A stretch of 64,000 nt of DNA. Source: Pseudomonadota bacterium. Its GTDB lineage: Bacteria; Pseudomonadota; Alphaproteobacteria; Rhizobiales; Hyphomicrobiaceae. Below are positions 1 to 64,000 of this stretch, piece after piece. The first letter of the stretch is position 1, and each line of letters opens with the position of its first letter. The translations under genes and the position numbers were made by a program. Below the pieces are notes generated by a model. It was given only the letters and a program-made list of their open reading frames with translations, did no database searches and was not told the origin of the DNA. The DNA is taken from assembly GCA_018242295.1 (NCBI GenBank), contig JAFECE010000004.1, forward strand, positions 124,001 to 188,000. The letters are read 5' to 3'.

Positions 1-330
1 ATGCGCCCGTTACTTGCTTGCGCCATCAGTGAGCGATGCATAGCTGGATGGTCCGGACGAAACGACGACGATTACGGTCCGCCATGAACCATCCGGCCAG
101 CTCGCACTCAATCTAAACTGCCCAGAGGGTCCTGCAGATGTTTCGGTCATGAGAGCACAAGAGCCGAAAGCAGCAGCTAAGCTCATAATACGTTGGCTGA
201 CGGGCTCCCATCTTCTGAAGGCCGGCGAGAGCCTGCTCGACGACCGACGGCGTCTTCCTCGTCTCGCCGACTGGCAGATGAGACGCTGTCGGCTCATTGG
301 AGCCGACCAACATCCGAATGCGCAGAAGCC

Positions 331-545
331 CAGATCTTTATCAGGAATCGCAATGATGTTGAGCGGTTCTTCAATAAGATCAAACATTGCTCCCCATCGC
401 CACGCGCTATGACAAGCTCGCAACGAACTACCTTGCGATCGTGGGGCTTGCCTCGATCCGCTTATGGCTGCGCGCGTTTATGATTTCACGACCTAGTTCA
501 CCGACGGACCGCCATGCGAACGAGGCTGCGACCAAATCCCTGTAA
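331..545 (+). pseudogene. IS5-family transposase C-terminal remnant, frameshifted
   Basis: Two reading frames together give the conserved end of an IS5-group transposase. The first (331-389) encodes RNDVERFFNKIKH, the second (from about 399) encodes ATRYDKLATNYLAIVGLA followed by SIRLWLRAF. In intact relatives these blocks are contiguous, so a frameshift lies near 390-398. Nothing recognisable as the rest of the transposase or its terminal inverted repeats is visible upstream. This is a dead fragment of an insertion sequence. The family assignment rests on the ERFFNKIK and ATRYDKLA-NYLA motifs known from IS5 elements. Confidence 0.75.
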
Positions 546-870
546 GTCGGCTTCGAAAAGCAAAGTAATCAGAGGCCCTAGAAATTTCAGTCGCCTGCGC
601 TGCCCTCGTCGGAGCACTGTAGCTACCAATCGCAAGTCAGCCCAGAATCGTCTGACGCCGACCCTGTCTCGGCTTCGGGATGACCTCATCAAATCATGGA
701 GCCTGCAACACGCGTGACGCGCGAGTCGTCTCTACCTCTGACCTCATGACGCGCCGTGCGCGAGAGATCTTACCTGAATCTTAGCTTGGTGGACGGCCGC
801 CTGCCGCGGTCAAAGCTTGCGTTACCGAGCATCGCGCCGTAACTGCACCCCGCTCCGAACAAATAAAAAA

Positions 871-900
871 AGGCCCCCTTGATGTGGGGGCTCTTATTTT
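871..900. terminator. terminator-like hairpin
   Basis: GCCCCC at 873-878 pairs with GGGGGC at 886-891 around a 7-nt loop. It is preceded by an A-run (861-871) and followed by TCTTATTTT, so it could stop transcription in either direction. No intact gene abuts it, which suggests it outlived the gene it served. Confidence 0.45.
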
Positions 901-1166
901 GGGCTGACGCCACGATTCCGTCTAGCCGCCGACGGGTCGTTAGGCTCAGGCCCCTGCCAACGAGCGCGCAGTCTTCGCGCGGTGGTTAGGCAGGGAACAG
1001 ACGCACCATGAGAGGGCTGCGTCCACGTCGAATAGCAGGATCGACGGCGGCTAACGCTCGTGAGTCTCAGATAGCATCGTAGCAGCGAAAAGTGAGTGAC
1101 GCCGATTGCTCTGTCCACAGATTACCGCTTCCGGCCCCCATGACGCGCGCGCTACGGCGAAAATCT

Positions 1167-1207
1167 AAGGACCTACAACTTATAGATTAAGGGCCTACAA
1201 CTTATAG
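1167..1207. repeat. two tandem 19-nt repeats, period 22
   Basis: The unit AAGG(A/G)CCTACAACTTATAG occurs at 1167-1185 and again at 1189-1207 with one difference. The period of 22 bp is close to two helical turns, so a protein could bind both copies on one face. It could equally be a relic of mobile DNA. No adjacent gene makes its role clear. Confidence 0.55.
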
Positions 1208-1298
1208 GTTTATTTAATTGGACGTTGTTCATACAATTGCGTACCAGGGCGAGGGGGAGGCGCGACGTATCTGCGAGGGGTCGTCGCACCCAGGAACG

Positions 1299-1336
1299 CA
1301 CCGGCCATGGGCTATGTCCTGTCCCCATGGCCGGTG
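1299..1336. terminator. 13-bp perfect inverted repeat downstream of small gene
   Basis: CACCGGCCATGGG (1299-1311) and CCCATGGCCGGTG (1324-1336) form a perfect 13-bp stem with a 12-nt loop. It sits 30 bp past the stop of the minus-strand gene at 1366-1620. It lacks a T-tract, so it would act as an RNA 3'-end stabiliser or a Rho-assisted stop rather than a classic terminator. Confidence 0.4.
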
Positions 1337-1365
1337 TCGCAATTCCAGGCGTTCGCTACCTTCCG

Positions 1366-1620
1366 TTAAATCGGCTTGTCCTTTCCGACGGCGGCCCGTG
1401 CCTCTTGCAAATTATTGATCAAATGATCGAGTTGCTCGGCGTTGAAGTTGACCCATGCCATATCGACACTGCGAATGAACGTCACCACTGTGACCAAGCC
1501 ATTCGGCTGGACCCTGGTGTAGATGCCGTTCACACCGTCGCGTGCTTGTTCAAGCGCCTTCTCGATGAACTGATCAATCGGTTTTGCGGGCTCACTTGGC
1601 GTTGGTCGATCATCTGTCAC
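1366..1620 (-). CDS. small conserved hypothetical protein
   Basis: An 84-residue soluble acidic protein with no signal peptide or membrane segment. The centre, around VDMAWVNFNAEQLDHLINNL, is amphipathic and helical and looks conserved, but I do not recognise a domain. I chose the GTG at 1620 because GGGGAG stands about 5 nt upstream; the frame stays open further 5' but runs towards the SRAP scrap. It lies between that scrap and a strong hairpin. Function unknown; it could be a small regulatory or adaptor protein. Confidence 0.55.
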   Translation of the reverse strand: MTDDRPTPSEPAKPIDQFIEKALEQARDGVNGIYTRVQPNGLVTVVTFIRSVDMAWVNFNAEQLDHLINNLQEARAAVGKDKPI

Positions 1621-1639
1621 GCTGGTCTCCCCATCGCAT

Positions 1640-1801
1640 TCAAACCGCGAGCAGATCCATCTTGTCAAATCCTGACTGAACGATCCGCATCGCGGCAGGA
1701 TAATAACTTCGCGCCAGCGCAAAAGCCTCCGCCGGTGCCCCTGAGAGCCACGTCTCGAAGTCGGCTGCCTCGCTCAACAGCACCGGCATGCGTTCGTGGT
1801 T
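1640..1801 (-). pseudogene. C-terminal fragment of an SRAP (YedK/HMCES-type) gene
   Basis: The frame reads HERMPVLLSEAADFETWL, then ALARSYYPAAMRIVQSGFDK. This matches the end of SOS-response-associated peptidase (SRAP) proteins, which crosslink to abasic sites in single-stranded DNA through an N-terminal cysteine. The essential Cys2, Asn and Glu residues lie in the missing upstream part. The sequence 5' of about 1801 in this frame is unrelated and leads directly into the end of kup. The remaining 50 or so residues cannot work alone. This is a truncated relic, consistent with the other decayed genes at this edge. Confidence 0.7.
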
Positions 1802-1893
1802 GAAGTCTTTCTGACGGCTTGATGGATGAAACATCCAAGGTGGAGCAAAGCAGCTTTGCAGCTCTCCATCTCGCACAAATGCGACGTTCGCAA

Positions 1894-3864
1894 TCATATC
1901 GAAACCTGCGCTCCGATTTCGACGACGCGATCGGTCGGAATGTGAAGATATTCCGTGGCACTCTGCGCTTTGCGCGCGAGCGCTATGAATAGCCGTTCCT
2001 GGAACCATGATAGTTCCGAACGTGCAGTTGTGCGGAGCGAGCGCCGGGAAAGAAAGAATGATGTTGCTCCGATTTCGATGCTCAATCCTTTTTTTCGACA
2101 ACTCTCAATTATTTGGGGCACTGAGGGTGTCTGCATGAAGCCATAGCGCGCGGTAACAGCGATGAAGGTATCATTCGATCGGTCAATCTCGACGCGATCT
2201 TGCGCAGAGACGCGGGGAGTATCCTCCGTTTTGATGGCGAGAATGATATTGCGCTCGTGCAGCATGCGATTGTGTTTCAGATTATGCAGAAGGGACGTTG
2301 GCGCGACTGCGACGTTGGTCGTAAAGAAAACGGCCGTGCCGGGCACGCGGTGCGGTGGCTTCGCGATTAATTTGCGTGCCAGCCAGTCTAAATCCGCCGG
2401 CGTATTGTCTCCTGATCGGCGAAGGACGTCGTTGCCTTTGACCCAGGTGTAAATTGCAAAGGACACGCCTCCTGCTAGCGCGAGTGGGAGCCACCCACCA
2501 TCGACGACTTTGGTGATGTTCGCCCCAAAGAACGCGATCTCGACAAGAATAAGCGGGCCGATCAGAGCCGTTGTTCGAAGAGCGCTCCAGCGCCATAGAT
2601 TCCGGATGATGAACCAAGCCATCACTGACGTAAGGATCATCGTGGCCGTTACGGACACACCATATGCGGCTGCCAACCGATCGGAACTTCCAAAGCCAAT
2701 TACAACGAGGATGACGAGGGCCAGGAGGAGCCAATTTACGCGCGGCAGGTAGATCTGTCCTTCGACGTCGTGCGAGGAATGGATAACGTGCAATCTCGGC
2801 AGAAGGCCAAGTTGCACTGCCTGTCGAGTAAGAGAGAACGCACCGGAGACGACGGCTTGACTTGCGATGATTGTGGCCGCTGCAGCTAGCGTGATCATGG
2901 GAAGAATTGCCCAATCGGGAAAGAGTCGAAAAAATGGGTTCTCGATAGCCTTCGGATCAGCAAGCAGGAGCGCTCCCTGGCCGAGATAATTAAATGCGAG
3001 CGAAGGCGCCACCAGCCAAAGCCATGAGATCTGGATAGGTTTCCTGCCGAAGTGCCCGAGGTCGGCATAAAGCGCTTCCGCACCTGTCACAGCCAGAAAC
3101 ACGAGGCCCATCACCGTCAGGCCTGTGGTCCCGTGTGTGGCAATGAATATCAATCCGGCTAACGGATTGAGTGCCGCAAGCACATCTGGCTTTTCTACCA
3201 GACGAAAGAACCCGCCGAGAGCGATTGCGATGAACCAAATGACCATCACGGGTCCAAATAAGCTCGCCACGCGCGCGGTGCCGCGTGCTTGCAAAACGAA
3301 CAGTCCAACAAGACAAACCAGTGATAACGGCAAAACGAACCAGTGAAGGGACGGAGAAACGAGTTCCAAGCCTTCGATTGCGGAGAGCACAGAAATGGCC
3401 GGCGTGATAACGGCATCGCCGTAAAAGAACGAAGCGCCAGCGATGCCGAGGCAAAGCAATAACGGAGCTGTCTTGGCCGAAATTGATTGGCCAAGTGCCA
3501 TTAGTGCGAACGTTCCCCCCTCGCCCTTGTTATCGATACGAAGAAGGATACAGACGTACTTGACCGTCACAATAAGCGTTAGCGTCCAAAGGATGAGAGA
3601 TATGACGCCGATAACAGTAGACTGATCTAAAATGCCTCCGGATTGGGCGGCCTTCGCTGCTTCGCGCAATGAATAGAGAGGGCTCGTGCCAATGTCGCCG
3701 AATACGACGCCAAGAGATCCGAAAATAAGAGGCCAGAATTTTGCGACAGGGGTGGCTTGCTGATTACTCTCGGGCGCACCACTGGCTGCCACGGGAAACA
3801 ATCTTGAATGTCTGCTGGGAACTTTGTTAACGGCCACGCGCGTTTCATAGGACATTTGCGACAT
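1894..3864 (-). CDS. kup: potassium uptake protein Kup
   Basis: A 656-residue inner-membrane K+/H+ symporter of the KUP/HAK/KT family, used for K+ uptake particularly at low pH. The family signature GVVFGDIGTSPLYS appears near residue 50, followed by about twelve hydrophobic helices (to roughly residue 460) and a cytoplasmic tail of about 190 residues, the usual length. The ATG at 3864 is preceded by AGGAG at a good distance; an in-frame start 81 bp further out lacks this. It stands alone, flanked by decayed genes. Its intact frame amid relics suggests it is selected. Ion specificity is inferred from the family. Confidence 0.93.
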   Translation of the reverse strand: MSQMSYETRVAVNKVPSRHSRLFPVAASGAPESNQQATPVAKFWPLIFGSLGVVFGDIGTSPLYSLREAAKAAQSGGILDQSTVIGVISLILWTLTLIVTVKYVCILLRIDNKGEGGTFALMALGQSISAKTAPLLLCLGIAGASFFYGDAVITPAISVLSAIEGLELVSPSLHWFVLPLSLVCLVGLFVLQARGTARVASLFGPVMVIWFIAIALGGFFRLVEKPDVLAALNPLAGLIFIATHGTTGLTVMGLVFLAVTGAEALYADLGHFGRKPIQISWLWLVAPSLAFNYLGQGALLLADPKAIENPFFRLFPDWAILPMITLAAAATIIASQAVVSGAFSLTRQAVQLGLLPRLHVIHSSHDVEGQIYLPRVNWLLLALVILVVIGFGSSDRLAAAYGVSVTATMILTSVMAWFIIRNLWRWSALRTTALIGPLILVEIAFFGANITKVVDGGWLPLALAGGVSFAIYTWVKGNDVLRRSGDNTPADLDWLARKLIAKPPHRVPGTAVFFTTNVAVAPTSLLHNLKHNRMLHERNIILAIKTEDTPRVSAQDRVEIDRSNDTFIAVTARYGFMQTPSVPQIIESCRKKGLSIEIGATSFFLSRRSLRTTARSELSWFQERLFIALARKAQSATEYLHIPTDRVVEIGAQVSI

Positions 3865-4164
3865 GTGCAATGGCTCCTGAACAAACGAGCGTTGTCGCTC
3901 GAGAGCGAAGGTCAATAGGCAAAAAACGCGCGCGGCGGGTGGCAAATGCGGGGATTGTGCAAACCAAGCACGTTACCTTTCTTCGCATAGAAAGTAGATC
4001 GGGAAGACCGCTTGAAGCGCGACGCATTCAGCGCGAAACAACCCCGATTCACATCAACGCCCTGCCGTGCGTTTGACCGCAGGTCCAATTCGACGGCTGG
4101 CGCGCCCAGATCCACGTCGACGCAATTGCTGGGATTTTTCCCCGCACTGCGAGCCTTTCCTTAC

Positions 4165-4401
4165 TCAGGCGGCGGCTAAAAAGGCGATATAAAGAGGCTC
4201 ATGGTCCAGCTTCTGGTTGTCAGAAGCCGCATGCACGATGCGATATTGGTACGGCAAGCCCGCACAGTAGTGTTGGCCCGCCTGCTCCGCCGCTTCAAAC
4301 GACTCGAAGGCGCCCTGGATCACTTCGTTGCCGCCACCGAAGCATCCCTCGTCGTCGCCACGACAGGATTCACACCAAACGACCACGCGAAATTTTTCCA
4401 T
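4165..4401 (-). CDS. small hypothetical protein
   Basis: A 78-residue protein beginning MEKFRVVVWCESC. It has three cysteines near the N-terminus (in CESC and GCF) and an aromatic, tyrosine-rich second half (QYRIVH). Two ATGs are adjacent (4404 and 4401); the second is 6 nt from GAGG, so it is preferred. The C-E-S-C spacing could hold a metal, but with no second CxxC-like pair this is only a suggestion. No family recognised. It precedes kup on the same strand by about 300 bp, too far for an obvious operon. Confidence 0.5.
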   Translation of the reverse strand: MEKFRVVVWCESCRGDDEGCFGGGNEVIQGAFESFEAAEQAGQHYCAGLPYQYRIVHAASDNQKLDHEPLYIAFLAAA

Positions 4402-4450
4402 CATACACCTCGTGAAACGCTTCGCTGAGTATGGGCGTGCGAAAGACGAC

Positions 4451-4657
4451 CTAGATCTTTGCGAACCTTCCTGCTGGCTGGCAGGTTGCCCGAATGATGT
4501 AATAATTGGGATGGGTGCTTACCCATTTCGCGCCCTCGAACTGAGAGGCCATCATGCAAGCGATCATCGACGTGTTCTCGTCGAGTCGGATGGGTTGAAG
4601 CTCATGACAGTTGGCGCCTTGAACGATCGAGCAGACCGTGAAGACCAATTCGAGCAC
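4451..4657 (-). CDS. small conserved Rhizobiales-type hypothetical protein
   Basis: A 68-residue protein with the pattern LELVFTVC, QGANCHEL, IACMMASQ, AKWVSTHPNYYI and RATCQP. Spaced cysteines and an AKW-x3-HP-x4-I motif recur in short uncharacterised Rhizobiales proteins that I recognise by pattern only. The start appears to be a GTG at 4657 with a purine-rich AAGGGA about 13 nt upstream, a weak arrangement. The N-terminal hydrophobic run is short, so export is uncertain. Function unknown. Confidence 0.5.
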   Translation of the reverse strand: MLELVFTVCSIVQGANCHELQPIRLDENTSMIACMMASQFEGAKWVSTHPNYYIIRATCQPAGRFAKI

Positions 4658-4815
4658 GATGTAGGGGTTCCCTTCTTTATGTTCTCTGTGCCTTCAGTAT
4701 GCTTTGTCTACAGTTGAGTTGTATCCCCAATCTATGGGGAGATTCCATACGAGAAGCCAACGCAAATTACCCAGCGTACTGCGTAAAAACCCTCTATCCG
4801 CCCCGTGGCGCGCCT

Positions 4816-4967
4816 ATGCCTGTGAAAAGCCAGCCCTCAGGTGAGAAGTGGCTTCATGAGGTTAAGTTAAACGTCTTGGCGTGCTACACCCGAACAAGGG
4901 TGAAGCCACAATCTACAGCCGCAATGGCGTGGACCTGACCAAGCGCTTCCACGTTTGGCCATCGTAA
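4816..4967 (+). pseudogene. N-terminal remnant of ATP-dependent DNA ligase, frameshifted
   Basis: The first frame reads PSGEKWLHEVKL, the block just before the catalytic lysine (the usual KxDGxR motif) of LigD/LigC-type ATP-dependent ligases. After a shift near 4885 the other frame reads NKGEATIYSRNGVDLTKRF, the block that normally follows it in these enzymes. The K-x-D-G motif itself is destroyed and the frame stops at 4967. Most of the ligase is absent. Together with the SRAP scrap this suggests a lost DNA repair cluster (LigD-type end joining often travels with SRAP in Rhizobiales), which is inference. Confidence 0.72.
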
Positions 4968-4986
4968 CCCCTCGTCCGTACCTCAT

Positions 4987-5412
4987 TCATTTGCCGTGAT
5001 GCAGGCAGTGCTCGTGATGCGAAAGTACGTCGATGACCCGGCAGTCGGAGATCCGTCCGCACGCGCATTCGGCAAGCATGCGTTGAACTTCGCGCTCAAG
5101 CGCCCGAAGGCGCGTTATGCGGCTTTTGATTTCGGAAAGATGGCGACGGGCGATGGCGTCGGCAGCCTTGCAGGATCGCTCGGGCTGATCTGACAGATCA
5201 AGAAGTTGGCGAATGGCGTCGACCTCGAACCCAAGCTCCCGCGCATGCCGAATGAAACGCAGGCGATTGACGGCCTCGGGTCCATAATGGCGCCTGTTGG
5301 CCTCGGTCCGCGACGGTTGTGGCATCAAACCAACGCTCTCGTAGTAGCGGATGGTGGGCACCTTCACGCCGGTCTCGCGCGACAGAACGCCGATGGCGAC
5401 TTCTTTGCTCAT
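4987..5412 (-). CDS. MerR-family metal-responsive regulator
   Basis: A 141-residue one-component regulator. The N-terminus (IGVLSRETGVKVPTIRYYE, residues 7-25) is the MerR winged helix. A dimerisation helix follows, and the C-terminus carries CACGRISDCRVIDVL then HHEHCLHHGK. A cysteine in the metal loop plus a Cys/His-rich tail is typical of the CadR/PbrR/ZntR branch, which senses divalent soft metals. It diverges from a cation-efflux gene, with a MerR-type dyad between them, so its target is almost certainly that gene. Which metal (Zn, Cd, Pb or Co) cannot be decided here. Confidence 0.88.
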   Translation of the reverse strand: MSKEVAIGVLSRETGVKVPTIRYYESVGLMPQPSRTEANRRHYGPEAVNRLRFIRHARELGFEVDAIRQLLDLSDQPERSCKAADAIARRHLSEIKSRITRLRALEREVQRMLAECACGRISDCRVIDVLSHHEHCLHHGK

Positions 5413-5419
5413 AAACCCC

Positions 5420-5450
5420 TTGCTCCTCTAGTCGCTAGAGATTGTACGCA
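5420..5450 (+). promoter_or_regulatory. MerR-type promoter and operator
   Basis: A -35-like TTGCTC (5420-5425) and a -10-like TACGCA (5445-5450) are separated by 19 bp, longer than the usual 17 and the hallmark of promoters that MerR proteins activate by untwisting. Between them lies a perfect dyad, CTCTAG-TCG-CTAGAG (5426-5440). It faces the cation-efflux gene, whose ATG is at 5484; merR starts 8 bp away on the other strand, so the site probably also represses merR. Confidence 0.75.
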
Positions 5451-5483
5451 GAGACCGCTGAGAGCAAAAGGACGATTTATTTC

Positions 5484-6137
5484 ATGAGCGCTTCCTGCCA
5501 ATCCACGGGCTGCGGCTGCGGCAGCAATCCCCGCTTTGATGGTCTCGATCCGCGTTACAAGCGGGTGCTGTGGACTGTGATTGCCCTTAACGCGGCAATG
5601 TTTGCGGTCGAAATGGTGGCCGGTCAGCTTGCGGGCTCTCAGGCGCTTCAGGCAGATGCGCTGGATTTCCTCGGCGACACCCTCACATACGGCATCAGCC
5701 TTGCGGTCATCGGCCGATCCCTCGAAGTGAGGTCGCGCGCTGCGCTGCTCAAGGGAGCCAGCCTGTCGCTCATGGGAATATGGGTGCTCGGCAGTACCGC
5801 TTATCACGTACTGGTTCTGGGATTGCCGCGCGCCGAAATCATGGGCGGTATTGCATTGCTGGCGTTGGCGACGAACCTCGCGAGTGTGCTTTTGCTGCTA
5901 CGCTACAAAGACGGCGACGCCAATGTCCGCTCCGTCTGGCTCTGCTCGCGCAATGATGCCATCGGCAACGTCGCAGTCATGATTGCCGCCCTGGCCGTTT
6001 GGAAAAGCGCAAGCGCGTGGCCGGATCTGATTGTCGCTGCGATTATGGCGGGTGTATTCCTGACGTCATCCACGCAAATTCTCCGCCAGGCATGGCTTGA
6101 ACGACAGGAGGACGCGGCGCCGGTTGCGGATCGCTGA
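5484..6137 (+). CDS. cation diffusion facilitator (divalent metal efflux)
   Basis: A 217-residue inner-membrane CDF-type transporter predicted to export a divalent metal in exchange for protons. The N-terminus is a cysteine-rich metal-binding-like tail (CQSTGCGCGS). Helix 2 holds the metal site as ADALDFLGD and helix 5 has SRNDAIGN; where many CDF proteins have a histidine these sites use Asp and Asn, a variant seen in the CzrB-like group. The usual cytoplasmic C-terminal domain is missing, so it is a short form. ATG 5484 follows AAGGA at a somewhat long spacing. Divergent control by the neighbouring MerR protein is likely. Confidence 0.85.
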   Translation: MSASCQSTGCGCGSNPRFDGLDPRYKRVLWTVIALNAAMFAVEMVAGQLAGSQALQADALDFLGDTLTYGISLAVIGRSLEVRSRAALLKGASLSLMGIWVLGSTAYHVLVLGLPRAEIMGGIALLALATNLASVLLLLRYKDGDANVRSVWLCSRNDAIGNVAVMIAALAVWKSASAWPDLIVAAIMAGVFLTSSTQILRQAWLERQEDAAPVADR

Positions 6138-6168
6138 AAGGTCGGTTCAAGACCTCACGGAGGCGATA

Positions 6169-6954
6169 GTGAGAATTCGAGTTTTCGGTTGTCTCGGCAT
6201 CGGAGCGTTAGCGGCTGTAACTCAGGTAGTGGCAGCCGAAATACCGCTTCGGCAAATCGTTGTAGCCTTGTTCGCGGCGAAACCCGACCATCCGCTCGAT
6301 TACACCGGGAAGGACCTTTCATTTCTTGACTTGAGCGGTATCGATTTCAAAAGATCCAATCTCAGCGGCGCAAATCTTCTGGGCGATGACTTGACCGGGG
6401 CCAACCTGTCGTTCGTCAACCTTGCCGGTGCGAAGCTCGATCGGACGTCCCTGGCGCGGGCAAATTTCTCACATGCGAACCTCTCTGGAGCGACTTTGTT
6501 CGATGCGGTGGGCTCCCTCAACTTCGAAGCTCCGGCAAACCAGGCGCCAATCTTCGCGGGGGCCAATCTCTCGGGTGCTCGAATCTTCGCCCGCCTCAGC
6601 CGCGCGGATTTCAGCAGGGCGAACCTGTCCGGCGCGCGCCTCGGCACCGAGCGCAATCAATTCAAGATGCCGAAGCAGACCGATCTATCGGGCGCATTGC
6701 TCGCGGAAGCGAATTTAGAATCGGCCGACTTCACCGGCGCCAACCTGATCTTTGCCGACATGCGAAGAGCCAATTTGACGGGCGCCGTTCTTTCCTATGC
6801 TGACTTGTCTAATGCCACTCTCAGTGGTGCCGAACTGGCGGGGGCGGATTTCACTGGCGCCAACATCTACGGAACGATCTTCACCGATGCGAAGAACGTC
6901 TCAGAGGCTAAGGGCCTGGATCGGGCAAGAAACCGCGACAAAGCAGTTTTTTGA
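6169..6954 (+). CDS. secreted pentapeptide-repeat protein
   Basis: A 261-residue protein with a signal peptide (hydrophobic stretch ending VVAAEIP) and many A(D/N)LxG repeats from about residue 50 to the end (for example LSGANLLGDDLTGANL). Such repeats fold into a right-handed four-sided beta helix. I chose GTG 6169 because GGAGG lies 5 nt upstream and it begins exactly at a signal peptide; an earlier in-frame ATG inside the previous gene gives a charged, non-secretory start. One insert interrupts the repeats near FEAPANQAP. The start is 31 bp after the efflux gene, so the two may be cotranscribed. Cytoplasmic DNA-mimic functions are unlikely if it is exported. Confidence 0.85.
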   Translation: MRIRVFGCLGIGALAAVTQVVAAEIPLRQIVVALFAAKPDHPLDYTGKDLSFLDLSGIDFKRSNLSGANLLGDDLTGANLSFVNLAGAKLDRTSLARANFSHANLSGATLFDAVGSLNFEAPANQAPIFAGANLSGARIFARLSRADFSRANLSGARLGTERNQFKMPKQTDLSGALLAEANLESADFTGANLIFADMRRANLTGAVLSYADLSNATLSGAELAGADFTGANIYGTIFTDAKNVSEAKGLDRARNRDKAVF

Positions 6955-7137
6955 TCAACGTCGTCCCCAGTCGGGACTTCCGTTACTGACCCAAAGCCGA
7001 CGATCGCTACCTAATGCCTCTTCGCTGGCTCAGTAGTCAGTAAGGCCGCCACCATCGTCCCGTAGAATTTGCGACATTCGCGACTGGCCTGAGAAAAGCC
7101 GGCCTTCCCGAACGAGGACAAGACCGATTACGGCTTC

Positions 7138-7710
7138 TCAAATTCCGCTTCTTTGGGAATCCACGTTGTCCCCTGTCGGGCTATCGAGTCTCAGGCGAGC
7201 CATGGAGTAGACCGGCAGCAGAGTATCGCCACGACGCGCAAAACACTCGTGCCGGCCATCGATTTCGAATCCAAATTTTCTATAGAGTGAAATCGCGTGG
7301 GAGTTGTCACAAAATGTGAGCAGTTGAACGCGTCGGAGGCCAAGCAAGATATCTGCAGTCGAAAGCAATACGGACATCATTAAGGTGCCGATCCGACGGC
7401 GATGAAAATCATCGTGGATGAAAAGGACCAGGGTGCCGACGTGGCTTTGGTTCCCAGCGCCGAGGTAAAGGCCACCCATCCCGATCGCGCGATCCCCCAC
7501 TGTTGCCACCGTATCGAAATGCCCATCGAGGCTATCAAGCCAGGCCTGCAGCTCCGCAGCAGAAGCGAAGGGCTCGAGAACTGCGCCCTGCCGGCATAAC
7601 GGCTGGCGGAACATGTTCCATAGATCTTCCGCATCGCGCTTTTCTCTGAGCCGAAGCGAAAGCCCACCGGTCAAGACTTTTGCTGAGATCTGCGCTTGCG
7701 AGAGTCGCAT
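7138..7710 (-). CDS. GNAT-family N-acetyltransferase
   Basis: A 190-residue GNAT protein that would transfer acetyl from acetyl-CoA to an amine. The acetyl-CoA loop is HRRRIGTLMMSVLL (residues about 105-118) and the fold closes with the typical SLYRKFGFEIDGR. The substrate is not evident. It starts 41 bp after the arginine methyltransferase gene on the same strand, so both may be one transcript. No strong Shine-Dalgarno is seen at the ATG. A toxin-type GNAT is unlikely since no small antitoxin gene adjoins. Confidence 0.8.
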   Translation of the reverse strand: MRLSQAQISAKVLTGGLSLRLREKRDAEDLWNMFRQPLCRQGAVLEPFASAAELQAWLDSLDGHFDTVATVGDRAIGMGGLYLGAGNQSHVGTLVLFIHDDFHRRRIGTLMMSVLLSTADILLGLRRVQLLTFCDNSHAISLYRKFGFEIDGRHECFARRGDTLLPVYSMARLRLDSPTGDNVDSQRSGI

Positions 7711-7751
7711 GGGGAATTGTTGCCCGGTCTTTGAGAATTATCGCAGCACGC

Positions 7752-9116
7752 CTATTTATGCGCAGGCATCAAAATCAGGCTTGTCCGGTCGTGACCCGCG
7801 AGAAGCTCGAACGCATCTCCGGCTCGGACGACAACGGGACGCGAGAAGGTATGAACCACTTGGAGCCAGCCGCCATCCGAATAGTCGTCAGGCGGATTTG
7901 AGAACTCTACCCCCTCTGCCACGTCGACGCGTATCCATTGCATGATGCCGACCGCAGTCCCATCCGCGGTAACTGGAAGGGAGAGCTTTTGATATGTCCC
8001 TTCGTGCCGCCGTGCTCTGAGATCGATTTGAATAAGATCGTGATCTTCGGAAAGTCTGCGCCAGGAGGTCAGTTTTCCATGGACTGGCAGTCTTGTTGAA
8101 GCCAGTTCGGTGAATGGCGAGACGTCGAAACCCGAAACCCGGTCTACGAAAGCGTATTTCGCCAGTACGTCACTTTCGATCAGACAGCCCATAGCTGTGA
8201 TCGACCTTGGAATAATGGCGGCGTCTTCATGGACAAGTCGATCGATAGCGTCTTCAAATGTGTTGAGCACGCTTTCGGATAACAGATCGCAGGAGAGAAT
8301 TTCCGAAACGAGCACATCGGCACGTTTGTTGAGATCTTCGCCGACAACCAGCTCCTTGGAATTTTTTGATATCACGCGTATCTGATCTTCATAGCCGTTG
8401 ATCGACACGATCCTTTTTGTCATCTCGGCAATGATCTCGACGCTTTCGCAGCAGACTACGCTTCGCGCGCCTGCGCGTATCGCCATCATCGACAGAAGAC
8501 CGCTTCCGGCACCAATATCCAGAACACTGGCGTCGCTCCCATGCGCCGAGATGGCCTGTTGTATAGCTTTCTCGAATGCATCATTACGCGCTTGATCATT
8601 GAGCATTGGGATATGCCAGAAAGGCACGAGCGCCGATGACACGCGTCGTATCTGGTGCTCAACGAGCGGGTTACCAGGCTGGATGTCCGCCAGACGACGG
8701 AGAACCTTTGCCGCCTCATGGCCGCGGCCCGCATCCAGCAACGCTACACCAAGATTTAAGAGCGTCGCAGGATTGAAAGGATCAATTTGCTCCGCCATTT
8801 CCAGATGACGAACGGCGTCGGACCATCTGCCCAGCCGGTGCAGCAAAGCTGCCTTTTCCATCAGCCCAAAAAGATGCGATGGCTGAAGTTCGAGAAGCTG
8901 CGACCAACGTTCGAGCGCAATTTCAAAATCGCCGTTGGCGGACGAAATGCCTGCAAGAAGCGGCAGCACATCAATCACCCGGTATCCACGAGAGATGACT
9001 GCAACGTACGCCGTCTCGGCCGCCTCGAGCTCACCGGCCGCGTGGAAATCCATAGCCTCGGCCAGAAGCTGGCTCGGCGTCTTTCCGCAATTGCGGTCAA
9101 TCTGGATGATATTCAT
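7752..9116 (-). CDS. TPR-containing protein arginine methyltransferase-like protein
   Basis: A 454-residue protein. Residues about 10-165 form TPR-like helical repeats (for example the repeat containing LLELQPSHLFGLMEKA). From about 185 it has a class I SAM-dependent fold with motif I VLDIGAGSGLLSMMAIRAGA and a post-motif acidic residue (CCES). The loop SEILSCDLLSESVL places two glutamates as in the double-E loop of protein arginine methyltransferases. The TPR plus PRMT plan resembles eukaryotic PRMT9, and bacterial PRMTs are uncommon. ATG 9116 has only a weak Shine-Dalgarno; an alternative start 48 bp upstream exists. Targets are unknown. Confidence 0.75.
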   Translation of the reverse strand: MNIIQIDRNCGKTPSQLLAEAMDFHAAGELEAAETAYVAVISRGYRVIDVLPLLAGISSANGDFEIALERWSQLLELQPSHLFGLMEKAALLHRLGRWSDAVRHLEMAEQIDPFNPATLLNLGVALLDAGRGHEAAKVLRRLADIQPGNPLVEHQIRRVSSALVPFWHIPMLNDQARNDAFEKAIQQAISAHGSDASVLDIGAGSGLLSMMAIRAGARSVVCCESVEIIAEMTKRIVSINGYEDQIRVISKNSKELVVGEDLNKRADVLVSEILSCDLLSESVLNTFEDAIDRLVHEDAAIIPRSITAMGCLIESDVLAKYAFVDRVSGFDVSPFTELASTRLPVHGKLTSWRRLSEDHDLIQIDLRARRHEGTYQKLSLPVTADGTAVGIMQWIRVDVAEGVEFSNPPDDYSDGGWLQVVHTFSRPVVVRAGDAFELLAGHDRTSLILMPAHK

Positions 9117-9653
9117 TAGGTATCCGTTCCCGAAGCCGAGGCCGTCCCTTCTTGGAGGAGCCAAGAGTCCGCAAGAGCTGATAGCGACACGCCAAACTTG
9201 CAGAGAACTAACGGAGCCGGGGGACTAGGCCATGTGGCCGAGATCTGGGCACGCCTGACTTTCAGATTTTGCAAGGGCTCGAATGAAGTCGAATTCGATG
9301 ATGCTCTGCTTCGGGTCTGTAGTCGGAGCAGGCCACTTATATCGCTTTTTCGAAATTGCTCTGAGAGCGGAAAACTCTGAGTGTCGGTGGTTGGTTTTTA
9401 TCGGCCTTCGCCTTGCTGCGTGCCGCTTTCATGTTCGGTGGTTCCTAATCGAAGGGAAAATTGAAAAGAATAACGCGCTGCAGTACGACGCCGCCACTGT
9501 GCGCCTCGGCTTGAACCGTTTCTCTTTTCCTTGTCGGTGGGCGCTAATTGCCTTCGATCATTGCGCGGTTTTTCCGCGCCCCTGAACGTGCACGTCGTCC
9601 AATAGCTTCTGGCACTCTGGGCTCAGCGCCTCAAAGGTAGGAACTTGATAAAG
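9117..9653. other. intergenic region without recognisable gene
   Basis: About 540 bp between the PRMT-like gene and the first copy of the duplicated promoter. Frames open here are short, have no recognisable protein motif and lack a Shine-Dalgarno. Base composition is more AT-rich than the housekeeping part of the window, in line with the start of an accessory segment. Confidence 0.5.
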
Positions 9654-9681
9654 AAGGCTCAGTCATCTGGCGACGTCGGCG

Positions 9682-9709
9682 TTGTAGCTTTTGAATCCCG
9701 TGATATAAT
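9682..9709 (+). promoter_or_regulatory. duplicated promoter, copy 1
   Basis: A perfect -10 TATAAT (9704-9709) with an extended TG (9701-9702) and a -35-like TTGTAG (9682-9687) 16 bp upstream. The whole block from about 9671 to 9751 is repeated near 11217-11286 before another gene. Such a consensus-like promoter is rare in this high-GC window and suggests constitutive expression. Confidence 0.7.
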
Positions 9710-9750
9710 CCATTTAAATACTAAGCCATTCATTGATCGGGGGATCTCGA

Positions 9751-9951
9751 ATGACTGTTTTTGAACGCTTTAGGCGCTTCACTGAACAGCAATTATCAGC
9801 ACCGAATGGCGGAGCCCGTTATGCCCTCGTCTCGGCGCTCCTTGAGGTCGTTGGAAAAGATAGTTCTGCATCTCCGCTCAAGGCAGCAGATGACCTGATC
9901 CTGGAGCTCGAAAAGAGAGGCTACAGGCTCACGGGCACTCGGGGATACTGA
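9751..9951 (+). CDS. small hypothetical protein sharing a leader with the downstream transferase
   Basis: A 66-residue protein, MTVFERFRRF then APNGGARYAL and LEKRGYRLTGTRGY. GGGGGA is 6 nt before the ATG and a duplicated promoter lies 42 bp upstream. The first 22 residues line up with the start of the protein at 11286 (identical M1 T2 V3, E5, F10, P18 N19 G20), so both the promoter and the first part of the gene are duplicated. The remainder (two helices) is unrelated. Function unknown; it may be cotranscribed with the glycosyltransferase 25 bp downstream. Confidence 0.6.
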   Translation: MTVFERFRRFTEQQLSAPNGGARYALVSALLEVVGKDSSASPLKAADDLILELEKRGYRLTGTRGY

Positions 9952-9975
9952 GTTTCAATTTTCGGCGGGGGCCAA

Positions 9976-10833
9976 ATGACAGATATTCCGATATTCCTGA
10001 TCAATCTTGACCGATCCCCGGATCGTCTTGCGTTTATGACCTCTCAAGCCAACTCGATTGGGTTCAATTTCGAGAGGCTCAAAGGCGTAGAGGGTTGCGC
10101 GGTGCCCGAATGGCTTGCAAATGATTTCGAGGGTGCAACCACCATCACGGCGGGCCAGATCGGCTGTTATGCAAGCCACCTCGTTGCCGCCAAAACGATC
10201 GTTGACCGAAACCTGCCATACGCTGTCATTCTTGAGGACGACGCGACCCTATCCCCCGATTTTTTAGAGTGCGCCGCTAACGCTCCGAAAGCCATCAACG
10301 GCCCGTGGGATTACATCCACCTCAGCGCCAAACCGAAGCGCTCTGTCATTTCTGTGGCTCCGGTTAAGAACCGGCTATTGGTCAGATTCACATACTTGCC
10401 GTTCAACCTGGCGGCTTACGTCCTATCCAATTCAGGGGCGCGCAAGATGCTGGCTCCTGGTCCGCGGACACGTCCGGTTGATATTGACGTGTGGTACGGA
10501 TGGGAGAGAAATCTGGTTATCTACGGCGTACATCCGGCGCCAGCGAAACAGATGAACAACTTTGGTTCTACGATGATTCATCAGGTTGTCGATAATCCAG
10601 GTTCCGGAGTTCTCTCTCTTAAAACTCAGATCCTATCAGCGCTATGGACCATCAAAGAAGTCGGCTTACCGGCGTTCACCGCTGGTAAACTCAGCGATGC
10701 CGCCGCGTCTCTTCGGAAGCGCTTCGGATTGTCACGTCAGACGCCGATTATAAACTCTCGGAGCGTTGCTCGATCAGTTTTGGGCTCTCGGAATACCGAA
10801 GCAGAAGCGCCCGCTTTGCCCGAGCCCTCCTAG
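9976..10833 (+). CDS. glycosyltransferase family 25 protein
   Basis: A 285-residue GT25 enzyme of the type that adds galactose or another sugar to lipooligosaccharide. The start IPIFLINLDRSPDRLAFM is the family hallmark, GQIGCYASHL and YAVILEDDATLSPDF follow; the LEDD acidic motif binds the metal-nucleotide-sugar. GGGGG precedes the ATG. The last 86 bp overlap the terminase-like frame on the other strand. Its placement next to a second transferase-like gene and phage-type sequence suggests serotype conversion, which is inference. Substrate unknown. Confidence 0.85.
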   Translation: MTDIPIFLINLDRSPDRLAFMTSQANSIGFNFERLKGVEGCAVPEWLANDFEGATTITAGQIGCYASHLVAAKTIVDRNLPYAVILEDDATLSPDFLECAANAPKAINGPWDYIHLSAKPKRSVISVAPVKNRLLVRFTYLPFNLAAYVLSNSGARKMLAPGPRTRPVDIDVWYGWERNLVIYGVHPAPAKQMNNFGSTMIHQVVDNPGSGVLSLKTQILSALWTIKEVGLPAFTAGKLSDAAASLRKRFGLSRQTPIINSRSVARSVLGSRNTEAEAPALPEPS

Positions 10834-11068
10834 AAGCTCCTCCCGCGATAAATTCTCTAAGCTCATCGTCGCTCATTCGATCAAAATCGCCAGGAGCCCC
10901 GCTCTCGACCTGCTTTACGTAGAATTTCCGGAGCTCGCCGCGCTTTACCTCAGCCGTGATCGCCGCGCTGAATTGCCCTTGCTGCTTCGACCGCTCGCGG
11001 AGCGTCTTCAGCTCTTTCATGTGGTCTTCAAGGGAGAGAATAGCGTTGACTTCTTCGCGCTTCTGCAC
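10748..11068 (-). pseudogene. phage terminase small subunit-like C-terminal fragment
   Basis: The frame encodes LEDHMKELKTLRERSKQQ, then QFSAAITAEVKRG, KFYVKQVESGAP and GDFDRMSDDELREFI. This order matches the C-terminal part of many prophage terminase small subunits, where it follows a DNA-binding region. The N-terminal helix-turn-helix half is absent; upstream sequence in this frame hits a stop at once. It may start at GTG 11068 (AAGGA about 10 nt before) or be a mere relic. The large-subunit gene is not nearby. Its 3' end overlaps the glycosyltransferase gene head to head. Confidence 0.45.
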
Positions 11069-11226
11069 CCCCCACAATCCTTAGTGATCCCAGGGTTCGC
11101 CAACAGGCGCGAGGCCCCCGACGTTTATCGCCTCAAGTCCTCCATCCCTTGAGATGTCTCAAAGGTCAGATCTGATTGAATTATTCTTTGCTTAGGTAGC
11201 AGGTCAGTCTGATCCCGACGTCGGCG

Positions 11227-11254
11227 TTGTCGCTTTTGACTCCCGTGATATAAT
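11227..11254 (+). promoter_or_regulatory. duplicated promoter, copy 2
   Basis: TTGTCG (11227-11232), 16 bp, then extended -10 TG-A-TATAAT (11249-11254). It differs from copy 1 at only a few positions, and the downstream leader with TTATTGATCGGGGGAT is also conserved. It drives the gene at 11286. Confidence 0.7.
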
Positions 11255-11285
11255 CCGTAAGCCGCTTATTGATCGGGGGATTCAA

Positions 11286-12053
11286 ATGACCGTAATTGAA
11301 GGCTCCAAGAGCTTCGCTCAAGCGGTGTCGGCAGTGCCGAACGGCGTGGCGGTTATGCACACAAACAGTGATTTTGTTTCTTCCCATCAGGATGAGCCCT
11401 TCGTCGTTGCCGCGTTTTTCACCCCGAACTATCTCGATTACGCTAAGGGCTTCGTGAGCAATCTTGAGCAGCACGGAATTCCCTACCACCTCTACGCGAT
11501 CGGAGATTCCGAATGGAACGCGGCGACAAGATATAAGCCAAGCTGCATCCAGAGATGCCGAAGCGATTATCCAACCCGGACCATCGTTAGTATGGACATC
11601 GACTGCCGGATCAAAGGTCCCATCTTTGAAAGTCTAAATGTCCCATCCGATGTTGGCTTGCGCTACGCGGGAAGATTCCGCGCACGTCGCTCGAGTTGCT
11701 TCCCGTCAACGCGCGTGACCGTATGGAACCCAACAGTTGGCGCCGCGGCGCTTCTCTCTCACTGGCGCCATCTATGTGCGACGGCCCCGAAAGCACTTAA
11801 CGACGAAGCTCTTTTGATGCGGGCCATTTCCGAGACCGTCGGAGCGAGCATTTCCGCCTTTGACCCACATTACGCGGGTATTGAAGCAAATTCCATCTGG
11901 TCATCTGAGAGCGATGTGATCGTTCATGAAAGCATTCACAACAAGGAACGGTCTACGTCCAAAAAATTGAAACACTGGCTCCGAGATTTCCGGCACAAAG
12001 CATTTACTTGCGTCACTGGAAGGGCGTACGCAGATTGGAAATATGGCGATTAA
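11286..12053 (+). CDS. putative nucleotide-diphospho-sugar transferase
   Basis: A 255-residue protein resembling GT-A fold transferases. EPFVVAAFFTPNYLDYAKGF begins the Rossmann-like half, VSMDIDCRIKG carries the DxD metal-binding motif, and LNDEALLMRAISE and DPHYAGIE fit the acceptor side. The first 22 residues resemble those of the small protein at 9751. GGGGGA precedes the ATG by about 6 nt. It may act with the GT25 enzyme on surface polysaccharide. The family assignment rests on the overall pattern and is less certain than for the GT25 gene. Confidence 0.6.
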   Translation: MTVIEGSKSFAQAVSAVPNGVAVMHTNSDFVSSHQDEPFVVAAFFTPNYLDYAKGFVSNLEQHGIPYHLYAIGDSEWNAATRYKPSCIQRCRSDYPTRTIVSMDIDCRIKGPIFESLNVPSDVGLRYAGRFRARRSSCFPSTRVTVWNPTVGAAALLSHWRHLCATAPKALNDEALLMRAISETVGASISAFDPHYAGIEANSIWSSESDVIVHESIHNKERSTSKKLKHWLRDFRHKAFTCVTGRAYADWKYGD

Positions 12054-12508
12054 ACTGAGCAAGTTGACTATCAACCCTGTCCAATTAATTTCGGCGCATC
12101 TGTCTCGGCGGTCAATCTTTGAACGTTCCGTTCAATGGAATCTTTGATCGCCGACCTCGGATGAAGCGGAAAACTGCATTGTACGATTGATCGGCCCACA
12201 GTCATCTGACATTCAAGTCACGAACCCCTGCATCGGGTTTTACTTCGTCGAAAACACGACTCCCGACGATCTAAATCGCTATAAGAACGAGAAAAAATCG
12301 CTCTAAGTGGACTGCATCGGACGGGTGTGGATAAAAGGCATTGGCGGAGAAGGAGTCCGGACCAACCGCGTCCTCACGAGTCCGCACGCGTCCGCCGCAT
12401 ATCGATAACAGGCGGTTTTGCTGACAAAACCGTCCATGGCAGTCCGCAGCCATCCCAGCAAAGCGAGTGCCCATATTAGGACCGAAATTAGGACCGGGGC
12501 ATGGGGAG
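12054..12508. other. intergenic region with an att-like sequence
   Basis: No convincing gene. At 12342-12355 the sequence TGGCGGAGAAGGAG matches 13 of 14 bases of the 3' end of tRNA-Ser at 14443-14456 (plus-strand view), as would be left by site-specific integration. Repeats of GTCCG follow. At 12473 begins one copy of a repeat also found beside the tRNA. Confidence 0.4.
12473..12499. repeat. double ATTAGGACCG repeat, copy A
   Basis: ATTAGGACCG occurs twice with a 2-nt gap (ATATTAGGACCGAAATTAGG then ACCGGGG). A 27-nt block with 23 identities lies at 14366-14392. The two blocks are direct repeats flanking 1.87 kb that holds an unknown gene, a small gene and an orphan DNA methyltransferase. 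They could be recombinase arm sites or ends of a small island. Confidence 0.6.
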
Positions 12509-13243
12509 CTATTGCCCTTGGCGAGCAACGCGGATTACCTCGCCCAAAAGCACGTCGAGTTCCGGTGCAAATGCTACCTGCTTCTCGGTCGGCAGCGTCT
12601 CGTGTTTTCTGATGGGCTGATGAAGATGAAAATCGGCACCGTCTCGCGCCTGCCCTTGAAGGCGCACCATCGCCGGTTTCAGGGATCGCTCGAAGGGGAA
12701 GTTGCTGGCCACCTGCGCAAAAGTCTCAAGGCCAAAAACTGGCGGCACATGGTTCAAAATAGATCGGACTAGGAAGCTCGTTGTCATGTGGCATGAGTTT
12801 GCGGACGCAACATTAAGTTCGCGGCAAAGCTCAATCAGGCGAGTGAAGTCCCACCTATCGGAGGGCAACGCCTTTAGCTCAGAGATGCGCGATAGCGATA
12901 CATAGTTCGAAACAGTTGCCGTTGGCGCAGGACGCCGCTCGCGCTTTCTTTGGATTTGACGAATTGCCCCACGGACAATTTCAGCTGCCTCGCTGACGGC
13001 CGTGACAGTCGGGCCACCGAAGAACCCGTTCTCTCCGGAATTAACGGCATTGATGAGGTTAAGCGAGAACCCGTTAGCGTGGCCGAGTACATCGTCTATC
13101 TCCTCCTGCGCCTCGATTGCGAGAGACTTGAATCTGGAGGCATGCTCGGTAGATAGAAACCAGCCCATGTTCCCACTGTTCTTATTGAATAGCGGGATTA
13201 AGCTGGAAATATCGTCAGCAATTTTCGACAGATCTTCGGTCAT
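12509..13243 (-). CDS. conserved hypothetical protein of accessory regions
   Basis: A 244-residue soluble protein with two parts. Residues about 1-95 are helical (IADDISSLIPLF, EEIDDVLGHANGF); residues about 115-244 form a block with YVSLSRISELKAL, FDLTR-like WDFTRLIELCRELN, NHVPPVFGLETFAQV and HLHQPIRKHETLPT. This second block recurs in uncharacterised proteins of mobile and defence-rich regions that I recognise by pattern but cannot name. The charged HLH-x2-IR-x-KE string could be functional. It lies downstream of the methyltransferase pair on the same strand. A role in defence or phage biology is only a guess. Confidence 0.6.
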   Translation of the reverse strand: MTEDLSKIADDISSLIPLFNKNSGNMGWFLSTEHASRFKSLAIEAQEEIDDVLGHANGFSLNLINAVNSGENGFFGGPTVTAVSEAAEIVRGAIRQIQRKRERRPAPTATVSNYVSLSRISELKALPSDRWDFTRLIELCRELNVASANSCHMTTSFLVRSILNHVPPVFGLETFAQVASNFPFERSLKPAMVRLQGQARDGADFHLHQPIRKHETLPTEKQVAFAPELDVLLGEVIRVARQGQ

Positions 13244-13276
13244 TCGCTCGCTCCGTAGGGCGGGCTAACTTCTGCT

Positions 13277-13453
13277 TTAAGGCTTATTTTCGGCAAGCCA
13301 TATTTCTGCTCTGTCTACTGCTTCTTTCACATTCTCCTCGTCTTCCTTGGAAATGAAATATGGCACCCATGCAGTGGCATTGATGGCATCAATTAAGTTG
13401 CTGATGATGGAGGCAACATCAGCATCCGCCGAAATAGAGGGACTGTGGATCAT
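13277..13453 (-). CDS. 58-residue protein coupled to the DNA methyltransferase
   Basis: A short gene encoding MIHSPSISADADVASIISNL, continuing to a C-terminal AEIWLAENKP. Its ATG overlaps the stop of the methyltransferase gene in an ATGA arrangement, so translation is probably coupled. The acidic, helical composition (KEDEENVKEAVDRAE) fits a small partner or inhibitor. No similar family known to me. Its existence is supported by the tight overlap and by the continuous frame rather than by similarity. Confidence 0.6.
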   Translation of the reverse strand: MIHSPSISADADVASIISNLIDAINATAWVPYFISKEDEENVKEAVDRAEIWLAENKP

Positions 13454-14142
13454 GTGAACAACTCCACCTGATTAGCCTTTGGGATGTTGCGCTTGGCAAC
13501 GGGCGACGCATCAGCGAACATGCTCACCTGCATCTGCGCGGCCTCGATGCGCTCGCACGCGATTTCGAAATATTCCGGATCGCGCTCAACGCCGATGAAC
13601 TCGCGCCCCATCTGAACAGCAGCAACGCCGGTTGTGCCGCTACCCATAAACGGATCGAGTATCGTCGATGCCTCTCCAATCTGCATCAGCGTCCAAGACA
13701 TCAGCTTCACAGGTTTCTGTGTAGGATGCTTGGCGCCGTCCAGCATCAACTCTACCCGGTTCATCGTACATATGCGCACCGCCCCCGGTAGCGATGTCCA
13801 GGCTAACTCTCCATCGGATTGATTGATGCGTTGACCCTTGTCCCACACCAGCCACTTACCTGTCGGTGGCAGAAGGTCAGCAAAGTAATTGCCTCCCCAA
13901 ATAGCGGCGATCGGCGCCAGCGAGAGCATCGCCTTGAAAATCGAGGGGTCTGGCCGTTCCGCGTCCCATCCCTTGAAGTCGTATGCCTTTCGCCCGCCAT
14001 GCCCTCCGCTGGTTTTGGACTGTCCATCCTTGCCGATCCCATACGGCGGATCGGTCACGACCGCATCGACCTTATCGAGCGTTGGCAGAATATCTCGGCA
14101 ATCGCCGAGATATAGCGTGGCGTTTCCAATTACTCGCTTCAT
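13450..14142 (-). CDS. orphan DNA adenine/cytosine-N4 methyltransferase
   Basis: A 230-residue amino-methyltransferase of the beta class. The catalytic motif IV TDPPYGIG (about residue 30) comes before the SAM-binding motif DPFMGSGTTGVAAVQMG (about residue 165), with an HPTQKP motif between. Enzymes of this length with no restriction gene beside them are typical of prophages and islands, where they protect DNA or regulate. ATG 14142 begins the frame. The recognition sequence and whether the base is N6-A or N4-C cannot be read from this. A coupled 58-residue gene follows. Confidence 0.88.
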   Translation of the reverse strand: MKRVIGNATLYLGDCRDILPTLDKVDAVVTDPPYGIGKDGQSKTSGGHGGRKAYDFKGWDAERPDPSIFKAMLSLAPIAAIWGGNYFADLLPPTGKWLVWDKGQRINQSDGELAWTSLPGAVRICTMNRVELMLDGAKHPTQKPVKLMSWTLMQIGEASTILDPFMGSGTTGVAAVQMGREFIGVERDPEYFEIACERIEAAQMQVSMFADASPVAKRNIPKANQVELFT

Positions 14143-14365
14143 ACCCCTCTTATGCGCGACGCCAGTCCCCGCCGCGTGGCGAATCCGGTGGCCTCAACGG
14201 ACACCTCCGTTGCGCCGTAGCGAGCGCAAGTTGATCCGTCAACGGATTATCGACGAGCGCGTCCGTCACGAGGCGGAGTCTCCGCCTAAGGTTGGCGCAT
14301 GCAGAAGCGGGATTTTTCGAACGCACGGCGGAATAACGCTATGAAATCGCGTTATTATTTACGCG

Positions 14366-14392
14366 ATATTAGGACCGGGATTAGGACCGAGA
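14366..14392. repeat. double ATTAGGACCG repeat, copy B
   Basis: Second copy of the 27-nt block described at 12473, same orientation, 51 bp from the 3' end of tRNA-Ser. The position next to a tRNA 3' end is where integrating elements place their attachment and arm sites. Confidence 0.6.
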
Positions 14393-14404
14393 TATGCAAA
14401 AAGC

Positions 14405-14426
14405 GCGAAAAACCTAGGTTTTTCGC
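14405..14426. terminator. 22-bp perfect palindrome after tRNA-Ser
   Basis: GCGAAAAACCT is followed directly by its reverse complement, so 14405-14426 is a perfect palindrome with A and T runs. It lies 17 bp downstream of the tRNA-Ser 3' end on the minus strand. It can serve as the terminator of the tRNA, although a perfect palindrome also suits a dimeric DNA-binding protein. Confidence 0.5.
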
Positions 14427-14442
14427 TGTTTTTTGGGTGTGC

Positions 14443-14532
14443 TGGCGGAGAGGGAGGGATTCGAACCCCCGGTACCCTTGCGAGTACTCCGCATTTCGAG
14501 TGCGGCGCGATCGACCACTCTGCCACCTCTCC
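14443..14532 (-). tRNA. tRNA-Ser (anticodon CGA)
   Basis: A 90-nt tRNA with encoded CCA. The acceptor arms GGAGAGG (14526-14532) and CCTCTCC (14447-14453) pair fully, a long variable arm is present as expected for serine, and the anticodon loop ACTCGAAAT gives CGA, reading UCG codons. GGTTCGAATCC forms the T arm. Its 3' end borders the accessory region, a usual target for integrases. Confidence 0.95.
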
Positions 14533-14596
14533 GGAAGCCGTGGCGCCAAACGGCGAAGTGGGCTTGTAGCTTCGCTTTTCCCGCCGCGCAAGCGGC

Positions 14597-15634
14597 TCAG
14601 AGAGACGCATCCCAAATGAGATCGAGTGACTCGGTCGCAGGGCCCGTCGCCTCGTAGCCGCGCGCGACCAGCCGGCCCTCTCTGGCATCGGCAACCATCG
14701 CGAGGCGCGTCTTCTCGTTCAGCACCGGCGGCTGAAGCCACGCGAACTGGCGATCGAACTGCGGCTCCGTTCCCCTCATCACATCCGCCCGATCGTGGCT
14801 GCATTCACCGCGCGACTGACCGGGCCAGCCCGGCTCATCCCAGTGATTGGCAGCCACCGCGTCTTGGCTGCGCACGCGCGCCGCAGACTCGCTGCGTTCG
14901 ATGACGGCCGTTTCGTCCGCCGAGATGCCCGCAAGTGTGAAGATCGCCGGCGTCGAAATCGGCCGCTCGCTCAACATTTGGCGCGCATCTTCGAAATCGC
15001 GCGCCTCCTCGGCAACCTTGCGTAAGAGATGCGCGGGCGTCGGATGCGGCATTTTCCAGACGCGGCGGCGGTTCGCAGCCCAATCCAGGTAGAAAAGCCC
15101 GGTCGGATCACGCATCGGGGCTTGATTGAGAGATGCGGAAAAGCGGCCGGGCGCCATAACTTGTAGAACCCCGGTATAGCCGGGCCACGTCATCACCGCG
15201 AACGGCCCGGCTGGCGCACCGTTGACCTTCGCGCAGACAATATTGCGGCCGAGCCCCGGCGTTTTCCAATCGAGAACGCGAATGAGCCGCGCCGTGCGCC
15301 CATCGGGCGACGGCGCCGCCCGGCAGGTGCACGCCCATTCATAGTTGATCGAAAAGAAGTATGCGCCCGGCCGGCCAAGCACGCGCGCGATCGTGTCGAT
15401 CTCATCGAGATGCTCGTTGTTCCAGCGCACGAGCCACGCCCGGGAAACCCTGTCGAGGCCGGCAAGCAGCCGCCGCGGATAGCGCCGCGTCGCGATGTCG
15501 AGAAGCGCATGTGTCTTGTCGGGAGCGGCTCGGAGCGTCGCAAGCGGGAAGTCCGGTCCCGTCTCGACAACGGGAATGGACGCAAGCGCGCTGATCCCGG
15601 ACGCCGGTCTCAAACCCCTAGCAGGAACTCCCAT
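14597..15634 (-). CDS. Ntn-hydrolase related to acid ceramidase / acyl-CoA:6-APA acyltransferase families
   Basis: A 345-residue protein of the N-terminal-nucleophile hydrolase type. The string EWACTCRAA followed by a turn and RLIRVLDW matches the nucleophile cysteine and the G/R-x-LDW segment of linear amide C-N hydrolases (penicillin/choloylglycine, NAAA and acid ceramidase groups). FAVMTWPGYTGVLQVMAPG and SLNQAPMRD fit the following strands. These enzymes self-cleave before the cysteine, here near residue 100. The ATG 15634 has a purine-rich GAGAGGCGGAG upstream. The amide substrate is unknown; an N-acyl lipid or a signalling amide is possible. Confidence 0.65.
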   Translation of the reverse strand: MGVPARGLRPASGISALASIPVVETGPDFPLATLRAAPDKTHALLDIATRRYPRRLLAGLDRVSRAWLVRWNNEHLDEIDTIARVLGRPGAYFFSINYEWACTCRAAPSPDGRTARLIRVLDWKTPGLGRNIVCAKVNGAPAGPFAVMTWPGYTGVLQVMAPGRFSASLNQAPMRDPTGLFYLDWAANRRRVWKMPHPTPAHLLRKVAEEARDFEDARQMLSERPISTPAIFTLAGISADETAVIERSESAARVRSQDAVAANHWDEPGWPGQSRGECSHDRADVMRGTEPQFDRQFAWLQPPVLNEKTRLAMVADAREGRLVARGYEATGPATESLDLIWDASL

Positions 15635-15868
15635 GAATGCTCCGCCTCTCCCTCGAGTTGCCGGCACACTGCCCTCGGAACCGGGCCCACAAATTTAAGA
15701 ATTACAGCGCCGTTTCCGATCACTAGAGATATGGCCGAAACGCCGCATGGCAATTGACAATGCGCTTCAATTCGACAATAAACCGCCCCTACCGTGGGCA
15801 GGAAAACTGTCCGCGCTGAAAGCGCTGCCCGAGGCTCCGCTAGCACTGGCTAGCATTCCCTTGAAAGT

Positions 15869-15919
15869 CCACCTGTTTTAAGGTGGCGCCACAGGGCGCG
15901 GCAACAGGCCTAAAAGGCC
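15869..15919 (+). promoter_or_regulatory. rplU leader with two hairpins
   Basis: CCACCT (15869-15874) pairs with AGGTGG (15881-15886) and GGCCT (15907-15911) with AGGCC (15915-15919). They sit in the untranslated leader just before rplU; the second ends 14 nt before the ATG and near the AAGGA. Ribosomal protein operons are often feedback-controlled through such leaders. No known class is recognised, so the regulatory role is inference. Confidence 0.4.
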
Positions 15920-15933
15920 GAAAGGACGAAGCC

Positions 15934-16248
15934 ATGTACGCTGTCATCAAGACAGGCGGCAAGCAATACCGCGTTTCCAAGGACGATGTCGTTACGATTG
16001 AGCGCGTATCGGGCGACGCTGGCGCCAAGGTCGAGTTCGACCAGGTGCTGATGGTCGGCTCGGGCGCAAGCGTTACGATTGGAGCTCCCGTCGTTTCGGG
16101 CGCCAAGGTCATCGCTGAGCTGGTCAAGCAATCGCGCGGACCGAAGCTGATCGCTTTCAAAAAGCGCCGCCGTAAGAACTCTCGCCGGAAGAAGGGCCAC
16201 CGTCAGGACCTTTCCGTCGTGCGCATTACCGACATCACAGGCGCGTAA
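15934..16248 (+). CDS. rplU: 50S ribosomal protein L21
   Basis: A 104-residue L21 starting [20 protein letters not shown], the universal start of the family. The C-terminus has the basic [17 protein letters not shown] segment that binds 23S rRNA. Length is as usual. AAGGA stands upstream of ATG 15934; an earlier in-frame ATG has no conserved sequence. rpmA follows after 30 bp, the standard pair. Confidence 0.98.
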
Positions 16249-16278
16249 CGAGCCGCCGCTCCATTCGAGGACTTTGAA

Positions 16279-16551
16279 ATGGCACAAAAGAAAGCAGGCG
16301 GTTCGACACGTAACGGCCGCGATTCCGAAAGCAAACGCCTCGGCATCAAACGTTACGGCGGTGAATACGTCATTCCCGGCAACATCCTTTGCCGCCAGCG
16401 CGGAACGCAGTGGCATCCCGGCGCCGGCGTCGGCATGGGAACCGACCACACCATCTTCGCCGTCGAAGAAGGCACGGTTGAATTCGCAACCAAGCGAAAC
16501 GGCCGCATCTATATCTCCGTGAAGCCCGCCAAGCCCATCGCAGCGGAATAA
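16279..16551 (+). CDS. rpmA: 50S ribosomal protein L27
   Basis: A 90-residue L27, [20 protein letters not shown], with the flexible N-terminus that reaches the peptidyl-transferase centre. [10 protein letters not shown] and [10 protein letters not shown] are conserved. There is no N-terminal extension of the kind cleaved in Firmicutes. It is cotranscribed with rplU and followed by a terminator at 16620. Confidence 0.98.
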
Positions 16552-16619
16552 TCTTCTCGTGCGATTGGCGGCAGCTCCGCATCAGCGGATCCGCCAGACG
16601 CATGAATCATCACGACCAT

Positions 16620-16653
16620 GGGGATGGCTCTGCCGTCCCCTTTTGCCTTTTTG
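16620..16653 (+). terminator. intrinsic terminator after rpmA
   Basis: GGGGATGG (16620-16627) pairs with CCGTCCCC (16633-16640) with one G-T wobble and a 5-nt loop, followed by TTTTGCCTTTTT. It separates rplU-rpmA from the acetyltransferase and obgE, which therefore need partial readthrough or another promoter. Confidence 0.7.
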
Positions 16654-16699
16654 GACGCCCGTCCATTTCGTGAACTGAATTTCGCGGTTAACCGTGGCC

Positions 16700-18258
<1,559 letters not shown>

Positions 18259-18362
18259 AGCACGACCAATCGGAACGGATCGCTTGCTCCGTGCGCGCAA
18301 CTCACTCACAATCGGTACGTGAGATTGTAGCGCCGTAGACAAGCATCCAGGAAACATCGCGC

Positions 18363-19460
18363 ATGACCCACTCCGGCCGAACCCCCGTGTGGACATGGGC
18401 TGTCCCCGTTTTCGGACTTCTGTTTTTCGTTGCGGCGTCGGCAGTGGGATTTGGCGAAGATTTCGCCACTCACCCGCTGGGCTTAGCGATATCCCTGATC
18501 TTGATCCCTGTGATTATCGGCACGGTTTTCGCGGCCGTCTACCATGCCGAGGACGTCGCACATATCATGGGCGAGCCGCTTGGCACGCTCGTACTGACCA
18601 TCGCCGTCACAGTCATCGAGTTGGCCCTCATCGTTTCGTTGATGTTGGCGGGCAAGGCGACGCCGACCCTGGTGCGCGAGACCGTCTTCGCCGTCATCAT
18701 GATCGTCACGACAGGCCTCGTCGGACTCTGCATCGTGGTTGGCGGCATTCGCTATCGCGAGCAAAGGTTCGACGTCACGTCGGCAAAAATCTATCTCGCC
18801 GTGCTGATCGTACTGACGACGTTGACGATCATTCTGCCGAATTACACGACGACGGTGCCCGGCGGTCTCTATTCCGAGAGCCAGCTGATGTTCGTCAGCA
18901 TTGTCACCATCGCGCTCTATTCGGTGTTTCTCTACACACAGACGGTCCTGCACCGGGGCTACTTCGTCGGCGAGCATCCGGAAAAGACCGGCGCCCCGGC
19001 GAGCCAGGGCAAGCTCGCGCTCGCGGCGCTTCTGCTTTGTGTTGCTCTGGCCACTGTCGTGTTGCTGGCAAAACTGGTCGCCGTGGTGATTGATGTCGGC
19101 GTGTCGAGGTTCGATGCACCGGAGAGCATCAGCGGGGTCATCATCGCACTGATCGTGCTGACGCCGGAATCGATCTCCGCCGTTCGCGCTGCGCGGAAGA
19201 ACGACCTCCAGAAGAGCCTCAACCTGGCGCTCGGATCGTCGCTGGCGACCATCGGGCTGACGATCCCGGCGATCGCTGCAGCCAATCTTTTCATTCACAA
19301 GCCGCTCATTCTCGGCCTCGATACGAACGACCTCGTGCTGGTCGTCATGACGTTCGCAACGAGCATCCTGACGTTCAGTACCGGACGCACCAATGTGCTT
19401 TTCGGCTTCCTTCACCTTGTGATCTTCGGCACATTCATGTTCTTGACGTTCGTCCCGTAA
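18363..19460 (+). CDS. calcium/proton exchanger (CaCA family, ChaA-like)
   Basis: A 365-residue inner-membrane antiporter exporting Ca2+ (possibly also Na+ or K+) against protons. About eleven hydrophobic helices are visible, with the two alpha repeats carrying acidic motifs: GEPLGTLVLTIAVTVIELAL in the first half and the LTPESISAVRAAR segment in the second. The E in these repeats binds the ion. AGGAAA precedes ATG 18363. It is inserted between obgE and proB; many relatives have it elsewhere. The opposite strand is open for long stretches, a product of the codon bias. Confidence 0.88.
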   Translation: MTHSGRTPVWTWAVPVFGLLFFVAASAVGFGEDFATHPLGLAISLILIPVIIGTVFAAVYHAEDVAHIMGEPLGTLVLTIAVTVIELALIVSLMLAGKATPTLVRETVFAVIMIVTTGLVGLCIVVGGIRYREQRFDVTSAKIYLAVLIVLTTLTIILPNYTTTVPGGLYSESQLMFVSIVTIALYSVFLYTQTVLHRGYFVGEHPEKTGAPASQGKLALAALLLCVALATVVLLAKLVAVVIDVGVSRFDAPESISGVIIALIVLTPESISAVRAARKNDLQKSLNLALGSSLATIGLTIPAIAAANLFIHKPLILGLDTNDLVLVVMTFATSILTFSTGRTNVLFGFLHLVIFGTFMFLTFVP

Positions 19461-19603
19461 GGCCGAATTAGCCATTCGGGCCTGCAATTGGTAAAAAACG
19501 CGTCGGCATTGCCGCTATGCGGCCCCTGCCCCTTGCCGGAATGCCCGCATTTGCAGATAAGCAGGCCATAACCCGCTTCCCGCTGCCTTTTTTCGAGATG
19601 GAA

Positions 19604-20764
19604 ATGGCCCACCCGTCAGCATCCGATGCCACGACGCTCACCGCGCGCCCTGAATGGGCCGAGGCTCGGCGCATCGTGGTCAAAATCGGCTCCGCCCTAC
19701 TGACGGACCGTGCCACGGGTCGCATCAAGTCCGCCTGGCTGAACTCTCTGCTGGACGATGTCGCCGAACTCGCCAAAGCGGGCAAGGAAATCGTCCTCGT
19801 ATCATCAGGGTCGATTGCTCTCGGCCGCCACGCCCTGAAACTCCCGAAGGGTCCCTTGGAGCTCGAACAGAGCCAGGCGGCGGCCGCCGTCGGCCAGATC
19901 AGCCTCGCCCACGCCTATCAGGAACTCGCCGCCGCGCGTGGGCTGACGGCTGCCCAGGTGCTTCTGACGCTCGGCGACACCGAAGAGCGCCAGCGCTATT
20001 TGAACGCCCGCAACACGATCGAAGTGCTGCTGGCGCTCAAGGCCATTCCCGTCGTCAACGAAAACGATACCGTCGCGACGGCGGAAATCCGCTACGGCGA
20101 CAACGATCGGCTTTCTGCGCGCGTCGCCTCGATGGTGTCGGCTGATTGCCTCGTCCTCTTGTCCGACATCGACGGGCTCTATACCGCGCCCCCGAACGAC
20201 GATCCCAGCGCCGTGCACATTCCCCTCGTGACGGAGATCACGCCCGAGATCGAGGCGATGGCTGGTGATGCCGGAACCGAGCTTTCCAAAGGCGGCATGA
20301 AGACCAAAATCACGGCCGGCAAAATCGCCCTCGCCGCCGGCACCGACATGGTCATCACTTCCGGCAAAATCTACCACCCCTTGCGCGCCATTTCGGAAGG
20401 TGCACGCGTCACGTGGTTTATCGCCAAGTCCGACCCCGTCACCGCGAAGAAGCGCTGGATTTCGGGCCAGCTCGTACCGAACGGCCAGATCTTCCTCGAT
20501 GCTGGAGCCGAGAAAGCGCTCATGACTGGCAAAAGCCTGCTGCCGGCCGGCGTCACCCGCATTGACGGCACATTTGGCCGTGGCGATGCCGTTATCATCC
20601 GCTCGGCGGACGGCCGCGAACTCGGCCGGGGCCTTGTCGCCTATGCGGCGGACGAAGCCCGGCGTATCATGGGAAAACGATCCGGTGAGATTGCCGCGAT
20701 ACTCGGTTACGAAGGACGCGACACGCTTATTCACCGGGACGATATGGCGTTGACGAGGACGTGA
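19604..20764 (+). CDS. proB: glutamate 5-kinase
   Basis: ProB catalyses the first step of proline synthesis, ATP-dependent phosphorylation of glutamate. The kinase domain (about 1-260) has [21 protein letters not shown] and [16 protein letters not shown]; a PUA domain follows (from about 280). Length is 386 residues, near the family norm. The start is uncertain: ATG 19598 and 19604 are both possible after a purine-rich stretch and the frame stays open to 19517. proA begins 4 bp after the stop, so the two are cotranscribed and the acyl phosphate is handed over directly. Confidence 0.95.
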
Positions 20765-20768
20765 GGCG

Positions 20769-22055
20769 ATGAACAGACCGGAGCGCATCGAGAACGATAC
20801 CACCGCGTTGATGCGCGGCATCGGCGAGGCCGCGAAGGCCGCCAGCCGACGGCTCGCAATCGCCACACCGGAAGAGAAGAACAACGCGCTCAAGGCCGCA
20901 GCCAAAGCCCTGCGGGCCGCAACACCTGCAATTCTCGCCGCCAACGCCAAGGACGTCGAAGCAGCGAAGGCTGCCGGACGCCCGGCATCGTTCGTCGACC
21001 GGCTCCTGCTCAATGAAAAGCGCGTCGCCGGCATCGCCAAGGGACTCGAGGAAATCGCCGAGTTGCCCGACCCCATCGGCACCGTACTTGCCGAATGGAC
21101 ACGCCCGAACGGCTTGAAGTTCCAACGCGTGCGCGTTCCCTTAGGGACGATCGGCATCATCTACGAAAGCCGCCCCAACGTGACGGCCGACGCAGGAGCG
21201 CTCTCGCTGAAAGCGGGCAACGCATCGATTTTGCGTGGCGGCTCGGAAAGCCACCATTCGAGCGTCGCCATTCACGCCTGCCTCGTCGAAGGACTGCGCG
21301 CCGCGGGACTTCCTGAAGCCGCAATTCAGCTCGTTCCGACGACGGATCGCGAAGCAGTCGGCGCCATGCTACGCGGCCTCGACGGCGCGGTCGATGTCAT
21401 CGTTCCTCGCGGCGGCAAAAGCCTCGTTCAACGTGTGCAGGAAGAAGCGCGCGTTCCCGTCTTTGCGCATCTCGAAGGCATCTGTCACACTTACGTCGAC
21501 AAAGCCGCCAACATCGACATCGCCCTCCCCATCGTCGTCAACGCCAAGATGCGGCGGACGGGCGTCTGCGGCGCGACCGAGTGCCTGCTCATCGATAAGA
21601 ATGCCAAGAGCGACTTCGTCGCCCCACTGGTGAAAGCTCTATTGGACGAAGGCTGCGAAGTTCGCGGCGATGCCATCGTGCAAAAGGTCGATCTGCGCGT
21701 CAAACCGGCTTCGAACGAGGATTTCGGCAAGGAATTCCTTGAGCCGATCATCGCCGTCAAAATGGTCGACGGCGTCGACGAAGCCATCGATCACATTGCC
21801 CGCTACGGCTCGCAGCATACCGACGCCATCATCACCGAGTCCGAGGAAACTGCCGAACGCTTCCTCGACCGCGTGGACTCGGCCATCGTCCTCGTCAACG
21901 CCTCGACGCAATTTGCCGATGGCGGCGAATTCGGCTTTGGCGGCGAGATCGGCATCGCAACCGGCAAGATGCACGCACGCGGACCTGTCGGCGTCGAGCA
22001 ATTGACGAGCTTCAAGTATAAGGTGCGCGGCAACGGCCAGATCAGGCCGAAGTGA
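20769..22055 (+). CDS. proA: glutamate-5-semialdehyde dehydrogenase
   Basis: ProA reduces glutamyl-5-phosphate with NADPH to the semialdehyde, the second step of proline synthesis. The catalytic cysteine is in [33 protein letters not shown] and [15 protein letters not shown] are typical. With 428 residues it is full length. GTGAGGCG lies right before ATG 20769. proC, which would finish the pathway, is not in the window. Confidence 0.97.
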
Positions 22056-22080
22056 TGAATCGCGGAGAGGCACCTCTGAG

Positions 22081-22734
22081 TTGACGCGAAAGATTCCGCT
22101 GCAGAGCTTCGGCTCCCTTCGCGTCAAAACCCCTGTCTGTCTTCCGGGGCAACGCATAGGTGTGATGGGAGGCACATTTAATCCTCCCCACGATGGCCAT
22201 CGCATCGCTGCCGAAGCGGCGATGAAGCGGCTGAAGCTTGATCAGGTCTGGTGGCTCATCACCCCGGGCAACCCTCTCAAATCAAACAACGGACTTCCCC
22301 CGCTCCACGGCCGCATGAACCTCGTCCAAGCCTTCGCGCGCGGGCCGAAGATGAAAATCACGGGCTTCGAGCGCGAGCTCGGCACCCGCTACACCGCCGG
22401 AACGCTGTCGTTTCTAAAGCAGCGCTATCCCGCCATCCGCTTCGTCTGGATCATGGGCGCCGACAACCTCGCCCACTTCGACCGCTGGCAGCATTGGCGG
22501 CACATTGCCGACATCATGCCGATCGCGGTCGTCGATCGCCCCGGCTGGCGCCACGCCGGCTTATCCTCACCCGCTGCCCGCACCCTCGAACGCTACCGCG
22601 TCCCTGAGTCCGAAGCGGCGATTTTGGCCGATCTTCACCCCCCTGCCTGGATGCTTCTGACCATTCGCCTTTCTGGACTTTCCTCGACCGCCCTGCGCGG
22701 TGCAGCGGCGCCAATCATGGCACTGAATGACTAA
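22081..22734 (+). CDS. nadD: nicotinate-nucleotide adenylyltransferase
   Basis: NadD joins nicotinate mononucleotide with ATP to deaminated NAD. Nucleotidyltransferase motifs are GGTFNPPHDGH (HxGH-type, about residue 30) and the closing LSSTALR (ISSTxxR). WWLITPGNPLK and IWIMGADNL-like FVWIMGADNLAHF bind the substrates. The start is TTG 22081 with GGAGAGG about 13 nt upstream; the N-terminal extension of about 25 residues before the core is common in Rhizobiales. Part of the obgE-proBA-nadD-rsfS-rlmH run. Confidence 0.95.
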   Translation: MTRKIPLQSFGSLRVKTPVCLPGQRIGVMGGTFNPPHDGHRIAAEAAMKRLKLDQVWWLITPGNPLKSNNGLPPLHGRMNLVQAFARGPKMKITGFERELGTRYTAGTLSFLKQRYPAIRFVWIMGADNLAHFDRWQHWRHIADIMPIAVVDRPGWRHAGLSSPAARTLERYRVPESEAAILADLHPPAWMLLTIRLSGLSSTALRGAAAPIMALND

Positions 22735-22847
22735 ATCATTGACTTGCATGACACTTTTGCGACAGCCCGGCCCTGATTTCCAATTGCAGCCCGGCGCGAC
22801 GCCCATTAATATCCCGGGTGCTCCGGATCGTCCGGACCTTGAAAGAC

Positions 22848-23309
22848 ATGCGGGACCAACCAGCAAAGGACGTTCGCCGCTTGATTCGAACCACAACCGA
22901 GGCCGCCCGTAAGGGCTCCTCTCTCGCCACGTCCGCCGCCCCGGCGCCGGACTCGGCCGCCCTGCTCGATGATGTCGTCCGTTGGCTTGACGACGCGAAG
23001 GCAGAGGAAATCGTCTCCCTTCCCCTCAAAGGCAAATCCGCACTGGGCGATTATATGGTCGTCGCGTCGGGCCGTAATGACCGGCACGTTGGCGCCATCG
23101 CCGAGCAGCTGCGCGAGAAGCTCAAGGCGCGTGGCGAATCGCGCGTCAGGGTCGAAGGCTTGGGCGCCTGCGATTGGGTGCTGATCGACACCGGCGACGT
23201 GATCGTTCACGTCTTCCGGCCCGAGGTCCGCGAATTCTATAATCTCGAAAAGATGTGGCAGGCCGAGATCCCGCCGGATGCATCGCGCGGCGACTCCTCG
23301 CAGCACTGA
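22848..23309 (+). CDS. rsfS: ribosomal silencing factor RsfS
   Basis: RsfS binds L14 and stops 30S-50S joining when nutrients are short. The core, from about residue 36, contains DDVVRWLDDAKAEEIVSLPL, GDYMVVASGRNDRHVGAIAE, VEGLGACDWVLIDTGDVIVH and VFRPEVREFYNLEKMW, all typical. ATG 22848 is a choice; GTG 22818 in the same frame would add 10 residues, and neither has a good Shine-Dalgarno. The extra N-terminal 35 residues are poorly conserved. It is followed by rlmH as usual. Confidence 0.95.
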   Translation: MRDQPAKDVRRLIRTTTEAARKGSSLATSAAPAPDSAALLDDVVRWLDDAKAEEIVSLPLKGKSALGDYMVVASGRNDRHVGAIAEQLREKLKARGESRVRVEGLGACDWVLIDTGDVIVHVFRPEVREFYNLEKMWQAEIPPDASRGDSSQH

Positions 23310-23379
23310 TTGCGCGGACTGAGAAGAGTACTTTCGGCGGACGCGGCCGCGCATCTTCGGCCGCGCTAACGGGCGATTG

Positions 23380-23862
23380 ATGCGCATCGCGATTTCGGCG
23401 GTCGGGAAACTGAAGGACGCCGAAGAACGCGCGATCGTCGAGCGTTACGCCAAACGCCTCAACGGCGCCGGTAAATCGCTCGGCCTCGGCCCGGTCGAAA
23501 TTCGTGAGTTCCCCGAAAGCCGCGCGCCCGGCGCCGACGAGCGCAAACGCGATGAAGCTGCGCGCCTCCTCAAGGACATCGGCGCGGGCGACGTCGCCGT
23601 CGCACTCGACCCGTTGGGACGATCTCTGACGAGCGAAGCCTTCGCCGCCTACATTCGCGACACACGCGATGGCGGCGCGAAAACCTGCCACTTCCTGATT
23701 GGTGGCCCCGACGGCCACGGCGACGCCGTTCTGGGTGCGGTGGCGATGAAGCTATCACTTGGCGCACTCACCCTTCCGCACGGCCTCGCCCGCGTCGTCC
23801 TCGCGGAACAGCTTTACCGAGCCGCGACCATCCTTTCCGGACATCCCTACCATCGAGCATGA
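23380..23862 (+). CDS. rlmH: 23S rRNA pseudouridine-1915 N3-methyltransferase RlmH
   Basis: RlmH methylates pseudouridine 1915 in helix 69 of 23S rRNA in assembled ribosomes. The SPOUT-type knot is evident from CHFLIGGPDGHG and the C-terminal signature LARVVLAEQLYRAATIL-SGHPYHR. Length 160 is standard. ATG 23380 (MRIAISAVGK) fits the family; a TTG just before it is also in frame. The following glycosylase gene begins 40 bp downstream. Confidence 0.95.
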   Translation: MRIAISAVGKLKDAEERAIVERYAKRLNGAGKSLGLGPVEIREFPESRAPGADERKRDEAARLLKDIGAGDVAVALDPLGRSLTSEAFAAYIRDTRDGGAKTCHFLIGGPDGHGDAVLGAVAMKLSLGALTLPHGLARVVLAEQLYRAATILSGHPYHRA

Positions 23863-23902
23863 GATCACGAGAAATTCAGTCAGCTGCATAGGGACCTCCA
23901 GA

Positions 23903-24415
23903 ATGGAAGTGCTGTCGAAATATAGCTTTCTCCCGATCGTCGGCCCCAACGCGCGTCTTCTGGTCCTCGGGACTTTGCCGGGCGAGGTATCATTAGAGCT
24001 TCAGCAATACTACGGCCATGCCCGCAATCAATTCTGGCCAATTCTTGCAGAGATATGCGGAGAAGATCTTCCATCAGCATATCCCGATCGAGTCGAAATG
24101 GTGCGGCGGAGTAAAGTTGCCCTATGGGACGTTCTGCATAGTGCCGAAAGAAGCGGAACGGCACTCGACTCTGCTATCAAAAACGAATGCGCCAACGATT
24201 TTGCCAGCTTCTTTCGCCAACATCCGATGATCCGAACCGTCGCTTTCAACGGAAACAACGCGCACAAATTTTTTAAGCGACACGTACAGAAAAAGCAGGA
24301 TCTCCCGTCTGATCTCGTTTTGTTGCCCTCCTTGCCGTCTACCAGTCCGGCATTTGCTAGGGCTCCGGCAACAAAAGCTGCCAAATGGCGGGAGATACTC
24401 GCAGCCGCCCTCTGA
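23903..24415 (+). CDS. DNA-deoxyinosine (hypoxanthine) glycosylase, UDG superfamily
   Basis: A 170-residue base-excision glycosylase of the uracil-DNA glycosylase superfamily, family 6 type. LLVLGTLPGEVSLELQQYYG then HARNQFWPIL is the family motif 1 region (GSxPG with YYxHxxNxFW), VALWDVLHSAERSGTALD follows, and VAFNGNNAHKFF and LPSTSPAFA end the fold. Members remove hypoxanthine and sometimes uracil. I chose ATG 23903 since homology starts there; the frame is open back into rlmH. Substrate preference is from the family and not from residues I can test. Confidence 0.85.
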   Translation: MEVLSKYSFLPIVGPNARLLVLGTLPGEVSLELQQYYGHARNQFWPILAEICGEDLPSAYPDRVEMVRRSKVALWDVLHSAERSGTALDSAIKNECANDFASFFRQHPMIRTVAFNGNNAHKFFKRHVQKKQDLPSDLVLLPSLPSTSPAFARAPATKAAKWREILAAAL

Positions 24416-24430
24416 CATCGCGTGGAATAC

Positions 24431-25255
24431 TCAAGACTTCCGCGTGAAATAATCGATCGCGAACTGCGGCAAAGCCCGCCGCATGGCAACCGCAATATAT
24501 GTCGGCGTCGTAACGTAATAGTGCCGCCGCGGCCGCGCACTTTCGACGGCGTGAATAAGACGCTTGCTCACCGCTTCGGGCTCGAGCTTGAACGTCGCTT
24601 TCCCGCCAGCCTGCATCGCCGCGATGCGCGCCTGATAGACATCCCGATGCGGTGAATTCTCGATATCGACCGTCGCAAGCAGCCGTGCGAGTGCGTGTTC
24701 GACGAACCGCGACCGGATCGGTCCCGGCTCGATCAGAGAAACAGAAACTCCCGATCCCTCGAGCTCGAGCCGCAGCGACGTCGTCAACGCTTCGAGCGCG
24801 AACTTCGAAGCGCAATAAGCTCCGCGATACGGAGCAACCACCAGTCCGAGCACGGACGAACAGTTGACGATGCGCCCCGATCCGTTCTTGCGCATCGACG
24901 GAATGAGCCGCCGCGTCAGATCGTGCGTGCCGATGACGTTGACCTCGAACTGCTCGCGCAGGAGCTTCGGGTTGAGATCCTCGATAGCACCCGGCTGTGC
25001 AAAGGCAGCGTTATTGAACAGCGCGTCGATCTTTCCGCGCGTCATCTCCAGCGCCCTGATGGCGCACGTCGCGATCGATTGAGGATCGGCAAGCTCAAGA
25101 GGCAATGCTTCGATGCCGAGGAAATTCTTGAGCCGCGCCAGATCTTCAGACTTGCGGGCGGTCGCGATCACGCGCCAGCCACGCTCGCGCATCGTCCGCG
25201 CCGCGTCGAGACCGATGCCGGACGAACATCCGGTGATGAGAATAGAACGAGTCAT
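24431..25255 (-). CDS. short-chain dehydrogenase/reductase
   Basis: A 274-residue SDR oxidoreductase of classical type. RSILITGCSSGIGLDAA binds NAD(P), with Arg after the second strand (ATARKSEDL) favouring NADPH. NCSSV holds the catalytic Ser, YRGAYCASKFAL the YxxxK, and FNNAAFAQ the structural Asn. ATG 25255 has CGGAGC upstream. Such enzymes act on steroids, fatty acids or other alcohols; there is no adjacent pathway to narrow this. It converges on the glycosylase gene with a 15-bp gap. Confidence 0.85.
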   Translation of the reverse strand: MTRSILITGCSSGIGLDAARTMRERGWRVIATARKSEDLARLKNFLGIEALPLELADPQSIATCAIRALEMTRGKIDALFNNAAFAQPGAIEDLNPKLLREQFEVNVIGTHDLTRRLIPSMRKNGSGRIVNCSSVLGLVVAPYRGAYCASKFALEALTTSLRLELEGSGVSVSLIEPGPIRSRFVEHALARLLATVDIENSPHRDVYQARIAAMQAGGKATFKLEPEAVSKRLIHAVESARPRRHYYVTTPTYIAVAMRRALPQFAIDYFTRKS

Positions 25256-25422
25256 TGGGCTCCGGCCGTTGCGCCGATCCGAACTTAGCACGAAGCTATG
25301 CGTATCACCTCGGTGCAGTCCCGAATCAGAAAGTCCGCCGGATTTTAGCGCGTTCCGCGGCGCGCATCCCGGCCCGCAAGCACGGTCGTTGCGCTCGGGC
25401 CGACGATGCCGCCCCGACCCGG

Positions 25423-25815
25423 CTATTTCTTGAACTTCACGAGCACGTGGCCGTCATCCGCCCGGAGCGTCAGCACGTCGCCCTCCACGGCGAAGGAACG
25501 CGCGGCTTCGAGCGCCGTGAAGTATTGAGTTTCGATGTCGGACTTGCCTTCGCACGCCATCTTCGTCGCCGCCAAAGGACCGATCTGAATGGCATCGTCC
25601 TCGATGGAAATCGGACCGCTGAAGCGGTTGCAGCCGCCGGTCCCCGAAACCTTTTCCGTCGTGTAGTCGAAGGTTAGCCCGTCCACGGGCTTGCCGTTGA
25701 GTTCGGTCGCGACCCAACTGGCAGCCAACGGACCATCCTCGTCGTCGCCGGCGAACGCCGGACCACTCATCGCCAACGCCAGCGCGCCAAAGAGCATCGC
25801 CCTCATGTATCGCAT
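25423..25815 (-). CDS. secreted META-domain protein (HslJ-like)
   Basis: A 130-residue protein with a clear signal peptide (MLFGALALAMSGPAFA, cleavage after AFA) and a META domain: SWVATELNGKPV, GTGGCNRFSGPISIEDD, LAATKMACEG, and a C-terminal DDGHVLVKFKK. The two Cys can form the domain disulfide. META proteins such as HslJ are envelope proteins linked to stress or drug tolerance, with unclear biochemistry. The stop of the gene is 168 bp from the SDR start; mcd lies 20 bp upstream on the same strand, so it may be cotranscribed with mcd. Confidence 0.85.
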   Translation of the reverse strand: MRYMRAMLFGALALAMSGPAFAGDDEDGPLAASWVATELNGKPVDGLTFDYTTEKVSGTGGCNRFSGPISIEDDAIQIGPLAATKMACEGKSDIETQYFTALEAARSFAVEGDVLTLRADDGHVLVKFKK

Positions 25816-25835
25816 GTGCCTTTGCCCCCGAGCGA

Positions 25836-27515
25836 TCAGTTGGCGCCCTCAAGCAGACGTCGCGCGATCACCTGTGCCTGAATTTCCGCCGCGCCCTCGA
25901 AAATATTCAGAATGCGCGCATCGCAAAGCACGCGACTTACGGGATATTCGAGCGCGAAACCGTTGCCGCCGTGGATCTGCAAAGCGTTGTCCGCGTTCGC
26001 CCAGGCAACGCGTGCGCCGAGCAGCTTCGCCATGCCCGCTTCGAGATCGCAGCGCCGGCCGGCATCCTTCTGCCGCGCCGAGAAATACGTGAGCTGCCGC
26101 GCGATCATCGTCTCGACGGCCATCATCACGACCTTGTTGCGGACCCGCGGGAACGAATAGATCGGCTTGCCGAACTGCGAGCGTTCGAGCGCATATTTGA
26201 GCCCGAGATCCATCGCGCACTGCGCGACGCCGACAGCGCGAGCCGCCGTCTGGATACGTGCCCCCTCGAAGGTGTTCATCAGCTGCTTGAAGCCTTGCCC
26301 TTCGACGCCGCCGAGCAGATTTGCAGCCGGCACTTCGAAGTTGTCGAAGGAAATGTCGTATTCCTTCATCCCGCGGTAGCCGAGAACCTCGATCTCGCCG
26401 CCGGTCATGCCCTGCGCCGGAAATGGCTCCGCGTCCGTTCCGCGCGGCTTCTCGGCGATGAACATCGACAGGCCCTTGTAGCCCTTTTCGTTCGGATTGG
26501 TGCGCGTCAGCACCGTCATCACGTCGGCACGAACCGGATGCGTGATCCACGTCTTCTGACCGGTGATCTTGTAAACATCACCATCCTTCACTGCGCGCGT
26601 CGTCAGCGAGGCAAGGTCGGAACCGGTATTCGGCTCAGTGAAAACGGCCGTCGGCAGCCACTCGCCGCTCGCGATCTTCGGGAGATATTTCTCCTTCTGC
26701 TCCGGCGTGCCATTGTTATGAATGAGTTCGCCCGCGATCTCCGCGCGCGTACCAAGCGATCCAACGCCGATGTAGCCGCGCGAAAGCTCTTCCGAGGCGA
26801 CGCACATCGATTCCTTGCCGAGCGCCATGCCGCCGAACTCTTCCGGCAATGCGAGACCGAAAACGCCGAGCTCGGCAAGCTTCGCAATGACGTCGAGCGG
26901 AATGTATTCGTTCTTGAGGTGCCACTCGTGCGCGTGCGGATAAACTTCGTCGAGACAGAAGCGGCGCATCAGATCCTGGATCTGCGCATGCGTCTCGTCG
27001 AGACCCGTGTCGCCAAAGGTCATCGCTTCGGGCTGCACGGCGATCAATTCACCAAGGCGGGCCTTGACCGTTTCCGAACCGCCCTCGGCGACGATATCGG
27101 CAACGGAATCCTCAAAGCGGCGGAGATCGCTCTTCGGAACGCCCAACGCCTCGGCGCGCGCGATTTCAAGCTGGCTCATCGGAATGCCATTGGCGACCTG
27201 CGCGGCGTATTCGCCGAAGGCCGCGATGAGCAGAAGCTGCTCGAATTCACCGAAGCGCCCTTCGCCTTCGAGACGGCTCGCCCAATCGTGCATCTGGCGA
27301 AGACCCTCGACCGTCGTCGCAAGCCAGGCGAGCCCGTGCGCCGTGTGCTGCGCTTGGTCGATGCCGCCCGCTTCCTGGATCTTGATCCTGACGCCCGCCT
27401 TGGCGGCCTGAAGAATTTTGTCCGCCCCGGCGACGACTTCACCGGTACGCTCGATGAGCTTGGCGGCTCCCCCTGCAAGGATGCTGGCTCCAGCCTTCAT
27501 CGGCGTAACGGACAT
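25836..27515 (-). CDS. mcd: (2S)-methylsuccinyl-CoA dehydrogenase
   Basis: A 559-residue flavoprotein of the acyl-CoA dehydrogenase family with an extra N-terminal region of about 160 residues, as in Mcd of the ethylmalonyl-CoA pathway; it oxidises (2S)-methylsuccinyl-CoA to mesaconyl-CoA. The dehydrogenase core begins near LDETHAQIQDLMRRF. FTEPNTGSDLASLTTRA binds FAD, YALERSQFGKPI is conserved and the catalytic glutamate is in NIFEGAAEIQAQ. AGGAG precedes ATG 27515. ccr and ecm lie within 5 kb, supporting Mcd over a general fatty acyl-CoA dehydrogenase. Electrons go to ETF. Confidence 0.92.
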   Translation of the reverse strand: MSVTPMKAGASILAGGAAKLIERTGEVVAGADKILQAAKAGVRIKIQEAGGIDQAQHTAHGLAWLATTVEGLRQMHDWASRLEGEGRFGEFEQLLLIAAFGEYAAQVANGIPMSQLEIARAEALGVPKSDLRRFEDSVADIVAEGGSETVKARLGELIAVQPEAMTFGDTGLDETHAQIQDLMRRFCLDEVYPHAHEWHLKNEYIPLDVIAKLAELGVFGLALPEEFGGMALGKESMCVASEELSRGYIGVGSLGTRAEIAGELIHNNGTPEQKEKYLPKIASGEWLPTAVFTEPNTGSDLASLTTRAVKDGDVYKITGQKTWITHPVRADVMTVLTRTNPNEKGYKGLSMFIAEKPRGTDAEPFPAQGMTGGEIEVLGYRGMKEYDISFDNFEVPAANLLGGVEGQGFKQLMNTFEGARIQTAARAVGVAQCAMDLGLKYALERSQFGKPIYSFPRVRNKVVMMAVETMIARQLTYFSARQKDAGRRCDLEAGMAKLLGARVAWANADNALQIHGGNGFALEYPVSRVLCDARILNIFEGAAEIQAQVIARRLLEGAN

Positions 27516-27865
27516 GCGTTTCTCCTGAGGAATGACAATGCGCTGGACAATGTATTTCGCCCATCCCAGCGGTACTGCGCGACCAATTCACTGCTCTGCG
27601 GGATTAGTCAACAGGCCGCGACCCCGAACCAACCCTCGCGCGACGTATTTGCGCAAAACCGGCGGCCAGAGCGCCCCGGGTGCGCTCCGGGAACGATCGT
27701 GGACCTTGTAAGGTTTCCGCCGGTTACAGGACTGACCATGAGCCTGAACCTGCGTCCAAATTGCCGCCTCCTTCAGACTTATGACGTCCGGTGTGGACCC
27801 CGGTTCTCCGAGACACTAGGTTCCGCGCAACAAAACACGAAAAGCCTGGGGAGAGACGTTAACTC
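27516..27865. promoter_or_regulatory. divergent intergenic region between mcd and yihY
   Basis: About 350 bp separating two genes read outwards, so it must hold both promoters. Apart from GC-rich inverted elements around CCCCGGGTGCGCTCCGGG (near 27675-27693) I see no operator that I can assign. Confidence 0.35.
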
Positions 27866-28756
27866 ATGAAGCGCATGCGAAGATTGTTCGAGGCCCTCTA
27901 CCGGGTCTACGAGCATTCGGGCTTCGCGATGGCCGGCGCGATCGCATTTTCTTTTGTCGTTTCCATTTTTCCCTTTTGCATCTTTCTCGGCGCCCTCTCC
28001 GGTATTTTCGGCGGCCGCGAGCTTGCTCAGGACGCCATCAACCAATTGTTTGCCATCCTGCCGGAGCCGGTCGTCAAAGGCATCGCTCCGCAGATCGAAG
28101 CGGTGATGGGATCGCAGCGTATCGATCTTCTAACGGCCTCCGCATTCCTGGCCCTGTTCTTCGCCACGAGCGCGGTCGAGACATTGCGCGCCGCCTTGAA
28201 CGGCGCCTACCGGGTGCGCGAGAAGCGGCCCTACGCGCTATGCCTGCTGATCAGCATGCTCTTCGTATTCGTCAACGCGTTCTCGACGCTGGTGATCACC
28301 TGGGTCGTCGTCGTCGGCCCGGGCATCTTCGGACCAGCGATCGTCGAAAGCACTTCTGCCGGTTGGATTAAAACGTTTATCGATTCGATCAGCCTCGGGC
28401 CCGGGCTCCGATACAGCGTTGCCGGCGCCGTGATGGCCGTGCAGTTGTTTGCGCTTCACTTGTGGCTGGTGGCAGGCAGACGGCGCGTGGCCGATGTCTG
28501 GCCCGGCATACTTCTGACGATCGGCCTTTGGCTCGCCCTCGCCGGACTGTGGTCCTACTACATTAAAATCAGCAACTATTCGCTGTTCTACGCCGGTCTT
28601 TCGCAGCTGATGATCGCGCTGATCTTCTTCCAGTTCACCGCGATCACCATCCTCTTGGGTGCCGAGTTCAATCGCGGTCTCATGGAAATGAAGCGTATGC
28701 GCCGCGAAGCGGCCGAGCGCGAGGCGCTTCGCGTCAGCGCGATTGGCGGCGCGTAA
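27866..28756 (+). CDS. YihY/BrkB-family inner-membrane protein
   Basis: A 296-residue membrane protein with six helices. The family marks are GFAMAGAIAFSFVVSIFPF near the start, LLTASAFLALFFATSAVETL, ALNGAYRVREKRPY, and SNYSLFYAGLSQLMIALIFF in the second half. BrkB was once taken for RNase BN; the family is now thought to be an uncharacterised transporter or lipid-related membrane protein. GGGAGAG sits before ATG 27866. It lies between mcd and ccr but has no known link to the pathway. Confidence 0.88.
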   Translation: MKRMRRLFEALYRVYEHSGFAMAGAIAFSFVVSIFPFCIFLGALSGIFGGRELAQDAINQLFAILPEPVVKGIAPQIEAVMGSQRIDLLTASAFLALFFATSAVETLRAALNGAYRVREKRPYALCLLISMLFVFVNAFSTLVITWVVVVGPGIFGPAIVESTSAGWIKTFIDSISLGPGLRYSVAGAVMAVQLFALHLWLVAGRRRVADVWPGILLTIGLWLALAGLWSYYIKISNYSLFYAGLSQLMIALIFFQFTAITILLGAEFNRGLMEMKRMRREAAEREALRVSAIGGA

Positions 28757-28835
28757 ACGCGCCGCCTCGGCAATCGCATATTTTCTCGGAAAAGACAGCC
28801 TTCCTTCACCTTGACCGGCAAAGGAAGGTAACGTG

Positions 28836-30149
28836 TTATCGAGGCTGCGGCCCAGCTTCGATGACGTCTTCCAAAGTCCGGAGACCCGTCGTCGGAGCCG
28901 ATACCAGCACCGCCATGTTGCCTGGCTTGTGCTCGTTCCGGTACATCCGCATGTGTGCCTTCGGAATCTGCTCCCACGAGAACACTTCCGACATGCACGG
29001 ATCGATGCGACGCTCGACGACCAGCTTGTTGGCCTGCGACGCTTGGGCGAGGTTGGCAAAGTGCGAACCCTGCACGCGCTTCTGGTGCATCCAGAGATAC
29101 CGCGCATCCATCGTCAGATTGTAACCGGTGGTGCCTGCGCAGATCACGACCATGCCGCCGCGCTTCACGACCTGCACGGAAACCGGAATGGTCGTCTCAC
29201 CCGGGTGTTCGAAGACGCAGTCGACGTTGACACCCTTGCCAGTGACCTCCCAGATCGCCTGGCCAAACTTGCGCATCTCCTTCAGCCACTCTTGATACTC
29301 GGGCGAGTTCACCTTCGGCAGCTGTCCCCAGCAGTTGAACTTCTTGCGATTGATCACACCCTTGGCGCCGAGCTGGCGGACGAAGTCGAACTTGTCGTCC
29401 TCGGAAACGACGCCGATCGCGTTGGCGCCAGAGGTCGCGCAGAGCTGGACCGCGAAGGCGCCGAGGCCGCCGGCCGCACCCCACACGAGCACGTTATGGC
29501 CGGGCCTAAGCACGTGCGGACGATGGCCGAAGAGCATGCGGTAGGCTGTTGCGAGCGTCAGCGTATAGCAGGCGCTCTCTTCCCACGTCAGATGCTTCGG
29601 CCGTTCGAGAAGCTGGCGGTCCTGCACGCGACAGAACTGGGCGAAAGAACCATCCGGCGTTTCGTAACCCCAGATGCGCTGAGAGGGCGAGAACATCGGA
29701 TCGCCGCCGTTGCACTCTTCGTCGTCGCCATCGTCCTGATTGCAGTGAACGACGACTTCATCGCCGACCTTCCAGCGCTTCACCTTCGAGCCGACGGCCC
29801 AGACGATGCCGGACGCATCCGAACCTGCAATGTGGTACGGCTGCTTGTGGACGTTGAACATCGAGACAGGCGTGCCGAGCGACGCCCAGACGCCGTTGTA
29901 ATTGACGCCGGCCGCCATGACGAGGACGAGCACGTCATGGCTATCCAGCTCCCACGTCGGAACGACTTCGACTTGCATCGCCGTTTCCGGCAGACCCTCA
30001 CGCTCTTTGCGGATGGTCCAGGCATACATGTTCTTCGGAACGTGCCCGAGCGGCGGAATTTCTCCGATCTCGTAAAGATCTTTCTTGATGCCCGCCGCCG
30101 ACTGAGCATCGGCCACGTCGCTTTTTGCTGCCAGCTTCTGGCTCGACAT
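28836..30149 (-). CDS. ccr: crotonyl-CoA carboxylase/reductase
   Basis: Ccr reductively carboxylates crotonyl-CoA with NADPH and CO2 to (2S)-ethylmalonyl-CoA, the defining step of the ethylmalonyl-CoA pathway. At 437 residues it is full length. VNYNGVWASLGTPVSMF, HIAGSDASGIVWAVG, the Rossmann VLVWGAAGGLGAFAVQL, and FEHPGETTIPVSV with HPGE (CO2-pocket region) are characteristic of Ccr rather than of other MDR reductases. A long frame runs antisense to it, discarded as coding bias. The gene is transcribed away from ecm, with a small membrane-protein gene in between. Confidence 0.96.
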   Translation of the reverse strand: MSSQKLAAKSDVADAQSAAGIKKDLYEIGEIPPLGHVPKNMYAWTIRKEREGLPETAMQVEVVPTWELDSHDVLVLVMAAGVNYNGVWASLGTPVSMFNVHKQPYHIAGSDASGIVWAVGSKVKRWKVGDEVVVHCNQDDGDDEECNGGDPMFSPSQRIWGYETPDGSFAQFCRVQDRQLLERPKHLTWEESACYTLTLATAYRMLFGHRPHVLRPGHNVLVWGAAGGLGAFAVQLCATSGANAIGVVSEDDKFDFVRQLGAKGVINRKKFNCWGQLPKVNSPEYQEWLKEMRKFGQAIWEVTGKGVNVDCVFEHPGETTIPVSVQVVKRGGMVVICAGTTGYNLTMDARYLWMHQKRVQGSHFANLAQASQANKLVVERRIDPCMSEVFSWEQIPKAHMRMYRNEHKPGNMAVLVSAPTTGLRTLEDVIEAGPQPR

Positions 30150-30374
30150 TGGTGTTGCGTCTCCCGACCTTTTCCCCGCGACGAGGGCCGTTATGGCTCA
30201 TCTTCTTCGCGTTTCTCCCCAACTTCGCTTGGGGATCGCAGTATGAAGCACGTTTTTGCGCTGCAATGAAGAGGGTTAGGCGGCTGTTAATGCCGGCTCA
30301 ATTCCTCTTTAACGAGAGAGGGTTATTGTTCCGCCTTCCTTTTCCTACCCATTCGGGCAGTTGGAACTCGGCTC

Positions 30375-30737
30375 ATGCAAGACCTCTTTTGGCAGCTCAA
30401 GAATACCGACTCCTTCATCATTTACACGACGCTCGTTTTCGTCGCGATCGTCGGCTTGTTTATCCGCGAAATCGCCGGCTCTTCGGGGCTTGCCTTGAGC
30501 TCGCTCCCTTTGTTGACAATCGGCGGAATTGCAGGCCCGGCTTTCTTTACCCAGCAAATGATCGCCCTTTCATACGATAAGAACGTCAACGTCGTCACTG
30601 CGACAGCATTGGGCGTCCTCGTAGCGCTGCTCGCCATCCTGTTGGGCAAGTGGCTGTGGACGGTCATTAACGAGCATCGGGTCAGCCGGGCGAAACTCGT
30701 CGCCATTCCGAGCCGTCCGCCCCGCCTGCGGCGCTAA
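30375..30737 (+). CDS. small multi-helix membrane protein
   Basis: A 120-residue protein with three hydrophobic segments (about 13-33, 38-58 and 72-95: IIYTTLVFVAIVGLFI, LPLLTIGGIAGPAFF, VTATALGVLVALLAILLGKW) and a basic tail ending RPPRLRR. ATG 30375 has a weak TTGGAA upstream. It is 140 bp ahead of ecm in the same direction, so a shared transcript is possible. No family known to me. A link with the ethylmalonyl-CoA pathway is unproven. Confidence 0.65.
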   Translation: MQDLFWQLKNTDSFIIYTTLVFVAIVGLFIREIAGSSGLALSSLPLLTIGGIAGPAFFTQQMIALSYDKNVNVVTATALGVLVALLAILLGKWLWTVINEHRVSRAKLVAIPSRPPRLRR

Positions 30738-30878
30738 GCCGGACCCGCGGCAACCGGTCTTTGTGCCATCCCGAACCGGCAGAGCGCGGCGAACTGCCGG
30801 TTTTGCCTTTTCATGGGCTTCGGCTACGGTAAATGTCTCGCCACCACAATTTGACCCGAGCCTAGGGGCGCCTCTTCG

Positions 30879-32891
30879 ATGTCGGACACTAAGTCTCGTG
30901 ACCACGCGACGACCAAATCAGCAAAAGCCCAGCGCGATAAGCCCTGGCTGATCCGCACCTACGCCGGTCATTCGACCGCTGAAAAGTCGAACGCGCTCTA
31001 CAAGAAGAATTTGGCGAAGGGACAGACGGGCCTCTCGATCGCCTTCGATCTACCGACGCAGACGGGCTACGATTCCGACCACGAACTCGCCCGCGGCGAG
31101 GTCGGCAAAGTCGGCGTTCCGGTCTCCCACATCGGCGATATGCTGACCCTGCTCGACGGCATTCCGCTCGACCAGATGAATACGTCGATGACGATCAATG
31201 CGACGGCCGCCTGGCTGCTGTCGCTCTACATCGCGGTTGCCGACAAGACGGGCGCTTCACGCGATAAACTGACCGGCACCATTCAGAACGACATCATCAA
31301 GGAATACCTCTCGCGCGGCACCTACGTCTTCCCGCCCGAGCCGTCGCTGCGCCTGATCAAGGACACGATCGTCTTTTCGACGAAGAACGTACCGAAGTGG
31401 AACCCGACGAACGTCTGCTCCTACCATCTACAGGAAGCCGGCGCGACGCCCGTCCAGGAATTGGCCTACGCGCTGGCGACGTCCATCGCCGTCCTCGACA
31501 CCGTGAAAGCGTCGGGCGAAGTGCCGCCGGAAGAATTCGGCAACGTCGTCGGCCGCATCTCCTTCTTCGTCAACGCCGGCATGCGATTCATCACCGAGAT
31601 GTGCAAGATGCGCGCATTCGGCGAGCTTTGGGACGAAATCACCCGCGAACGCTACGGCGTGACGGATGCGAAGCACCGCATGTTCCGCTACGGCGTCCAG
31701 GTGAACTCGCTCGGCCTCACCGAACCGCAGGCGGAAAACAACGTCTACCGCATCCTCATCGAGATGCTGGCCGTGACGCTCTCGAAAAATGCGCGCGCCC
31801 GCGCCGTGCAGCTTCCCGCCTGGAACGAAGCGCTCGGACTTCCCCGCCCGTGGGATCAGCAGTGGTCGCTCCGCATGCAGCAGATCGTCGCCTTCGAGAC
31901 GGACCTGCTCGAATACGGCGATATCTTTGACGGCTCCGTCGAGATCGCGAAAAAGGTCGCGGCGCTGAAGGAAGAAGCGAAGGCCGAACTCGCGACCATC
32001 GAGAAAATGGGCGGCGCCGTTGCTTCGATCGACTACATGAAGCGCCGCCTCGTCGAGAGCAACACCGGCAGGCTTTCCGACATCGAGAACGGCGAACTGA
32101 TCGTCGTCGGCGTCAACAAATTCACCGAAACCGAGCCCTCGCCGCTGTCCGGGGGCACCGACGCCATCATGGTCGTCGATCCGGCCGTGGAAGCCGAGCA
32201 GATTGGCCGGCTCAAGGCATGGCGCGAAAACCGCGATGCCAAAAAGGCCGCGGCGGCACTCGCCGAGGTCGAACGCGCGGCCAAGGAAGGCCGCAACATC
32301 ATGGATAGTTCGATCGAGGCCGCGAAGGCCGGCGTCACCACCGGCGAATGGGGCACCGCGCTCCGCAAGATCTTCGGCGAATACCGCGCGCCGACCGGCG
32401 TCGCCCAAGCCGCCGTCGCCCGTGATAGCACCGAGCTCGAAGCCGTTCGCGCCAGCGTCGATGACGTGTCCGGCCGCCTTGGCCGCCGCATCAAGTTCCT
32501 GGTGGGCAAACCGGGCCTCGACGGCCATTCCAACGGCGCCGAGCAGATCGCGGTCCGCGCCCGCGACGTCGGCATGGAAGTCGTCTACGAGGGCATCCGT
32601 CTAACCCCCGGCCAAATCGTTCGCGCCGCCGTCGACGAAGGCGTCCACGTCATCGGCCTGTCGATCCTCTCCGGCTCGCACGTCCCCCTCGTCAAGGACG
32701 TCATGGAGCGCATTCGCAAGGAAGGCCTGGATGACGTCCCGGTCGTCGTCGGCGGCATCATCCCGCCGGAAGATGCCAAGACGTTGAAGGCCTTCGGCGT
32801 CGCCGCCGTCTACACGCCCAAGGACTTCCAGCTGAACGACATCATGGCGGATATCGTGAAGCTCGTGGACCGCTACGCCAAGGCCGCGTAA
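30879..32891 (+). CDS. ecm: ethylmalonyl-CoA mutase
   Basis: A 670-residue B12-dependent mutase converting (2R)-ethylmalonyl-CoA to (2S)-methylsuccinyl-CoA (MeaA type). The N-terminal TIM barrel includes GQTGLSIAFDLPTQTGYDSD and NVCSYHLQEAGATPVQELAY. The C-terminal cobalamin domain has KFLVGKPGLDGHSNGAEQ (DxHxxG), GLSILSGSH and VGGIIPPEDA. The single-chain form and length fit Ecm, distinct from two-subunit methylmalonyl-CoA mutase. A 22-bp palindrome follows the stop. With mcd and ccr this is strong evidence for the pathway. Confidence 0.95.
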   Translation: MSDTKSRDHATTKSAKAQRDKPWLIRTYAGHSTAEKSNALYKKNLAKGQTGLSIAFDLPTQTGYDSDHELARGEVGKVGVPVSHIGDMLTLLDGIPLDQMNTSMTINATAAWLLSLYIAVADKTGASRDKLTGTIQNDIIKEYLSRGTYVFPPEPSLRLIKDTIVFSTKNVPKWNPTNVCSYHLQEAGATPVQELAYALATSIAVLDTVKASGEVPPEEFGNVVGRISFFVNAGMRFITEMCKMRAFGELWDEITRERYGVTDAKHRMFRYGVQVNSLGLTEPQAENNVYRILIEMLAVTLSKNARARAVQLPAWNEALGLPRPWDQQWSLRMQQIVAFETDLLEYGDIFDGSVEIAKKVAALKEEAKAELATIEKMGGAVASIDYMKRRLVESNTGRLSDIENGELIVVGVNKFTETEPSPLSGGTDAIMVVDPAVEAEQIGRLKAWRENRDAKKAAAALAEVERAAKEGRNIMDSSIEAAKAGVTTGEWGTALRKIFGEYRAPTGVAQAAVARDSTELEAVRASVDDVSGRLGRRIKFLVGKPGLDGHSNGAEQIAVRARDVGMEVVYEGIRLTPGQIVRAAVDEGVHVIGLSILSGSHVPLVKDVMERIRKEGLDDVPVVVGGIIPPEDAKTLKAFGVAAVYTPKDFQLNDIMADIVKLVDRYAKAA

Positions 32892-32900
32892 CCAGACCTT

Positions 32901-32922
32901 GCGAGAGCCGGCCGGCTCTCGC
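32901..32922. terminator. 22-bp perfect palindrome after ecm
   Basis: GCGAGAGCCGG followed at once by CCGGCTCTCGC. It starts 9 bp after the ecm stop. It would form an 11-bp hairpin (minus the few bases needed for the turn), without a T-run. It probably stabilises or ends the ecm message. Confidence 0.5.
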
Positions 32923-32934
32923 TACCCTGGACGA

Positions 32935-33237
32935 ATGAAAATCTGGGTCGTCCTGTTTCTTCTTTTGCTCGCCGTAGGCATTGCCTTCGGCGTCGCACGC
33001 GATTTGTTGTCCCGCCAGCAGGGCACGGTGGTCGGCATCGTCACCGCACTGGATTTCGGCAATCCGCAGCCGAAATGGTTGCCGGCAACGCCCCCGCACT
33101 ACACCGCGCGCCTTCCGGATGGCCAGCTGGTAGCGGTCGCCGCCAAAACGCCGCTGAACATCCCCGTCGGGGCCTCGATAACCCTCACGGAAATGATGAC
33201 ACCCTGGGGACAGATCTGGTACAGGCAGCGCGACTAG
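32935..33237 (+). CDS. small membrane-anchored beta-domain protein
   Basis: A 100-residue protein starting MKIWVVLFLLLLAVGIAFGV, a single N-terminal helix or uncleaved signal, followed by an extracytoplasmic domain with alternating strands (GTVVGIVTALD, YTARLPDGQLVAVAAKTPL, GASITLTEM, GQIWYRQRD). The DGQLVAV and later GASITLTE resemble an OB or SH3-like barrel. The next gene encodes a protein of the same plan, perhaps a distant paralogue. Function unknown. Confidence 0.7.
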   Translation: MKIWVVLFLLLLAVGIAFGVARDLLSRQQGTVVGIVTALDFGNPQPKWLPATPPHYTARLPDGQLVAVAAKTPLNIPVGASITLTEMMTPWGQIWYRQRD

Positions 33238-33247
33238 GGAGGGGCTG

Positions 33248-33592
33248 TTGCGCGAAGAAACTCGAAAGCGGCTCGAGCGGGCACTCTGGCTCGACCGCGC
33301 CAAGAAGCTCGGAATCGCCTTGGCGATCGTCGCGGCGATTGGCTTGGCATTCGGCTACGAGACGCTGGATATGTCCGTCTCCAACACGGATGTTCAGGGC
33401 ACCGTCACCGACATTGAGCCCCTGGTTTCGAAGCAGAACTCCGCCGATGGCGAAAACGTCATCGTCAGGCTCGACGGCGGGCCTCTGGTCCGCGTGCTGG
33501 CCTACAAGTCCCGCAACATCAAGATCGGCGACAAAATCCAGGTCGTAGAGCACCACCATGCGACGGGCCGGGTGACGCATACGCTCAGATAA
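33248..33592 (+). CDS. small membrane-anchored beta-domain protein, possible paralogue of the previous gene
   Basis: A 114-residue protein with a charged N-terminus, one helix (GIALAIVAAIGLAFGY, about 22-38) and a soluble domain with QGTVTDIEPLVSKQ, VIVRLDGGPLVRVLAY and KIGDKIQVVEHHHATGR. The pattern G-T-V, then (V/A)RLxDGxxVxV, then a glycine turn and strand is shared with the 32935 gene. TTG 33248 is used with GGAGGGG right upstream. The HHH near the end could bind metal. The genes are 10 bp apart, likely one operon. Confidence 0.65.
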   Translation: MREETRKRLERALWLDRAKKLGIALAIVAAIGLAFGYETLDMSVSNTDVQGTVTDIEPLVSKQNSADGENVIVRLDGGPLVRVLAYKSRNIKIGDKIQVVEHHHATGRVTHTLR

Positions 33593-33663
33593 TATCTTCG
33601 CGCGTTGACGCGGCGGCCAGGGCCGGTATATGTCGCCGCTTCGCTCGGAATATCCGGGTCGAT

Positions 33664-33748
33664 GCCTCAGTGGCGGAACGGTAGACGCGGCAGACTCAAA
33701 ATCTGCTATCCATCGGGTGTGGGGGTTCGAGTCCCTCCTGAGGCACCA
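33664..33748 (+). tRNA. tRNA-Leu (anticodon CAA)
   Basis: An 85-nt tRNA with encoded CCA. The acceptor stem GCCTCAG pairs with CTGAGGC, the anticodon stem GCAGA/TCTGC encloses CTCAAAA so the anticodon is CAA (UUG codons), a long variable arm is present, and GGTTCGAGTCC forms the T arm. No integrated element is visible next to it. Confidence 0.95.
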
Positions 33749-33809
33749 TCGGCGACACATCGCCTATCCGGCCGGGAATTCTTACGCCGGAATGTTTCTG
33801 GAAGGTGGC

Positions 33810-34046
33810 TCACCACCGCCGGACGCAAACACCTCCGTTCCATCGCCTGCACCTGCGGATATCGCGGCGGACGCGACGAATGGCTCTTCTTGATACGCAG
33901 ACACCATTGACGCGTGTCCTTCCCAGGCCGCATCCGAAGCGCACTTGCGTGATCGCGCTATCCGGCTGATGAACTGGCGCGAGCGGCATGGCCTGTGCAG
34001 ACGTTGCGACGACCAAGGCAAAGCCAACAGCGATCCATCTGATCAT
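33810..34046 (-). CDS. small secreted GCG_CRPN-type protein
   Basis: A 78-residue protein with a signal peptide (IAVGFALVVATSAQAMP). The mature part, APVHQPDSAITQVRFGCGLG then RTRVNGVCVSRR and RRCRRWNGGVCVRRW, has the GCG then CV then C spacing of short Rhizobiales proteins related to the GCG_CRPN domain. Highly basic with four mature cysteines that can form two disulfides in the periplasm. Role unknown. Confidence 0.75.
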   Translation of the reverse strand: MIRWIAVGFALVVATSAQAMPLAPVHQPDSAITQVRFGCGLGRTRVNGVCVSRRAIRRVRRDIRRCRRWNGGVCVRRW

Positions 34047-34278
34047 TTTCGTTTCTCCACGTCGTAGCTGTTCTCGAACGCTTCCGAACCGCAGAGCGTC
34101 GAAACCTCACGACACGCCTCAATCACCGGCGCGGGCAAGAGGAACGAGCCGTTATGGTGATTGCCGAGCTTGCTGCACAACTGGGCTTTGAGGCGATTGA
34201 TCTTGTGCTTGCTTACCGCCTGTTAAGTTTGCGGTATCGCGCGAAGGCGTTCCTCGCCACGTGCTTCCGGCAGCCGCC

Positions 34279-34824
34279 TTACCGGCCGATTTCGGCGCGG
34301 CCGCGATTGTAAAGCCACATCCGCGTCAGCGAACCGATGATCTCCTCTGGAGTGTGGTCGAGGATATCGAGAGGCACGCGAACCTTCGATCCCGGCATGA
34401 GATAGAACGGCCGCCGCATGAACCGCCGGTAGAGCGGAACCTTAAGCGCGTCCCGCCCGAGCGCAATCGCAAGCGGCTCCGCAAGCGAAATCTCGGCTTC
34501 CCTGTAAATATTTCCCCGCACGACGACCTCGACGACGCCGATAGCGGCGATTTCCCTCCAAGCGATGCGCCCAAGAGCCTCGATGAAAAGTCCATCGCAA
34601 TTGGCCGCGAGCCGCGGCTTGCCAGTCTCCAGTAGTGGATAGCTATAGTAGACGAGGCAAGCGAAGCACACGCTCGTAAGAAATAGAGTCACGCTCCCTT
34701 TGGCCAGCGACGCATAGAGAAACCCGGCGCCAAAGATAATCAGGATCCAAACAGGAAATTGGATCTCCTCTTGATCGTAAGCGACCTTATACCGGTCGTG
34801 TCGATCGTCGCTCTCGGCAGTCAT
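34279..34824 (-). CDS. two-helix membrane protein with a PH-like domain
   Basis: A 181-residue protein. Two adjacent helices (VWILIIFGAGFLYASLA and VTLFLTSVCFACLVYY, about 26-62) are followed by a cytoplasmic beta-rich part: GLFIEALGRIAWREIAAIGV, EISLAEPLAIALG, FYLMPGSKVRVPLDIL. The order fits bacterial PH-like (STM3941/YdbT-like) proteins, where a W-x-D/E-I motif marks the second strand. ATG 34824 was chosen over 34842 since the first six residues are unlike the rest. Function unknown. Confidence 0.65.
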   Translation of the reverse strand: MTAESDDRHDRYKVAYDQEEIQFPVWILIIFGAGFLYASLAKGSVTLFLTSVCFACLVYYSYPLLETGKPRLAANCDGLFIEALGRIAWREIAAIGVVEVVVRGNIYREAEISLAEPLAIALGRDALKVPLYRRFMRRPFYLMPGSKVRVPLDILDHTPEEIIGSLTRMWLYNRGRAEIGR

Positions 34825-34967
34825 GGCGGCAGCTCGAAGCATGGCCCGCTTCTCGCACGCGAGTCGAATTTATGGAGCCTCTCTTGGCCCGGCAAATAGT
34901 CCTGCGCACCGAACACATTCGGGAACCGGAATATCCGGCTCCCGAAGTGATCCCCCTGTTCCCCGGC

Positions 34968-36455
34968 CTAGTGAACGATTTCGCCGTGGAGCGTCAGATC
35001 GAGACCTTCGCGCTCGACGTCCGGCGCGACGCGTAGGCCAATCGTCCAATCGATAAGCTTCAGTATGATGAGCGTGACGATCACATCATAGACGAAGACG
35101 ATCGAAATACCGGCCGCCTGGTTGATCACCTGATGCGGATTACCTTCGATCCAGCCTGGCGTTCCACCGTACTCGCCGATTGCGAAGACGCCGGTCAACA
35201 GCGCGCCGACGATACCACCGATCCCATGCACGCCGAAAGCGTCGAGTGCATCGTCGTAGCCGAACATGCGTTTGAGACCCGTCGTCCCCCAGTAGCAGAA
35301 GACGCCTGCACCGATTCCGATGACCAGAGCGCCAGCCGGTCCGACGAAACCCGAAGCGGGCGTTATCGCAACGAGACCGGCGACGGCTCCCGAGCAGATG
35401 CCGACGACCGTCGGTTTGCGCCGCAATATCCATTCGATCAGCATCCATGTAAGAGCGGCCATCGCCGTTGCCAGCTGCGTCACGAGCATCGCCATGCCGG
35501 CCTGTATGTTGGCCGTCACCGCGGAACCGGCATTGAATCCGAACCAACCGACCCATAGCAGCGACGCCCCGATGAACGTGAGAACGATGTTGTGGGCGGG
35601 CCCGCTGTCCTTGCGCGCTCCGAGCACCAGACACGCGACCAATCCTGCCGTGCCCGAGTTGATGTGAACGACGGTGCCGCCCGCAAAGTCGAGAACCTTG
35701 AACCAGGCCTGATCATTCGACGAATTCAGAATCCCGCCTGGCCCCCAAACCCAGTGCGCGACTGGCGCATAAACGATCGTTGCCCAGAGAGCGATAAACC
35801 AAAGCATCGACGAGAACTTCATGCGCTCCGCAAACGCTCCCGCGATCAAGGCGGGCGTGATAATTGCGAATGTCATTTGGAAGCAGAGGTAGACCGTCTC
35901 GGGGATCGTCGGCGCAAGCGGGTTGGGATTGTTCGCACCGGTCGAAATATCGCTCAATATGCCCTGCAGAAATGCCCGATCGAGCCCGCCGATGTAGGGC
36001 GTTCCCCCTCGGAACGCGAAGCTATAATTGAAGGCCGCCCACAATACCGTCACGAGGCATGTGATCGCGAACGACGTCATCACCGTGTCGCCGACGTTTT
36101 TCCTTCGCACCATTCCGCCGTAAAACAACCCGAGGCCGGGGATCGTCATCATCAGCACGAGTGCAACCGACGTCAGCATCCATGCCGTGTCGCCGGAATT
36201 GACGGTACACTTCTCCAAAGTTTTTGCATCGCAAGCAGGAAGCGGCGCCGGAGCGGCTGGAGCGGCGGCCGCAGGAGCCTCTGGCGTCGTCGCAGCCGGA
36301 GCAGGAGCCGCGTCCTGAGCCGCCGAGAATGACGATGCGAATACGCTCGCGAAGCTCGCCACGAAAAGCGCAAGGGCGATGCCTCGAGATAGTTTAGCGA
36401 TCGATGGAAACCTGCACTTTGCAAATCTTGCGAGCGGAATGTCGGGATGAAGCAT
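34968..36455 (-). CDS. amtB: ammonium transporter AmtB
   Basis: A 495-residue Amt family channel for NH4+/NH3. A signal-peptide-like helix and a long Ala/Pro linker (about 30-75) precede the 11-helix core. The twin pore histidines are in IVYAPVAHWVWGPGG and DAFGVHGIGGIVG; WMLTSVALVLMMTIPGLGLF begins the core. AGGAG is 10 nt ahead of ATG 36455. In most proteobacteria glnK lies just upstream on the same transcript; here only a vestige is present (36555-36719), so control of the channel by a PII protein must come from elsewhere. Confidence 0.96.
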   Translation of the reverse strand: MLHPDIPLARFAKCRFPSIAKLSRGIALALFVASFASVFASSFSAAQDAAPAPAATTPEAPAAAAPAAPAPLPACDAKTLEKCTVNSGDTAWMLTSVALVLMMTIPGLGLFYGGMVRRKNVGDTVMTSFAITCLVTVLWAAFNYSFAFRGGTPYIGGLDRAFLQGILSDISTGANNPNPLAPTIPETVYLCFQMTFAIITPALIAGAFAERMKFSSMLWFIALWATIVYAPVAHWVWGPGGILNSSNDQAWFKVLDFAGGTVVHINSGTAGLVACLVLGARKDSGPAHNIVLTFIGASLLWVGWFGFNAGSAVTANIQAGMAMLVTQLATAMAALTWMLIEWILRRKPTVVGICSGAVAGLVAITPASGFVGPAGALVIGIGAGVFCYWGTTGLKRMFGYDDALDAFGVHGIGGIVGALLTGVFAIGEYGGTPGWIEGNPHQVINQAAGISIVFVYDVIVTLIILKLIDWTIGLRVAPDVEREGLDLTLHGEIVH

Positions 36456-36554
36456 CGCCTAAATCTCCTGTGATCGAATTCGAATGGGATCGCAATTGCC
36501 GGTAAGGATGCTTGTCGTGCGCAAATCATCCGCACACGTTCAGTGCGCGGGTCT

Positions 36555-36719
36555 TCACTTCCAGCGGTCGGCGAGGAGCGTCGAACGAAAAAAGTTCAAA
36601 TCTGAATTTTCGAGAAACGCACGCCGGGAAACGCTTCCACGAGCCGCGCCGGGATTGATCGGCGCTTCGCTGAGTTCCTGACGCTTGAACGGCTTCAGAA
36701 CGGCTGAGATCGTTTTCAT
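36555..36719 (-). pseudogene. probable vestigial glnK (PII) gene
   Basis: A 54-codon frame beginning MKTISAVLKPFKRQELSEA, which matches the start of PII proteins (MKxIxAIIKPFKLDEVREAL). After about residue 20 the match ends, and the T-loop (with its conserved Tyr51), B-loop and C-loop are missing. A GGGGG Shine-Dalgarno still precedes the ATG. It lies 100 bp upstream of amtB on the same strand, exactly where glnK belongs. A deletion of the remainder is the simplest explanation. A short expressed leader peptide is the alternative. Confidence 0.55.
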
Positions 36720-36751
36720 TGGCCCCCGGTTTCCGATGTCGTGGAGGCGAC

Positions 36752-36777
36752 CGGGCCTTGCGCATGAGCAAGGCCCG
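36752..36777. promoter_or_regulatory. 10-bp perfect hairpin upstream of the glnK vestige
   Basis: CGGGCCTTGC (36752-36761) and GCAAGGCCCG (36768-36777) form a perfect stem with loop GCATGA, 32 bp upstream of the vestigial start codon. It could be a transcript leader structure or a protein site. I see no clear sigma-54 -24/-12 element here. Confidence 0.4.
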
Positions 36778-37094
36778 CTAAGAAATGAAACAAAAATCGT
36801 GCCAGCCTGACCAAAAACCAGTCAAGGCCTTGAAACTAGGCAGAATGCGCGTTCATGAGCCGGAGGACGAAGAATAATGCGTACGGAGTATTTGGACTGA
36901 AATCTGTGCAATAGCGGCCCGGACTGCACATATGTTGATCATTCAACTCGCGCTGAGGAAATGGGCCGCATTGGCAAAGAATTGCAACCATTCGTGACCG
37001 GCCAAGGCGGGCTGAGGCCGGCCGGCGGCAGGGCAAGCAGGAACCGAATGGCGCTCATTTCGTTCCTTCATCGAAGCAATTTGGAGGAAATGCC
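36778..37094. other. intergenic region
   Basis: Over 300 bp between the amtB upstream region and the small gene at 37095, genes pointing away from each other. It must hold promoters for both sides. No convincing gene, operator or RNA was recognised. Confidence 0.35.
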
Positions 37095-37445
37095 ATGACC
37101 TATGAAGATCCTCGCACCGGTCGCGAGCGTAACCTCGGCCAGGACGACGTCGGAAGCTCGACAGGATCGTGGATCGCGGGCCTCATCATCCTGGCGGCAA
37201 TCGCCTTCGGGGCTTGGTATTACTATGATCACACCCGCAACGTCGCCGATTTGAATCATCCGACAACGAACACCGCAACGACCCCGGCAGCCCAACCCGA
37301 TAACAGCTCCGCTACCGGCGCGTCGACCGGTACAGGTGGCACGACGAGCCCGGGCGCCGAAAAGTCGACCCAGCCTCCGCAGGGTGCAACCGGCGCGAAG
37401 TCACCGGAAACCAACACGAGCCCCTCGAACGCGCCGAAACCGTAA
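37095..37445 (+). CDS. small membrane-anchored low-complexity protein
   Basis: A 116-residue protein with one helix (SWIAGLIILAAIAFGAWYYY, about 26-45). The N-terminal 25 residues are polar and probably cytoplasmic; the remaining 65 form a Thr/Pro/Ser/Ala-rich disordered tail (TNTATTPAAQPDNSSATGAS and similar). GGAGG is 6 nt before the ATG. An intrinsic terminator follows, so it is a single-gene unit. Similar short proteins are common and uncharacterised in Hyphomicrobiales. Confidence 0.75.
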   Translation: MTYEDPRTGRERNLGQDDVGSSTGSWIAGLIILAAIAFGAWYYYDHTRNVADLNHPTTNTATTPAAQPDNSSATGASTGTGGTTSPGAEKSTQPPQGATGAKSPETNTSPSNAPKP

Positions 37446-37463
37446 GGCCATCATCTAAATCAG

Positions 37464-37497
37464 AAAAAGGGGCTCGCCAAAGCGGGCCCTTTTTTTG
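37464..37497 (+). terminator. intrinsic terminator
   Basis: GGGCTCGC pairs with GCGGGCCC (one wobble) around CAAA, followed by a run of seven T. An A-run in front lets it work from the other strand as well. It ends the small gene at 37095. Confidence 0.8.
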
Positions 37498-37773
37498 TCT
37501 GGACGGGGCATATAAACCGGAAATAGCTCCAAGCTATCGCGAACAAAATCCAGCGGATGGTTCGAGCGTCAGTTCGCACTGCAACAACTCGGCAGCGGCA
37601 TAAAAAATTCCGCCGCGAGGCTCGGACGAACGCAGTTCTCGACAAGAACGCCGCAATCGCGATGCATAACTGCGAACATTGCAGAAGCACATTAAATTCC
37701 GCTGACGGCTTCTACCATTTTGCCGTAGAGAATGATTTCTTAGAAAAAAATTAGCCCGCGCCCAGGCCGAGAG
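37498..37773. other. AT-richer intergenic region
   Basis: About 275 bp before the NYN gene without a recognisable gene. The end (TTTCTTAGAAAAAAATTAG, near 37735) is AT-rich and may contain the promoter of the NYN gene. Confidence 0.35.
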
Positions 37774-38418
37774 ATGAAGCTTTACCCGAACGAACGAACT
37801 CTGCTCCTGATCGACGGAGCGAATTTTCATGCCACTGCAAAGTCGTTGGGATTTGACATCGACTACCGTCGGCTCCTTGACTTGTTTCGAAGCAAAGTCC
37901 GGCTCGTCAGAGCGCATTACTACACGGCGATCCCCGAGGAACCGGAATACTTCGCAATACGCCCGTTGGTCGATTGGCTCGATTACAACGGCTATTCCGT
38001 CATTACAAAACCTATGAAGGAATTGACGGATGCCGGAGGCCGGAAGAAGTTCAAAGGAAACATGGACGTCGAATTGGCCGTCGACGCCATGCGAATGGCG
38101 AACCAGCTTGACCATATCATCGTCTTTTCCGGTGACGGCAATCTTCGAAGTCTCGTCGCCGCGCTTCAGGAACTGGGGAAACGCATCACTGTCGTTTCCA
38201 CCCTTCGAACCGATTCGCCGATGATCGCCGACGAGCTCCGCCGGCAAGCCGATCATTTCATCGATTTGGCGGACTTGGGAAATGAAATCTGCCGCGTCTA
38301 TCCCGACGCCGTTGCGAAACAGCCCGCAAAAAAGCGGACCGCCACGCGGGCACGCGATCTGGCCGAGATCGACGAGGAGACAACTAGGCCGAAGTCTCCA
38401 TCCGCGCCTTCCCGCTAG
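37774..38418 (+). CDS. NYN-domain (LabA/DUF88) putative ribonuclease
   Basis: A 214-residue protein of the NYN superfamily (PIN-like fold), whose members cleave RNA with Mg2+ or Mn2+. The acidic sites are in RTLLLIDGANFHA, KGNMDVELAVDAM and IIVFSGDGNLRSLV, spaced as in active nucleases. TVVSTLRTDSPMIADELRRQ and AD-x3-DLADL finish the fold. The C-terminal 35 residues are basic and disordered. The stop overlaps the stop of the converging outer-membrane gene by a few bases. RNA target unknown. Confidence 0.88.
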   Translation: MKLYPNERTLLLIDGANFHATAKSLGFDIDYRRLLDLFRSKVRLVRAHYYTAIPEEPEYFAIRPLVDWLDYNGYSVITKPMKELTDAGGRKKFKGNMDVELAVDAMRMANQLDHIIVFSGDGNLRSLVAALQELGKRITVVSTLRTDSPMIADELRRQADHFIDLADLGNEICRVYPDAVAKQPAKKRTATRARDLAEIDEETTRPKSPSAPSR

Positions 38419-39356
38419 AATTTGAGTGCGGCGGTCACGCTTAAAATATCGCCTTGAAAGCGGTTGGTCGCATCGATCTCGTGCAACCATTTCCCGACGA
38501 TCTTGCCCGGAATGCCTAGAGAGGTCGTGTTCCAGAGCAGCGCCGGACCGATGCCCGCCGATGAGCTCTGGATGTCCGGCGCTCCCGCACCGCTGTCGTT
38601 CGCGAATTGCGAATAGAAGTACCCGTGCAATCCGACGGCAAAGCTCTGCGAGAAATATTTGTTGAGCATGCCATCGAGATGGAACTCATCGCCCGTCCGG
38701 TAATGCGTTGACGGATTTTCCGTGTTGAGCATGACGCCGGGCACGAGCGAAATTTCGTAGCCTTGCTTCTGGTCGAGCCATGTCAACGCGACGACGGAAT
38801 CGAAGCTGAAGTAATTTCGGCTGGAATTGAGCGCGGCGCCGTCACGGTAGGCGCCTGTCGGCATGATGATCGATTGATAGGCGCTGACATAGAGGTTCCC
38901 AAACGCCCAATAAAGAACGAGCGGTGAGACACTGGTGTCGCCGCGATTGCTGACGCTCGCGTCCAGATCGAACGGGGGTGCCTTCGCTTCAGTGTTGGCG
39001 TCGAGGAAAGTCGTGTACGAGCCGAACGCGTAAGTCGCGCCGAGAAACTTGTAATCCGTGACGTACTGGAATCCGCCGAGATAGAGCATGGCGCTGGCGG
39101 ACACCGTGTCAGGAACAGCGGGACCTTTCAATTTCGCCTGATAGCTGTAGGCGGTGCCGTAGACGTAGAGGCCCTGTTGGGGCGCAACGGCCACCGCAAA
39201 GTCTCCGTAATAACCGGGAACGTAGTTGGTAAGCCCGCCCTCGGCTGCGCCAACTTCGGGAATTGGGAACAGGGGAAAGGCACAGACTGCCGCCGCAAGG
39301 GCGATGTTTCTACGCAATCGATGCAGACGATACAGACATCTCCGGCTACCGAGCAT
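38415..39356 (-). CDS. outer-membrane protein of the SphA / phenol MetA-pathway family
   Basis: A 313-residue predicted outer-membrane beta-barrel with a signal peptide ending GAAEGG. The family pattern is visible: LTNYVPGYYGDFAVAVAPQQ, GLYVYGTAYSY, SVSPLVLYWAFGNLYVSAYQ, IIMPTGAYRDG, YEISLVPGVMLNTENPSTHY, FAVGLHGYFYSQFANDSGAG, and a terminal aromatic ALKF. Relatives are encoded with aromatic or lipid degradation genes and may let hydrophobic compounds through. Its start is 27 bp after the luxR stop on the same strand, so it is probably cotranscribed with luxR. Confidence 0.8.
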   Translation of the reverse strand: MLGSRRCLYRLHRLRRNIALAAAVCAFPLFPIPEVGAAEGGLTNYVPGYYGDFAVAVAPQQGLYVYGTAYSYQAKLKGPAVPDTVSASAMLYLGGFQYVTDYKFLGATYAFGSYTTFLDANTEAKAPPFDLDASVSNRGDTSVSPLVLYWAFGNLYVSAYQSIIMPTGAYRDGAALNSSRNYFSFDSVVALTWLDQKQGYEISLVPGVMLNTENPSTHYRTGDEFHLDGMLNKYFSQSFAVGLHGYFYSQFANDSGAGAPDIQSSSAGIGPALLWNTTSLGIPGKIVGKWLHEIDATNRFQGDILSVTAALKF

Positions 39357-39383
39357 TCCCGCTCCCCCGCAACGATATCAACC

Positions 39384-40157
39384 TCAGTAATCGATCAATC
39401 CAAGATAGAGAGCACGAACTGCGGCGTGTGTTTTATTGGCGGCCCCAAGCTTCCGCATGGAATTCCGCAGATGGCTTTTGATTGTCTCTTCGCTCAGTCC
39501 CAGAATTTCAGCCGTCTCCAAAACGGTCTTGCCCCGGCCCGCCCACGCCAGCACGTCGCGCTCGCGGTCACTCAGAGGCACGCTCGAAACCGATTCGGGC
39601 GCGAGCACCCGGTTGGGATCGTCTCTGTGTTTTTCAGCAATCAGATCGACAGCGCGCTGAACCCAGTAGACCAGCACCACATGCAGATCGATCTTCTTCC
39701 GCAGGATCATGAAGCGGAAACGGCTGATCGTATCCTTCCAATAGAAGGAGCAGAGGCTCGAATTCATGCGGCCGAGACGATCACGATAGTGAAACGGAAC
39801 CACGACACCGTTCTTGAAACCGTGGTCCTGCGCGGCGTCCATGATCTTGTACGCGCCCGGCTTCGGCCCGCTCGACACGCTCGGAAGCGGCACCTCGTCC
39901 CACGAAAATGGCGTATTGGTCCGCCGTGCGAATTTCACGCAATGATCGACATGAACGAACTTGTTCGACTTGTAGTCGTTCTCCCAAGCATCGCCTGTTG
40001 TTCCCATATAAAACGGAACATCCTGATGCGGATTCCCGACATCGAGAAAATTAAACGACGCGAACCCGTAGTCCTCCGCGATCTTCTGCAAAGTATCTCT
40101 GAGTTCATCGAGGTCGCTTGAAGCTTCGACCGCGGTAATCGCCTCTTCCACGTTCAT
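39384..40157 (-). CDS. LuxR-family quorum-sensing regulator
   Basis: A 257-residue transcription factor. The N-terminal autoinducer-binding domain has the expected W-x3-Y and D residues (GDAWENDYKSNKFVHVDHC) and PFSWDEV; the C-terminal LuxR helix-turn-helix is PLSDRERDVLAWAGRGKTVLE to SEETIKSHLRNSMRKLGA. It diverges from luxI with 123 bp between. I chose ATG 40157 (MNVEEAIT) because the sequence upstream in frame is not domain-like and covers the shared promoter region. Ligand is presumably the product of the neighbouring synthase. Confidence 0.92.
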   Translation of the reverse strand: MNVEEAITAVEASSDLDELRDTLQKIAEDYGFASFNFLDVGNPHQDVPFYMGTTGDAWENDYKSNKFVHVDHCVKFARRTNTPFSWDEVPLPSVSSGPKPGAYKIMDAAQDHGFKNGVVVPFHYRDRLGRMNSSLCSFYWKDTISRFRFMILRKKIDLHVVLVYWVQRAVDLIAEKHRDDPNRVLAPESVSSVPLSDRERDVLAWAGRGKTVLETAEILGLSEETIKSHLRNSMRKLGAANKTHAAVRALYLGLIDY

Positions 40158-40215
40158 TTCGCAGACTCTCCCCCTTTCAGGGGATTTCCCAAGCAAGTCA
40201 TCTCGCGAAAAAGTT

Positions 40216-40254
40216 CCCCATCGAAATTGCCATACGCACCGAGCACCGATGGGG
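40216..40254. promoter_or_regulatory. inverted repeat between luxR and luxI
   Basis: CCCCATCG (40216-40223) and CGATGGGG (40247-40254) are perfect 8-bp inverted arms 23 bp apart, centred near 40235 and ending 26 bp before the luxI ATG. The spacing is wider than a classic 18-20-bp lux box. It may be a LuxR operator half-site pair or a leader hairpin. Confidence 0.4.
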
Positions 40255-40280
40255 TCGAAACTTTGCGCACAGTAGTGGCC

Positions 40281-41033
40281 ATGAGTTCCCAAAGACCGAG
40301 ACTGGTTGCGAAACTTTGCGATGTCCAGAGCAATTCCGCACTCGTGACCGAATTTCAGGAATTCCGACGAAAGCTCTTCGTCGATACGTTGCAGTGGGAC
40401 TTACCCGTATTCGGTGACCTTGAGATTGACCAATTCGACGGGGCCACCGCGACCTATTGCGCCATCTATGCCGACGCGAAACTCATCAGCGGATTCCGGG
40501 CAATACGCTGCGATCACGAATACCTAGCCCTTTCGGTTTTCCCGCAACTTGCCACTGAGCGCCCGTATCCCAGAGCGCCGGATATGTGGGAAATCAGCCG
40601 CCTGGGCGTCCATCCGCCGGACCTGAATGTCGCCGGTGTGACCTATGCGGTAATGCTGCATCTCGCGCGCCAGCGCGGTGCCAAGGCTTTAGTGGCGCTC
40701 GTCGACCTCTGCCATGAACGCTTGCTCCGGCAGATCGGCATCAAGACGCGCCGCTACGGATCTCCCCAGTACATCGGCAACGACCGGAAGGGACGAAGGC
40801 TCACTGCGGTCGCCGGCGAAATACCTATCCAGGAGCAGGGCGGCGAAGCCTACGAAGCTCTCATGGACCTCCTCCAAACAGTTGAGATCGTCGATGAAAC
40901 ACTGGTTTTCAGACCTGAGGTCGTTCAATCGGGACCCGCTGAAGTTCTTCCTGACTCAGGCGGAATCGGCGATCGATCCACTGGTGAGGCTCCATCTTGG
41001 GCCAAAACCTATTTGGTTGGTAACCGATCCTGA
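40281..41033 (+). CDS. LuxI-family acyl-homoserine lactone synthase
   Basis: A 250-residue autoinducer synthase. Invariant residues of the family are present: RRKLFVDTLQW (Arg, Phe, Trp), LEIDQFD (two Asp), SGFRAI (Arg) and WEISRLGV (Glu, Arg). It transfers an acyl or aryl group from CoA or ACP to SAM and lactonises it. The protein is about 40 residues longer than many LuxI proteins; the C-terminal part is encoded by DNA that also starts the P450 gene in another frame. ATG 40281 was chosen by domain start. The acyl chain cannot be told from sequence alone. Confidence 0.93.
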   Translation: MSSQRPRLVAKLCDVQSNSALVTEFQEFRRKLFVDTLQWDLPVFGDLEIDQFDGATATYCAIYADAKLISGFRAIRCDHEYLALSVFPQLATERPYPRAPDMWEISRLGVHPPDLNVAGVTYAVMLHLARQRGAKALVALVDLCHERLLRQIGIKTRRYGSPQYIGNDRKGRRLTAVAGEIPIQEQGGEAYEALMDLLQTVEIVDETLVFRPEVVQSGPAEVLPDSGGIGDRSTGEAPSWAKTYLVGNRS

Positions 41034-42213
41034 CCTCGTCAGGCACCTGCTGAAGGCCGATGAAGTCCTCGTCGACAAGGGACGGTTCGTAAGCAAGCTC
41101 CGTCCGGTCGTTGGCCAGAGCACACTGACGCTCAATGGCGAGGAAAACCGCAAGCGCCGCGCCGTGCTTCATTCCGTCTTCGCAAAAGGCGTCGCCCAGC
41201 GTTTCGTTCCGGAAATGTCGTCTGCCATACGCGAGACTGCGATTTACGCTTCGAGGCAATCGGAAGTCTCCGCTCACGACCTGACCGCCCCCCTGGCGCT
41301 TCGCATGATCTGCATCGCCATGTTCGGCAAGGACGTGCTGTCCCGCGGCGACGAGCAAGCGATCGTCGAAGCTGTCCGGCTCGTCGAGTCCGATCTGGCG
41401 GACGACTTGTTCCGCGTTCTCCCGCTTCCGCCCTGGAAGGCTCGAGCCCGCTGGCGCAAGCGGGAACTGGCGCGGCGCATGATCGACACCGTCGTGGCGA
41501 GGGTCCGCGCCTGCGCCGCATCGTCGACCGCCGTCGGCGCCCTGATCAATCTCGGCCTGACCGACGTCGAGATCCGCGACGAGATTGTGACGATGTTGCT
41601 TGCGGGCCATCACACGACCGGTTCGGCCGCGGCTTGGATTCTCTATTACTTGGGCACGGTGCCCGGTCTTGCCGACGAGCTCGCTGAGGAGGCCGAAGCC
41701 TCCTCGGACGACGCGGGCGAGTTGCGGCCCGACATTCTGCCGCGCGCATCTAAGAGCCTCGCCTTCGTCCGCGAAGTCTTGCGGCTCTACCCTTCGGCGC
41801 ACTGGTTCTCGCGCGACGTGCGAACCGATTTCACCGTCCGCAATATCCCCCTGAAGACCGGCGACTCGCTGATCTTCTGCCCATGGCAATTACATCGCGA
41901 CGAACATTACTGGAGCCACCCCGACGAGTTTGACCTCACGCGCAATTTCACAGGGAAAGCCTACCTCCCGTTTGGTGCCGGACCGCGTGTTTGCATCGGC
42001 ATGGGATTGGCGAACCTCGAGCTGCAGCTCCTTGCCTTGGAAATGGCGGCGGCATTTTCGATCTCGGTCAAAAGCGCCGTTCCCGCGCCAATGCCGACAC
42101 CTTCCGTCACGCTCGTTCCTCCGGACATCCGCCTGTCGCTCAAGGTTCGTGAGCCATGGGAGAAAAGCATCGCGCTTCCCCAAGAGCCGATGCCGGTCCG
42201 CGCCGCATCCTGA
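40894..42213 (+). CDS. cytochrome P450
   Basis: A 439-residue soluble bacterial P450 monooxygenase. The oxygen-binding helix has MLLAGHHTTGSAAAW, the ExxR motif is REVLRLYPSAHW, and the haem loop is PFGAGPRVCIGMGLA with the axial Cys. SDLRSFNRDPLKFFL and VTDPDLVRHLL are typical beginnings. ATG 40894 lies inside luxI, giving a 140-bp overlap in a different frame; homology of both proteins extends into the overlap. No ferredoxin or reductase gene is near. The tight link suggests it oxidises the quorum signal or its precursor, which is inference. Confidence 0.93.
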   Translation: MKHWFSDLRSFNRDPLKFFLTQAESAIDPLVRLHLGPKPIWLVTDPDLVRHLLKADEVLVDKGRFVSKLRPVVGQSTLTLNGEENRKRRAVLHSVFAKGVAQRFVPEMSSAIRETAIYASRQSEVSAHDLTAPLALRMICIAMFGKDVLSRGDEQAIVEAVRLVESDLADDLFRVLPLPPWKARARWRKRELARRMIDTVVARVRACAASSTAVGALINLGLTDVEIRDEIVTMLLAGHHTTGSAAAWILYYLGTVPGLADELAEEAEASSDDAGELRPDILPRASKSLAFVREVLRLYPSAHWFSRDVRTDFTVRNIPLKTGDSLIFCPWQLHRDEHYWSHPDEFDLTRNFTGKAYLPFGAGPRVCIGMGLANLELQLLALEMAAAFSISVKSAVPAPMPTPSVTLVPPDIRLSLKVREPWEKSIALPQEPMPVRAAS

Positions 42214-42233
42214 AATTTCGAAAAGCCCTGTGC

Positions 42234-42425
42234 ATGGACCGTCAATTTTTCATTCAGTACGATCAGCCGGACGAATTGATCGTACACCTATGCCGCGTCA
42301 TCGATGCCATTCGCGACGCAATGGACACGTCGCAACGCCGCGGACAAAGCAATGTCACGATGGAACTCGGCACGCGGCTTCAGCAATTCGCAGATCTCAT
42401 CGACCGCCTGCCGCCGGACAACTAA
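42234..42425 (+). CDS. small protein downstream of the P450
   Basis: A 63-residue soluble protein, MDRQFFIQYDQPDELIVHLC then RVIDAIRDAMDTSQRRG and LQQFADLIDRLPPDN. Entirely helical by composition. It starts 20 bp after the P450 stop, so it belongs to the same transcript. The ATG lacks a strong Shine-Dalgarno. No family recognised. Its stop overlaps that of the converging HTH gene. Confidence 0.6.
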   Translation: MDRQFFIQYDQPDELIVHLCRVIDAIRDAMDTSQRRGQSNVTMELGTRLQQFADLIDRLPPDN

Positions 42426-42670
42426 TCGACAGTATTGGCGATGACGCCGAGAATGTCCGTCATTCGAACTTTCAGGGCCTTGCAAATTTCATAAAGCTCG
42501 CACGACTTGAAGCGGGCCTCACCCAATTCGCGGCTCGCGTATTCGCCGATGTCCAGTCCGGAAACGCGGGCCATATCTTCGGCCGAAATGCCCGAAGCAT
42601 GGCGAAAAAGCCGTATACGCTGGCCGATGAGTATATCTACTCTGCGATGACTTCTAAACGAACGAGGCAT
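42422..42670 (-). CDS. XRE-type helix-turn-helix protein
   Basis: An 82-residue DNA-binding protein with a Cro/CI-type HTH: LIGQRIRLFRHASGISAEDM, ARVSGLDIGEYASRELGEARF, LYEICKALKVRMTDIL. It has no partner domain. GGGGGCGAAG stands before ATG 42670. It converges on the luxI-P450 transcript and may regulate it or its own promoter. Small XRE proteins of this kind are common in Rhizobiales. Confidence 0.85.
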   Translation of the reverse strand: MPRSFRSHRRVDILIGQRIRLFRHASGISAEDMARVSGLDIGEYASRELGEARFKSCELYEICKALKVRMTDILGVIANTVD

Positions 42671-42917
42671 TGGCGCTTCGCCCCCTGCTCATGAACGGCT
42701 CCCATCCGGGCCGAAGGATTTCTCCTGAAACGGATAAACCGGATTCGGATAATACCGCGAATGCCTTAACCTGCAAGCGAAGCATAACGCGCGATGTGAT
42801 GTATCGACGCCGCGACCTCACGGAAATCTGCGTTGCGTTGTCGATTTTCCATGCTTGCCGTTTCCAAGACGTGGCACGCTTCCTCCGCTATCTCGCCAAC
42901 CACTGGGAGTGAATTCA

Positions 42918-43229
42918 ATGCGCAAGTTTTCTGGCCAGATGACCGGTTTGACTCTGGCTCTACTGGCGGCCGCAGCGTTCGCCTCAGCCCCCGCCGACGC
43001 TAGGGAATGCTTCAAAAAGTATTCGCTGGGATCGTCCCCCCTCGGCGAAACCAACGCAAAATTCCTTGCCGATGAATCGCTGCTTCAGCAGACGGACATG
43101 GGCGTGTTTATGGTCTGGATGACCGGCGGCGGCACACCGGGCTATAGCTTCGGCCCCCGCAAGTACCGCTGCTCGCAAGACGGCGTCCTGTCGACCTGTC
43201 ACGCACAAGCGACCCTCTGCAAGCTGTGA
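42918..43229 (+). CDS. small secreted cysteine-containing protein
   Basis: A 103-residue protein with a signal peptide (LTLALLAAAAFASAPADA, cut before RECFKK). The mature part has four Cys (ECFKK, YRCSQD, STCHAQ, LCKL), fitting two disulfides, and a central WMTGGGTPGYSFGPRKY. GGGAG is about 8 nt before ATG 42918. I do not recognise the family. Periplasmic location inferred. Confidence 0.7.
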   Translation: MRKFSGQMTGLTLALLAAAAFASAPADARECFKKYSLGSSPLGETNAKFLADESLLQQTDMGVFMVWMTGGGTPGYSFGPRKYRCSQDGVLSTCHAQATLCKL

Positions 43230-43311
43230 CGCAGACGTTCGTTTGACGACGGGGGCGGCGGCGGGACCGCCCCTCTATCACTGACATGCCTTCACAGGCT
43301 GATCCTCGACG

Positions 43312-43635
43312 TCAGTCCTTATCCGAAAGCTTGATCTCTTCGCGCCGCCGTCCGGATGAAACGCTTGCATCCGCCACCGGCGCGCGCTCATGAGAAGCCG
43401 CCCGTTCCAAATTCGATTTTGAAGTTCGTTGCGGCCCATTGAGCGCGCTTAAAAGCGCGTTGAAACGCGATGCATCGGCCTCCGCCTGTGTCCGATGCAG
43501 AAAATCCGAAATCGGCGAATCTTCAGCGCATATCGAAACGCAGAAAACCAAAACTCCGACAACGAGCAGTCCGCCAACCAGTGCAGCGGCATCGCTCAAC
43601 GAAAATGGGTCTGTCGTCGCGGCTCGGATCATCAT
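43312..43635 (-). CDS. small single-helix membrane protein
   Basis: A 107-residue protein with one helix (ALVGGLLVVGVLVFCVSICA, about 18-37) and a polar, Ser/Arg/Glu-rich tail. ATG 43635 or 43632 could start it. No homology recognised and no strong ribosome site, so it may be spurious, but the hydrophobic segment followed by charged sequence looks like a real protein. Confidence 0.45.
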   Translation of the reverse strand: MMIRAATTDPFSLSDAAALVGGLLVVGVLVFCVSICAEDSPISDFLHRTQAEADASRFNALLSALNGPQRTSKSNLERAASHERAPVADASVSSGRRREEIKLSDKD

Positions 43636-43876
43636 GGCGCTTCGTCCTCTGAATGCGAAGACGAATTAGCCCGGAGGCACGCCCCGAAACTGTTCCCCGC
43701 GTAACAGCCGTGTTGTAAGCGGCGTCTCCAACATGTCATCTCGGACCTTGAAACCACGTGTTTTTTTCGCGCGGTGACATGCGCATTTGGCGGCGCGCGG
43801 AAGATGTGACAGTAAGGATGGCATTCGGCTTGGCCGCCCTTCCGAACGATTCCCCCTGCCAACGAAAGAATCCACG

Positions 43877-44722
43877 ATGCCGTTGACGTCTGTTGCGCCG
43901 ATCAGGATCAGGCTGAATGCGATATGTCTGATCGCCCTCATGCTCGCCGGGACGGCTGGCGAAGCGGCAGCAGCTCAATGCGGCAGCGGACCGTCGGGAT
44001 TCCAAAGCTGGCTTCAGCGGTTCCGTCTTCAGGCGGCTGCACAGGGCATCGGCTCGGGAACCGTGCTGTCGGCGCTCTCGGACGTCACCTATGATCCAAG
44101 CATCATCCGCCTCGATCGCTCCCAGCACTCATTCAAACTGAGCTTTCAGCAATTCTATGCGCGTCGCGTCGACAAGGCGCTGATCAACAAGGGCCGGGTG
44201 CTGATGCAGCGTCATCGTGCGCTGCTCGACCGCATCGAAACGCGCTTCGGCATACCGGGCGAGATCATCATAGCGATCTGGGGTCTCGAAACGCATTATG
44301 GCGCCGACGCCACCGCCCGCTATTCGATCATCCGTTCGCTCGCCACCTTGGCCTACGATTGCCGGCGAAGTGAGTTCTTCACCGGCCAATTGCTCGACGC
44401 ATTGCGGATTGTCGATGAAGGCGACCTGACGCCTGCACAATTGCGCGGCGGTTGGGCGGGCGAAATTGGCCAGACCCAATTTTTGCCGACCCCATATATC
44501 CGCTTCGCCGTCGACTTCGACGGTGATGGCAAGAAGGATCTGATCCACAGCGTGCCGGACATCCTTGCATCGACGGCAAGCTTCCTGGCGGGCCACGGTT
44601 GGCAGCGCGGCGGCGAATACCAGCCCGGCTCTCATAACTATGGCGTCATTGCCGAGTGGAACAAGGCGGACGTCTACGATCGGACCATTGCCAAAATGGC
44701 CGATGAGCTCGGCGGCCGCTAA
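43877..44722 (+). CDS. lytic murein transglycosylase, MltB family
   Basis: A 281-residue periplasmic enzyme that cuts the glycan of peptidoglycan to 1,6-anhydro ends. A signal peptide (LIALMLAGTAGEAAAA) is followed by FQSWLQRFRLQAAAQGIGSG, the catalytic Glu in AIWGLETHYGAD, and GWAGEIGQTQFLPTPYIRFA with DFDGDGKKDL. The C-terminal peptidoglycan-binding domain of some homologues is absent. ATG 43877 follows an AAAGAATCC stretch; chosen because it opens the signal peptide. Confidence 0.9.
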   Translation: MPLTSVAPIRIRLNAICLIALMLAGTAGEAAAAQCGSGPSGFQSWLQRFRLQAAAQGIGSGTVLSALSDVTYDPSIIRLDRSQHSFKLSFQQFYARRVDKALINKGRVLMQRHRALLDRIETRFGIPGEIIIAIWGLETHYGADATARYSIIRSLATLAYDCRRSEFFTGQLLDALRIVDEGDLTPAQLRGGWAGEIGQTQFLPTPYIRFAVDFDGDGKKDLIHSVPDILASTASFLAGHGWQRGGEYQPGSHNYGVIAEWNKADVYDRTIAKMADELGGR

Positions 44723-45078
44723 GCGCAACCGCCAAGGCCGTGCGCTGGCTCCATCCCCGCCCGGGATCGCCCCGTAGACTCGCACGGACCCGCCTGATAC
44801 CCAACCCCTTGATGGTGCTGCCGCCCATTCTGTTGCCCGGCTGCCGCCCGAGCCAGCCGCAGCGATCCGGGTAATTCGATTTTGGTTGGCAACTGGCCCC
44901 CACGCACTAGGCGGACATCGTCCGCGGGCCTAAGACAACCGCCATGCGCCGCCATCGTTCGTTCTTTTGCTCGATTGCGGCTGATGTCCGTGCATGTCAG
45001 AAAGGGCCGTGAGTAGGTGGCCAGACAGCGCCGGACGTGGCGTTCGAGTTGCAGTATTTGTCGTGTGAGTATTGTCCC
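44723..45078. other. intergenic region
   Basis: About 355 bp between the transglycosylase and the next plus-strand gene. A frame on the minus strand is open throughout, but has no recognisable motif or start site and continues antisense through the next gene. I call it non-coding and see no RNA gene. Confidence 0.4.
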
Positions 45079-46074
45079 GTGAGCGTCGGTGGAAAAATCG
45101 TAGCGAGTTTCTCCAGCAAGGCTGGAAGCTTCTTTCTCGTATCCGTGACGGCAGGCCTGGGCCTTGCCCTCTATGTGGCGACAACTCCCGACAGTGTCTC
45201 GGCACCCGCTCAAGTTCAAGTAAAGGCCGTCGCCAATCCTCCGCTCGTGAGAGCCGAACCTGTGACACCACCATCGTCCGCGCCGAACGTCGTCGAGGTC
45301 GCGACGATGGCGTTGACGAAGCCAATCGCGCCGCCAGTTCCATCGTCCGACCGCGCAGCGCGCGTACGCCAGTTGCAGAAGGCCCTGGCGCGCGCTCAAT
45401 GCTATAATGGCCCGATCAGCGGCATCTGGAGCGATGCCTCCAAGGATGCGATGCGCGGCTTCGCGGCAACCGTGAACGCGCAGCTGCCGGTCGACAGCCC
45501 TGACGATGCGCTCGTGGCGCTTGTCGAATCCAACGAAACGGCCACTTGCGCCCGCGGCCGCGCGATCGCAACAGGAGCCTTGGGAGCCGGCGTACAACCG
45601 ATATCGCTCCAACTGGCGCGCAAAGAAATTCGCACTCCCGCCGCGCCCGCGCCTTCAGCGGTCACCCCGCCTCCATCAGTGGAAGAGCGAACGATGCTGG
45701 ACCAGCCGTGGGCCCGCGCCGAAATGCTGACAATGCCAAAGGAAGAAGTCGCGGCCGTTACGCCCCCGCCGAGTGAACGTCCCGCGCCGATGCCCGCCGT
45801 TGCAGCGACAGCCAACGAACGTACGCCAGCCAATGCCCGCGCCGCATCGCCGGTTTCGACAATTTACTTCGAGGATAACAAGGCTGTTGCGGTTGATCCG
45901 TCGGCCGATCCGGGTTCGACCGCTGCGGTCGCCGACCCTGGCGCTCCGCCAGTCACCCCGCCGAAGCCGAAGAAAAAGACTGCCAAACGCAAGCCGGGCA
46001 CCGACGACGATATTCAAACATCGATCAGCAAGGGCTTCGATAACTTCCAGCGGTCGCTCTCGTCGATGTTCTAG
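45079..46074 (+). CDS. proline/alanine-rich membrane-anchored protein with a peptidoglycan-binding-like region
   Basis: A 331-residue protein with one N-terminal helix (AGSFFLVSVTAGLGLALYVA). Around 90-140, RVRQLQKALARAQCYNGPIS then GIWSDASKDAMRGFAATVN resembles the PG_binding_1 helical repeat (LQ-x-AL, G-x-W). The rest is disordered and Pro/Ala-rich with a basic end (PKKKTAKRKPGTDDD). GTG 45079 is likely but GTG 45037 is also in frame. It probably holds to cell wall from the inner membrane; role unknown. Confidence 0.65.
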   Translation: MSVGGKIVASFSSKAGSFFLVSVTAGLGLALYVATTPDSVSAPAQVQVKAVANPPLVRAEPVTPPSSAPNVVEVATMALTKPIAPPVPSSDRAARVRQLQKALARAQCYNGPISGIWSDASKDAMRGFAATVNAQLPVDSPDDALVALVESNETATCARGRAIATGALGAGVQPISLQLARKEIRTPAAPAPSAVTPPPSVEERTMLDQPWARAEMLTMPKEEVAAVTPPPSERPAPMPAVAATANERTPANARAASPVSTIYFEDNKAVAVDPSADPGSTAAVADPGAPPVTPPKPKKKTAKRKPGTDDDIQTSISKGFDNFQRSLSSMF

Positions 46075-46098
46075 AAGCTTCGCAACGGGGAGGCTTCC

Positions 46099-46458
46099 AT
46101 GCGGCCGATCGCCCGAACTGTCGTGATCATCGCCATGGCTTCGGCCTCGGTATCGGCGGCGAACGCCGGAGAATACGCGCCCCTCGATTGCAACAAGGCA
46201 CAATCATCGGCCGAACTGGCTATCTGCAGTAATTACAGCCTCGGCCAAAGCGAAGCTCGGATGGCGACGCTGTTTTCAATTGTAGCTTCCCTCGTCGCCA
46301 TGGGACAGCGCGGCAACATCCACGATGATCAGCGAAAATGGCTGCAATCGCGGAACGCCTGCGGCAATAACCTTTCCTGTCTGCGTAAAAGTTACGCCAC
46401 CCGCATCCAGCAGCTCGAAAACGTCATGGCAGGCATCGCGTCCCGCGGCCCGTATTGA
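46099..46458 (+). CDS. LprI-like (DUF1311) secreted protein
   Basis: A 119-residue protein with a signal peptide (ending SVSAANAG) and the DUF1311 pattern: LDCNKAQSSAELAICSNYSL, SEARMATLFSIV, QRKWLQSRNACGNNLSCLRK, YATRIQQL. Four conserved Cys. Relatives include LprI, a lysozyme inhibitor of mycobacteria, so protection against lysozyme-type enzymes is possible. GGGGAGG precedes the ATG at good spacing. Confidence 0.85.
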   Translation: MRPIARTVVIIAMASASVSAANAGEYAPLDCNKAQSSAELAICSNYSLGQSEARMATLFSIVASLVAMGQRGNIHDDQRKWLQSRNACGNNLSCLRKSYATRIQQLENVMAGIASRGPY

Positions 46459-46574
46459 GCACCGTCCCGTCTGCACCCATATTCCCGCAGGAACGCACCT
46501 CAGTCTTTCGCGTTCAGCCACCGAGAGTGGCTTCCCTTCTTGCGCGCATGCACCTGACCGTTAGGAGATTTTGC

Positions 46575-46883
46575 ATGACGATGTTCGGCACGGCACGATT
46601 ATGTCTCATGACGGTCGCGGTCCTGGCGGCTGCCACCGGCTCGGCACGCGCCATCGATTGCGATGAGGATTATCAAATCGTTCAGGGCAGACCCGTCTCC
46701 ACACCCTACTGCCGTGACAACTACCTCGCAGCCGTGGCGCGCACCTACGGCTACAAGGTCTCCGACAGCACCATCCGCAACAACCCATCCCGCAAAGCTG
46801 AAATCTGCAGGTTCATCGGCAGCGATATTCGCGTGTATACGGCATGTGAGGAAGTTCTGCCGGGCTCCCGCGACACCCGCTAG
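46575..46883 (+). CDS. small secreted protein
   Basis: A 102-residue protein, signal peptide LMTVAVLAAATGSARA then IDCDEDYQIVQGRPVSTPYC, AAVARTYGYKVSDSTIRNNP, KAEICRFIGSDIRVYTACEE. Four Cys in the mature part. GGAGA is 6 nt from ATG 46575. The G-x-PVSTPYC and I-x-NNP-x-K strings recur in short Rhizobiales envelope proteins of unknown role. Confidence 0.75.
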   Translation: MTMFGTARLCLMTVAVLAAATGSARAIDCDEDYQIVQGRPVSTPYCRDNYLAAVARTYGYKVSDSTIRNNPSRKAEICRFIGSDIRVYTACEEVLPGSRDTR

Positions 46884-46963
46884 TTTGATCGATACGGCAC
46901 CGCCAGCTCGCGGCGCTCCGCATACTATCAAGCTCGCCAATCCCTGAAGAAAGGCAAGCAGCC

Positions 46964-50148
<3,185 letters not shown>

Positions 50149-51246
50149 ATGCGGTCAAGCGCAGCCTGCATCGTTGCAACACTGTTGATTTGGCTGACGG
50201 CAATCCCGCCGGCATCGGCAAGTCCGACGCTGCTGTTCGAGCCCGAGACGGGCAAGGTCCTCTATTCCGAAGATATTGACGACATTTGGCATCCGGCCTC
50301 CCTGACGAAGCTGATGACGGCCTACGTCACCTTCGAAGCGATCAAAGAGGGCAAGATCCATCTCGACGATAAGATTTCCTGCTCGCTGGTCGCAACGCTG
50401 CAGCCGCCGAGCAAGGTCGGCCTGAATGTCGGTGCGACCCTCTCCGTCGAGCAGGCGCTGAAGGCCGTGATCATAAAATCCGCCAACGATGTCACCGTGA
50501 TGCTCGCCGAAGCGATATCCGGCAGCGAATCCGCATTCATCGACAAGATGAACGCGACGGCCCGCCGCTTAGGGATGACGCATACAAATTTCGTCAATAC
50601 GAATGGTCTGCCCGACCCCGGACAGCTGACCAGCGCGCGCGACATCGCGAAAATCGCCCGCGCCGTCGTCAGCGAATATCCTCAGTACGCAAGCTACTGG
50701 GCAATGCCGGACATGCACATCGGCAAGCGGCGGCTCGGCAGCCACAATGCGCTTCTGAAGACATTCCCGGGGGCCGATGGCTTGAAGACGGGCTTCACAT
50801 GCGATTCCGGATATAACGTCGTCGCCAGCGCCACGCGCGACGGCCGGCGCCTTATGGCGGTCGTTTTGGGCGAGTCATCCGGCAACGAACGGGCGATCCG
50901 CGCGGCAAGCCTCTTGGAATACGGGTTCCAGAATTACGACTGGAAGCAGCTTTTCAACACGTCGACCGTCGACAGCCTGCCAATGGACCCGAATTCCAGA
51001 GGCGTCGTCTCGGTTCGCGATACCGTGGCGGCGTGGGGATGCGGCGGCCATAAGCGGCACATTGCGGGCGGCAAGCATAAATCGAAAAACAGGCTCGCGG
51101 CATCCAAGACCAAGAGTGCGAAAAAAAGCAGCGAAGCAACGGGTGATAGCCAGCCGGCGCTGAAGGCTTCCGACGCCGAGGGAGCATCATCAAGCGCATC
51201 AAGCGGTTCGGCCCAGCCGGAAGCCGCCCAAGCGACCTCAGAATAA
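50149..51246 (+). CDS. D-alanyl-D-alanine carboxypeptidase (PBP5-like, short form)
   Basis: A 365-residue periplasmic serine peptidase that trims peptidoglycan pentapeptides. Signal peptide ends PPASASP. The triad is SLTKLM (SxxK), SANDVTVML (SxN) and GLKTGFT (KTG). The PBP5 C-terminal domain is lacking; in its place is a basic then Ser/Ala-rich tail (KHKSKNRLAASKTKSAKKSS). This matches alphaproteobacterial DacA-like proteins. GAGGA is 5 nt before ATG 50149. Confidence 0.92.
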   Translation: MRSSAACIVATLLIWLTAIPPASASPTLLFEPETGKVLYSEDIDDIWHPASLTKLMTAYVTFEAIKEGKIHLDDKISCSLVATLQPPSKVGLNVGATLSVEQALKAVIIKSANDVTVMLAEAISGSESAFIDKMNATARRLGMTHTNFVNTNGLPDPGQLTSARDIAKIARAVVSEYPQYASYWAMPDMHIGKRRLGSHNALLKTFPGADGLKTGFTCDSGYNVVASATRDGRRLMAVVLGESSGNERAIRAASLLEYGFQNYDWKQLFNTSTVDSLPMDPNSRGVVSVRDTVAAWGCGGHKRHIAGGKHKSKNRLAASKTKSAKKSSEATGDSQPALKASDAEGASSSASSGSAQPEAAQATSE

Positions 51247-51269
51247 GGCCTCGCTCTCGCCCACTGCCG

Positions 51270-51590
51270 CTAGACGATCAGGTCGAGCGGACCCTTCCGA
51301 AAGATGCAGCCCGGAACCGCATCGGGCGGCGATGCCTGGTCCGAACCGGCGCCATCATCGTTACTATCGTTATCGCCGGGCGCCTCGGGCTGCACGCTCG
51401 TCCCGTCATCCGGTGTTGTATCGGGATCGACCTTTGGACTGTCCTCTTTCGGCGACGCATCTTGGACCAGTTCCATTCCGGCACAGCCAGGCAAGAGGCG
51501 CGCGCTGCCGCCGGTTGCGGCCGTCAACCCGGCGCACGCGCCGAATATCACCACTGCAACGAGCCCCGCAGCCTTCGAAATCCAAATCAT
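51270..51590 (-). CDS. small secreted acidic protein
   Basis: A 106-residue protein with a signal peptide (AAGLVAVVIFGACAGLTAAT). The mature part is very acidic and disordered (KEDSPKVDPDTTPDDGTSVQ and DNDSNDDGAGSD), with two Cys (PGCAGM, PGCIFRKG) that could pair. AGGA lies ahead of the ATG. It converges with the carboxypeptidase gene. No family. Confidence 0.55.
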   Translation of the reverse strand: MIWISKAAGLVAVVIFGACAGLTAATGGSARLLPGCAGMELVQDASPKEDSPKVDPDTTPDDGTSVQPEAPGDNDSNDDGAGSDQASPPDAVPGCIFRKGPLDLIV

Positions 51591-51759
51591 ATCGATTTCG
51601 TCCTAGCTATTTTCCGGCTGCGAGGTGCGCTGACCGTCACGCTACCTCCAGTTAACCAATCGACACAACAGGCATGAATCGGCAGCCTACGAAAATGGCG
51701 TCAAACTTGCTTTTCCAAAATCCGTCAATCTGGATTTAAGCCTTGAGTAGGACCTTACG

Positions 51760-52005
51760 ATGGCCTTGCCGTTGCGTACGAGAGAGAACGCCGAACTGGA
51801 CTGTACGCCGCCGCCCCAAGATCTCGGCGCGATGGCCGAAGTTCTGGAAGGCCAACACGGATCTCTTGCAGCTGGGATCGCCGACTTCTTTGCCCTCTAT
51901 CATGGGCAGCGCGGGGACGCAGGGCGGGCATGGGCATGGACGGGGGTCGCCGATCTCGTTCGGACGCGGGAACGGGAACGCCTCGAAGGTATTTTGAAGG
52001 ACTAG
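51760..52005 (+). CDS. small conserved hypothetical protein
   Basis: An 81-residue soluble protein: PPQDLGAMAEVLEGQHGSLA, AGIADFFALYHGQRGDAGRA, WAWTGVADLVRTRERERLEG. I have seen the pattern LH-G-x-A then F-x-x-Y with a final W-x-GVA-x-x-VR-x-R in short Rhizobiales proteins, unnamed. AGGA is 7 nt before ATG 51760. Function unknown. Confidence 0.6.
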   Translation: MALPLRTRENAELDCTPPPQDLGAMAEVLEGQHGSLAAGIADFFALYHGQRGDAGRAWAWTGVADLVRTRERERLEGILKD

Positions 52006-52084
52006 AATTCACCGAGCGTGAAGAGCACGACGGCCGAGAAGTGCATCCGGATGCCGATCTGGAACAACCTGCCGACGTTTTGAT

Positions 52085-52140
52085 CCGCTGCACATTCCCC
52101 TCCCCTTCGACGGGAAGGCGTTAGGGGTGGGGTGAAAAGA
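52085..52140. repeat. degenerate GC-rich repeat element
   Basis: TTCCCCTCCCCTTCGACGGG then AAGGCGTTAGGGGTGGGGTG resembles the CCCTCTCCCC/GGGGTGAGGG elements at 61035-61139. It is a worn copy of the same dispersed family and lies between converging genes. Confidence 0.4.
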
Positions 52141-52202
52141 AAATGGCCCCATTTTGAGCGGAGCCACTTGCAACATTCGTCCTTTTGCGACCTGCGCAAT
52201 CT

Positions 52203-52880
52203 TCACATCGGCGAGCCGATGACGAGTGTCCAGAACGATTTGAATTCCGTCTTGGGATCTTGAACGAGCGCGATGCCCATGTGCACGGCGTCCGGAGTGA
52301 GAAGGTTCTTGTTGTGACCAGGGCTCTCTTCCCAGCCCTTCAACACTTCGTTGAAATTGACCTGCCCCGTGCCGACGTTCTCGGCCGTGAGACGCGCGTG
52401 ATAGCCGGCCCGCTTGACGCGATCCCAGGGGTTCGAACCGTCCGAACCGTAATGGGAAATGCGATCCCACTTCGCGAGATCGCGCGAGTGCGACTTGGCG
52501 GCTTCTGTCAGTTCCGGATTGAGCTTCAGCGGCTTCAGGCCGTGCTGCTTGCGATAGGCATTGATGAGGTCGCGCGCCATCTCCGCATTGAGAGACGTGC
52601 GCGAATAGTCGCGATCGGCAAGAACGCCGGGCGCCGCCTTCTCGAACGTGCCCGAGGGCGCCTTGTCGAGCGCTGCGACTTTCACTTCGCGCGGCGTTGA
52701 AGGCTCACCACCGAGTCCGACACTTTTGACTGACGGCGAGAACGATGCAGATGGCGAAGGCGACGAGGCCAACGACGCTGTCGTATCGGGATCTGTAAAT
52801 CCCGATGAGATGGATGACGAACCGAGACTGCAACCGGCAAGCGCGGTCGCAAGTCCGGCAGTAAGCGCAACGCGATACAT
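52203..52880 (-). CDS. CAP/SCP-domain lipoprotein
   Basis: A 225-residue protein. The lipobox LAGC near residue 16 predicts lipid attachment. A Ser-rich linker is followed (from about 100) by a CAP domain: MARDLINAYRKQHGLKPLKL, LTEAAKSHSRDLAKWDRISH, LTAENVGTGQVNFNEVLKGW and SPGHNKNLL, with His and Glu in the expected cavity positions (SRDLAKWDRISHYG; AENV; PGHN). Bacterial CAP proteins are envelope proteins of unclear activity. ATG 52880 was chosen for the lipoprotein signal. Confidence 0.88.
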   Translation of the reverse strand: MYRVALTAGLATALAGCSLGSSSISSGFTDPDTTASLASSPSPSASFSPSVKSVGLGGEPSTPREVKVAALDKAPSGTFEKAAPGVLADRDYSRTSLNAEMARDLINAYRKQHGLKPLKLNPELTEAAKSHSRDLAKWDRISHYGSDGSNPWDRVKRAGYHARLTAENVGTGQVNFNEVLKGWEESPGHNKNLLTPDAVHMGIALVQDPKTEFKSFWTLVIGSPM

Positions 52881-53246
52881 TTTGGCTACCCCCGGCACGG
52901 GACGTGCGGCTGTCCTCAGCATTGCCGGAAATCCGTTAACTGGTCGTTAACGCTAACGAGTTGCGATTCGCGCGCGACCTCGCGCCGCCACTGCGAACTG
53001 TCAGAGCCACTCATTACGCCGGACCCCTCACGAACTCGAACCCCTGCCCCGAGGCCCAATAATCGCCCGAATAAGGTGTCGCGATTTTGACCATGGCGCG
53101 GCGAAAGCCCGGCGGCACGGCCTGGGCCGAGCATTTCGAGGGCATAGACGCGTTGTGGGTCAAATGCGGGCGCCCCTTGGAAGTGAGGGATCAATCATTG
53201 AAGTTGTCGAGACAGCGCTTCTGATTCGCGCGGGGAGACCAATTCG
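52881..53246. other. divergent intergenic region
   Basis: About 365 bp between the CAP lipoprotein and the two-gene ATPase unit, which is read in the other direction. No gene, repeat or clear operator is recognised. Confidence 0.35.
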
Positions 53247-54404
53247 ATGAGTGCAGCCATCGAACAATCAGAACGGACAGCCGCAACCGGACCTTCGAGC
53301 CATCTCGGGGTCCGCGATCTCCTGCTGCTGAGAATCGCAATTGGCGGAGCGACGCGCGCTGACCTTCAGCGCGACGTTGCGCCGTTGCTGACCCCGCGGA
53401 TCTCCGGCACCGAATTCCGCCGCGCCGCCGAGCTGGCGCTGAGCACGCTCGCCGGCTCGCACGCGATCACCGAGTCGAAAGGGCGTCTGACGGCAAGTCC
53501 AAAAGGCCTGAAAGCGACGGCAGACCTGCTGCCAACGTCCCGCGCCTTCCCCGAGACATGGGCCGACGTGAAAACCGCGCTCGTCCTCGCCGCGGTCGGC
53601 GCCAATGACAGCCCGGCGGTTAGGAAGGCCGTCCAGCGCACCGAAGGTCTCGCCGCGCTCGTGTTGCAGCATCATTTTGGAAAATCGACGTCACGCGTCC
53701 TCTCGCCCGCCGATCTGAGAGCCGAACTCGCGATCGTCGCCCTCGAGCGCGCCTTCGGCAATAAGATAAAGACCGGACTCGGCAAGGGCGCGGGTCTGCC
53801 GGCGAAACCCGGCAGGCTTCTCGCCGGTCAGCTCTTCAAGCAGCCGCGCGAGATTGCCAGCGACGGCAAGCTCATCATCGGCTTGGCGTGCGAGATCGCC
53901 GGTAGCCGCGAAACGTCTCTGCCCGCGCTCGAACTCGCACTCCTCAGGGCTCTCATGATGCCCAAGGCCGAGAGCGTTGCCACGCTCCCCGCACGTCCGC
54001 GCAGCGAGCCACAGCGGCGACCGGTCCGCACGACGGCGCCGAACGCCGCGAACGATCGCACGCCGCTCGCAACCAGCCAGCCATCGCTGTTCGAAGTTGT
54101 ATCCCCTCCTGACATGCCAGAATTCTGTCGCGCTGTTGTCGATGCGGCACGACCGGTCGCGGAGGGCTGGCCAGGCAACCGGAAGGCGTTTATCTCTTTG
54201 GTATGGAAGGCGATTCGCAACGCGCGTCCCGACTGGGGTCTATCCGAGATTGCGTTCAAAGGAATGCTCGCGGAAGCCCACCGTTCAGGTCAGCTCGAAC
54301 TGGCGACCGCTGATCTCAAAGACGGTCGCGATCTCAAATCGCTCGAGGACTCGAAGATCCTCTACAAAAACACTGTCTGGCACTTTGTGCGCGTTCAAGA
54401 TTGA
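53247..54404 (+). CDS. hypothetical protein with a winged-helix-like C-terminus, partner of the two-P-loop ATPase
   Basis: A 385-residue soluble protein. Residues about 20-100 look like a helical DNA-binding fold (DLLLLRIAIGGATRADLQRD, AAELALSTLAGSHAITESKG then RLTASPKGL, where T/S-x-x-G-x marks a wing). A Pro/Arg-rich linker (about 250-285) leads to a C-terminal unit (290-385): EFCRAVVDAARPVAEGWPGN, KAFISLVWKAIRN, LSEIAFKGMLAEAHRSGQLE, LATADLKDG, ILYKNTVWHFVRV. This last unit reads like a winged helix. Its stop is 17 bp before the ATPase ATG, so the two are cotranscribed. Family not recognised. Confidence 0.65.
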   Translation: MSAAIEQSERTAATGPSSHLGVRDLLLLRIAIGGATRADLQRDVAPLLTPRISGTEFRRAAELALSTLAGSHAITESKGRLTASPKGLKATADLLPTSRAFPETWADVKTALVLAAVGANDSPAVRKAVQRTEGLAALVLQHHFGKSTSRVLSPADLRAELAIVALERAFGNKIKTGLGKGAGLPAKPGRLLAGQLFKQPREIASDGKLIIGLACEIAGSRETSLPALELALLRALMMPKAESVATLPARPRSEPQRRPVRTTAPNAANDRTPLATSQPSLFEVVSPPDMPEFCRAVVDAARPVAEGWPGNRKAFISLVWKAIRNARPDWGLSEIAFKGMLAEAHRSGQLELATADLKDGRDLKSLEDSKILYKNTVWHFVRVQD

Positions 54405-54421
54405 AGGCATTCCGGTACGCA

Positions 54422-57400
54422 ATGGGTGTTGAAGGCGCTTCCCTCAAACCGACGTTTGCTCCCCCGCTCGCGCCTGACAAGCTGAGCGAAGCGTTCGAGC
54501 ATTCGATTACCTGGGAAGACGATCTCTGGCGCGCCGATCCCGTCGACGTGCCCGAGATCCACGCCAAGGCACGCCAGAAATTCAACGATCTTCTGACGAG
54601 CGTCACGTCCGGCCGCGGTTACCACATGCAGGATCGCATCCTGCTGTTCCACGGCCAGTCGGGCGCCGGAAAAACCCATCTTTTGCGGGCTTTGCGCACC
54701 GATTCCCATCGCACCGGCCAGAGCTACTTCGGCTACGCGCAGATGACTCCGGACGTGCAGAATTACGCCGATTTCTATCTGCGCCGTCTCGTCCACTCAC
54801 TCGAAAAACCGTACGACCCCGATCGCTTCGGCGAGTCCGCCCTGTCGCGGCTGACGAACCGCATGGTGCTCGACTCCGAGGTCATCTCGTCAGCGGATCT
54901 CGAAAAGCTTCGCGACGCGACGCTCGACGACAAGCAGCTCGCAGGGCTCATCCTGCGCCTCGCCGACCAGATCGTCGCCTGCGACAAGTTCCAGACACGC
55001 GAGCTCGACATCAACATAGTGCGCGCGCTCCTTTATCTCCAGCGCCACGATCCGCGTATCGATCAGCGCGTGAGGCAGTATCTCAACGGCCGCCAGTTGA
55101 CGGCAATTGCGCATGAAGCCGTCAGCGCGCTCGACCCGAACGATGGCGAAGACCGCGCCTTCGAAATCATCGCCGCGCTCGGCGCGCTCATCTGGACTGT
55201 CGATCGTGCCGCGCTCGTGTTCTGCATCGACCAGGTCGAAGACCTGCGCTTCTTCGACAATGCCGAGGACCGCTTCCAGCGCGCCGTTCGCGATCTCATC
55301 CAGATCGCCAACCGGCTGACGAACGCCATCATCATCATCTCTTGTCTCGAAGACTTTTATGGACAGGTGCGCAGCCTCGTCGCGCAGTCGTATATCGATC
55401 GCATCGAGAAATCCGGCCCGGTCCTGCTCCGCGAAAGCCGGACGCCCGAAGAAGCGCGCCTCATCATTTCGAAGCGGCTCGCCCATCAGTCGGAGTTGAG
55501 CGGCGGCGGCCTGAGCTTCCCCGACGCTTCGCAATTTTTCGGGCCTCAGTTCTTCGAAGAATTCGGCGGTCTCTCGACGCGCCGGCTATTAGAGCATGCG
55601 CAGTCGCGCCTCCGCGAGGCAACCTCGACGGAAGGCGACGAGCGCGAGCGGGAGCCAGAAAGGCCGTCGTTCATCTCGACGCTTGCCCAGGCGCTCGGTC
55701 AGGTCGTCGGTTTCGGCGGCCAGGACGATGAAGCACCCTCGACGCTGTCCGCAGTGCAGTTCCGCGAAATGTGGGAACGCTTCGCCAACGAAAGCGAAGC
55801 CGAGATGCCCGCCGACGATCAGGAGCTGGTGGACGTTCTATCGGCCGCCCTTCTGCTCGCCCGCGACGAATGGGGTCGGTCGATCGAAGTCACCGTGAAG
55901 CGGCTGGAGCTTGGCGACGATTTGCCGGCGTTCGATTTGACCGTCCGCCACCGCACCGGCTTTGCCAACGACGTGCGCGTGTTCCTCTGCAATCGCCCGA
56001 CACAAGGCGGCGGTCTAAAGCGCCAGCTCGACAAGGTGCTGACGGCAATGCAGGGCAAGCCCTGCTTCATGCTGCGCGCCAGCGACTTCCCGCCGAACAA
56101 GAAGAACCAGACGGCGCAGGCCTTCCGCAAATTCCGCGACGGCGGCGGACGCCAGCTGCTCGTGCCGATCCCGGAGTGGGAACGCATGATGACGGTGCGC
56201 GAGTTCACCGCCCATCACCGTAACGACGCCGGCATGACGCAATGGCTCGAAGGCACCAAGCCGCTGTCGAGCCTGATCTCGATCATTCATCTGTTGCGTC
56301 TCGATCTGCTTGGGCGTCCCGTGCCGCGCCTCGTCGCCAAAAACATGGACGACCCGCAATCGACGCTGGACGGGTTCGACGCCCTCTCCGCCGACCAGGC
56401 GCGCGCCAACCAACAGGGCGAGGGCGACAACGGCCTTGCGGCGAACGACGACGATCTGCCGATGTCCGTCATCCTCGACGAGAACGGCAGCTACGGCGCC
56501 AGCATTCTGGCGGGCGGCGAAAAGAACAATCGTGGTCGCGCCGTGACAATGAACAAGAGCGTGCTGAAGCGGCACGCGGCATTCCTCGGCGGCTCGGGCT
56601 CCGGTAAGACGACGCTGGCGCTATCGCTTATCGAGCAGCTGCTTTTGCGCGGCATTCCAGCCGTCCTGATCGACCGCAAGGGCGATCTCGCAAGCTACGC
56701 CAATCCGGACGTCTGGCGTTCCGACGACAACGAGTCGGCTGAACGGCGCGCCGAACGCGAAAAGCTCGCCGACGCAATCGACGTCGCCGTCTATACGCCG
56801 GGCCGCGCCTCGGGCCGGCCGATTTCGATCACGCTCCTGCCGAACGGCATCAATGAATTGCCCGATCACGAGCAGCAGCTGCTGGCGAACCTTTCCGCTG
56901 CCGCGCTCGGCGAAATGCTTCACCTGAAGAACTCGGCGACGCACCAGAAGCAGTCGGGCGTTCTGGCGGTCGCGCTGCGCATCTTGGGCTCGCTCTCGAC
57001 GAACGAAGTGACGCTCGCCGACCTGATCCATCTTCTTGAAGACGAGCATCCCGAGCTTACCGATCAGACGCAGCGCATGGACCCGTCCGGCAAGCTGCGC
57101 CGTGATCTCGTCGCCCAGCTCGACTCGCTCCGCCTCCGCAACGCCGCGCTGTTCGAAGGCGGCGGCGAAAGCCTGCGCATGGACAGCCTGCTTGGCCTCG
57201 GCAAGTACCAAAGACCAAACCGTACACGCCTGTCCGTCATCTACACGGGCTTCCTCGGCGACAACGAGAATATCCTGTTCTGGGTCTCGCAGTTCCTGTC
57301 GGAAGCGCTCCGCTTCTGTCAGCGCAACCCGAACGATGAGCTGCAGGCCGTCGTCATGTTCGACGAAGCCGACCTTTACATTCCCGCGAACTCGAAACCG

Positions 57401-57787
57401 GCAACCGCCGAGCCGCTGCAGAGCTTGCTGAAGCGCGCCCGCTCCGCCGGTCTCGGCATGATGCTCGCCACCCAGTCACCGGGCGACCTCGATTACAAGA
57501 GCCGGGACCAGATCACGAGCTGGTTCATCGGCCGCGTCCGCGAAGACACGGCCCTCAGAAAGCTGAAAGCCGCCTTCCAGTCGGAGTCCGGCCTCGATCC
57601 GGCGACCGCACTTCCAGGCCAGACGGTCGGCGAATTCCACCTCGTGCAGGAAGGCCTCGTCCGGCCCATGAAGGCACAGCGCTCGCTAATCGCCGCCGAG
57701 CAGGTCCCGTTCGACCGGATCGAGCAATTAGCTGCTGAAACAAGAGGCACCGACGAGAGGCAGCTTCGTCTTTTCGACCTTCGATAA
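54422..57787 (+). CDS. large ATPase with an N-terminal AAA-like and a C-terminal HerA/FtsK-like motor
   Basis: A 1121-residue protein with two P-loops. The first is LLFHGQSGAGKTHLLRALR (about residues 75-93) with Walker B VFCIDQVEDL (about 270). The second is LGGSGSGKTTLALSLIEQLL (about 722-741), then LIDRKGDLASYANP, Walker B AVVMFDEADLYIPA (about 975) and MLATQSPGDLD, the pattern of HerA/VirB4 translocases. The middle (about 470-620) contains RVFLCNRPTQGGGLKRQLDK and FPPNKKNQTAQAFRKFRDGG. ATG 54422 is chosen; a TTG at 54401 would overlap the previous stop. HerA-type motors pump DNA in repair, conjugation or phage defence. Codon use is like that of the core genes. Confidence 0.75.
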   Translation: MGVEGASLKPTFAPPLAPDKLSEAFEHSITWEDDLWRADPVDVPEIHAKARQKFNDLLTSVTSGRGYHMQDRILLFHGQSGAGKTHLLRALRTDSHRTGQSYFGYAQMTPDVQNYADFYLRRLVHSLEKPYDPDRFGESALSRLTNRMVLDSEVISSADLEKLRDATLDDKQLAGLILRLADQIVACDKFQTRELDINIVRALLYLQRHDPRIDQRVRQYLNGRQLTAIAHEAVSALDPNDGEDRAFEIIAALGALIWTVDRAALVFCIDQVEDLRFFDNAEDRFQRAVRDLIQIANRLTNAIIIISCLEDFYGQVRSLVAQSYIDRIEKSGPVLLRESRTPEEARLIISKRLAHQSELSGGGLSFPDASQFFGPQFFEEFGGLSTRRLLEHAQSRLREATSTEGDEREREPERPSFISTLAQALGQVVGFGGQDDEAPSTLSAVQFREMWERFANESEAEMPADDQELVDVLSAALLLARDEWGRSIEVTVKRLELGDDLPAFDLTVRHRTGFANDVRVFLCNRPTQGGGLKRQLDKVLTAMQGKPCFMLRASDFPPNKKNQTAQAFRKFRDGGGRQLLVPIPEWERMMTVREFTAHHRNDAGMTQWLEGTKPLSSLISIIHLLRLDLLGRPVPRLVAKNMDDPQSTLDGFDALSADQARANQQGEGDNGLAANDDDLPMSVILDENGSYGASILAGGEKNNRGRAVTMNKSVLKRHAAFLGGSGSGKTTLALSLIEQLLLRGIPAVLIDRKGDLASYANPDVWRSDDNESAERRAEREKLADAIDVAVYTPGRASGRPISITLLPNGINELPDHEQQLLANLSAAALGEMLHLKNSATHQKQSGVLAVALRILGSLSTNEVTLADLIHLLEDEHPELTDQTQRMDPSGKLRRDLVAQLDSLRLRNAALFEGGGESLRMDSLLGLGKYQRPNRTRLSVIYTGFLGDNENILFWVSQFLSEALRFCQRNPNDELQAVVMFDEADLYIPANSKPATAEPLQSLLKRARSAGLGMMLATQSPGDLDYKSRDQITSWFIGRVREDTALRKLKAAFQSESGLDPATALPGQTVGEFHLVQEGLVRPMKAQRSLIAAEQVPFDRIEQLAAETRGTDERQLRLFDLR

Positions 57788-58207
57788 ACTTCAATTCTGA
57801 TTTCAAACCACGACATAATCCGTGATGGTGCGATGCCAGCAGTTGCCGCACCGGACGCAACAGATGCGTGATTTTGAATGAATAACATATTGGAAATACA
57901 CGATTTATATTATTTTCCCCGCAACGCCGAAAGGCGTTAATTCTTATATTGCGCGGGCGAATTCAGTGTGATCCCATTTCTACGCTCAAGCGCGCAAACA
58001 CCTTGCAACCCCTGTCAAGTTTTTTTGCAAAGCTATATTCTCTGAGATTGCCGGGCTTGAGGGGTTCTGACCGGCAGCGCTGACTGGGGGCGGCTCCAAT
58101 TAGCGAAATAAGATGCGAGACCGAGGGGGCAAAACCGGTCGAAACATCGTCTTAGGGCCGCGCGTAATAGTGGAGCGAACTCACGAGTTGAGTGCGGGGT
58201 AAGTGTT
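57788..58207. other. AT-rich intergenic region
   Basis: About 420 bp, noticeably AT-rich in the first half (TTATATTATTTTCCCC near 57903-57920). Probably contains promoter(s) for the 30-residue gene and the PBP-like gene. No gene larger than a few codons or known RNA seen. Confidence 0.4.
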
Positions 58208-58300
58208 ATGATGGCGAAACCATTCGTCATGATGGTCGTTGCAACGCTCATTGGGCCTGCAGTCGGCGTCGGACTTTTTATTCTGATGAACAATTTCTGA
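58208..58300 (+). CDS. 30-residue single-helix membrane peptide
   Basis: A tiny gene encoding MMAKPFVMMVVATLIGPAVG then VGLFILMNNF. A short basic start, one 20-residue hydrophobic helix, and an Asn/Phe end. GGGG lies about 9 nt before the ATG pair (58208, 58211). It is located 210 bp before the PBP-like gene. The composition is that of a genuine small membrane protein or a type I toxin-like peptide, but there is no proof of translation. Confidence 0.45.
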   Translation: MMAKPFVMMVVATLIGPAVGVGLFILMNNF

Positions 58301-58510
58301 GCTTCTGGGGCCTTTCCTGCTTTCCGCTGAAAGATCCAAGCTGCTTTAGCGTCGGCGGCATTGCTGCCAGCGTGCGCCGCATATTTGCCTCATCTCGGAA
58401 CGGAAGCCGCCTAGCCTTCGCTGAGTTGACGCCGCAAAGCCCAACTACCGTCTAACGCTTGAGGCCGCCGCCCATCCCGGCGCTGGCATTAGCGCGGCTA
58501 TGCGACAGCG

Positions 58511-61030
58511 ATGTTACGTTTACTGCGGCATCTGACCGCTCTCGCGGAATTCTGCCTTTGGGTTCCGCGCACTGTCGTGCGCTGGCTCATGATGACCGTG
58601 GCTTTCAATCCGAAGCTCGGTCCGCTCCGCCACGTTTTCATGGCCGCAGTGCTCTATGGTCTCTTCGCGGTTCTCCTCGTCTACGTCGCGGCACCGATCC
58701 GCGGCTATCTCGGCGAACTTTCGATGCACGACAAGCTCGGCTACGACGCCGAGCGGTGGCTGGCGACCGCAATTTACGATCCCAAGGGAAATTTCGTCGG
58801 CACGTTCGATCCCCGGCTCGATAGCCTGCGCGACGTCAACTACACGGGCAACGCCATCGCGCTCGGCGACTACGTCGCCAACCCCGATCACAAGTCCATT
58901 CCCGTGCGCGAGGTCCCCGAACAATACTGGCGCTGCCTCTCATATCATGAGGATCGTTACCTCGGCGGCCCGCTCAATCCGTTCGGCATCGATCTCGTCG
59001 GCGTCCTGAAAATTCCGCTGACGACGATCACGCGCTCCATTGCCGCCCGCCGGCCGAGCCTCGGCGTCGGCGGCTCGACCTTGCCGATGCAGTTTGCACG
59101 CGTGATTTACAAAACGCCGCCAAGCCTGGACGAAAGCGGCTTGACGAAACTCCAGCGCAAGCTCGGCGAATGGTGGCTCGCGCCTGTCATCTATCGCGAG
59201 TTGACACGCGGCGGCGACGATACGCTTCTGAAGCAGTGGGCAGCGAACCACATCTGGCTCGCGCAACGCACCGGCGGCCAGCCGCTGCACGGCGTCGAGG
59301 TGACGAGCCAGGTCGTCTTCGGCAAGGAAGCCAAGGATCTCTCGACCGCCGAGCAGTTCGTCCTCGCCTCGGCCGTCAACAAGCCGATCATCCTGCTCGA
59401 AGGCAACGACAGGCTGAATGCGGTCCGCCTCGACCGCTGGCGCTACATCACGGAAGTCCGCGCGCGCACCTGCGCCGAAAAGCTCATCACCGATGAAGCC
59501 GAGCAGAAGAAAGTCGTTTTCGAGCTGATGGCGCTCGCCGGTGGCCCGCCCGATCCGAAGGTCAAACCGAAGCTCGAAGCCGCCCTCGAGCGGTTCGCAC
59601 CCGGCGACGTGAAACGCGCCGAAGCCAATCCCATGATCCGGGCCAATCTGTTGCTTCCGGCCGCGCGCTTCGGCATCCGCGAGGAGATGAAACAGAGCTA
59701 CGGCTTCAGCTGGCGTGATTACGTGCGCGGCGTGACGACGACCTTCGACATCGGCGAGAACCTTGCCTTCCGCGAAAAGATCGATGGCGCGCTGGCGACG
59801 CTCGATACGAAATGGACGTCGCGCATTGACTCCGCCTACACGCTCGATCCGAAAAAAGTGACGACCGACAAGTCCCTGCCGAACGTCATCGTCGTCGCGG
59901 CTGATGGCGACGGCAATATCGTGCGCTACTACGAGGCGGGCGAAACGGCCGCCTACTTCGGCTCGCTCCCCGCCCGCCGCTCAAGCGATGGCCGCTATGA
60001 TCCCGCGCTCGAAAGCCGTCAGGTGGCATCGACAGGCAAAATGATCCTGGCCGTCGCCCTCGCCAATCAGGGACGCGACACCGCCGACACCCTCTATGCC
60101 GATCCGCAAGCGCCAACGCAGGGTCTAGAGACCTGCGCCAAGGGCGGAAGCTCCGGCAACCGCAAGGCCATTGTCGCCTTCGCCTGCTCCCTCAACGCCC
60201 CTCTGATCACGCGCGGAGCCCAACTCGGGCAAACGCCGGTCAAGCGGCTGATCGACGGCTTCGGCTTTACGATGCCGCCCGCCGCCGAGCTTGGCGGCAC
60301 GCCGCCGTCGACGGCCGTCGTCCTCGGACAGATAGCCGGAGCACCGCAGCGCGTTCAGTTCATGTCGAGCGTCATCCTCGCCTCGCTGATCGGACGCGGC
60401 ACGAAGCCGATCAAACCCCCGACGCTGATCGAGGCTTACGACTACACGCAGAAAGGCCGGGGAGGCGCGGGCCGCATGGCCGAAGCTCGCCCGGCGATCA
60501 TTCCTAAGTCGCTCATCAGGTCGAACGCGGTCTGGCTGATCCGCTCGCTCCTCGAAGCCCCGCTCTGCTATCAGACGGGCGGCCAGTCTTATGGAACGCT
60601 GAAGAGCCTAAGCCAGTGGTGCGCACGCCGTCGTGGCGATCTGCGGCTCCACTTCGCCAAGACGGGGACCGCCGTATCGCTCGACCCGAACGCCACGGTC
60701 GATGCCTGGGCGTCCGGCGGGCTGCAGTTCGCGAACGGCGCAGCCTATTCCTACGTCGTGCTCGTCGGCACCGGCACGCCTTCGAAGCCGTGGGCCCGCG
60801 ATCTTCACGCCGCGCAGATTGCAGCACCCCTTCTCGATGTCCTTCTTCACGATCTCGCAGATCATGCAAAATCAAACCCGCGCCGCGACTTCCTTCCGGC
60901 CCGTCGCGCCACGCCGGTCGCCAGTCTGCGCAACGCGCCACGCACGGTGGCGGCCGATGATGCCGCGAGGCTGACCGCGCGCAAACGCTCGCCTTCCGAT
61001 GAGCAGCTCCGCACGCTCACCTCCAACTGA
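58511..61030 (+). CDS. divergent class A penicillin-binding protein (transglycosylase/transpeptidase)
   Basis: An 839-residue inner-membrane protein with one helix near residue 45 (VFMAAVLYGLFAVLLVYVAA). The glycosyltransferase-51 part has SYHEDRYLGGPLNPFGIDLV and GVGGSTLPMQFAR, altered from the usual EDxxFxxHxG and GGSTITQQ; the catalytic Glu-Asp is retained as HED. The transpeptidase part has RQVASTGKMILAVAL (SxxK), FACSLNAPL (SxN) and HFAKTGTAV (KTG). The usual SPGSxFK is replaced. Two-domain layout fits PBP1, but the sequence is far from PBP1A/1B/1C, suggesting a specialised wall synthase. Start chosen at ATG 58511. Confidence 0.82.
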   Translation: MLRLLRHLTALAEFCLWVPRTVVRWLMMTVAFNPKLGPLRHVFMAAVLYGLFAVLLVYVAAPIRGYLGELSMHDKLGYDAERWLATAIYDPKGNFVGTFDPRLDSLRDVNYTGNAIALGDYVANPDHKSIPVREVPEQYWRCLSYHEDRYLGGPLNPFGIDLVGVLKIPLTTITRSIAARRPSLGVGGSTLPMQFARVIYKTPPSLDESGLTKLQRKLGEWWLAPVIYRELTRGGDDTLLKQWAANHIWLAQRTGGQPLHGVEVTSQVVFGKEAKDLSTAEQFVLASAVNKPIILLEGNDRLNAVRLDRWRYITEVRARTCAEKLITDEAEQKKVVFELMALAGGPPDPKVKPKLEAALERFAPGDVKRAEANPMIRANLLLPAARFGIREEMKQSYGFSWRDYVRGVTTTFDIGENLAFREKIDGALATLDTKWTSRIDSAYTLDPKKVTTDKSLPNVIVVAADGDGNIVRYYEAGETAAYFGSLPARRSSDGRYDPALESRQVASTGKMILAVALANQGRDTADTLYADPQAPTQGLETCAKGGSSGNRKAIVAFACSLNAPLITRGAQLGQTPVKRLIDGFGFTMPPAAELGGTPPSTAVVLGQIAGAPQRVQFMSSVILASLIGRGTKPIKPPTLIEAYDYTQKGRGGAGRMAEARPAIIPKSLIRSNAVWLIRSLLEAPLCYQTGGQSYGTLKSLSQWCARRRGDLRLHFAKTGTAVSLDPNATVDAWASGGLQFANGAAYSYVVLVGTGTPSKPWARDLHAAQIAAPLLDVLLHDLADHAKSNPRRDFLPARRATPVASLRNAPRTVAADDAARLTARKRSPSDEQLRTLTSN

Positions 61031-61034
61031 ATCT

Positions 61035-61139
61035 CCCTCTCCCCATTGCTGCACTGAATGGGGAGAGGGTCGGGGTGAGGGCAGCCGCTTGCACAACTTG
61101 TCGCCGCCCCTCACCCTCTCCCCGCTTGCGGGGAGAGGG
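61035..61139. repeat. two CCCTCTCCCC inverted repeats
   Basis: CCCTCTCCCCATT (61035-61047) pairs with AATGGGGAGAGGG (61057-61069), a perfect 13-bp stem; CCCTCTCCCCGC (61114-61125) pairs with its complement at 61128-61139, a perfect 12-bp stem. Between them GGGGTGAGGG and CCCCTCACCC can also pair. Such elements are dispersed in alphaproteobacterial genomes. The first begins 4 bp after the PBP stop and may serve as its terminator. Confidence 0.75.
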
Positions 61140-61179
61140 AATGGACTTCGACCGAGCGCTTCGCTTGTTCGCTTCTTAA

Positions 61180-61423
61180 CGTCATCCCGGCGGAGGCCGG
61201 GATCCATCCAAGCCAATTACTGATGTTTGGACAGATCCCCGCCTACGCGGGGATGACGTTGTTGAAAATTGAAAACGCGGCCATTTCCAAATTGGCGTCA
61301 TCCCGGCGAAGGCCCGGATCCAGGCAAATATCCGCACATTCGGAGAGCGCGGTCTGTGCGGAAGACCCACCAACCACCTAACGTGTTGGCGCTTGTCTGG
61401 GTGCCGGCCCCGCCGGCATGACG
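61180..61423. repeat. four copies of a CGTCATCCCGGC palindromic element
   Basis: Copies at 61180-61204 (plus), 61234-61258 (inverted), 61296-61320 (plus) and a worn one at 61401-61423 (inverted). Each is about 25 bp, CGTCATCCCGGCG-n-AGGC-CGGGATC, itself a hairpin. Alternating orientation recalls BIME clusters of REP elements, usually spread by RAYT-type transposases. None is encoded nearby. Confidence 0.8.
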
Positions 61424-61574
61424 GTGGGTGTGGCGGGGCCAAAATATAATCTCCCATTCATCGCAGCGCTGAAAATCCGCCAATACTCAAACACCGGCGA
61501 GCCGCAGTTGCGACATCAAAAACGCTGACTGCACGCGGAACCTGTACTCCTCAAACGGGGATGGGTTGGCGGTG

Positions 61575-63974
61575 ATGAACCTGGATGGTCCTGAACTCGG
61601 GCGCGGGACGGGCTCGATGCGCCTCTACGCCGATACGCGCGCGAGCGATGCACCGCAAAAGCCGCCGCGCGATTGGAAGCGCCTGATCCTCGTCATCGGC
61701 CTCGGCGCGCTGTCGTGGGTCGCAACCTATGTCGGCATGCTCGAGCTGATCGAAGCCAACATGGGCGACCTGCCGCTCGTCCACCGCGTCATCGTCGGCT
61801 TTTCCGTCGCCATGCTGATGACGATGATCATCTGGCTGCTCGACCAGCTCTTCCGCCCGCAACCGTTCACGACGAAACTCTTCTATGCGGGCGGTTACGT
61901 ATTCCTGTCCCTGATCTCGATCGGCTTCGGCTTTGGCTTCTATTGGAAAGTTCTCGAAAGCCGGGGCGAAGCCTCCCGTTCGGCCGAGAGCGCCGTCAGC
62001 CAAGTGCAGAATTCCTTGCACGGCGCCGAAACACGCCTCGAACAGCTTCAGGCGACGCTGGTGCAGCTGACCCAGGTCTCGACCGACAAAGCCGAGCTCG
62101 AACGCGCGAAAGGCACGTCCTGCCCGAATTCGAAGCCGGGCGACGGCCCACGCCGCAAGATGCGCGAAGACGACGCGCAGCGCTTTTCCTTTGCCTCCGA
62201 TTTCGTCAAAGGCCGCATCGGCGCCGTCAAAGGCGACATGACGGCGCTGAACGGCGACCTGGCGAAAATCGTCTCCGCCGACGCGTCGACCTTCGATCCC
62301 AAAACCGGAACCCGCAACGAGTTCATGCGCGCGCTCGGTCGCAAGCTCGACCTGACCGTGACCGGCTTCAACGCTTTCCGGACCGACCCGCAGCTTCGCC
62401 AGATCCGCTCCGACCTCGCTGACCGCGCCGAGCGCACGACATTCGCCGACGGCAAGAACGCCGCGATCTCCTGCCCCGATCCTCAGTTGCAGATGGCGCT
62501 TCGCGGCGTGGTCAAAGCCATCGACCAGCTCCCCGAGCTGCAGAAACCGGAAATTGCCGCCGTCGAAGGTTCCGAGGCGACGATCGAAGCCTTCCGCCGT
62601 CTGACGACGACCTTTTACGGCCTTCTTTCGTTCAAGATGCCGCCCTCCGCTGACGAACTGCGCGAATTGCAGAAGAAGGCAATCCAGTCCGTCGAAAGCC
62701 CCGACGCCGAGGCCCGGGGCGCGCGTGTCTCTGCCGGAGATCAAACCGCAGGCCTCTCGAAACGCGACTATGTTCCGCTCGCCGTCGCGCTATTCGTCGA
62801 TCTCTGTCTCTTCCTCGTCTCGATGGGACAGCGCCCCGGCGGCCGCCTCGACGGCCTGGTTCCAAAAATGCAGGCCGCCGAGCGCGGACCGGTTATCGAG
62901 ATCCTCTCGCGCTTCAACGATATTCACCGCGACAAGCAAATCCGCGAAAACTTCGAGCTGTTCCGGCACGTCGTCTTCGACATGAACGGCGACTACTACG
63001 TCGCCGTGCCGCTCGACGCCCCGCCGCGCATGAACCCGGCCGAACGCGAGAACCTGCGCGTTGAAGCGCAGCTTCTGGCCAATCTCTTCGCAAGCTTTGA
63101 AAGAGAAAAAATCTTCAAGCGCACGATGCTCCCCCTGACGGGAAGCATTCAGAAACGCTTGCAACGTCAGGGCTCGAAGTTCGCGGGCTCGGAATCGTTC
63201 CGCGTCTACAAGTTCACCAACGGCGCCTGGTCGGACATCATCCTCGGCGCCGTCATGGGGGCCGCCCGCCGCGCCGAGCGAAGCGATGCCACGGGCGCGC
63301 GTTCCAGCGGACGCGAATCCAGTCCCGAGATTACGAAATCGGAAACGTCCATCCCCGAACCGCCAGCTTCACCAGCTGATGACCGCAACGAGCCACTGGC
63401 CGCGCCAATTTTCGAACGGCCCATGCGCGCCCAGCGAGCGAACCTTGCTATCGACCCCGAGCACGCGGCCCGTTTCGGCCCCTATGCCGAGATCTATCGG
63501 CCCGAACCCGAGTTTGCGCCGCAAGCCCCGCGTGTCCGCCGCCCGCCGCCGAAACCCGATCCCGAGGCGGACGTGACCGTGAAGACGGCTGCGAACAGCA
63601 ACACCATTCAACCGGCGCCGATAGCACCGCCTCCTCTGCCGGAATTCCGGCCGGCGACCGTCGTCACGATCCCGCGCACTTCGCAAATCCGGAGCGAAGG
63701 GGCCGCTGTCACGCCCGACTCGTCAGAACCGCGCGCCAGCGTGACGCTGCAGCGGGAAACCGCGACCTTTTCCGTGCCCGTCGGCGAGGCGGTGATGCCG
63801 CCCTCTCTCGAAGCCGCCTTGCGCGGGTTGGACGGCCGCTGGAGCGAGCTGGAAAGCGAGCCGCCCGAGGTTATCGGGGCAGGTGAACAAGTTGCAGCCC
63901 TCGGCGCAGAAATGCAGCTTTCTGAAGACGATAGGGCACTTATCCGGCGCATAGCGCCACCGGCGGCCGAATGA
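61575..63974 (+). CDS. four-helix membrane protein with coiled-coil extracytoplasmic and proline-rich cytoplasmic regions
   Basis: A 799-residue protein, family not recognised. Three N-terminal helices (about 34-56, 70-93, 100-125: LILVIGLGALSWVATYVGML, VAMLMTMIIWLLDQLF, YVFLSLISIGFGFGFYWKV) are followed by a coiled-coil-like region of about 270 residues (SRSAESAVSQVQNSLHGAET), a fourth helix (PLAVALFVDLCLFLVSM, about 400), then a cytoplasmic domain with RFNDIHRDKQIRENFELFRH, FDMNGDYYVAVPL and a Pro-rich tail. Its stop overlaps the next ATG (ATGA). ATG 61575 or TTG 61566 starts it. It may form a scaffold with the upstream PBP-like protein. Confidence 0.7.
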   Translation: MNLDGPELGRGTGSMRLYADTRASDAPQKPPRDWKRLILVIGLGALSWVATYVGMLELIEANMGDLPLVHRVIVGFSVAMLMTMIIWLLDQLFRPQPFTTKLFYAGGYVFLSLISIGFGFGFYWKVLESRGEASRSAESAVSQVQNSLHGAETRLEQLQATLVQLTQVSTDKAELERAKGTSCPNSKPGDGPRRKMREDDAQRFSFASDFVKGRIGAVKGDMTALNGDLAKIVSADASTFDPKTGTRNEFMRALGRKLDLTVTGFNAFRTDPQLRQIRSDLADRAERTTFADGKNAAISCPDPQLQMALRGVVKAIDQLPELQKPEIAAVEGSEATIEAFRRLTTTFYGLLSFKMPPSADELRELQKKAIQSVESPDAEARGARVSAGDQTAGLSKRDYVPLAVALFVDLCLFLVSMGQRPGGRLDGLVPKMQAAERGPVIEILSRFNDIHRDKQIRENFELFRHVVFDMNGDYYVAVPLDAPPRMNPAERENLRVEAQLLANLFASFEREKIFKRTMLPLTGSIQKRLQRQGSKFAGSESFRVYKFTNGAWSDIILGAVMGAARRAERSDATGARSSGRESSPEITKSETSIPEPPASPADDRNEPLAAPIFERPMRAQRANLAIDPEHAARFGPYAEIYRPEPEFAPQAPRVRRPPPKPDPEADVTVKTAANSNTIQPAPIAPPPLPEFRPATVVTIPRTSQIRSEGAAVTPDSSEPRASVTLQRETATFSVPVGEAVMPPSLEAALRGLDGRWSELESEPPEVIGAGEQVAALGAEMQLSEDDRALIRRIAPPAAE

Positions 63975-64000
63975 AAAAGACTTGGAAAGAAATAGGGATA
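63971..64000 (+). CDS. start of a further gene, cut by the window end
   Basis: ATG 63971 overlaps the stop of the preceding gene as ATGA and begins MKKTWKEIGI. Only ten codons are visible. The overlap implies translational coupling, so the product probably works with the four-helix membrane protein. Identity cannot be told. Confidence 0.5.
   Translation, partial: MKKTWKEIGI

Follow-up and report, generated by a model that had tools for sequence, protein, structure and literature searches.

The window analysed here, a stretch of 64,000 nucleotides, carries two adjoining genes on the plus strand, separated by 17 bp, which encode a two-winged-helix protein (gene 1) and an 1121-residue protein with two P-loop motors (gene 2). 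Their coordinates and those of their domains and motifs are collected in Table 1. This layout agrees with a preliminary description of the same DNA, which had proposed a winged-helix-like first protein placed 17 bp ahead of a single chain joining two motors. Indeed, the AF2 model of gene 1 contains two winged-helix-type domains, as expected for the DNA-binding-like partner suggested there, and both P-loops of gene 2 are present and invariant in 25/25 aligned sequences.

Table 1. Genes, predicted domains and motifs of the two-gene unit (positions are those of the window)
Feature	Residues	Position	Strand	Basis or remark
Gene 1 (P0001), 385 aa: winged helix, helical middle, disordered linker, winged helix		53247..54404	+	AF2 model
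Gene 1, N-terminal winged-helix domain	22-94	53310..53528	+	
Gene 1, helical middle domain	105-243	53559..53975	+	AF2 model
Gene 1, linker, disordered and unconserved	244-289	53976..54113	+	pLDDT and conservation
Gene 1, C-terminal winged-helix-type domain	290-385	54114..54401	+	Model and conservation
Gene 2 (P0002), 1121 aa: Orc/Cdc6-type AAA+, REase-like middle, HerA/FtsK motor		54422..57787	+	
Gene 2, Orc/Cdc6-type AAA+ domain	25-401	54494..55624	+	
Gene 2, first Walker A, GQSGAGKT	78-85	54653..54676	+	Invariant in 25/25
Gene 2, first Walker B region, VFCIDQVEDL	266-275	55217..55246	+	D270-Q-V-E-D274-L275 invariant in 25/25
Gene 2, middle domain	444-634	55751..56323	+	Predicted alpha-beta-beta-beta-alpha-beta-alpha-beta
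Gene 2, disordered linker	635-690	56324..56491	+	pLDDT <50 over most; zero invariant columns
Gene 2, HerA/FtsK motor	691-1121	56492..57784	+	
Gene 2, second Walker A, GGSGSGKTT	723-731	56588..56614	+	Invariant in 25/25
Gene 2, second Walker B, MFDEADLY	979-986	57356..57379	+	D981 and E982 invariant
Gene 2, candidate arginine finger	R1005, R1007	57434..57442	+	Invariant, upstream of sensor-1; assigned by comparison with the text of PMC10853773
Gene 2, sensor-1, ATQSP	with Q1018	57467..57481	+	Invariant; hallmark glutamine according to the text of PMC10853773

Anatomy of the two proteins

In Pfam, gene 2 matches AAA_22 at residues 70-147, and DUF87 and HerA_C at about residues 703-1071. The first motor, previously called AAA-like, is a P-loop motor of the AAA type, but it is an Orc/Cdc6-type AAA+ and not a generic AAA. 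The second carries the sensor-1 glutamine which the text of PMC10853773 gives as the hallmark of the HerA/FtsK group, and its sensor and arginine residues are invariant, as are both P-loops, among the 25 sequences aligned. The match of gene 2 to FtsK_SpoIIIE scored 19 bits, under the 24-bit cut-off. Its PADLOC matches comprise mad8, the best (6.6e-20), and several HerA models; a terminase-labelled and an unnamed PHROGs family (3e-16 and 6e-16) have their best stretches in the second motor, and the NCBIfam matches displayed fall far under the curated cut-offs. AF2 modelled gene 2 with middling quality (pLDDT 64, the HerA part being low), and none of the Foldseek matches of this model reached E 0.001.

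The domain lying between the two motors is mentioned nowhere in the preliminary description, nor is the missing nuclease of the relatives treated below. The predicted secondary structure of this middle domain, taken with one weak Foldseek match of the gene 2 model to EndoMS (5gkj, E 0.066, aligned range not given), suggests a degenerate restriction-endonuclease-like fold; the domain sequence itself had no match in Pfam or the PDB. D505 is invariant in 25/25 sequences. On the third strand, (D/E)xK occurs in 0/25 and (D/E)xR519 in 15/25, gene 2 of the window included. Since (D/E)xR stands beside the invariant D505 in these 15 sequences, the domain is likely, but not certain, to be inactive as a nuclease, judging from its residues. 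Taken as a whole, the succession of an Orc/Cdc6-type AAA+, a degenerate REase-like middle and a HerA/FtsK motor can be assigned with good confidence.

Searches of Pfam, PADLOC, NCBIfam, PHROGs and the PDB sequences gave nothing for gene 1, and a search of the PDB with its family profile was equally negative. The AF2 model of gene 1 has a pLDDT of 82.9, dropping below 50 over most of the linker, where the mean majority fraction is 0.26 over residues 244-286. The best-conserved part is the C-terminal winged-helix-type domain; outside it, gene 1 evolves fast and is far more variable (mean identity 43% versus 68%), which would fit an invader-facing sensor too. None of the Foldseek matches of the model reached E 0.001. 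A MukF/JetA-like kleisin appeared among the first rows, with a best E of 0.012, a TM of 0.19 and an rmsd of 44, and for this reason the kleisin idea was dropped. Among the curated families, PADLOC models and solved structures searched, none spans the whole of either protein.

Distribution, descent and control signals

Gene 1 was found in 39/60 genomes: 22/22 of the genus (own genome included), 13/14 others of the family and 4/24 of other families in the same order. Across 385 genomes of the class, its profile matched the own genome and one 20.6-bit stretch with an in-frame stop. Gene 2 was found at E 1e-80 in 28 of the 297 genomes of the order (13 of the same family, 8 of one other genus and 7 single). 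At E 1e-25, the class gave only the own genome (1/289), and the sample of the phylum gave that genome plus a further member of the order (2/299). The search for homologous loci yielded 130, of which 78 distinct ones, 52-99% identical, were kept; their labels, some of them plainly uncertain, include Hyphomicrobium, Filomicrobium and assorted MAGs of Hyphomicrobiales. Conservation of the pair in relatives had been set as a test in the preliminary description, and the two genes adjoin on the same strand in 72/72 loci with upstream DNA. No gene 1 was detected in G050, a genome of another family; its gene 2 begins at a contig end.

On an rpoB tree built by a quick method from 28 hand-picked genomes (14 carriers and 14 others; the carriers G032 and G052, with zero rpoB match, were left out), carriers from nine families form one group with a single exception, a family member of 1.8 Mb (95% complete) that gave no match to gene 1. 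The carrier state requires 2 changes on this tree versus a mean of 9.7 in shuffles, the support of the carrier branch being only 85 by SH-aLRT. Among 12 genomes, the HerA domain averages 75% identity against 82% for RpoB, with a moderate correlation between the distances of the two (Spearman 0.42; 7/2000 permutations as high). A mobile origin was considered and rejected. The 25 pattern stretches examined in viral contigs yielded no confirmed relative, phage records gave only two HerA-region matches, to a gene annotated yjgR, and none of the 7 plasmid records matched covered 80% of the query.

The locus itself is stable. In 8/8 Hyphomicrobium genomes, gene 1 is placed 60-67 kb from dnaA, and the upstream neighbours, a CAP-domain secreted protein (46/72 loci) and a D-Ala-D-Ala carboxypeptidase, are seen again in carriers as far as the distant ones; downstream neighbours vary between loci. 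Against five relatives, gene 2 has a dN/dS of 0.02-0.06 and gene 1 one of 0.16-0.23. When pairs of loci are compared, gene 2 is better conserved than seven gene families of the neighbourhood in 95-100% of them. Clade-wide presence, a fixed locus and purifying selection thus support well the earlier suggestion that the unit serves a long-resident function and is not a recently acquired island. The pair is best read as a vertically inherited, fixed chromosomal part of one branch that includes Hyphomicrobium.

Two transcriptional controls were considered and rejected. The alphaproteobacterial LexA box has the consensus GTTC-N7-GTTC, and none lies near the pair; one occurs elsewhere in the window, where 2.3 are expected. 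The CtrA site has the consensus TTAA-N7-TTAA, and the sole such site of the window is at 52936 (0.13 expected). It recurs in 37/46 loci where the CAP gene precedes the pair (0.11 expected) and is absent from 7/7 CAP-less loci with enough upstream DNA, an eighth locus without a found CAP gene, L008, having the site and ending at a contig edge. Because the site is missing where the CAP gene is missing, we assign it to the CAP gene and not to the pair. Rfam gave no RNA element between 44 and 64 kb.

Nuclease-linked relatives and known systems

Distant homologues of gene 2, full-length, occur in plasmid-collection records of Methylobacterium aquaticum, Nonomuraea gerenzanensis and Tsukamurella tyrosinosolvens, and in two genomes of the same order, G449 and G465. 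The Nonomuraea and Tsukamurella records look chromosomal, one being of 11.85 Mb and one having ribosomal protein genes. An hhalign comparison of profiles, made with the three plasmid-collection sequences, aligned gene 2 with these homologues over 999 columns (probability 100, E 3.8e-44, 21% identity). In 5/5 loci (L081, L083, L084, L160 and L161), the order is a DUF559 nuclease, a protein of 223-235 aa and the dual motor, the genes overlapping or sitting at most 16 bp apart. The nuclease was recognised as DUF559 by Pfam in the three plasmid-collection loci, and BLAST links those of G449 and G465 to these three, with best E values of 3e-50 and 9e-33. The five operons span two phyla and are scattered, with 3 among 72,556 plasmid-collection records and 2 among 199 genomes of the order, in which one more partial copy with an in-frame stop was also seen. 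Their small protein reads as winged-helix-like from its sequence, and showed no significant similarity to gene 1 (probability 4.6%). A Xanthobacter plasmid carries a relative of gene 1 (probability 97.6, E 2.8e-12) and one corresponding to the AAA+ half of its partner, gene 2 (probability 98.0), truncated next to an IS element. Compared with the pair, the DUF559 operon shares a full-length dual motor preceded by a winged-helix-like protein, but differs by its leading nuclease gene, its scattered distribution and a small protein without demonstrable homology to gene 1.

No DUF559-type nuclease was detected by tblastn in 86 loci of the Hyphomicrobium branch (the 78 distinct loci and 8 further), many of them short. 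Eight neighbours of the window were scanned by Pfam (43.8-64 kb, leaving out four short ORFs); they are envelope, transport or oxidoreductase genes or, in 2/8 cases, genes without a Pfam match, and none is recognised as a nuclease or a defence gene. Similarly, no nuclease was recognised by Pfam among ten neighbours from seven other loci, which include transporters, a MarR regulator, a Y-family polymerase and a nitrite/sulphite reductase, 5/10 being without a Pfam match. With 7/18 scanned neighbours lacking a Pfam match, a nuclease of another kind may lie nearby. Stand-alone DUF559 genes exist in 22/41 genomes, and none was found in six Hyphomicrobium carriers of gene 1 (G002, G009, G012, G014, G018 and G019). 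The DUF559 family is therefore not an obligate partner, and its absence from these six carriers and from the 86 loci led us to reject it as the dedicated one. A ParA-type ATPase was also rejected as partner, as its gene adjoins the pair in three other families only and is unlinked to it in Hyphomicrobium.

The statement in the preliminary description that the pair matches no nameable system stands as far as profiles are concerned, since no search matched both proteins to a characterised system, but the combination has a precedent. In 2024, 'HerA/FtsK capture' systems were proposed to intercept invading DNA (PMC10853773). According to the text of that paper, their neighbourhoods couple an Orc/CDC6 AAA+ with an inserted inactive REase to a HerA/FtsK motor, an active REase and winged-helix proteins, the components being in single or multiple polypeptides and the inactive REase being placed after the AAA+ core and before a C-terminal wHTH. 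BREX-related capture (BRC) variants are described in PMC12839542. Our comparison uses the text descriptions of PMC10853773. On that basis, the pair has in common with the capture systems an Orc/Cdc6-type AAA+ (clades 2, 4 and 5 for the Orc/Cdc6-linked ones), a HerA/FtsK motor with the sensor-1 glutamine and an arginine just upstream, and a fast-evolving winged-helix partner. The middle domain of gene 2, which stands after the AAA+, may by its predicted topology correspond to the inserted REase; a wHTH after it was not discerned. The pair differs in that no active nuclease was found in or near it, and that it forms a fixed, clade-wide and vertical locus whereas the capture systems are described as mobile or patchy neighbourhoods. 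The pair thus resembles a capture system's parts list minus the active nuclease.

Other systems are less close. For BREX BrxC/BRC, matches to PglZ, GNAT, TGT and DUF4007 are absent among the eight window neighbours, PADLOC, read at E up to 1, matched no BREX model to either gene, and the text of PMC12839542 gives the BRC components as separate proteins. DndFGH/DptFGH, like the pair, has a HerA-type motor and a multi-winged-helix partner (DndG, as described in PMC10853773), and gene 2 matches DptH (7es4) weakly, at E 0.016; however, neither a DndF kinase nor an active REase was found with the pair, and the DndH profile matches to the HerA part are weak (5e-7). The best PADLOC profile for the HerA part, that of the MADS protein Mad8 (PDLC04140), has 314 positions and covers this part only; beyond it, the only MADS match in the pair was a weak P-loop match, mad3 (0.036). 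The ten first results of a literature search on MADS included no paper about that system. HerA-NurA, DUF4297-HerA and similar systems of two genes share the same HerA-type motor family, and DUF4297-HerA (8zir) is among the Foldseek rows for gene 2. Systems of this type pair HerA with a nuclease or effector and are not known to have an Orc/Cdc6 domain; no nuclease such as NurA was seen by Pfam among the eight window neighbours. Literature searches with little coverage of subscription journals listed no paper on the gene 1/gene 2 pair.

What the pair may do

The reading we favour, with modest confidence, is that the pair is a vertical branch of the Orc/Cdc6-HerA capture kind, without a linked nuclease, which is now resident DNA machinery. 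Long-term residence without a nuclease is probable; for genome maintenance as the main role we see an even chance. In the Hyphomicrobium branch the cutter may have been lost rather than originally lacking, the comparison being unrooted and a later gain in the other branch being the alternative. The two proteins would presumably form a complex, with their domains acting in the following order. The two-winged-helix protein would bind DNA or a chromosomal partner and anchor the complex; the Orc/Cdc6-type AAA+ would assemble on DNA in an ATP-dependent manner and position or load the C-terminal HerA ring, which would then translocate double-stranded DNA or strip proteins off it. The degenerate REase-like domain might serve as a DNA-binding scaffold. 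In the distant relatives, the DUF559 nuclease, whose gene leads the operon, would cut the DNA reeled in; since this step is missing in the pair, its output would most likely be to move or remodel the DNA of the cell itself, rather than restriction.

The main rival is that the pair is still directed against invaders, its motor intercepting phage, plasmid or conjugating DNA and its clade-wide presence reflecting a core immune function. The outcome could be a block without cutting, a cut by the middle domain itself or a hand-over to a nuclease encoded elsewhere. This is the function proposed for such a domain set in the text of PMC10853773; besides, 5/5 distant full-length relatives sit with a nuclease, and the best PADLOC match is the HerA-like model mad8. 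The fast evolution of gene 1, a middle domain that is perhaps not wholly dead (it keeps D505 and, in 15/25, (D/E)xR) and a possible nuclease in trans make defence a serious rival, and defence may be compatible with core residence. However, nearly every genome sampled from the family carries the pair, at a single fixed locus and under strongly purifying selection, no defence genes were seen among the window neighbours scanned, and stand-alone DUF559 is absent from the six Hyphomicrobium carriers. We consider this alternative rather unlikely, though it is the strongest of those weighed here.

Hyphal members of the clade pass their chromosome through a narrow hypha into the bud, and the pair could serve this movement. 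A DNA translocase is kept in Hyphomicrobium and Filomicrobium genomes, it is origin-proximal in Hyphomicrobium, and a ParA-type ATPase gene adjoins it in three other families. But the pair also occurs in many uncultured lineages whose morphology is not known, a carrier MAG labelled Rhodomicrobium (L064) groups in one genus with a Methyloligella-labelled MAG, the ParA gene is unlinked to the pair in Hyphomicrobium, and the conserved CtrA-type site tracks the neighbouring CAP gene. We regard this as improbable. It would be equally improbable that a capture machine stripped of its nuclease in the ancestor of Hyphomicrobiaceae and the sister families became an essential chromosome translocase, possibly the hypha-to-bud motor.

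A decaying remnant of a restriction system could account for the relatives' nuclease not being nearby and for a middle domain without (D/E)xK, but invariant P-loops, sensor and arginines in 25 sequences and a gene 2 dN/dS of 0.02-0.06 contradict decay, which is very improbable. That the pair replaces FtsK as the terminus-resolving motor, an idea prompted by a HerA/FtsK-clade motor in the core genome, is contradicted by strong separate FtsK/SpoIIIE matches in 12/12 genomes checked, 11 of them carriers (best E 7e-60 to 4e-75), and has next to no likelihood.

The DUF559, winged-helix-like and dual-motor operon is a defence candidate itself; no name for it was found in PADLOC or in literature listings with little coverage of subscription journals. 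As to the pair, if our favoured reading of resident DNA machinery is true, a DNA motor of anti-invader kinship has been fixed as core machinery across a whole bacterial clade. The pair would then be a natural, nuclease-unlinked version in which to study the Orc/Cdc6-HerA engine, and a growth, segregation or repair phenotype, rather than or besides a phage phenotype, would be predicted in Hyphomicrobium, a genus that is culturable and non-pathogenic.

Nuclease-linked operon

Five loci share a gene order in which a DUF559 nuclease is followed by a small winged-helix-like protein and an Orc/Cdc6-HerA dual motor, in hosts belonging to the Actinomycetota and the Hyphomicrobiales. We found no existing name for this three-gene operon, which we regard as a candidate defence system.

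Coordinates of the operons, neighbouring genes and window features
Feature	Locus	Coordinates	Remark
DUF559 three-gene operon	L081	5182-10191	
DUF559 three-gene operon	L083	5111-10245	
DUF559 three-gene operon	L084	5241-10209	
DUF559 three-gene operon	L160	3745-8838	
DUF559 three-gene operon	L161	4720-9796	
ParA-type ATPase gene	L120	11394-12533	convergent with the pair
ParA-type ATPase gene	L121	6391-7296	convergent with the pair
ParA-type ATPase gene	L123	12947-14782	convergent with the pair
Y-family DNA polymerase gene (impB/mucB/samB)	L050	13546-14886	convergent with the pair
Genes beyond the pair, one family	L122	649-4299	PP2C-type phosphatase and large gene
Gene 1 relative and AAA+ half of gene 2	L082	7823-10278	Xanthobacter plasmid pXAUT01
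CAP-domain secreted protein gene	window	52203-52922	minus strand
Candidate CtrA-type site	window	52936-52950	upstream of CAP gene
802-aa ORF	window	61566-63974	downstream of transglycosylase-domain gene

Neighbours of the pair in relatives

The pair converges with a ParA-type ATPase gene in three other families. Relatives of this ATPase, unlinked to the pair, occur in five genomes from other genera of the Hyphomicrobiaceae; matches in Hyphomicrobium are all weak. In one locus, L050, the pair converges with the polymerase gene; L049 has a gene like it downstream. The L122 phosphatase was identified by Pfam, and the large gene, from the impression its sequence gives, may encode a protein kinase. 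The pXAUT01 copy, where gene 2 is reduced to its AAA+ half, adjoins an IS element.

CtrA-type site and CAP gene

The 802-aa ORF has no Pfam match at 1e-5. TTAA-N7-TTAA, which we take as the CtrA-type consensus, occurs once in 64 kb, and the site is kept in 37 of the 46 loci with a CAP gene upstream of the pair. These observations suggest that the CAP protein is under cell-cycle control.
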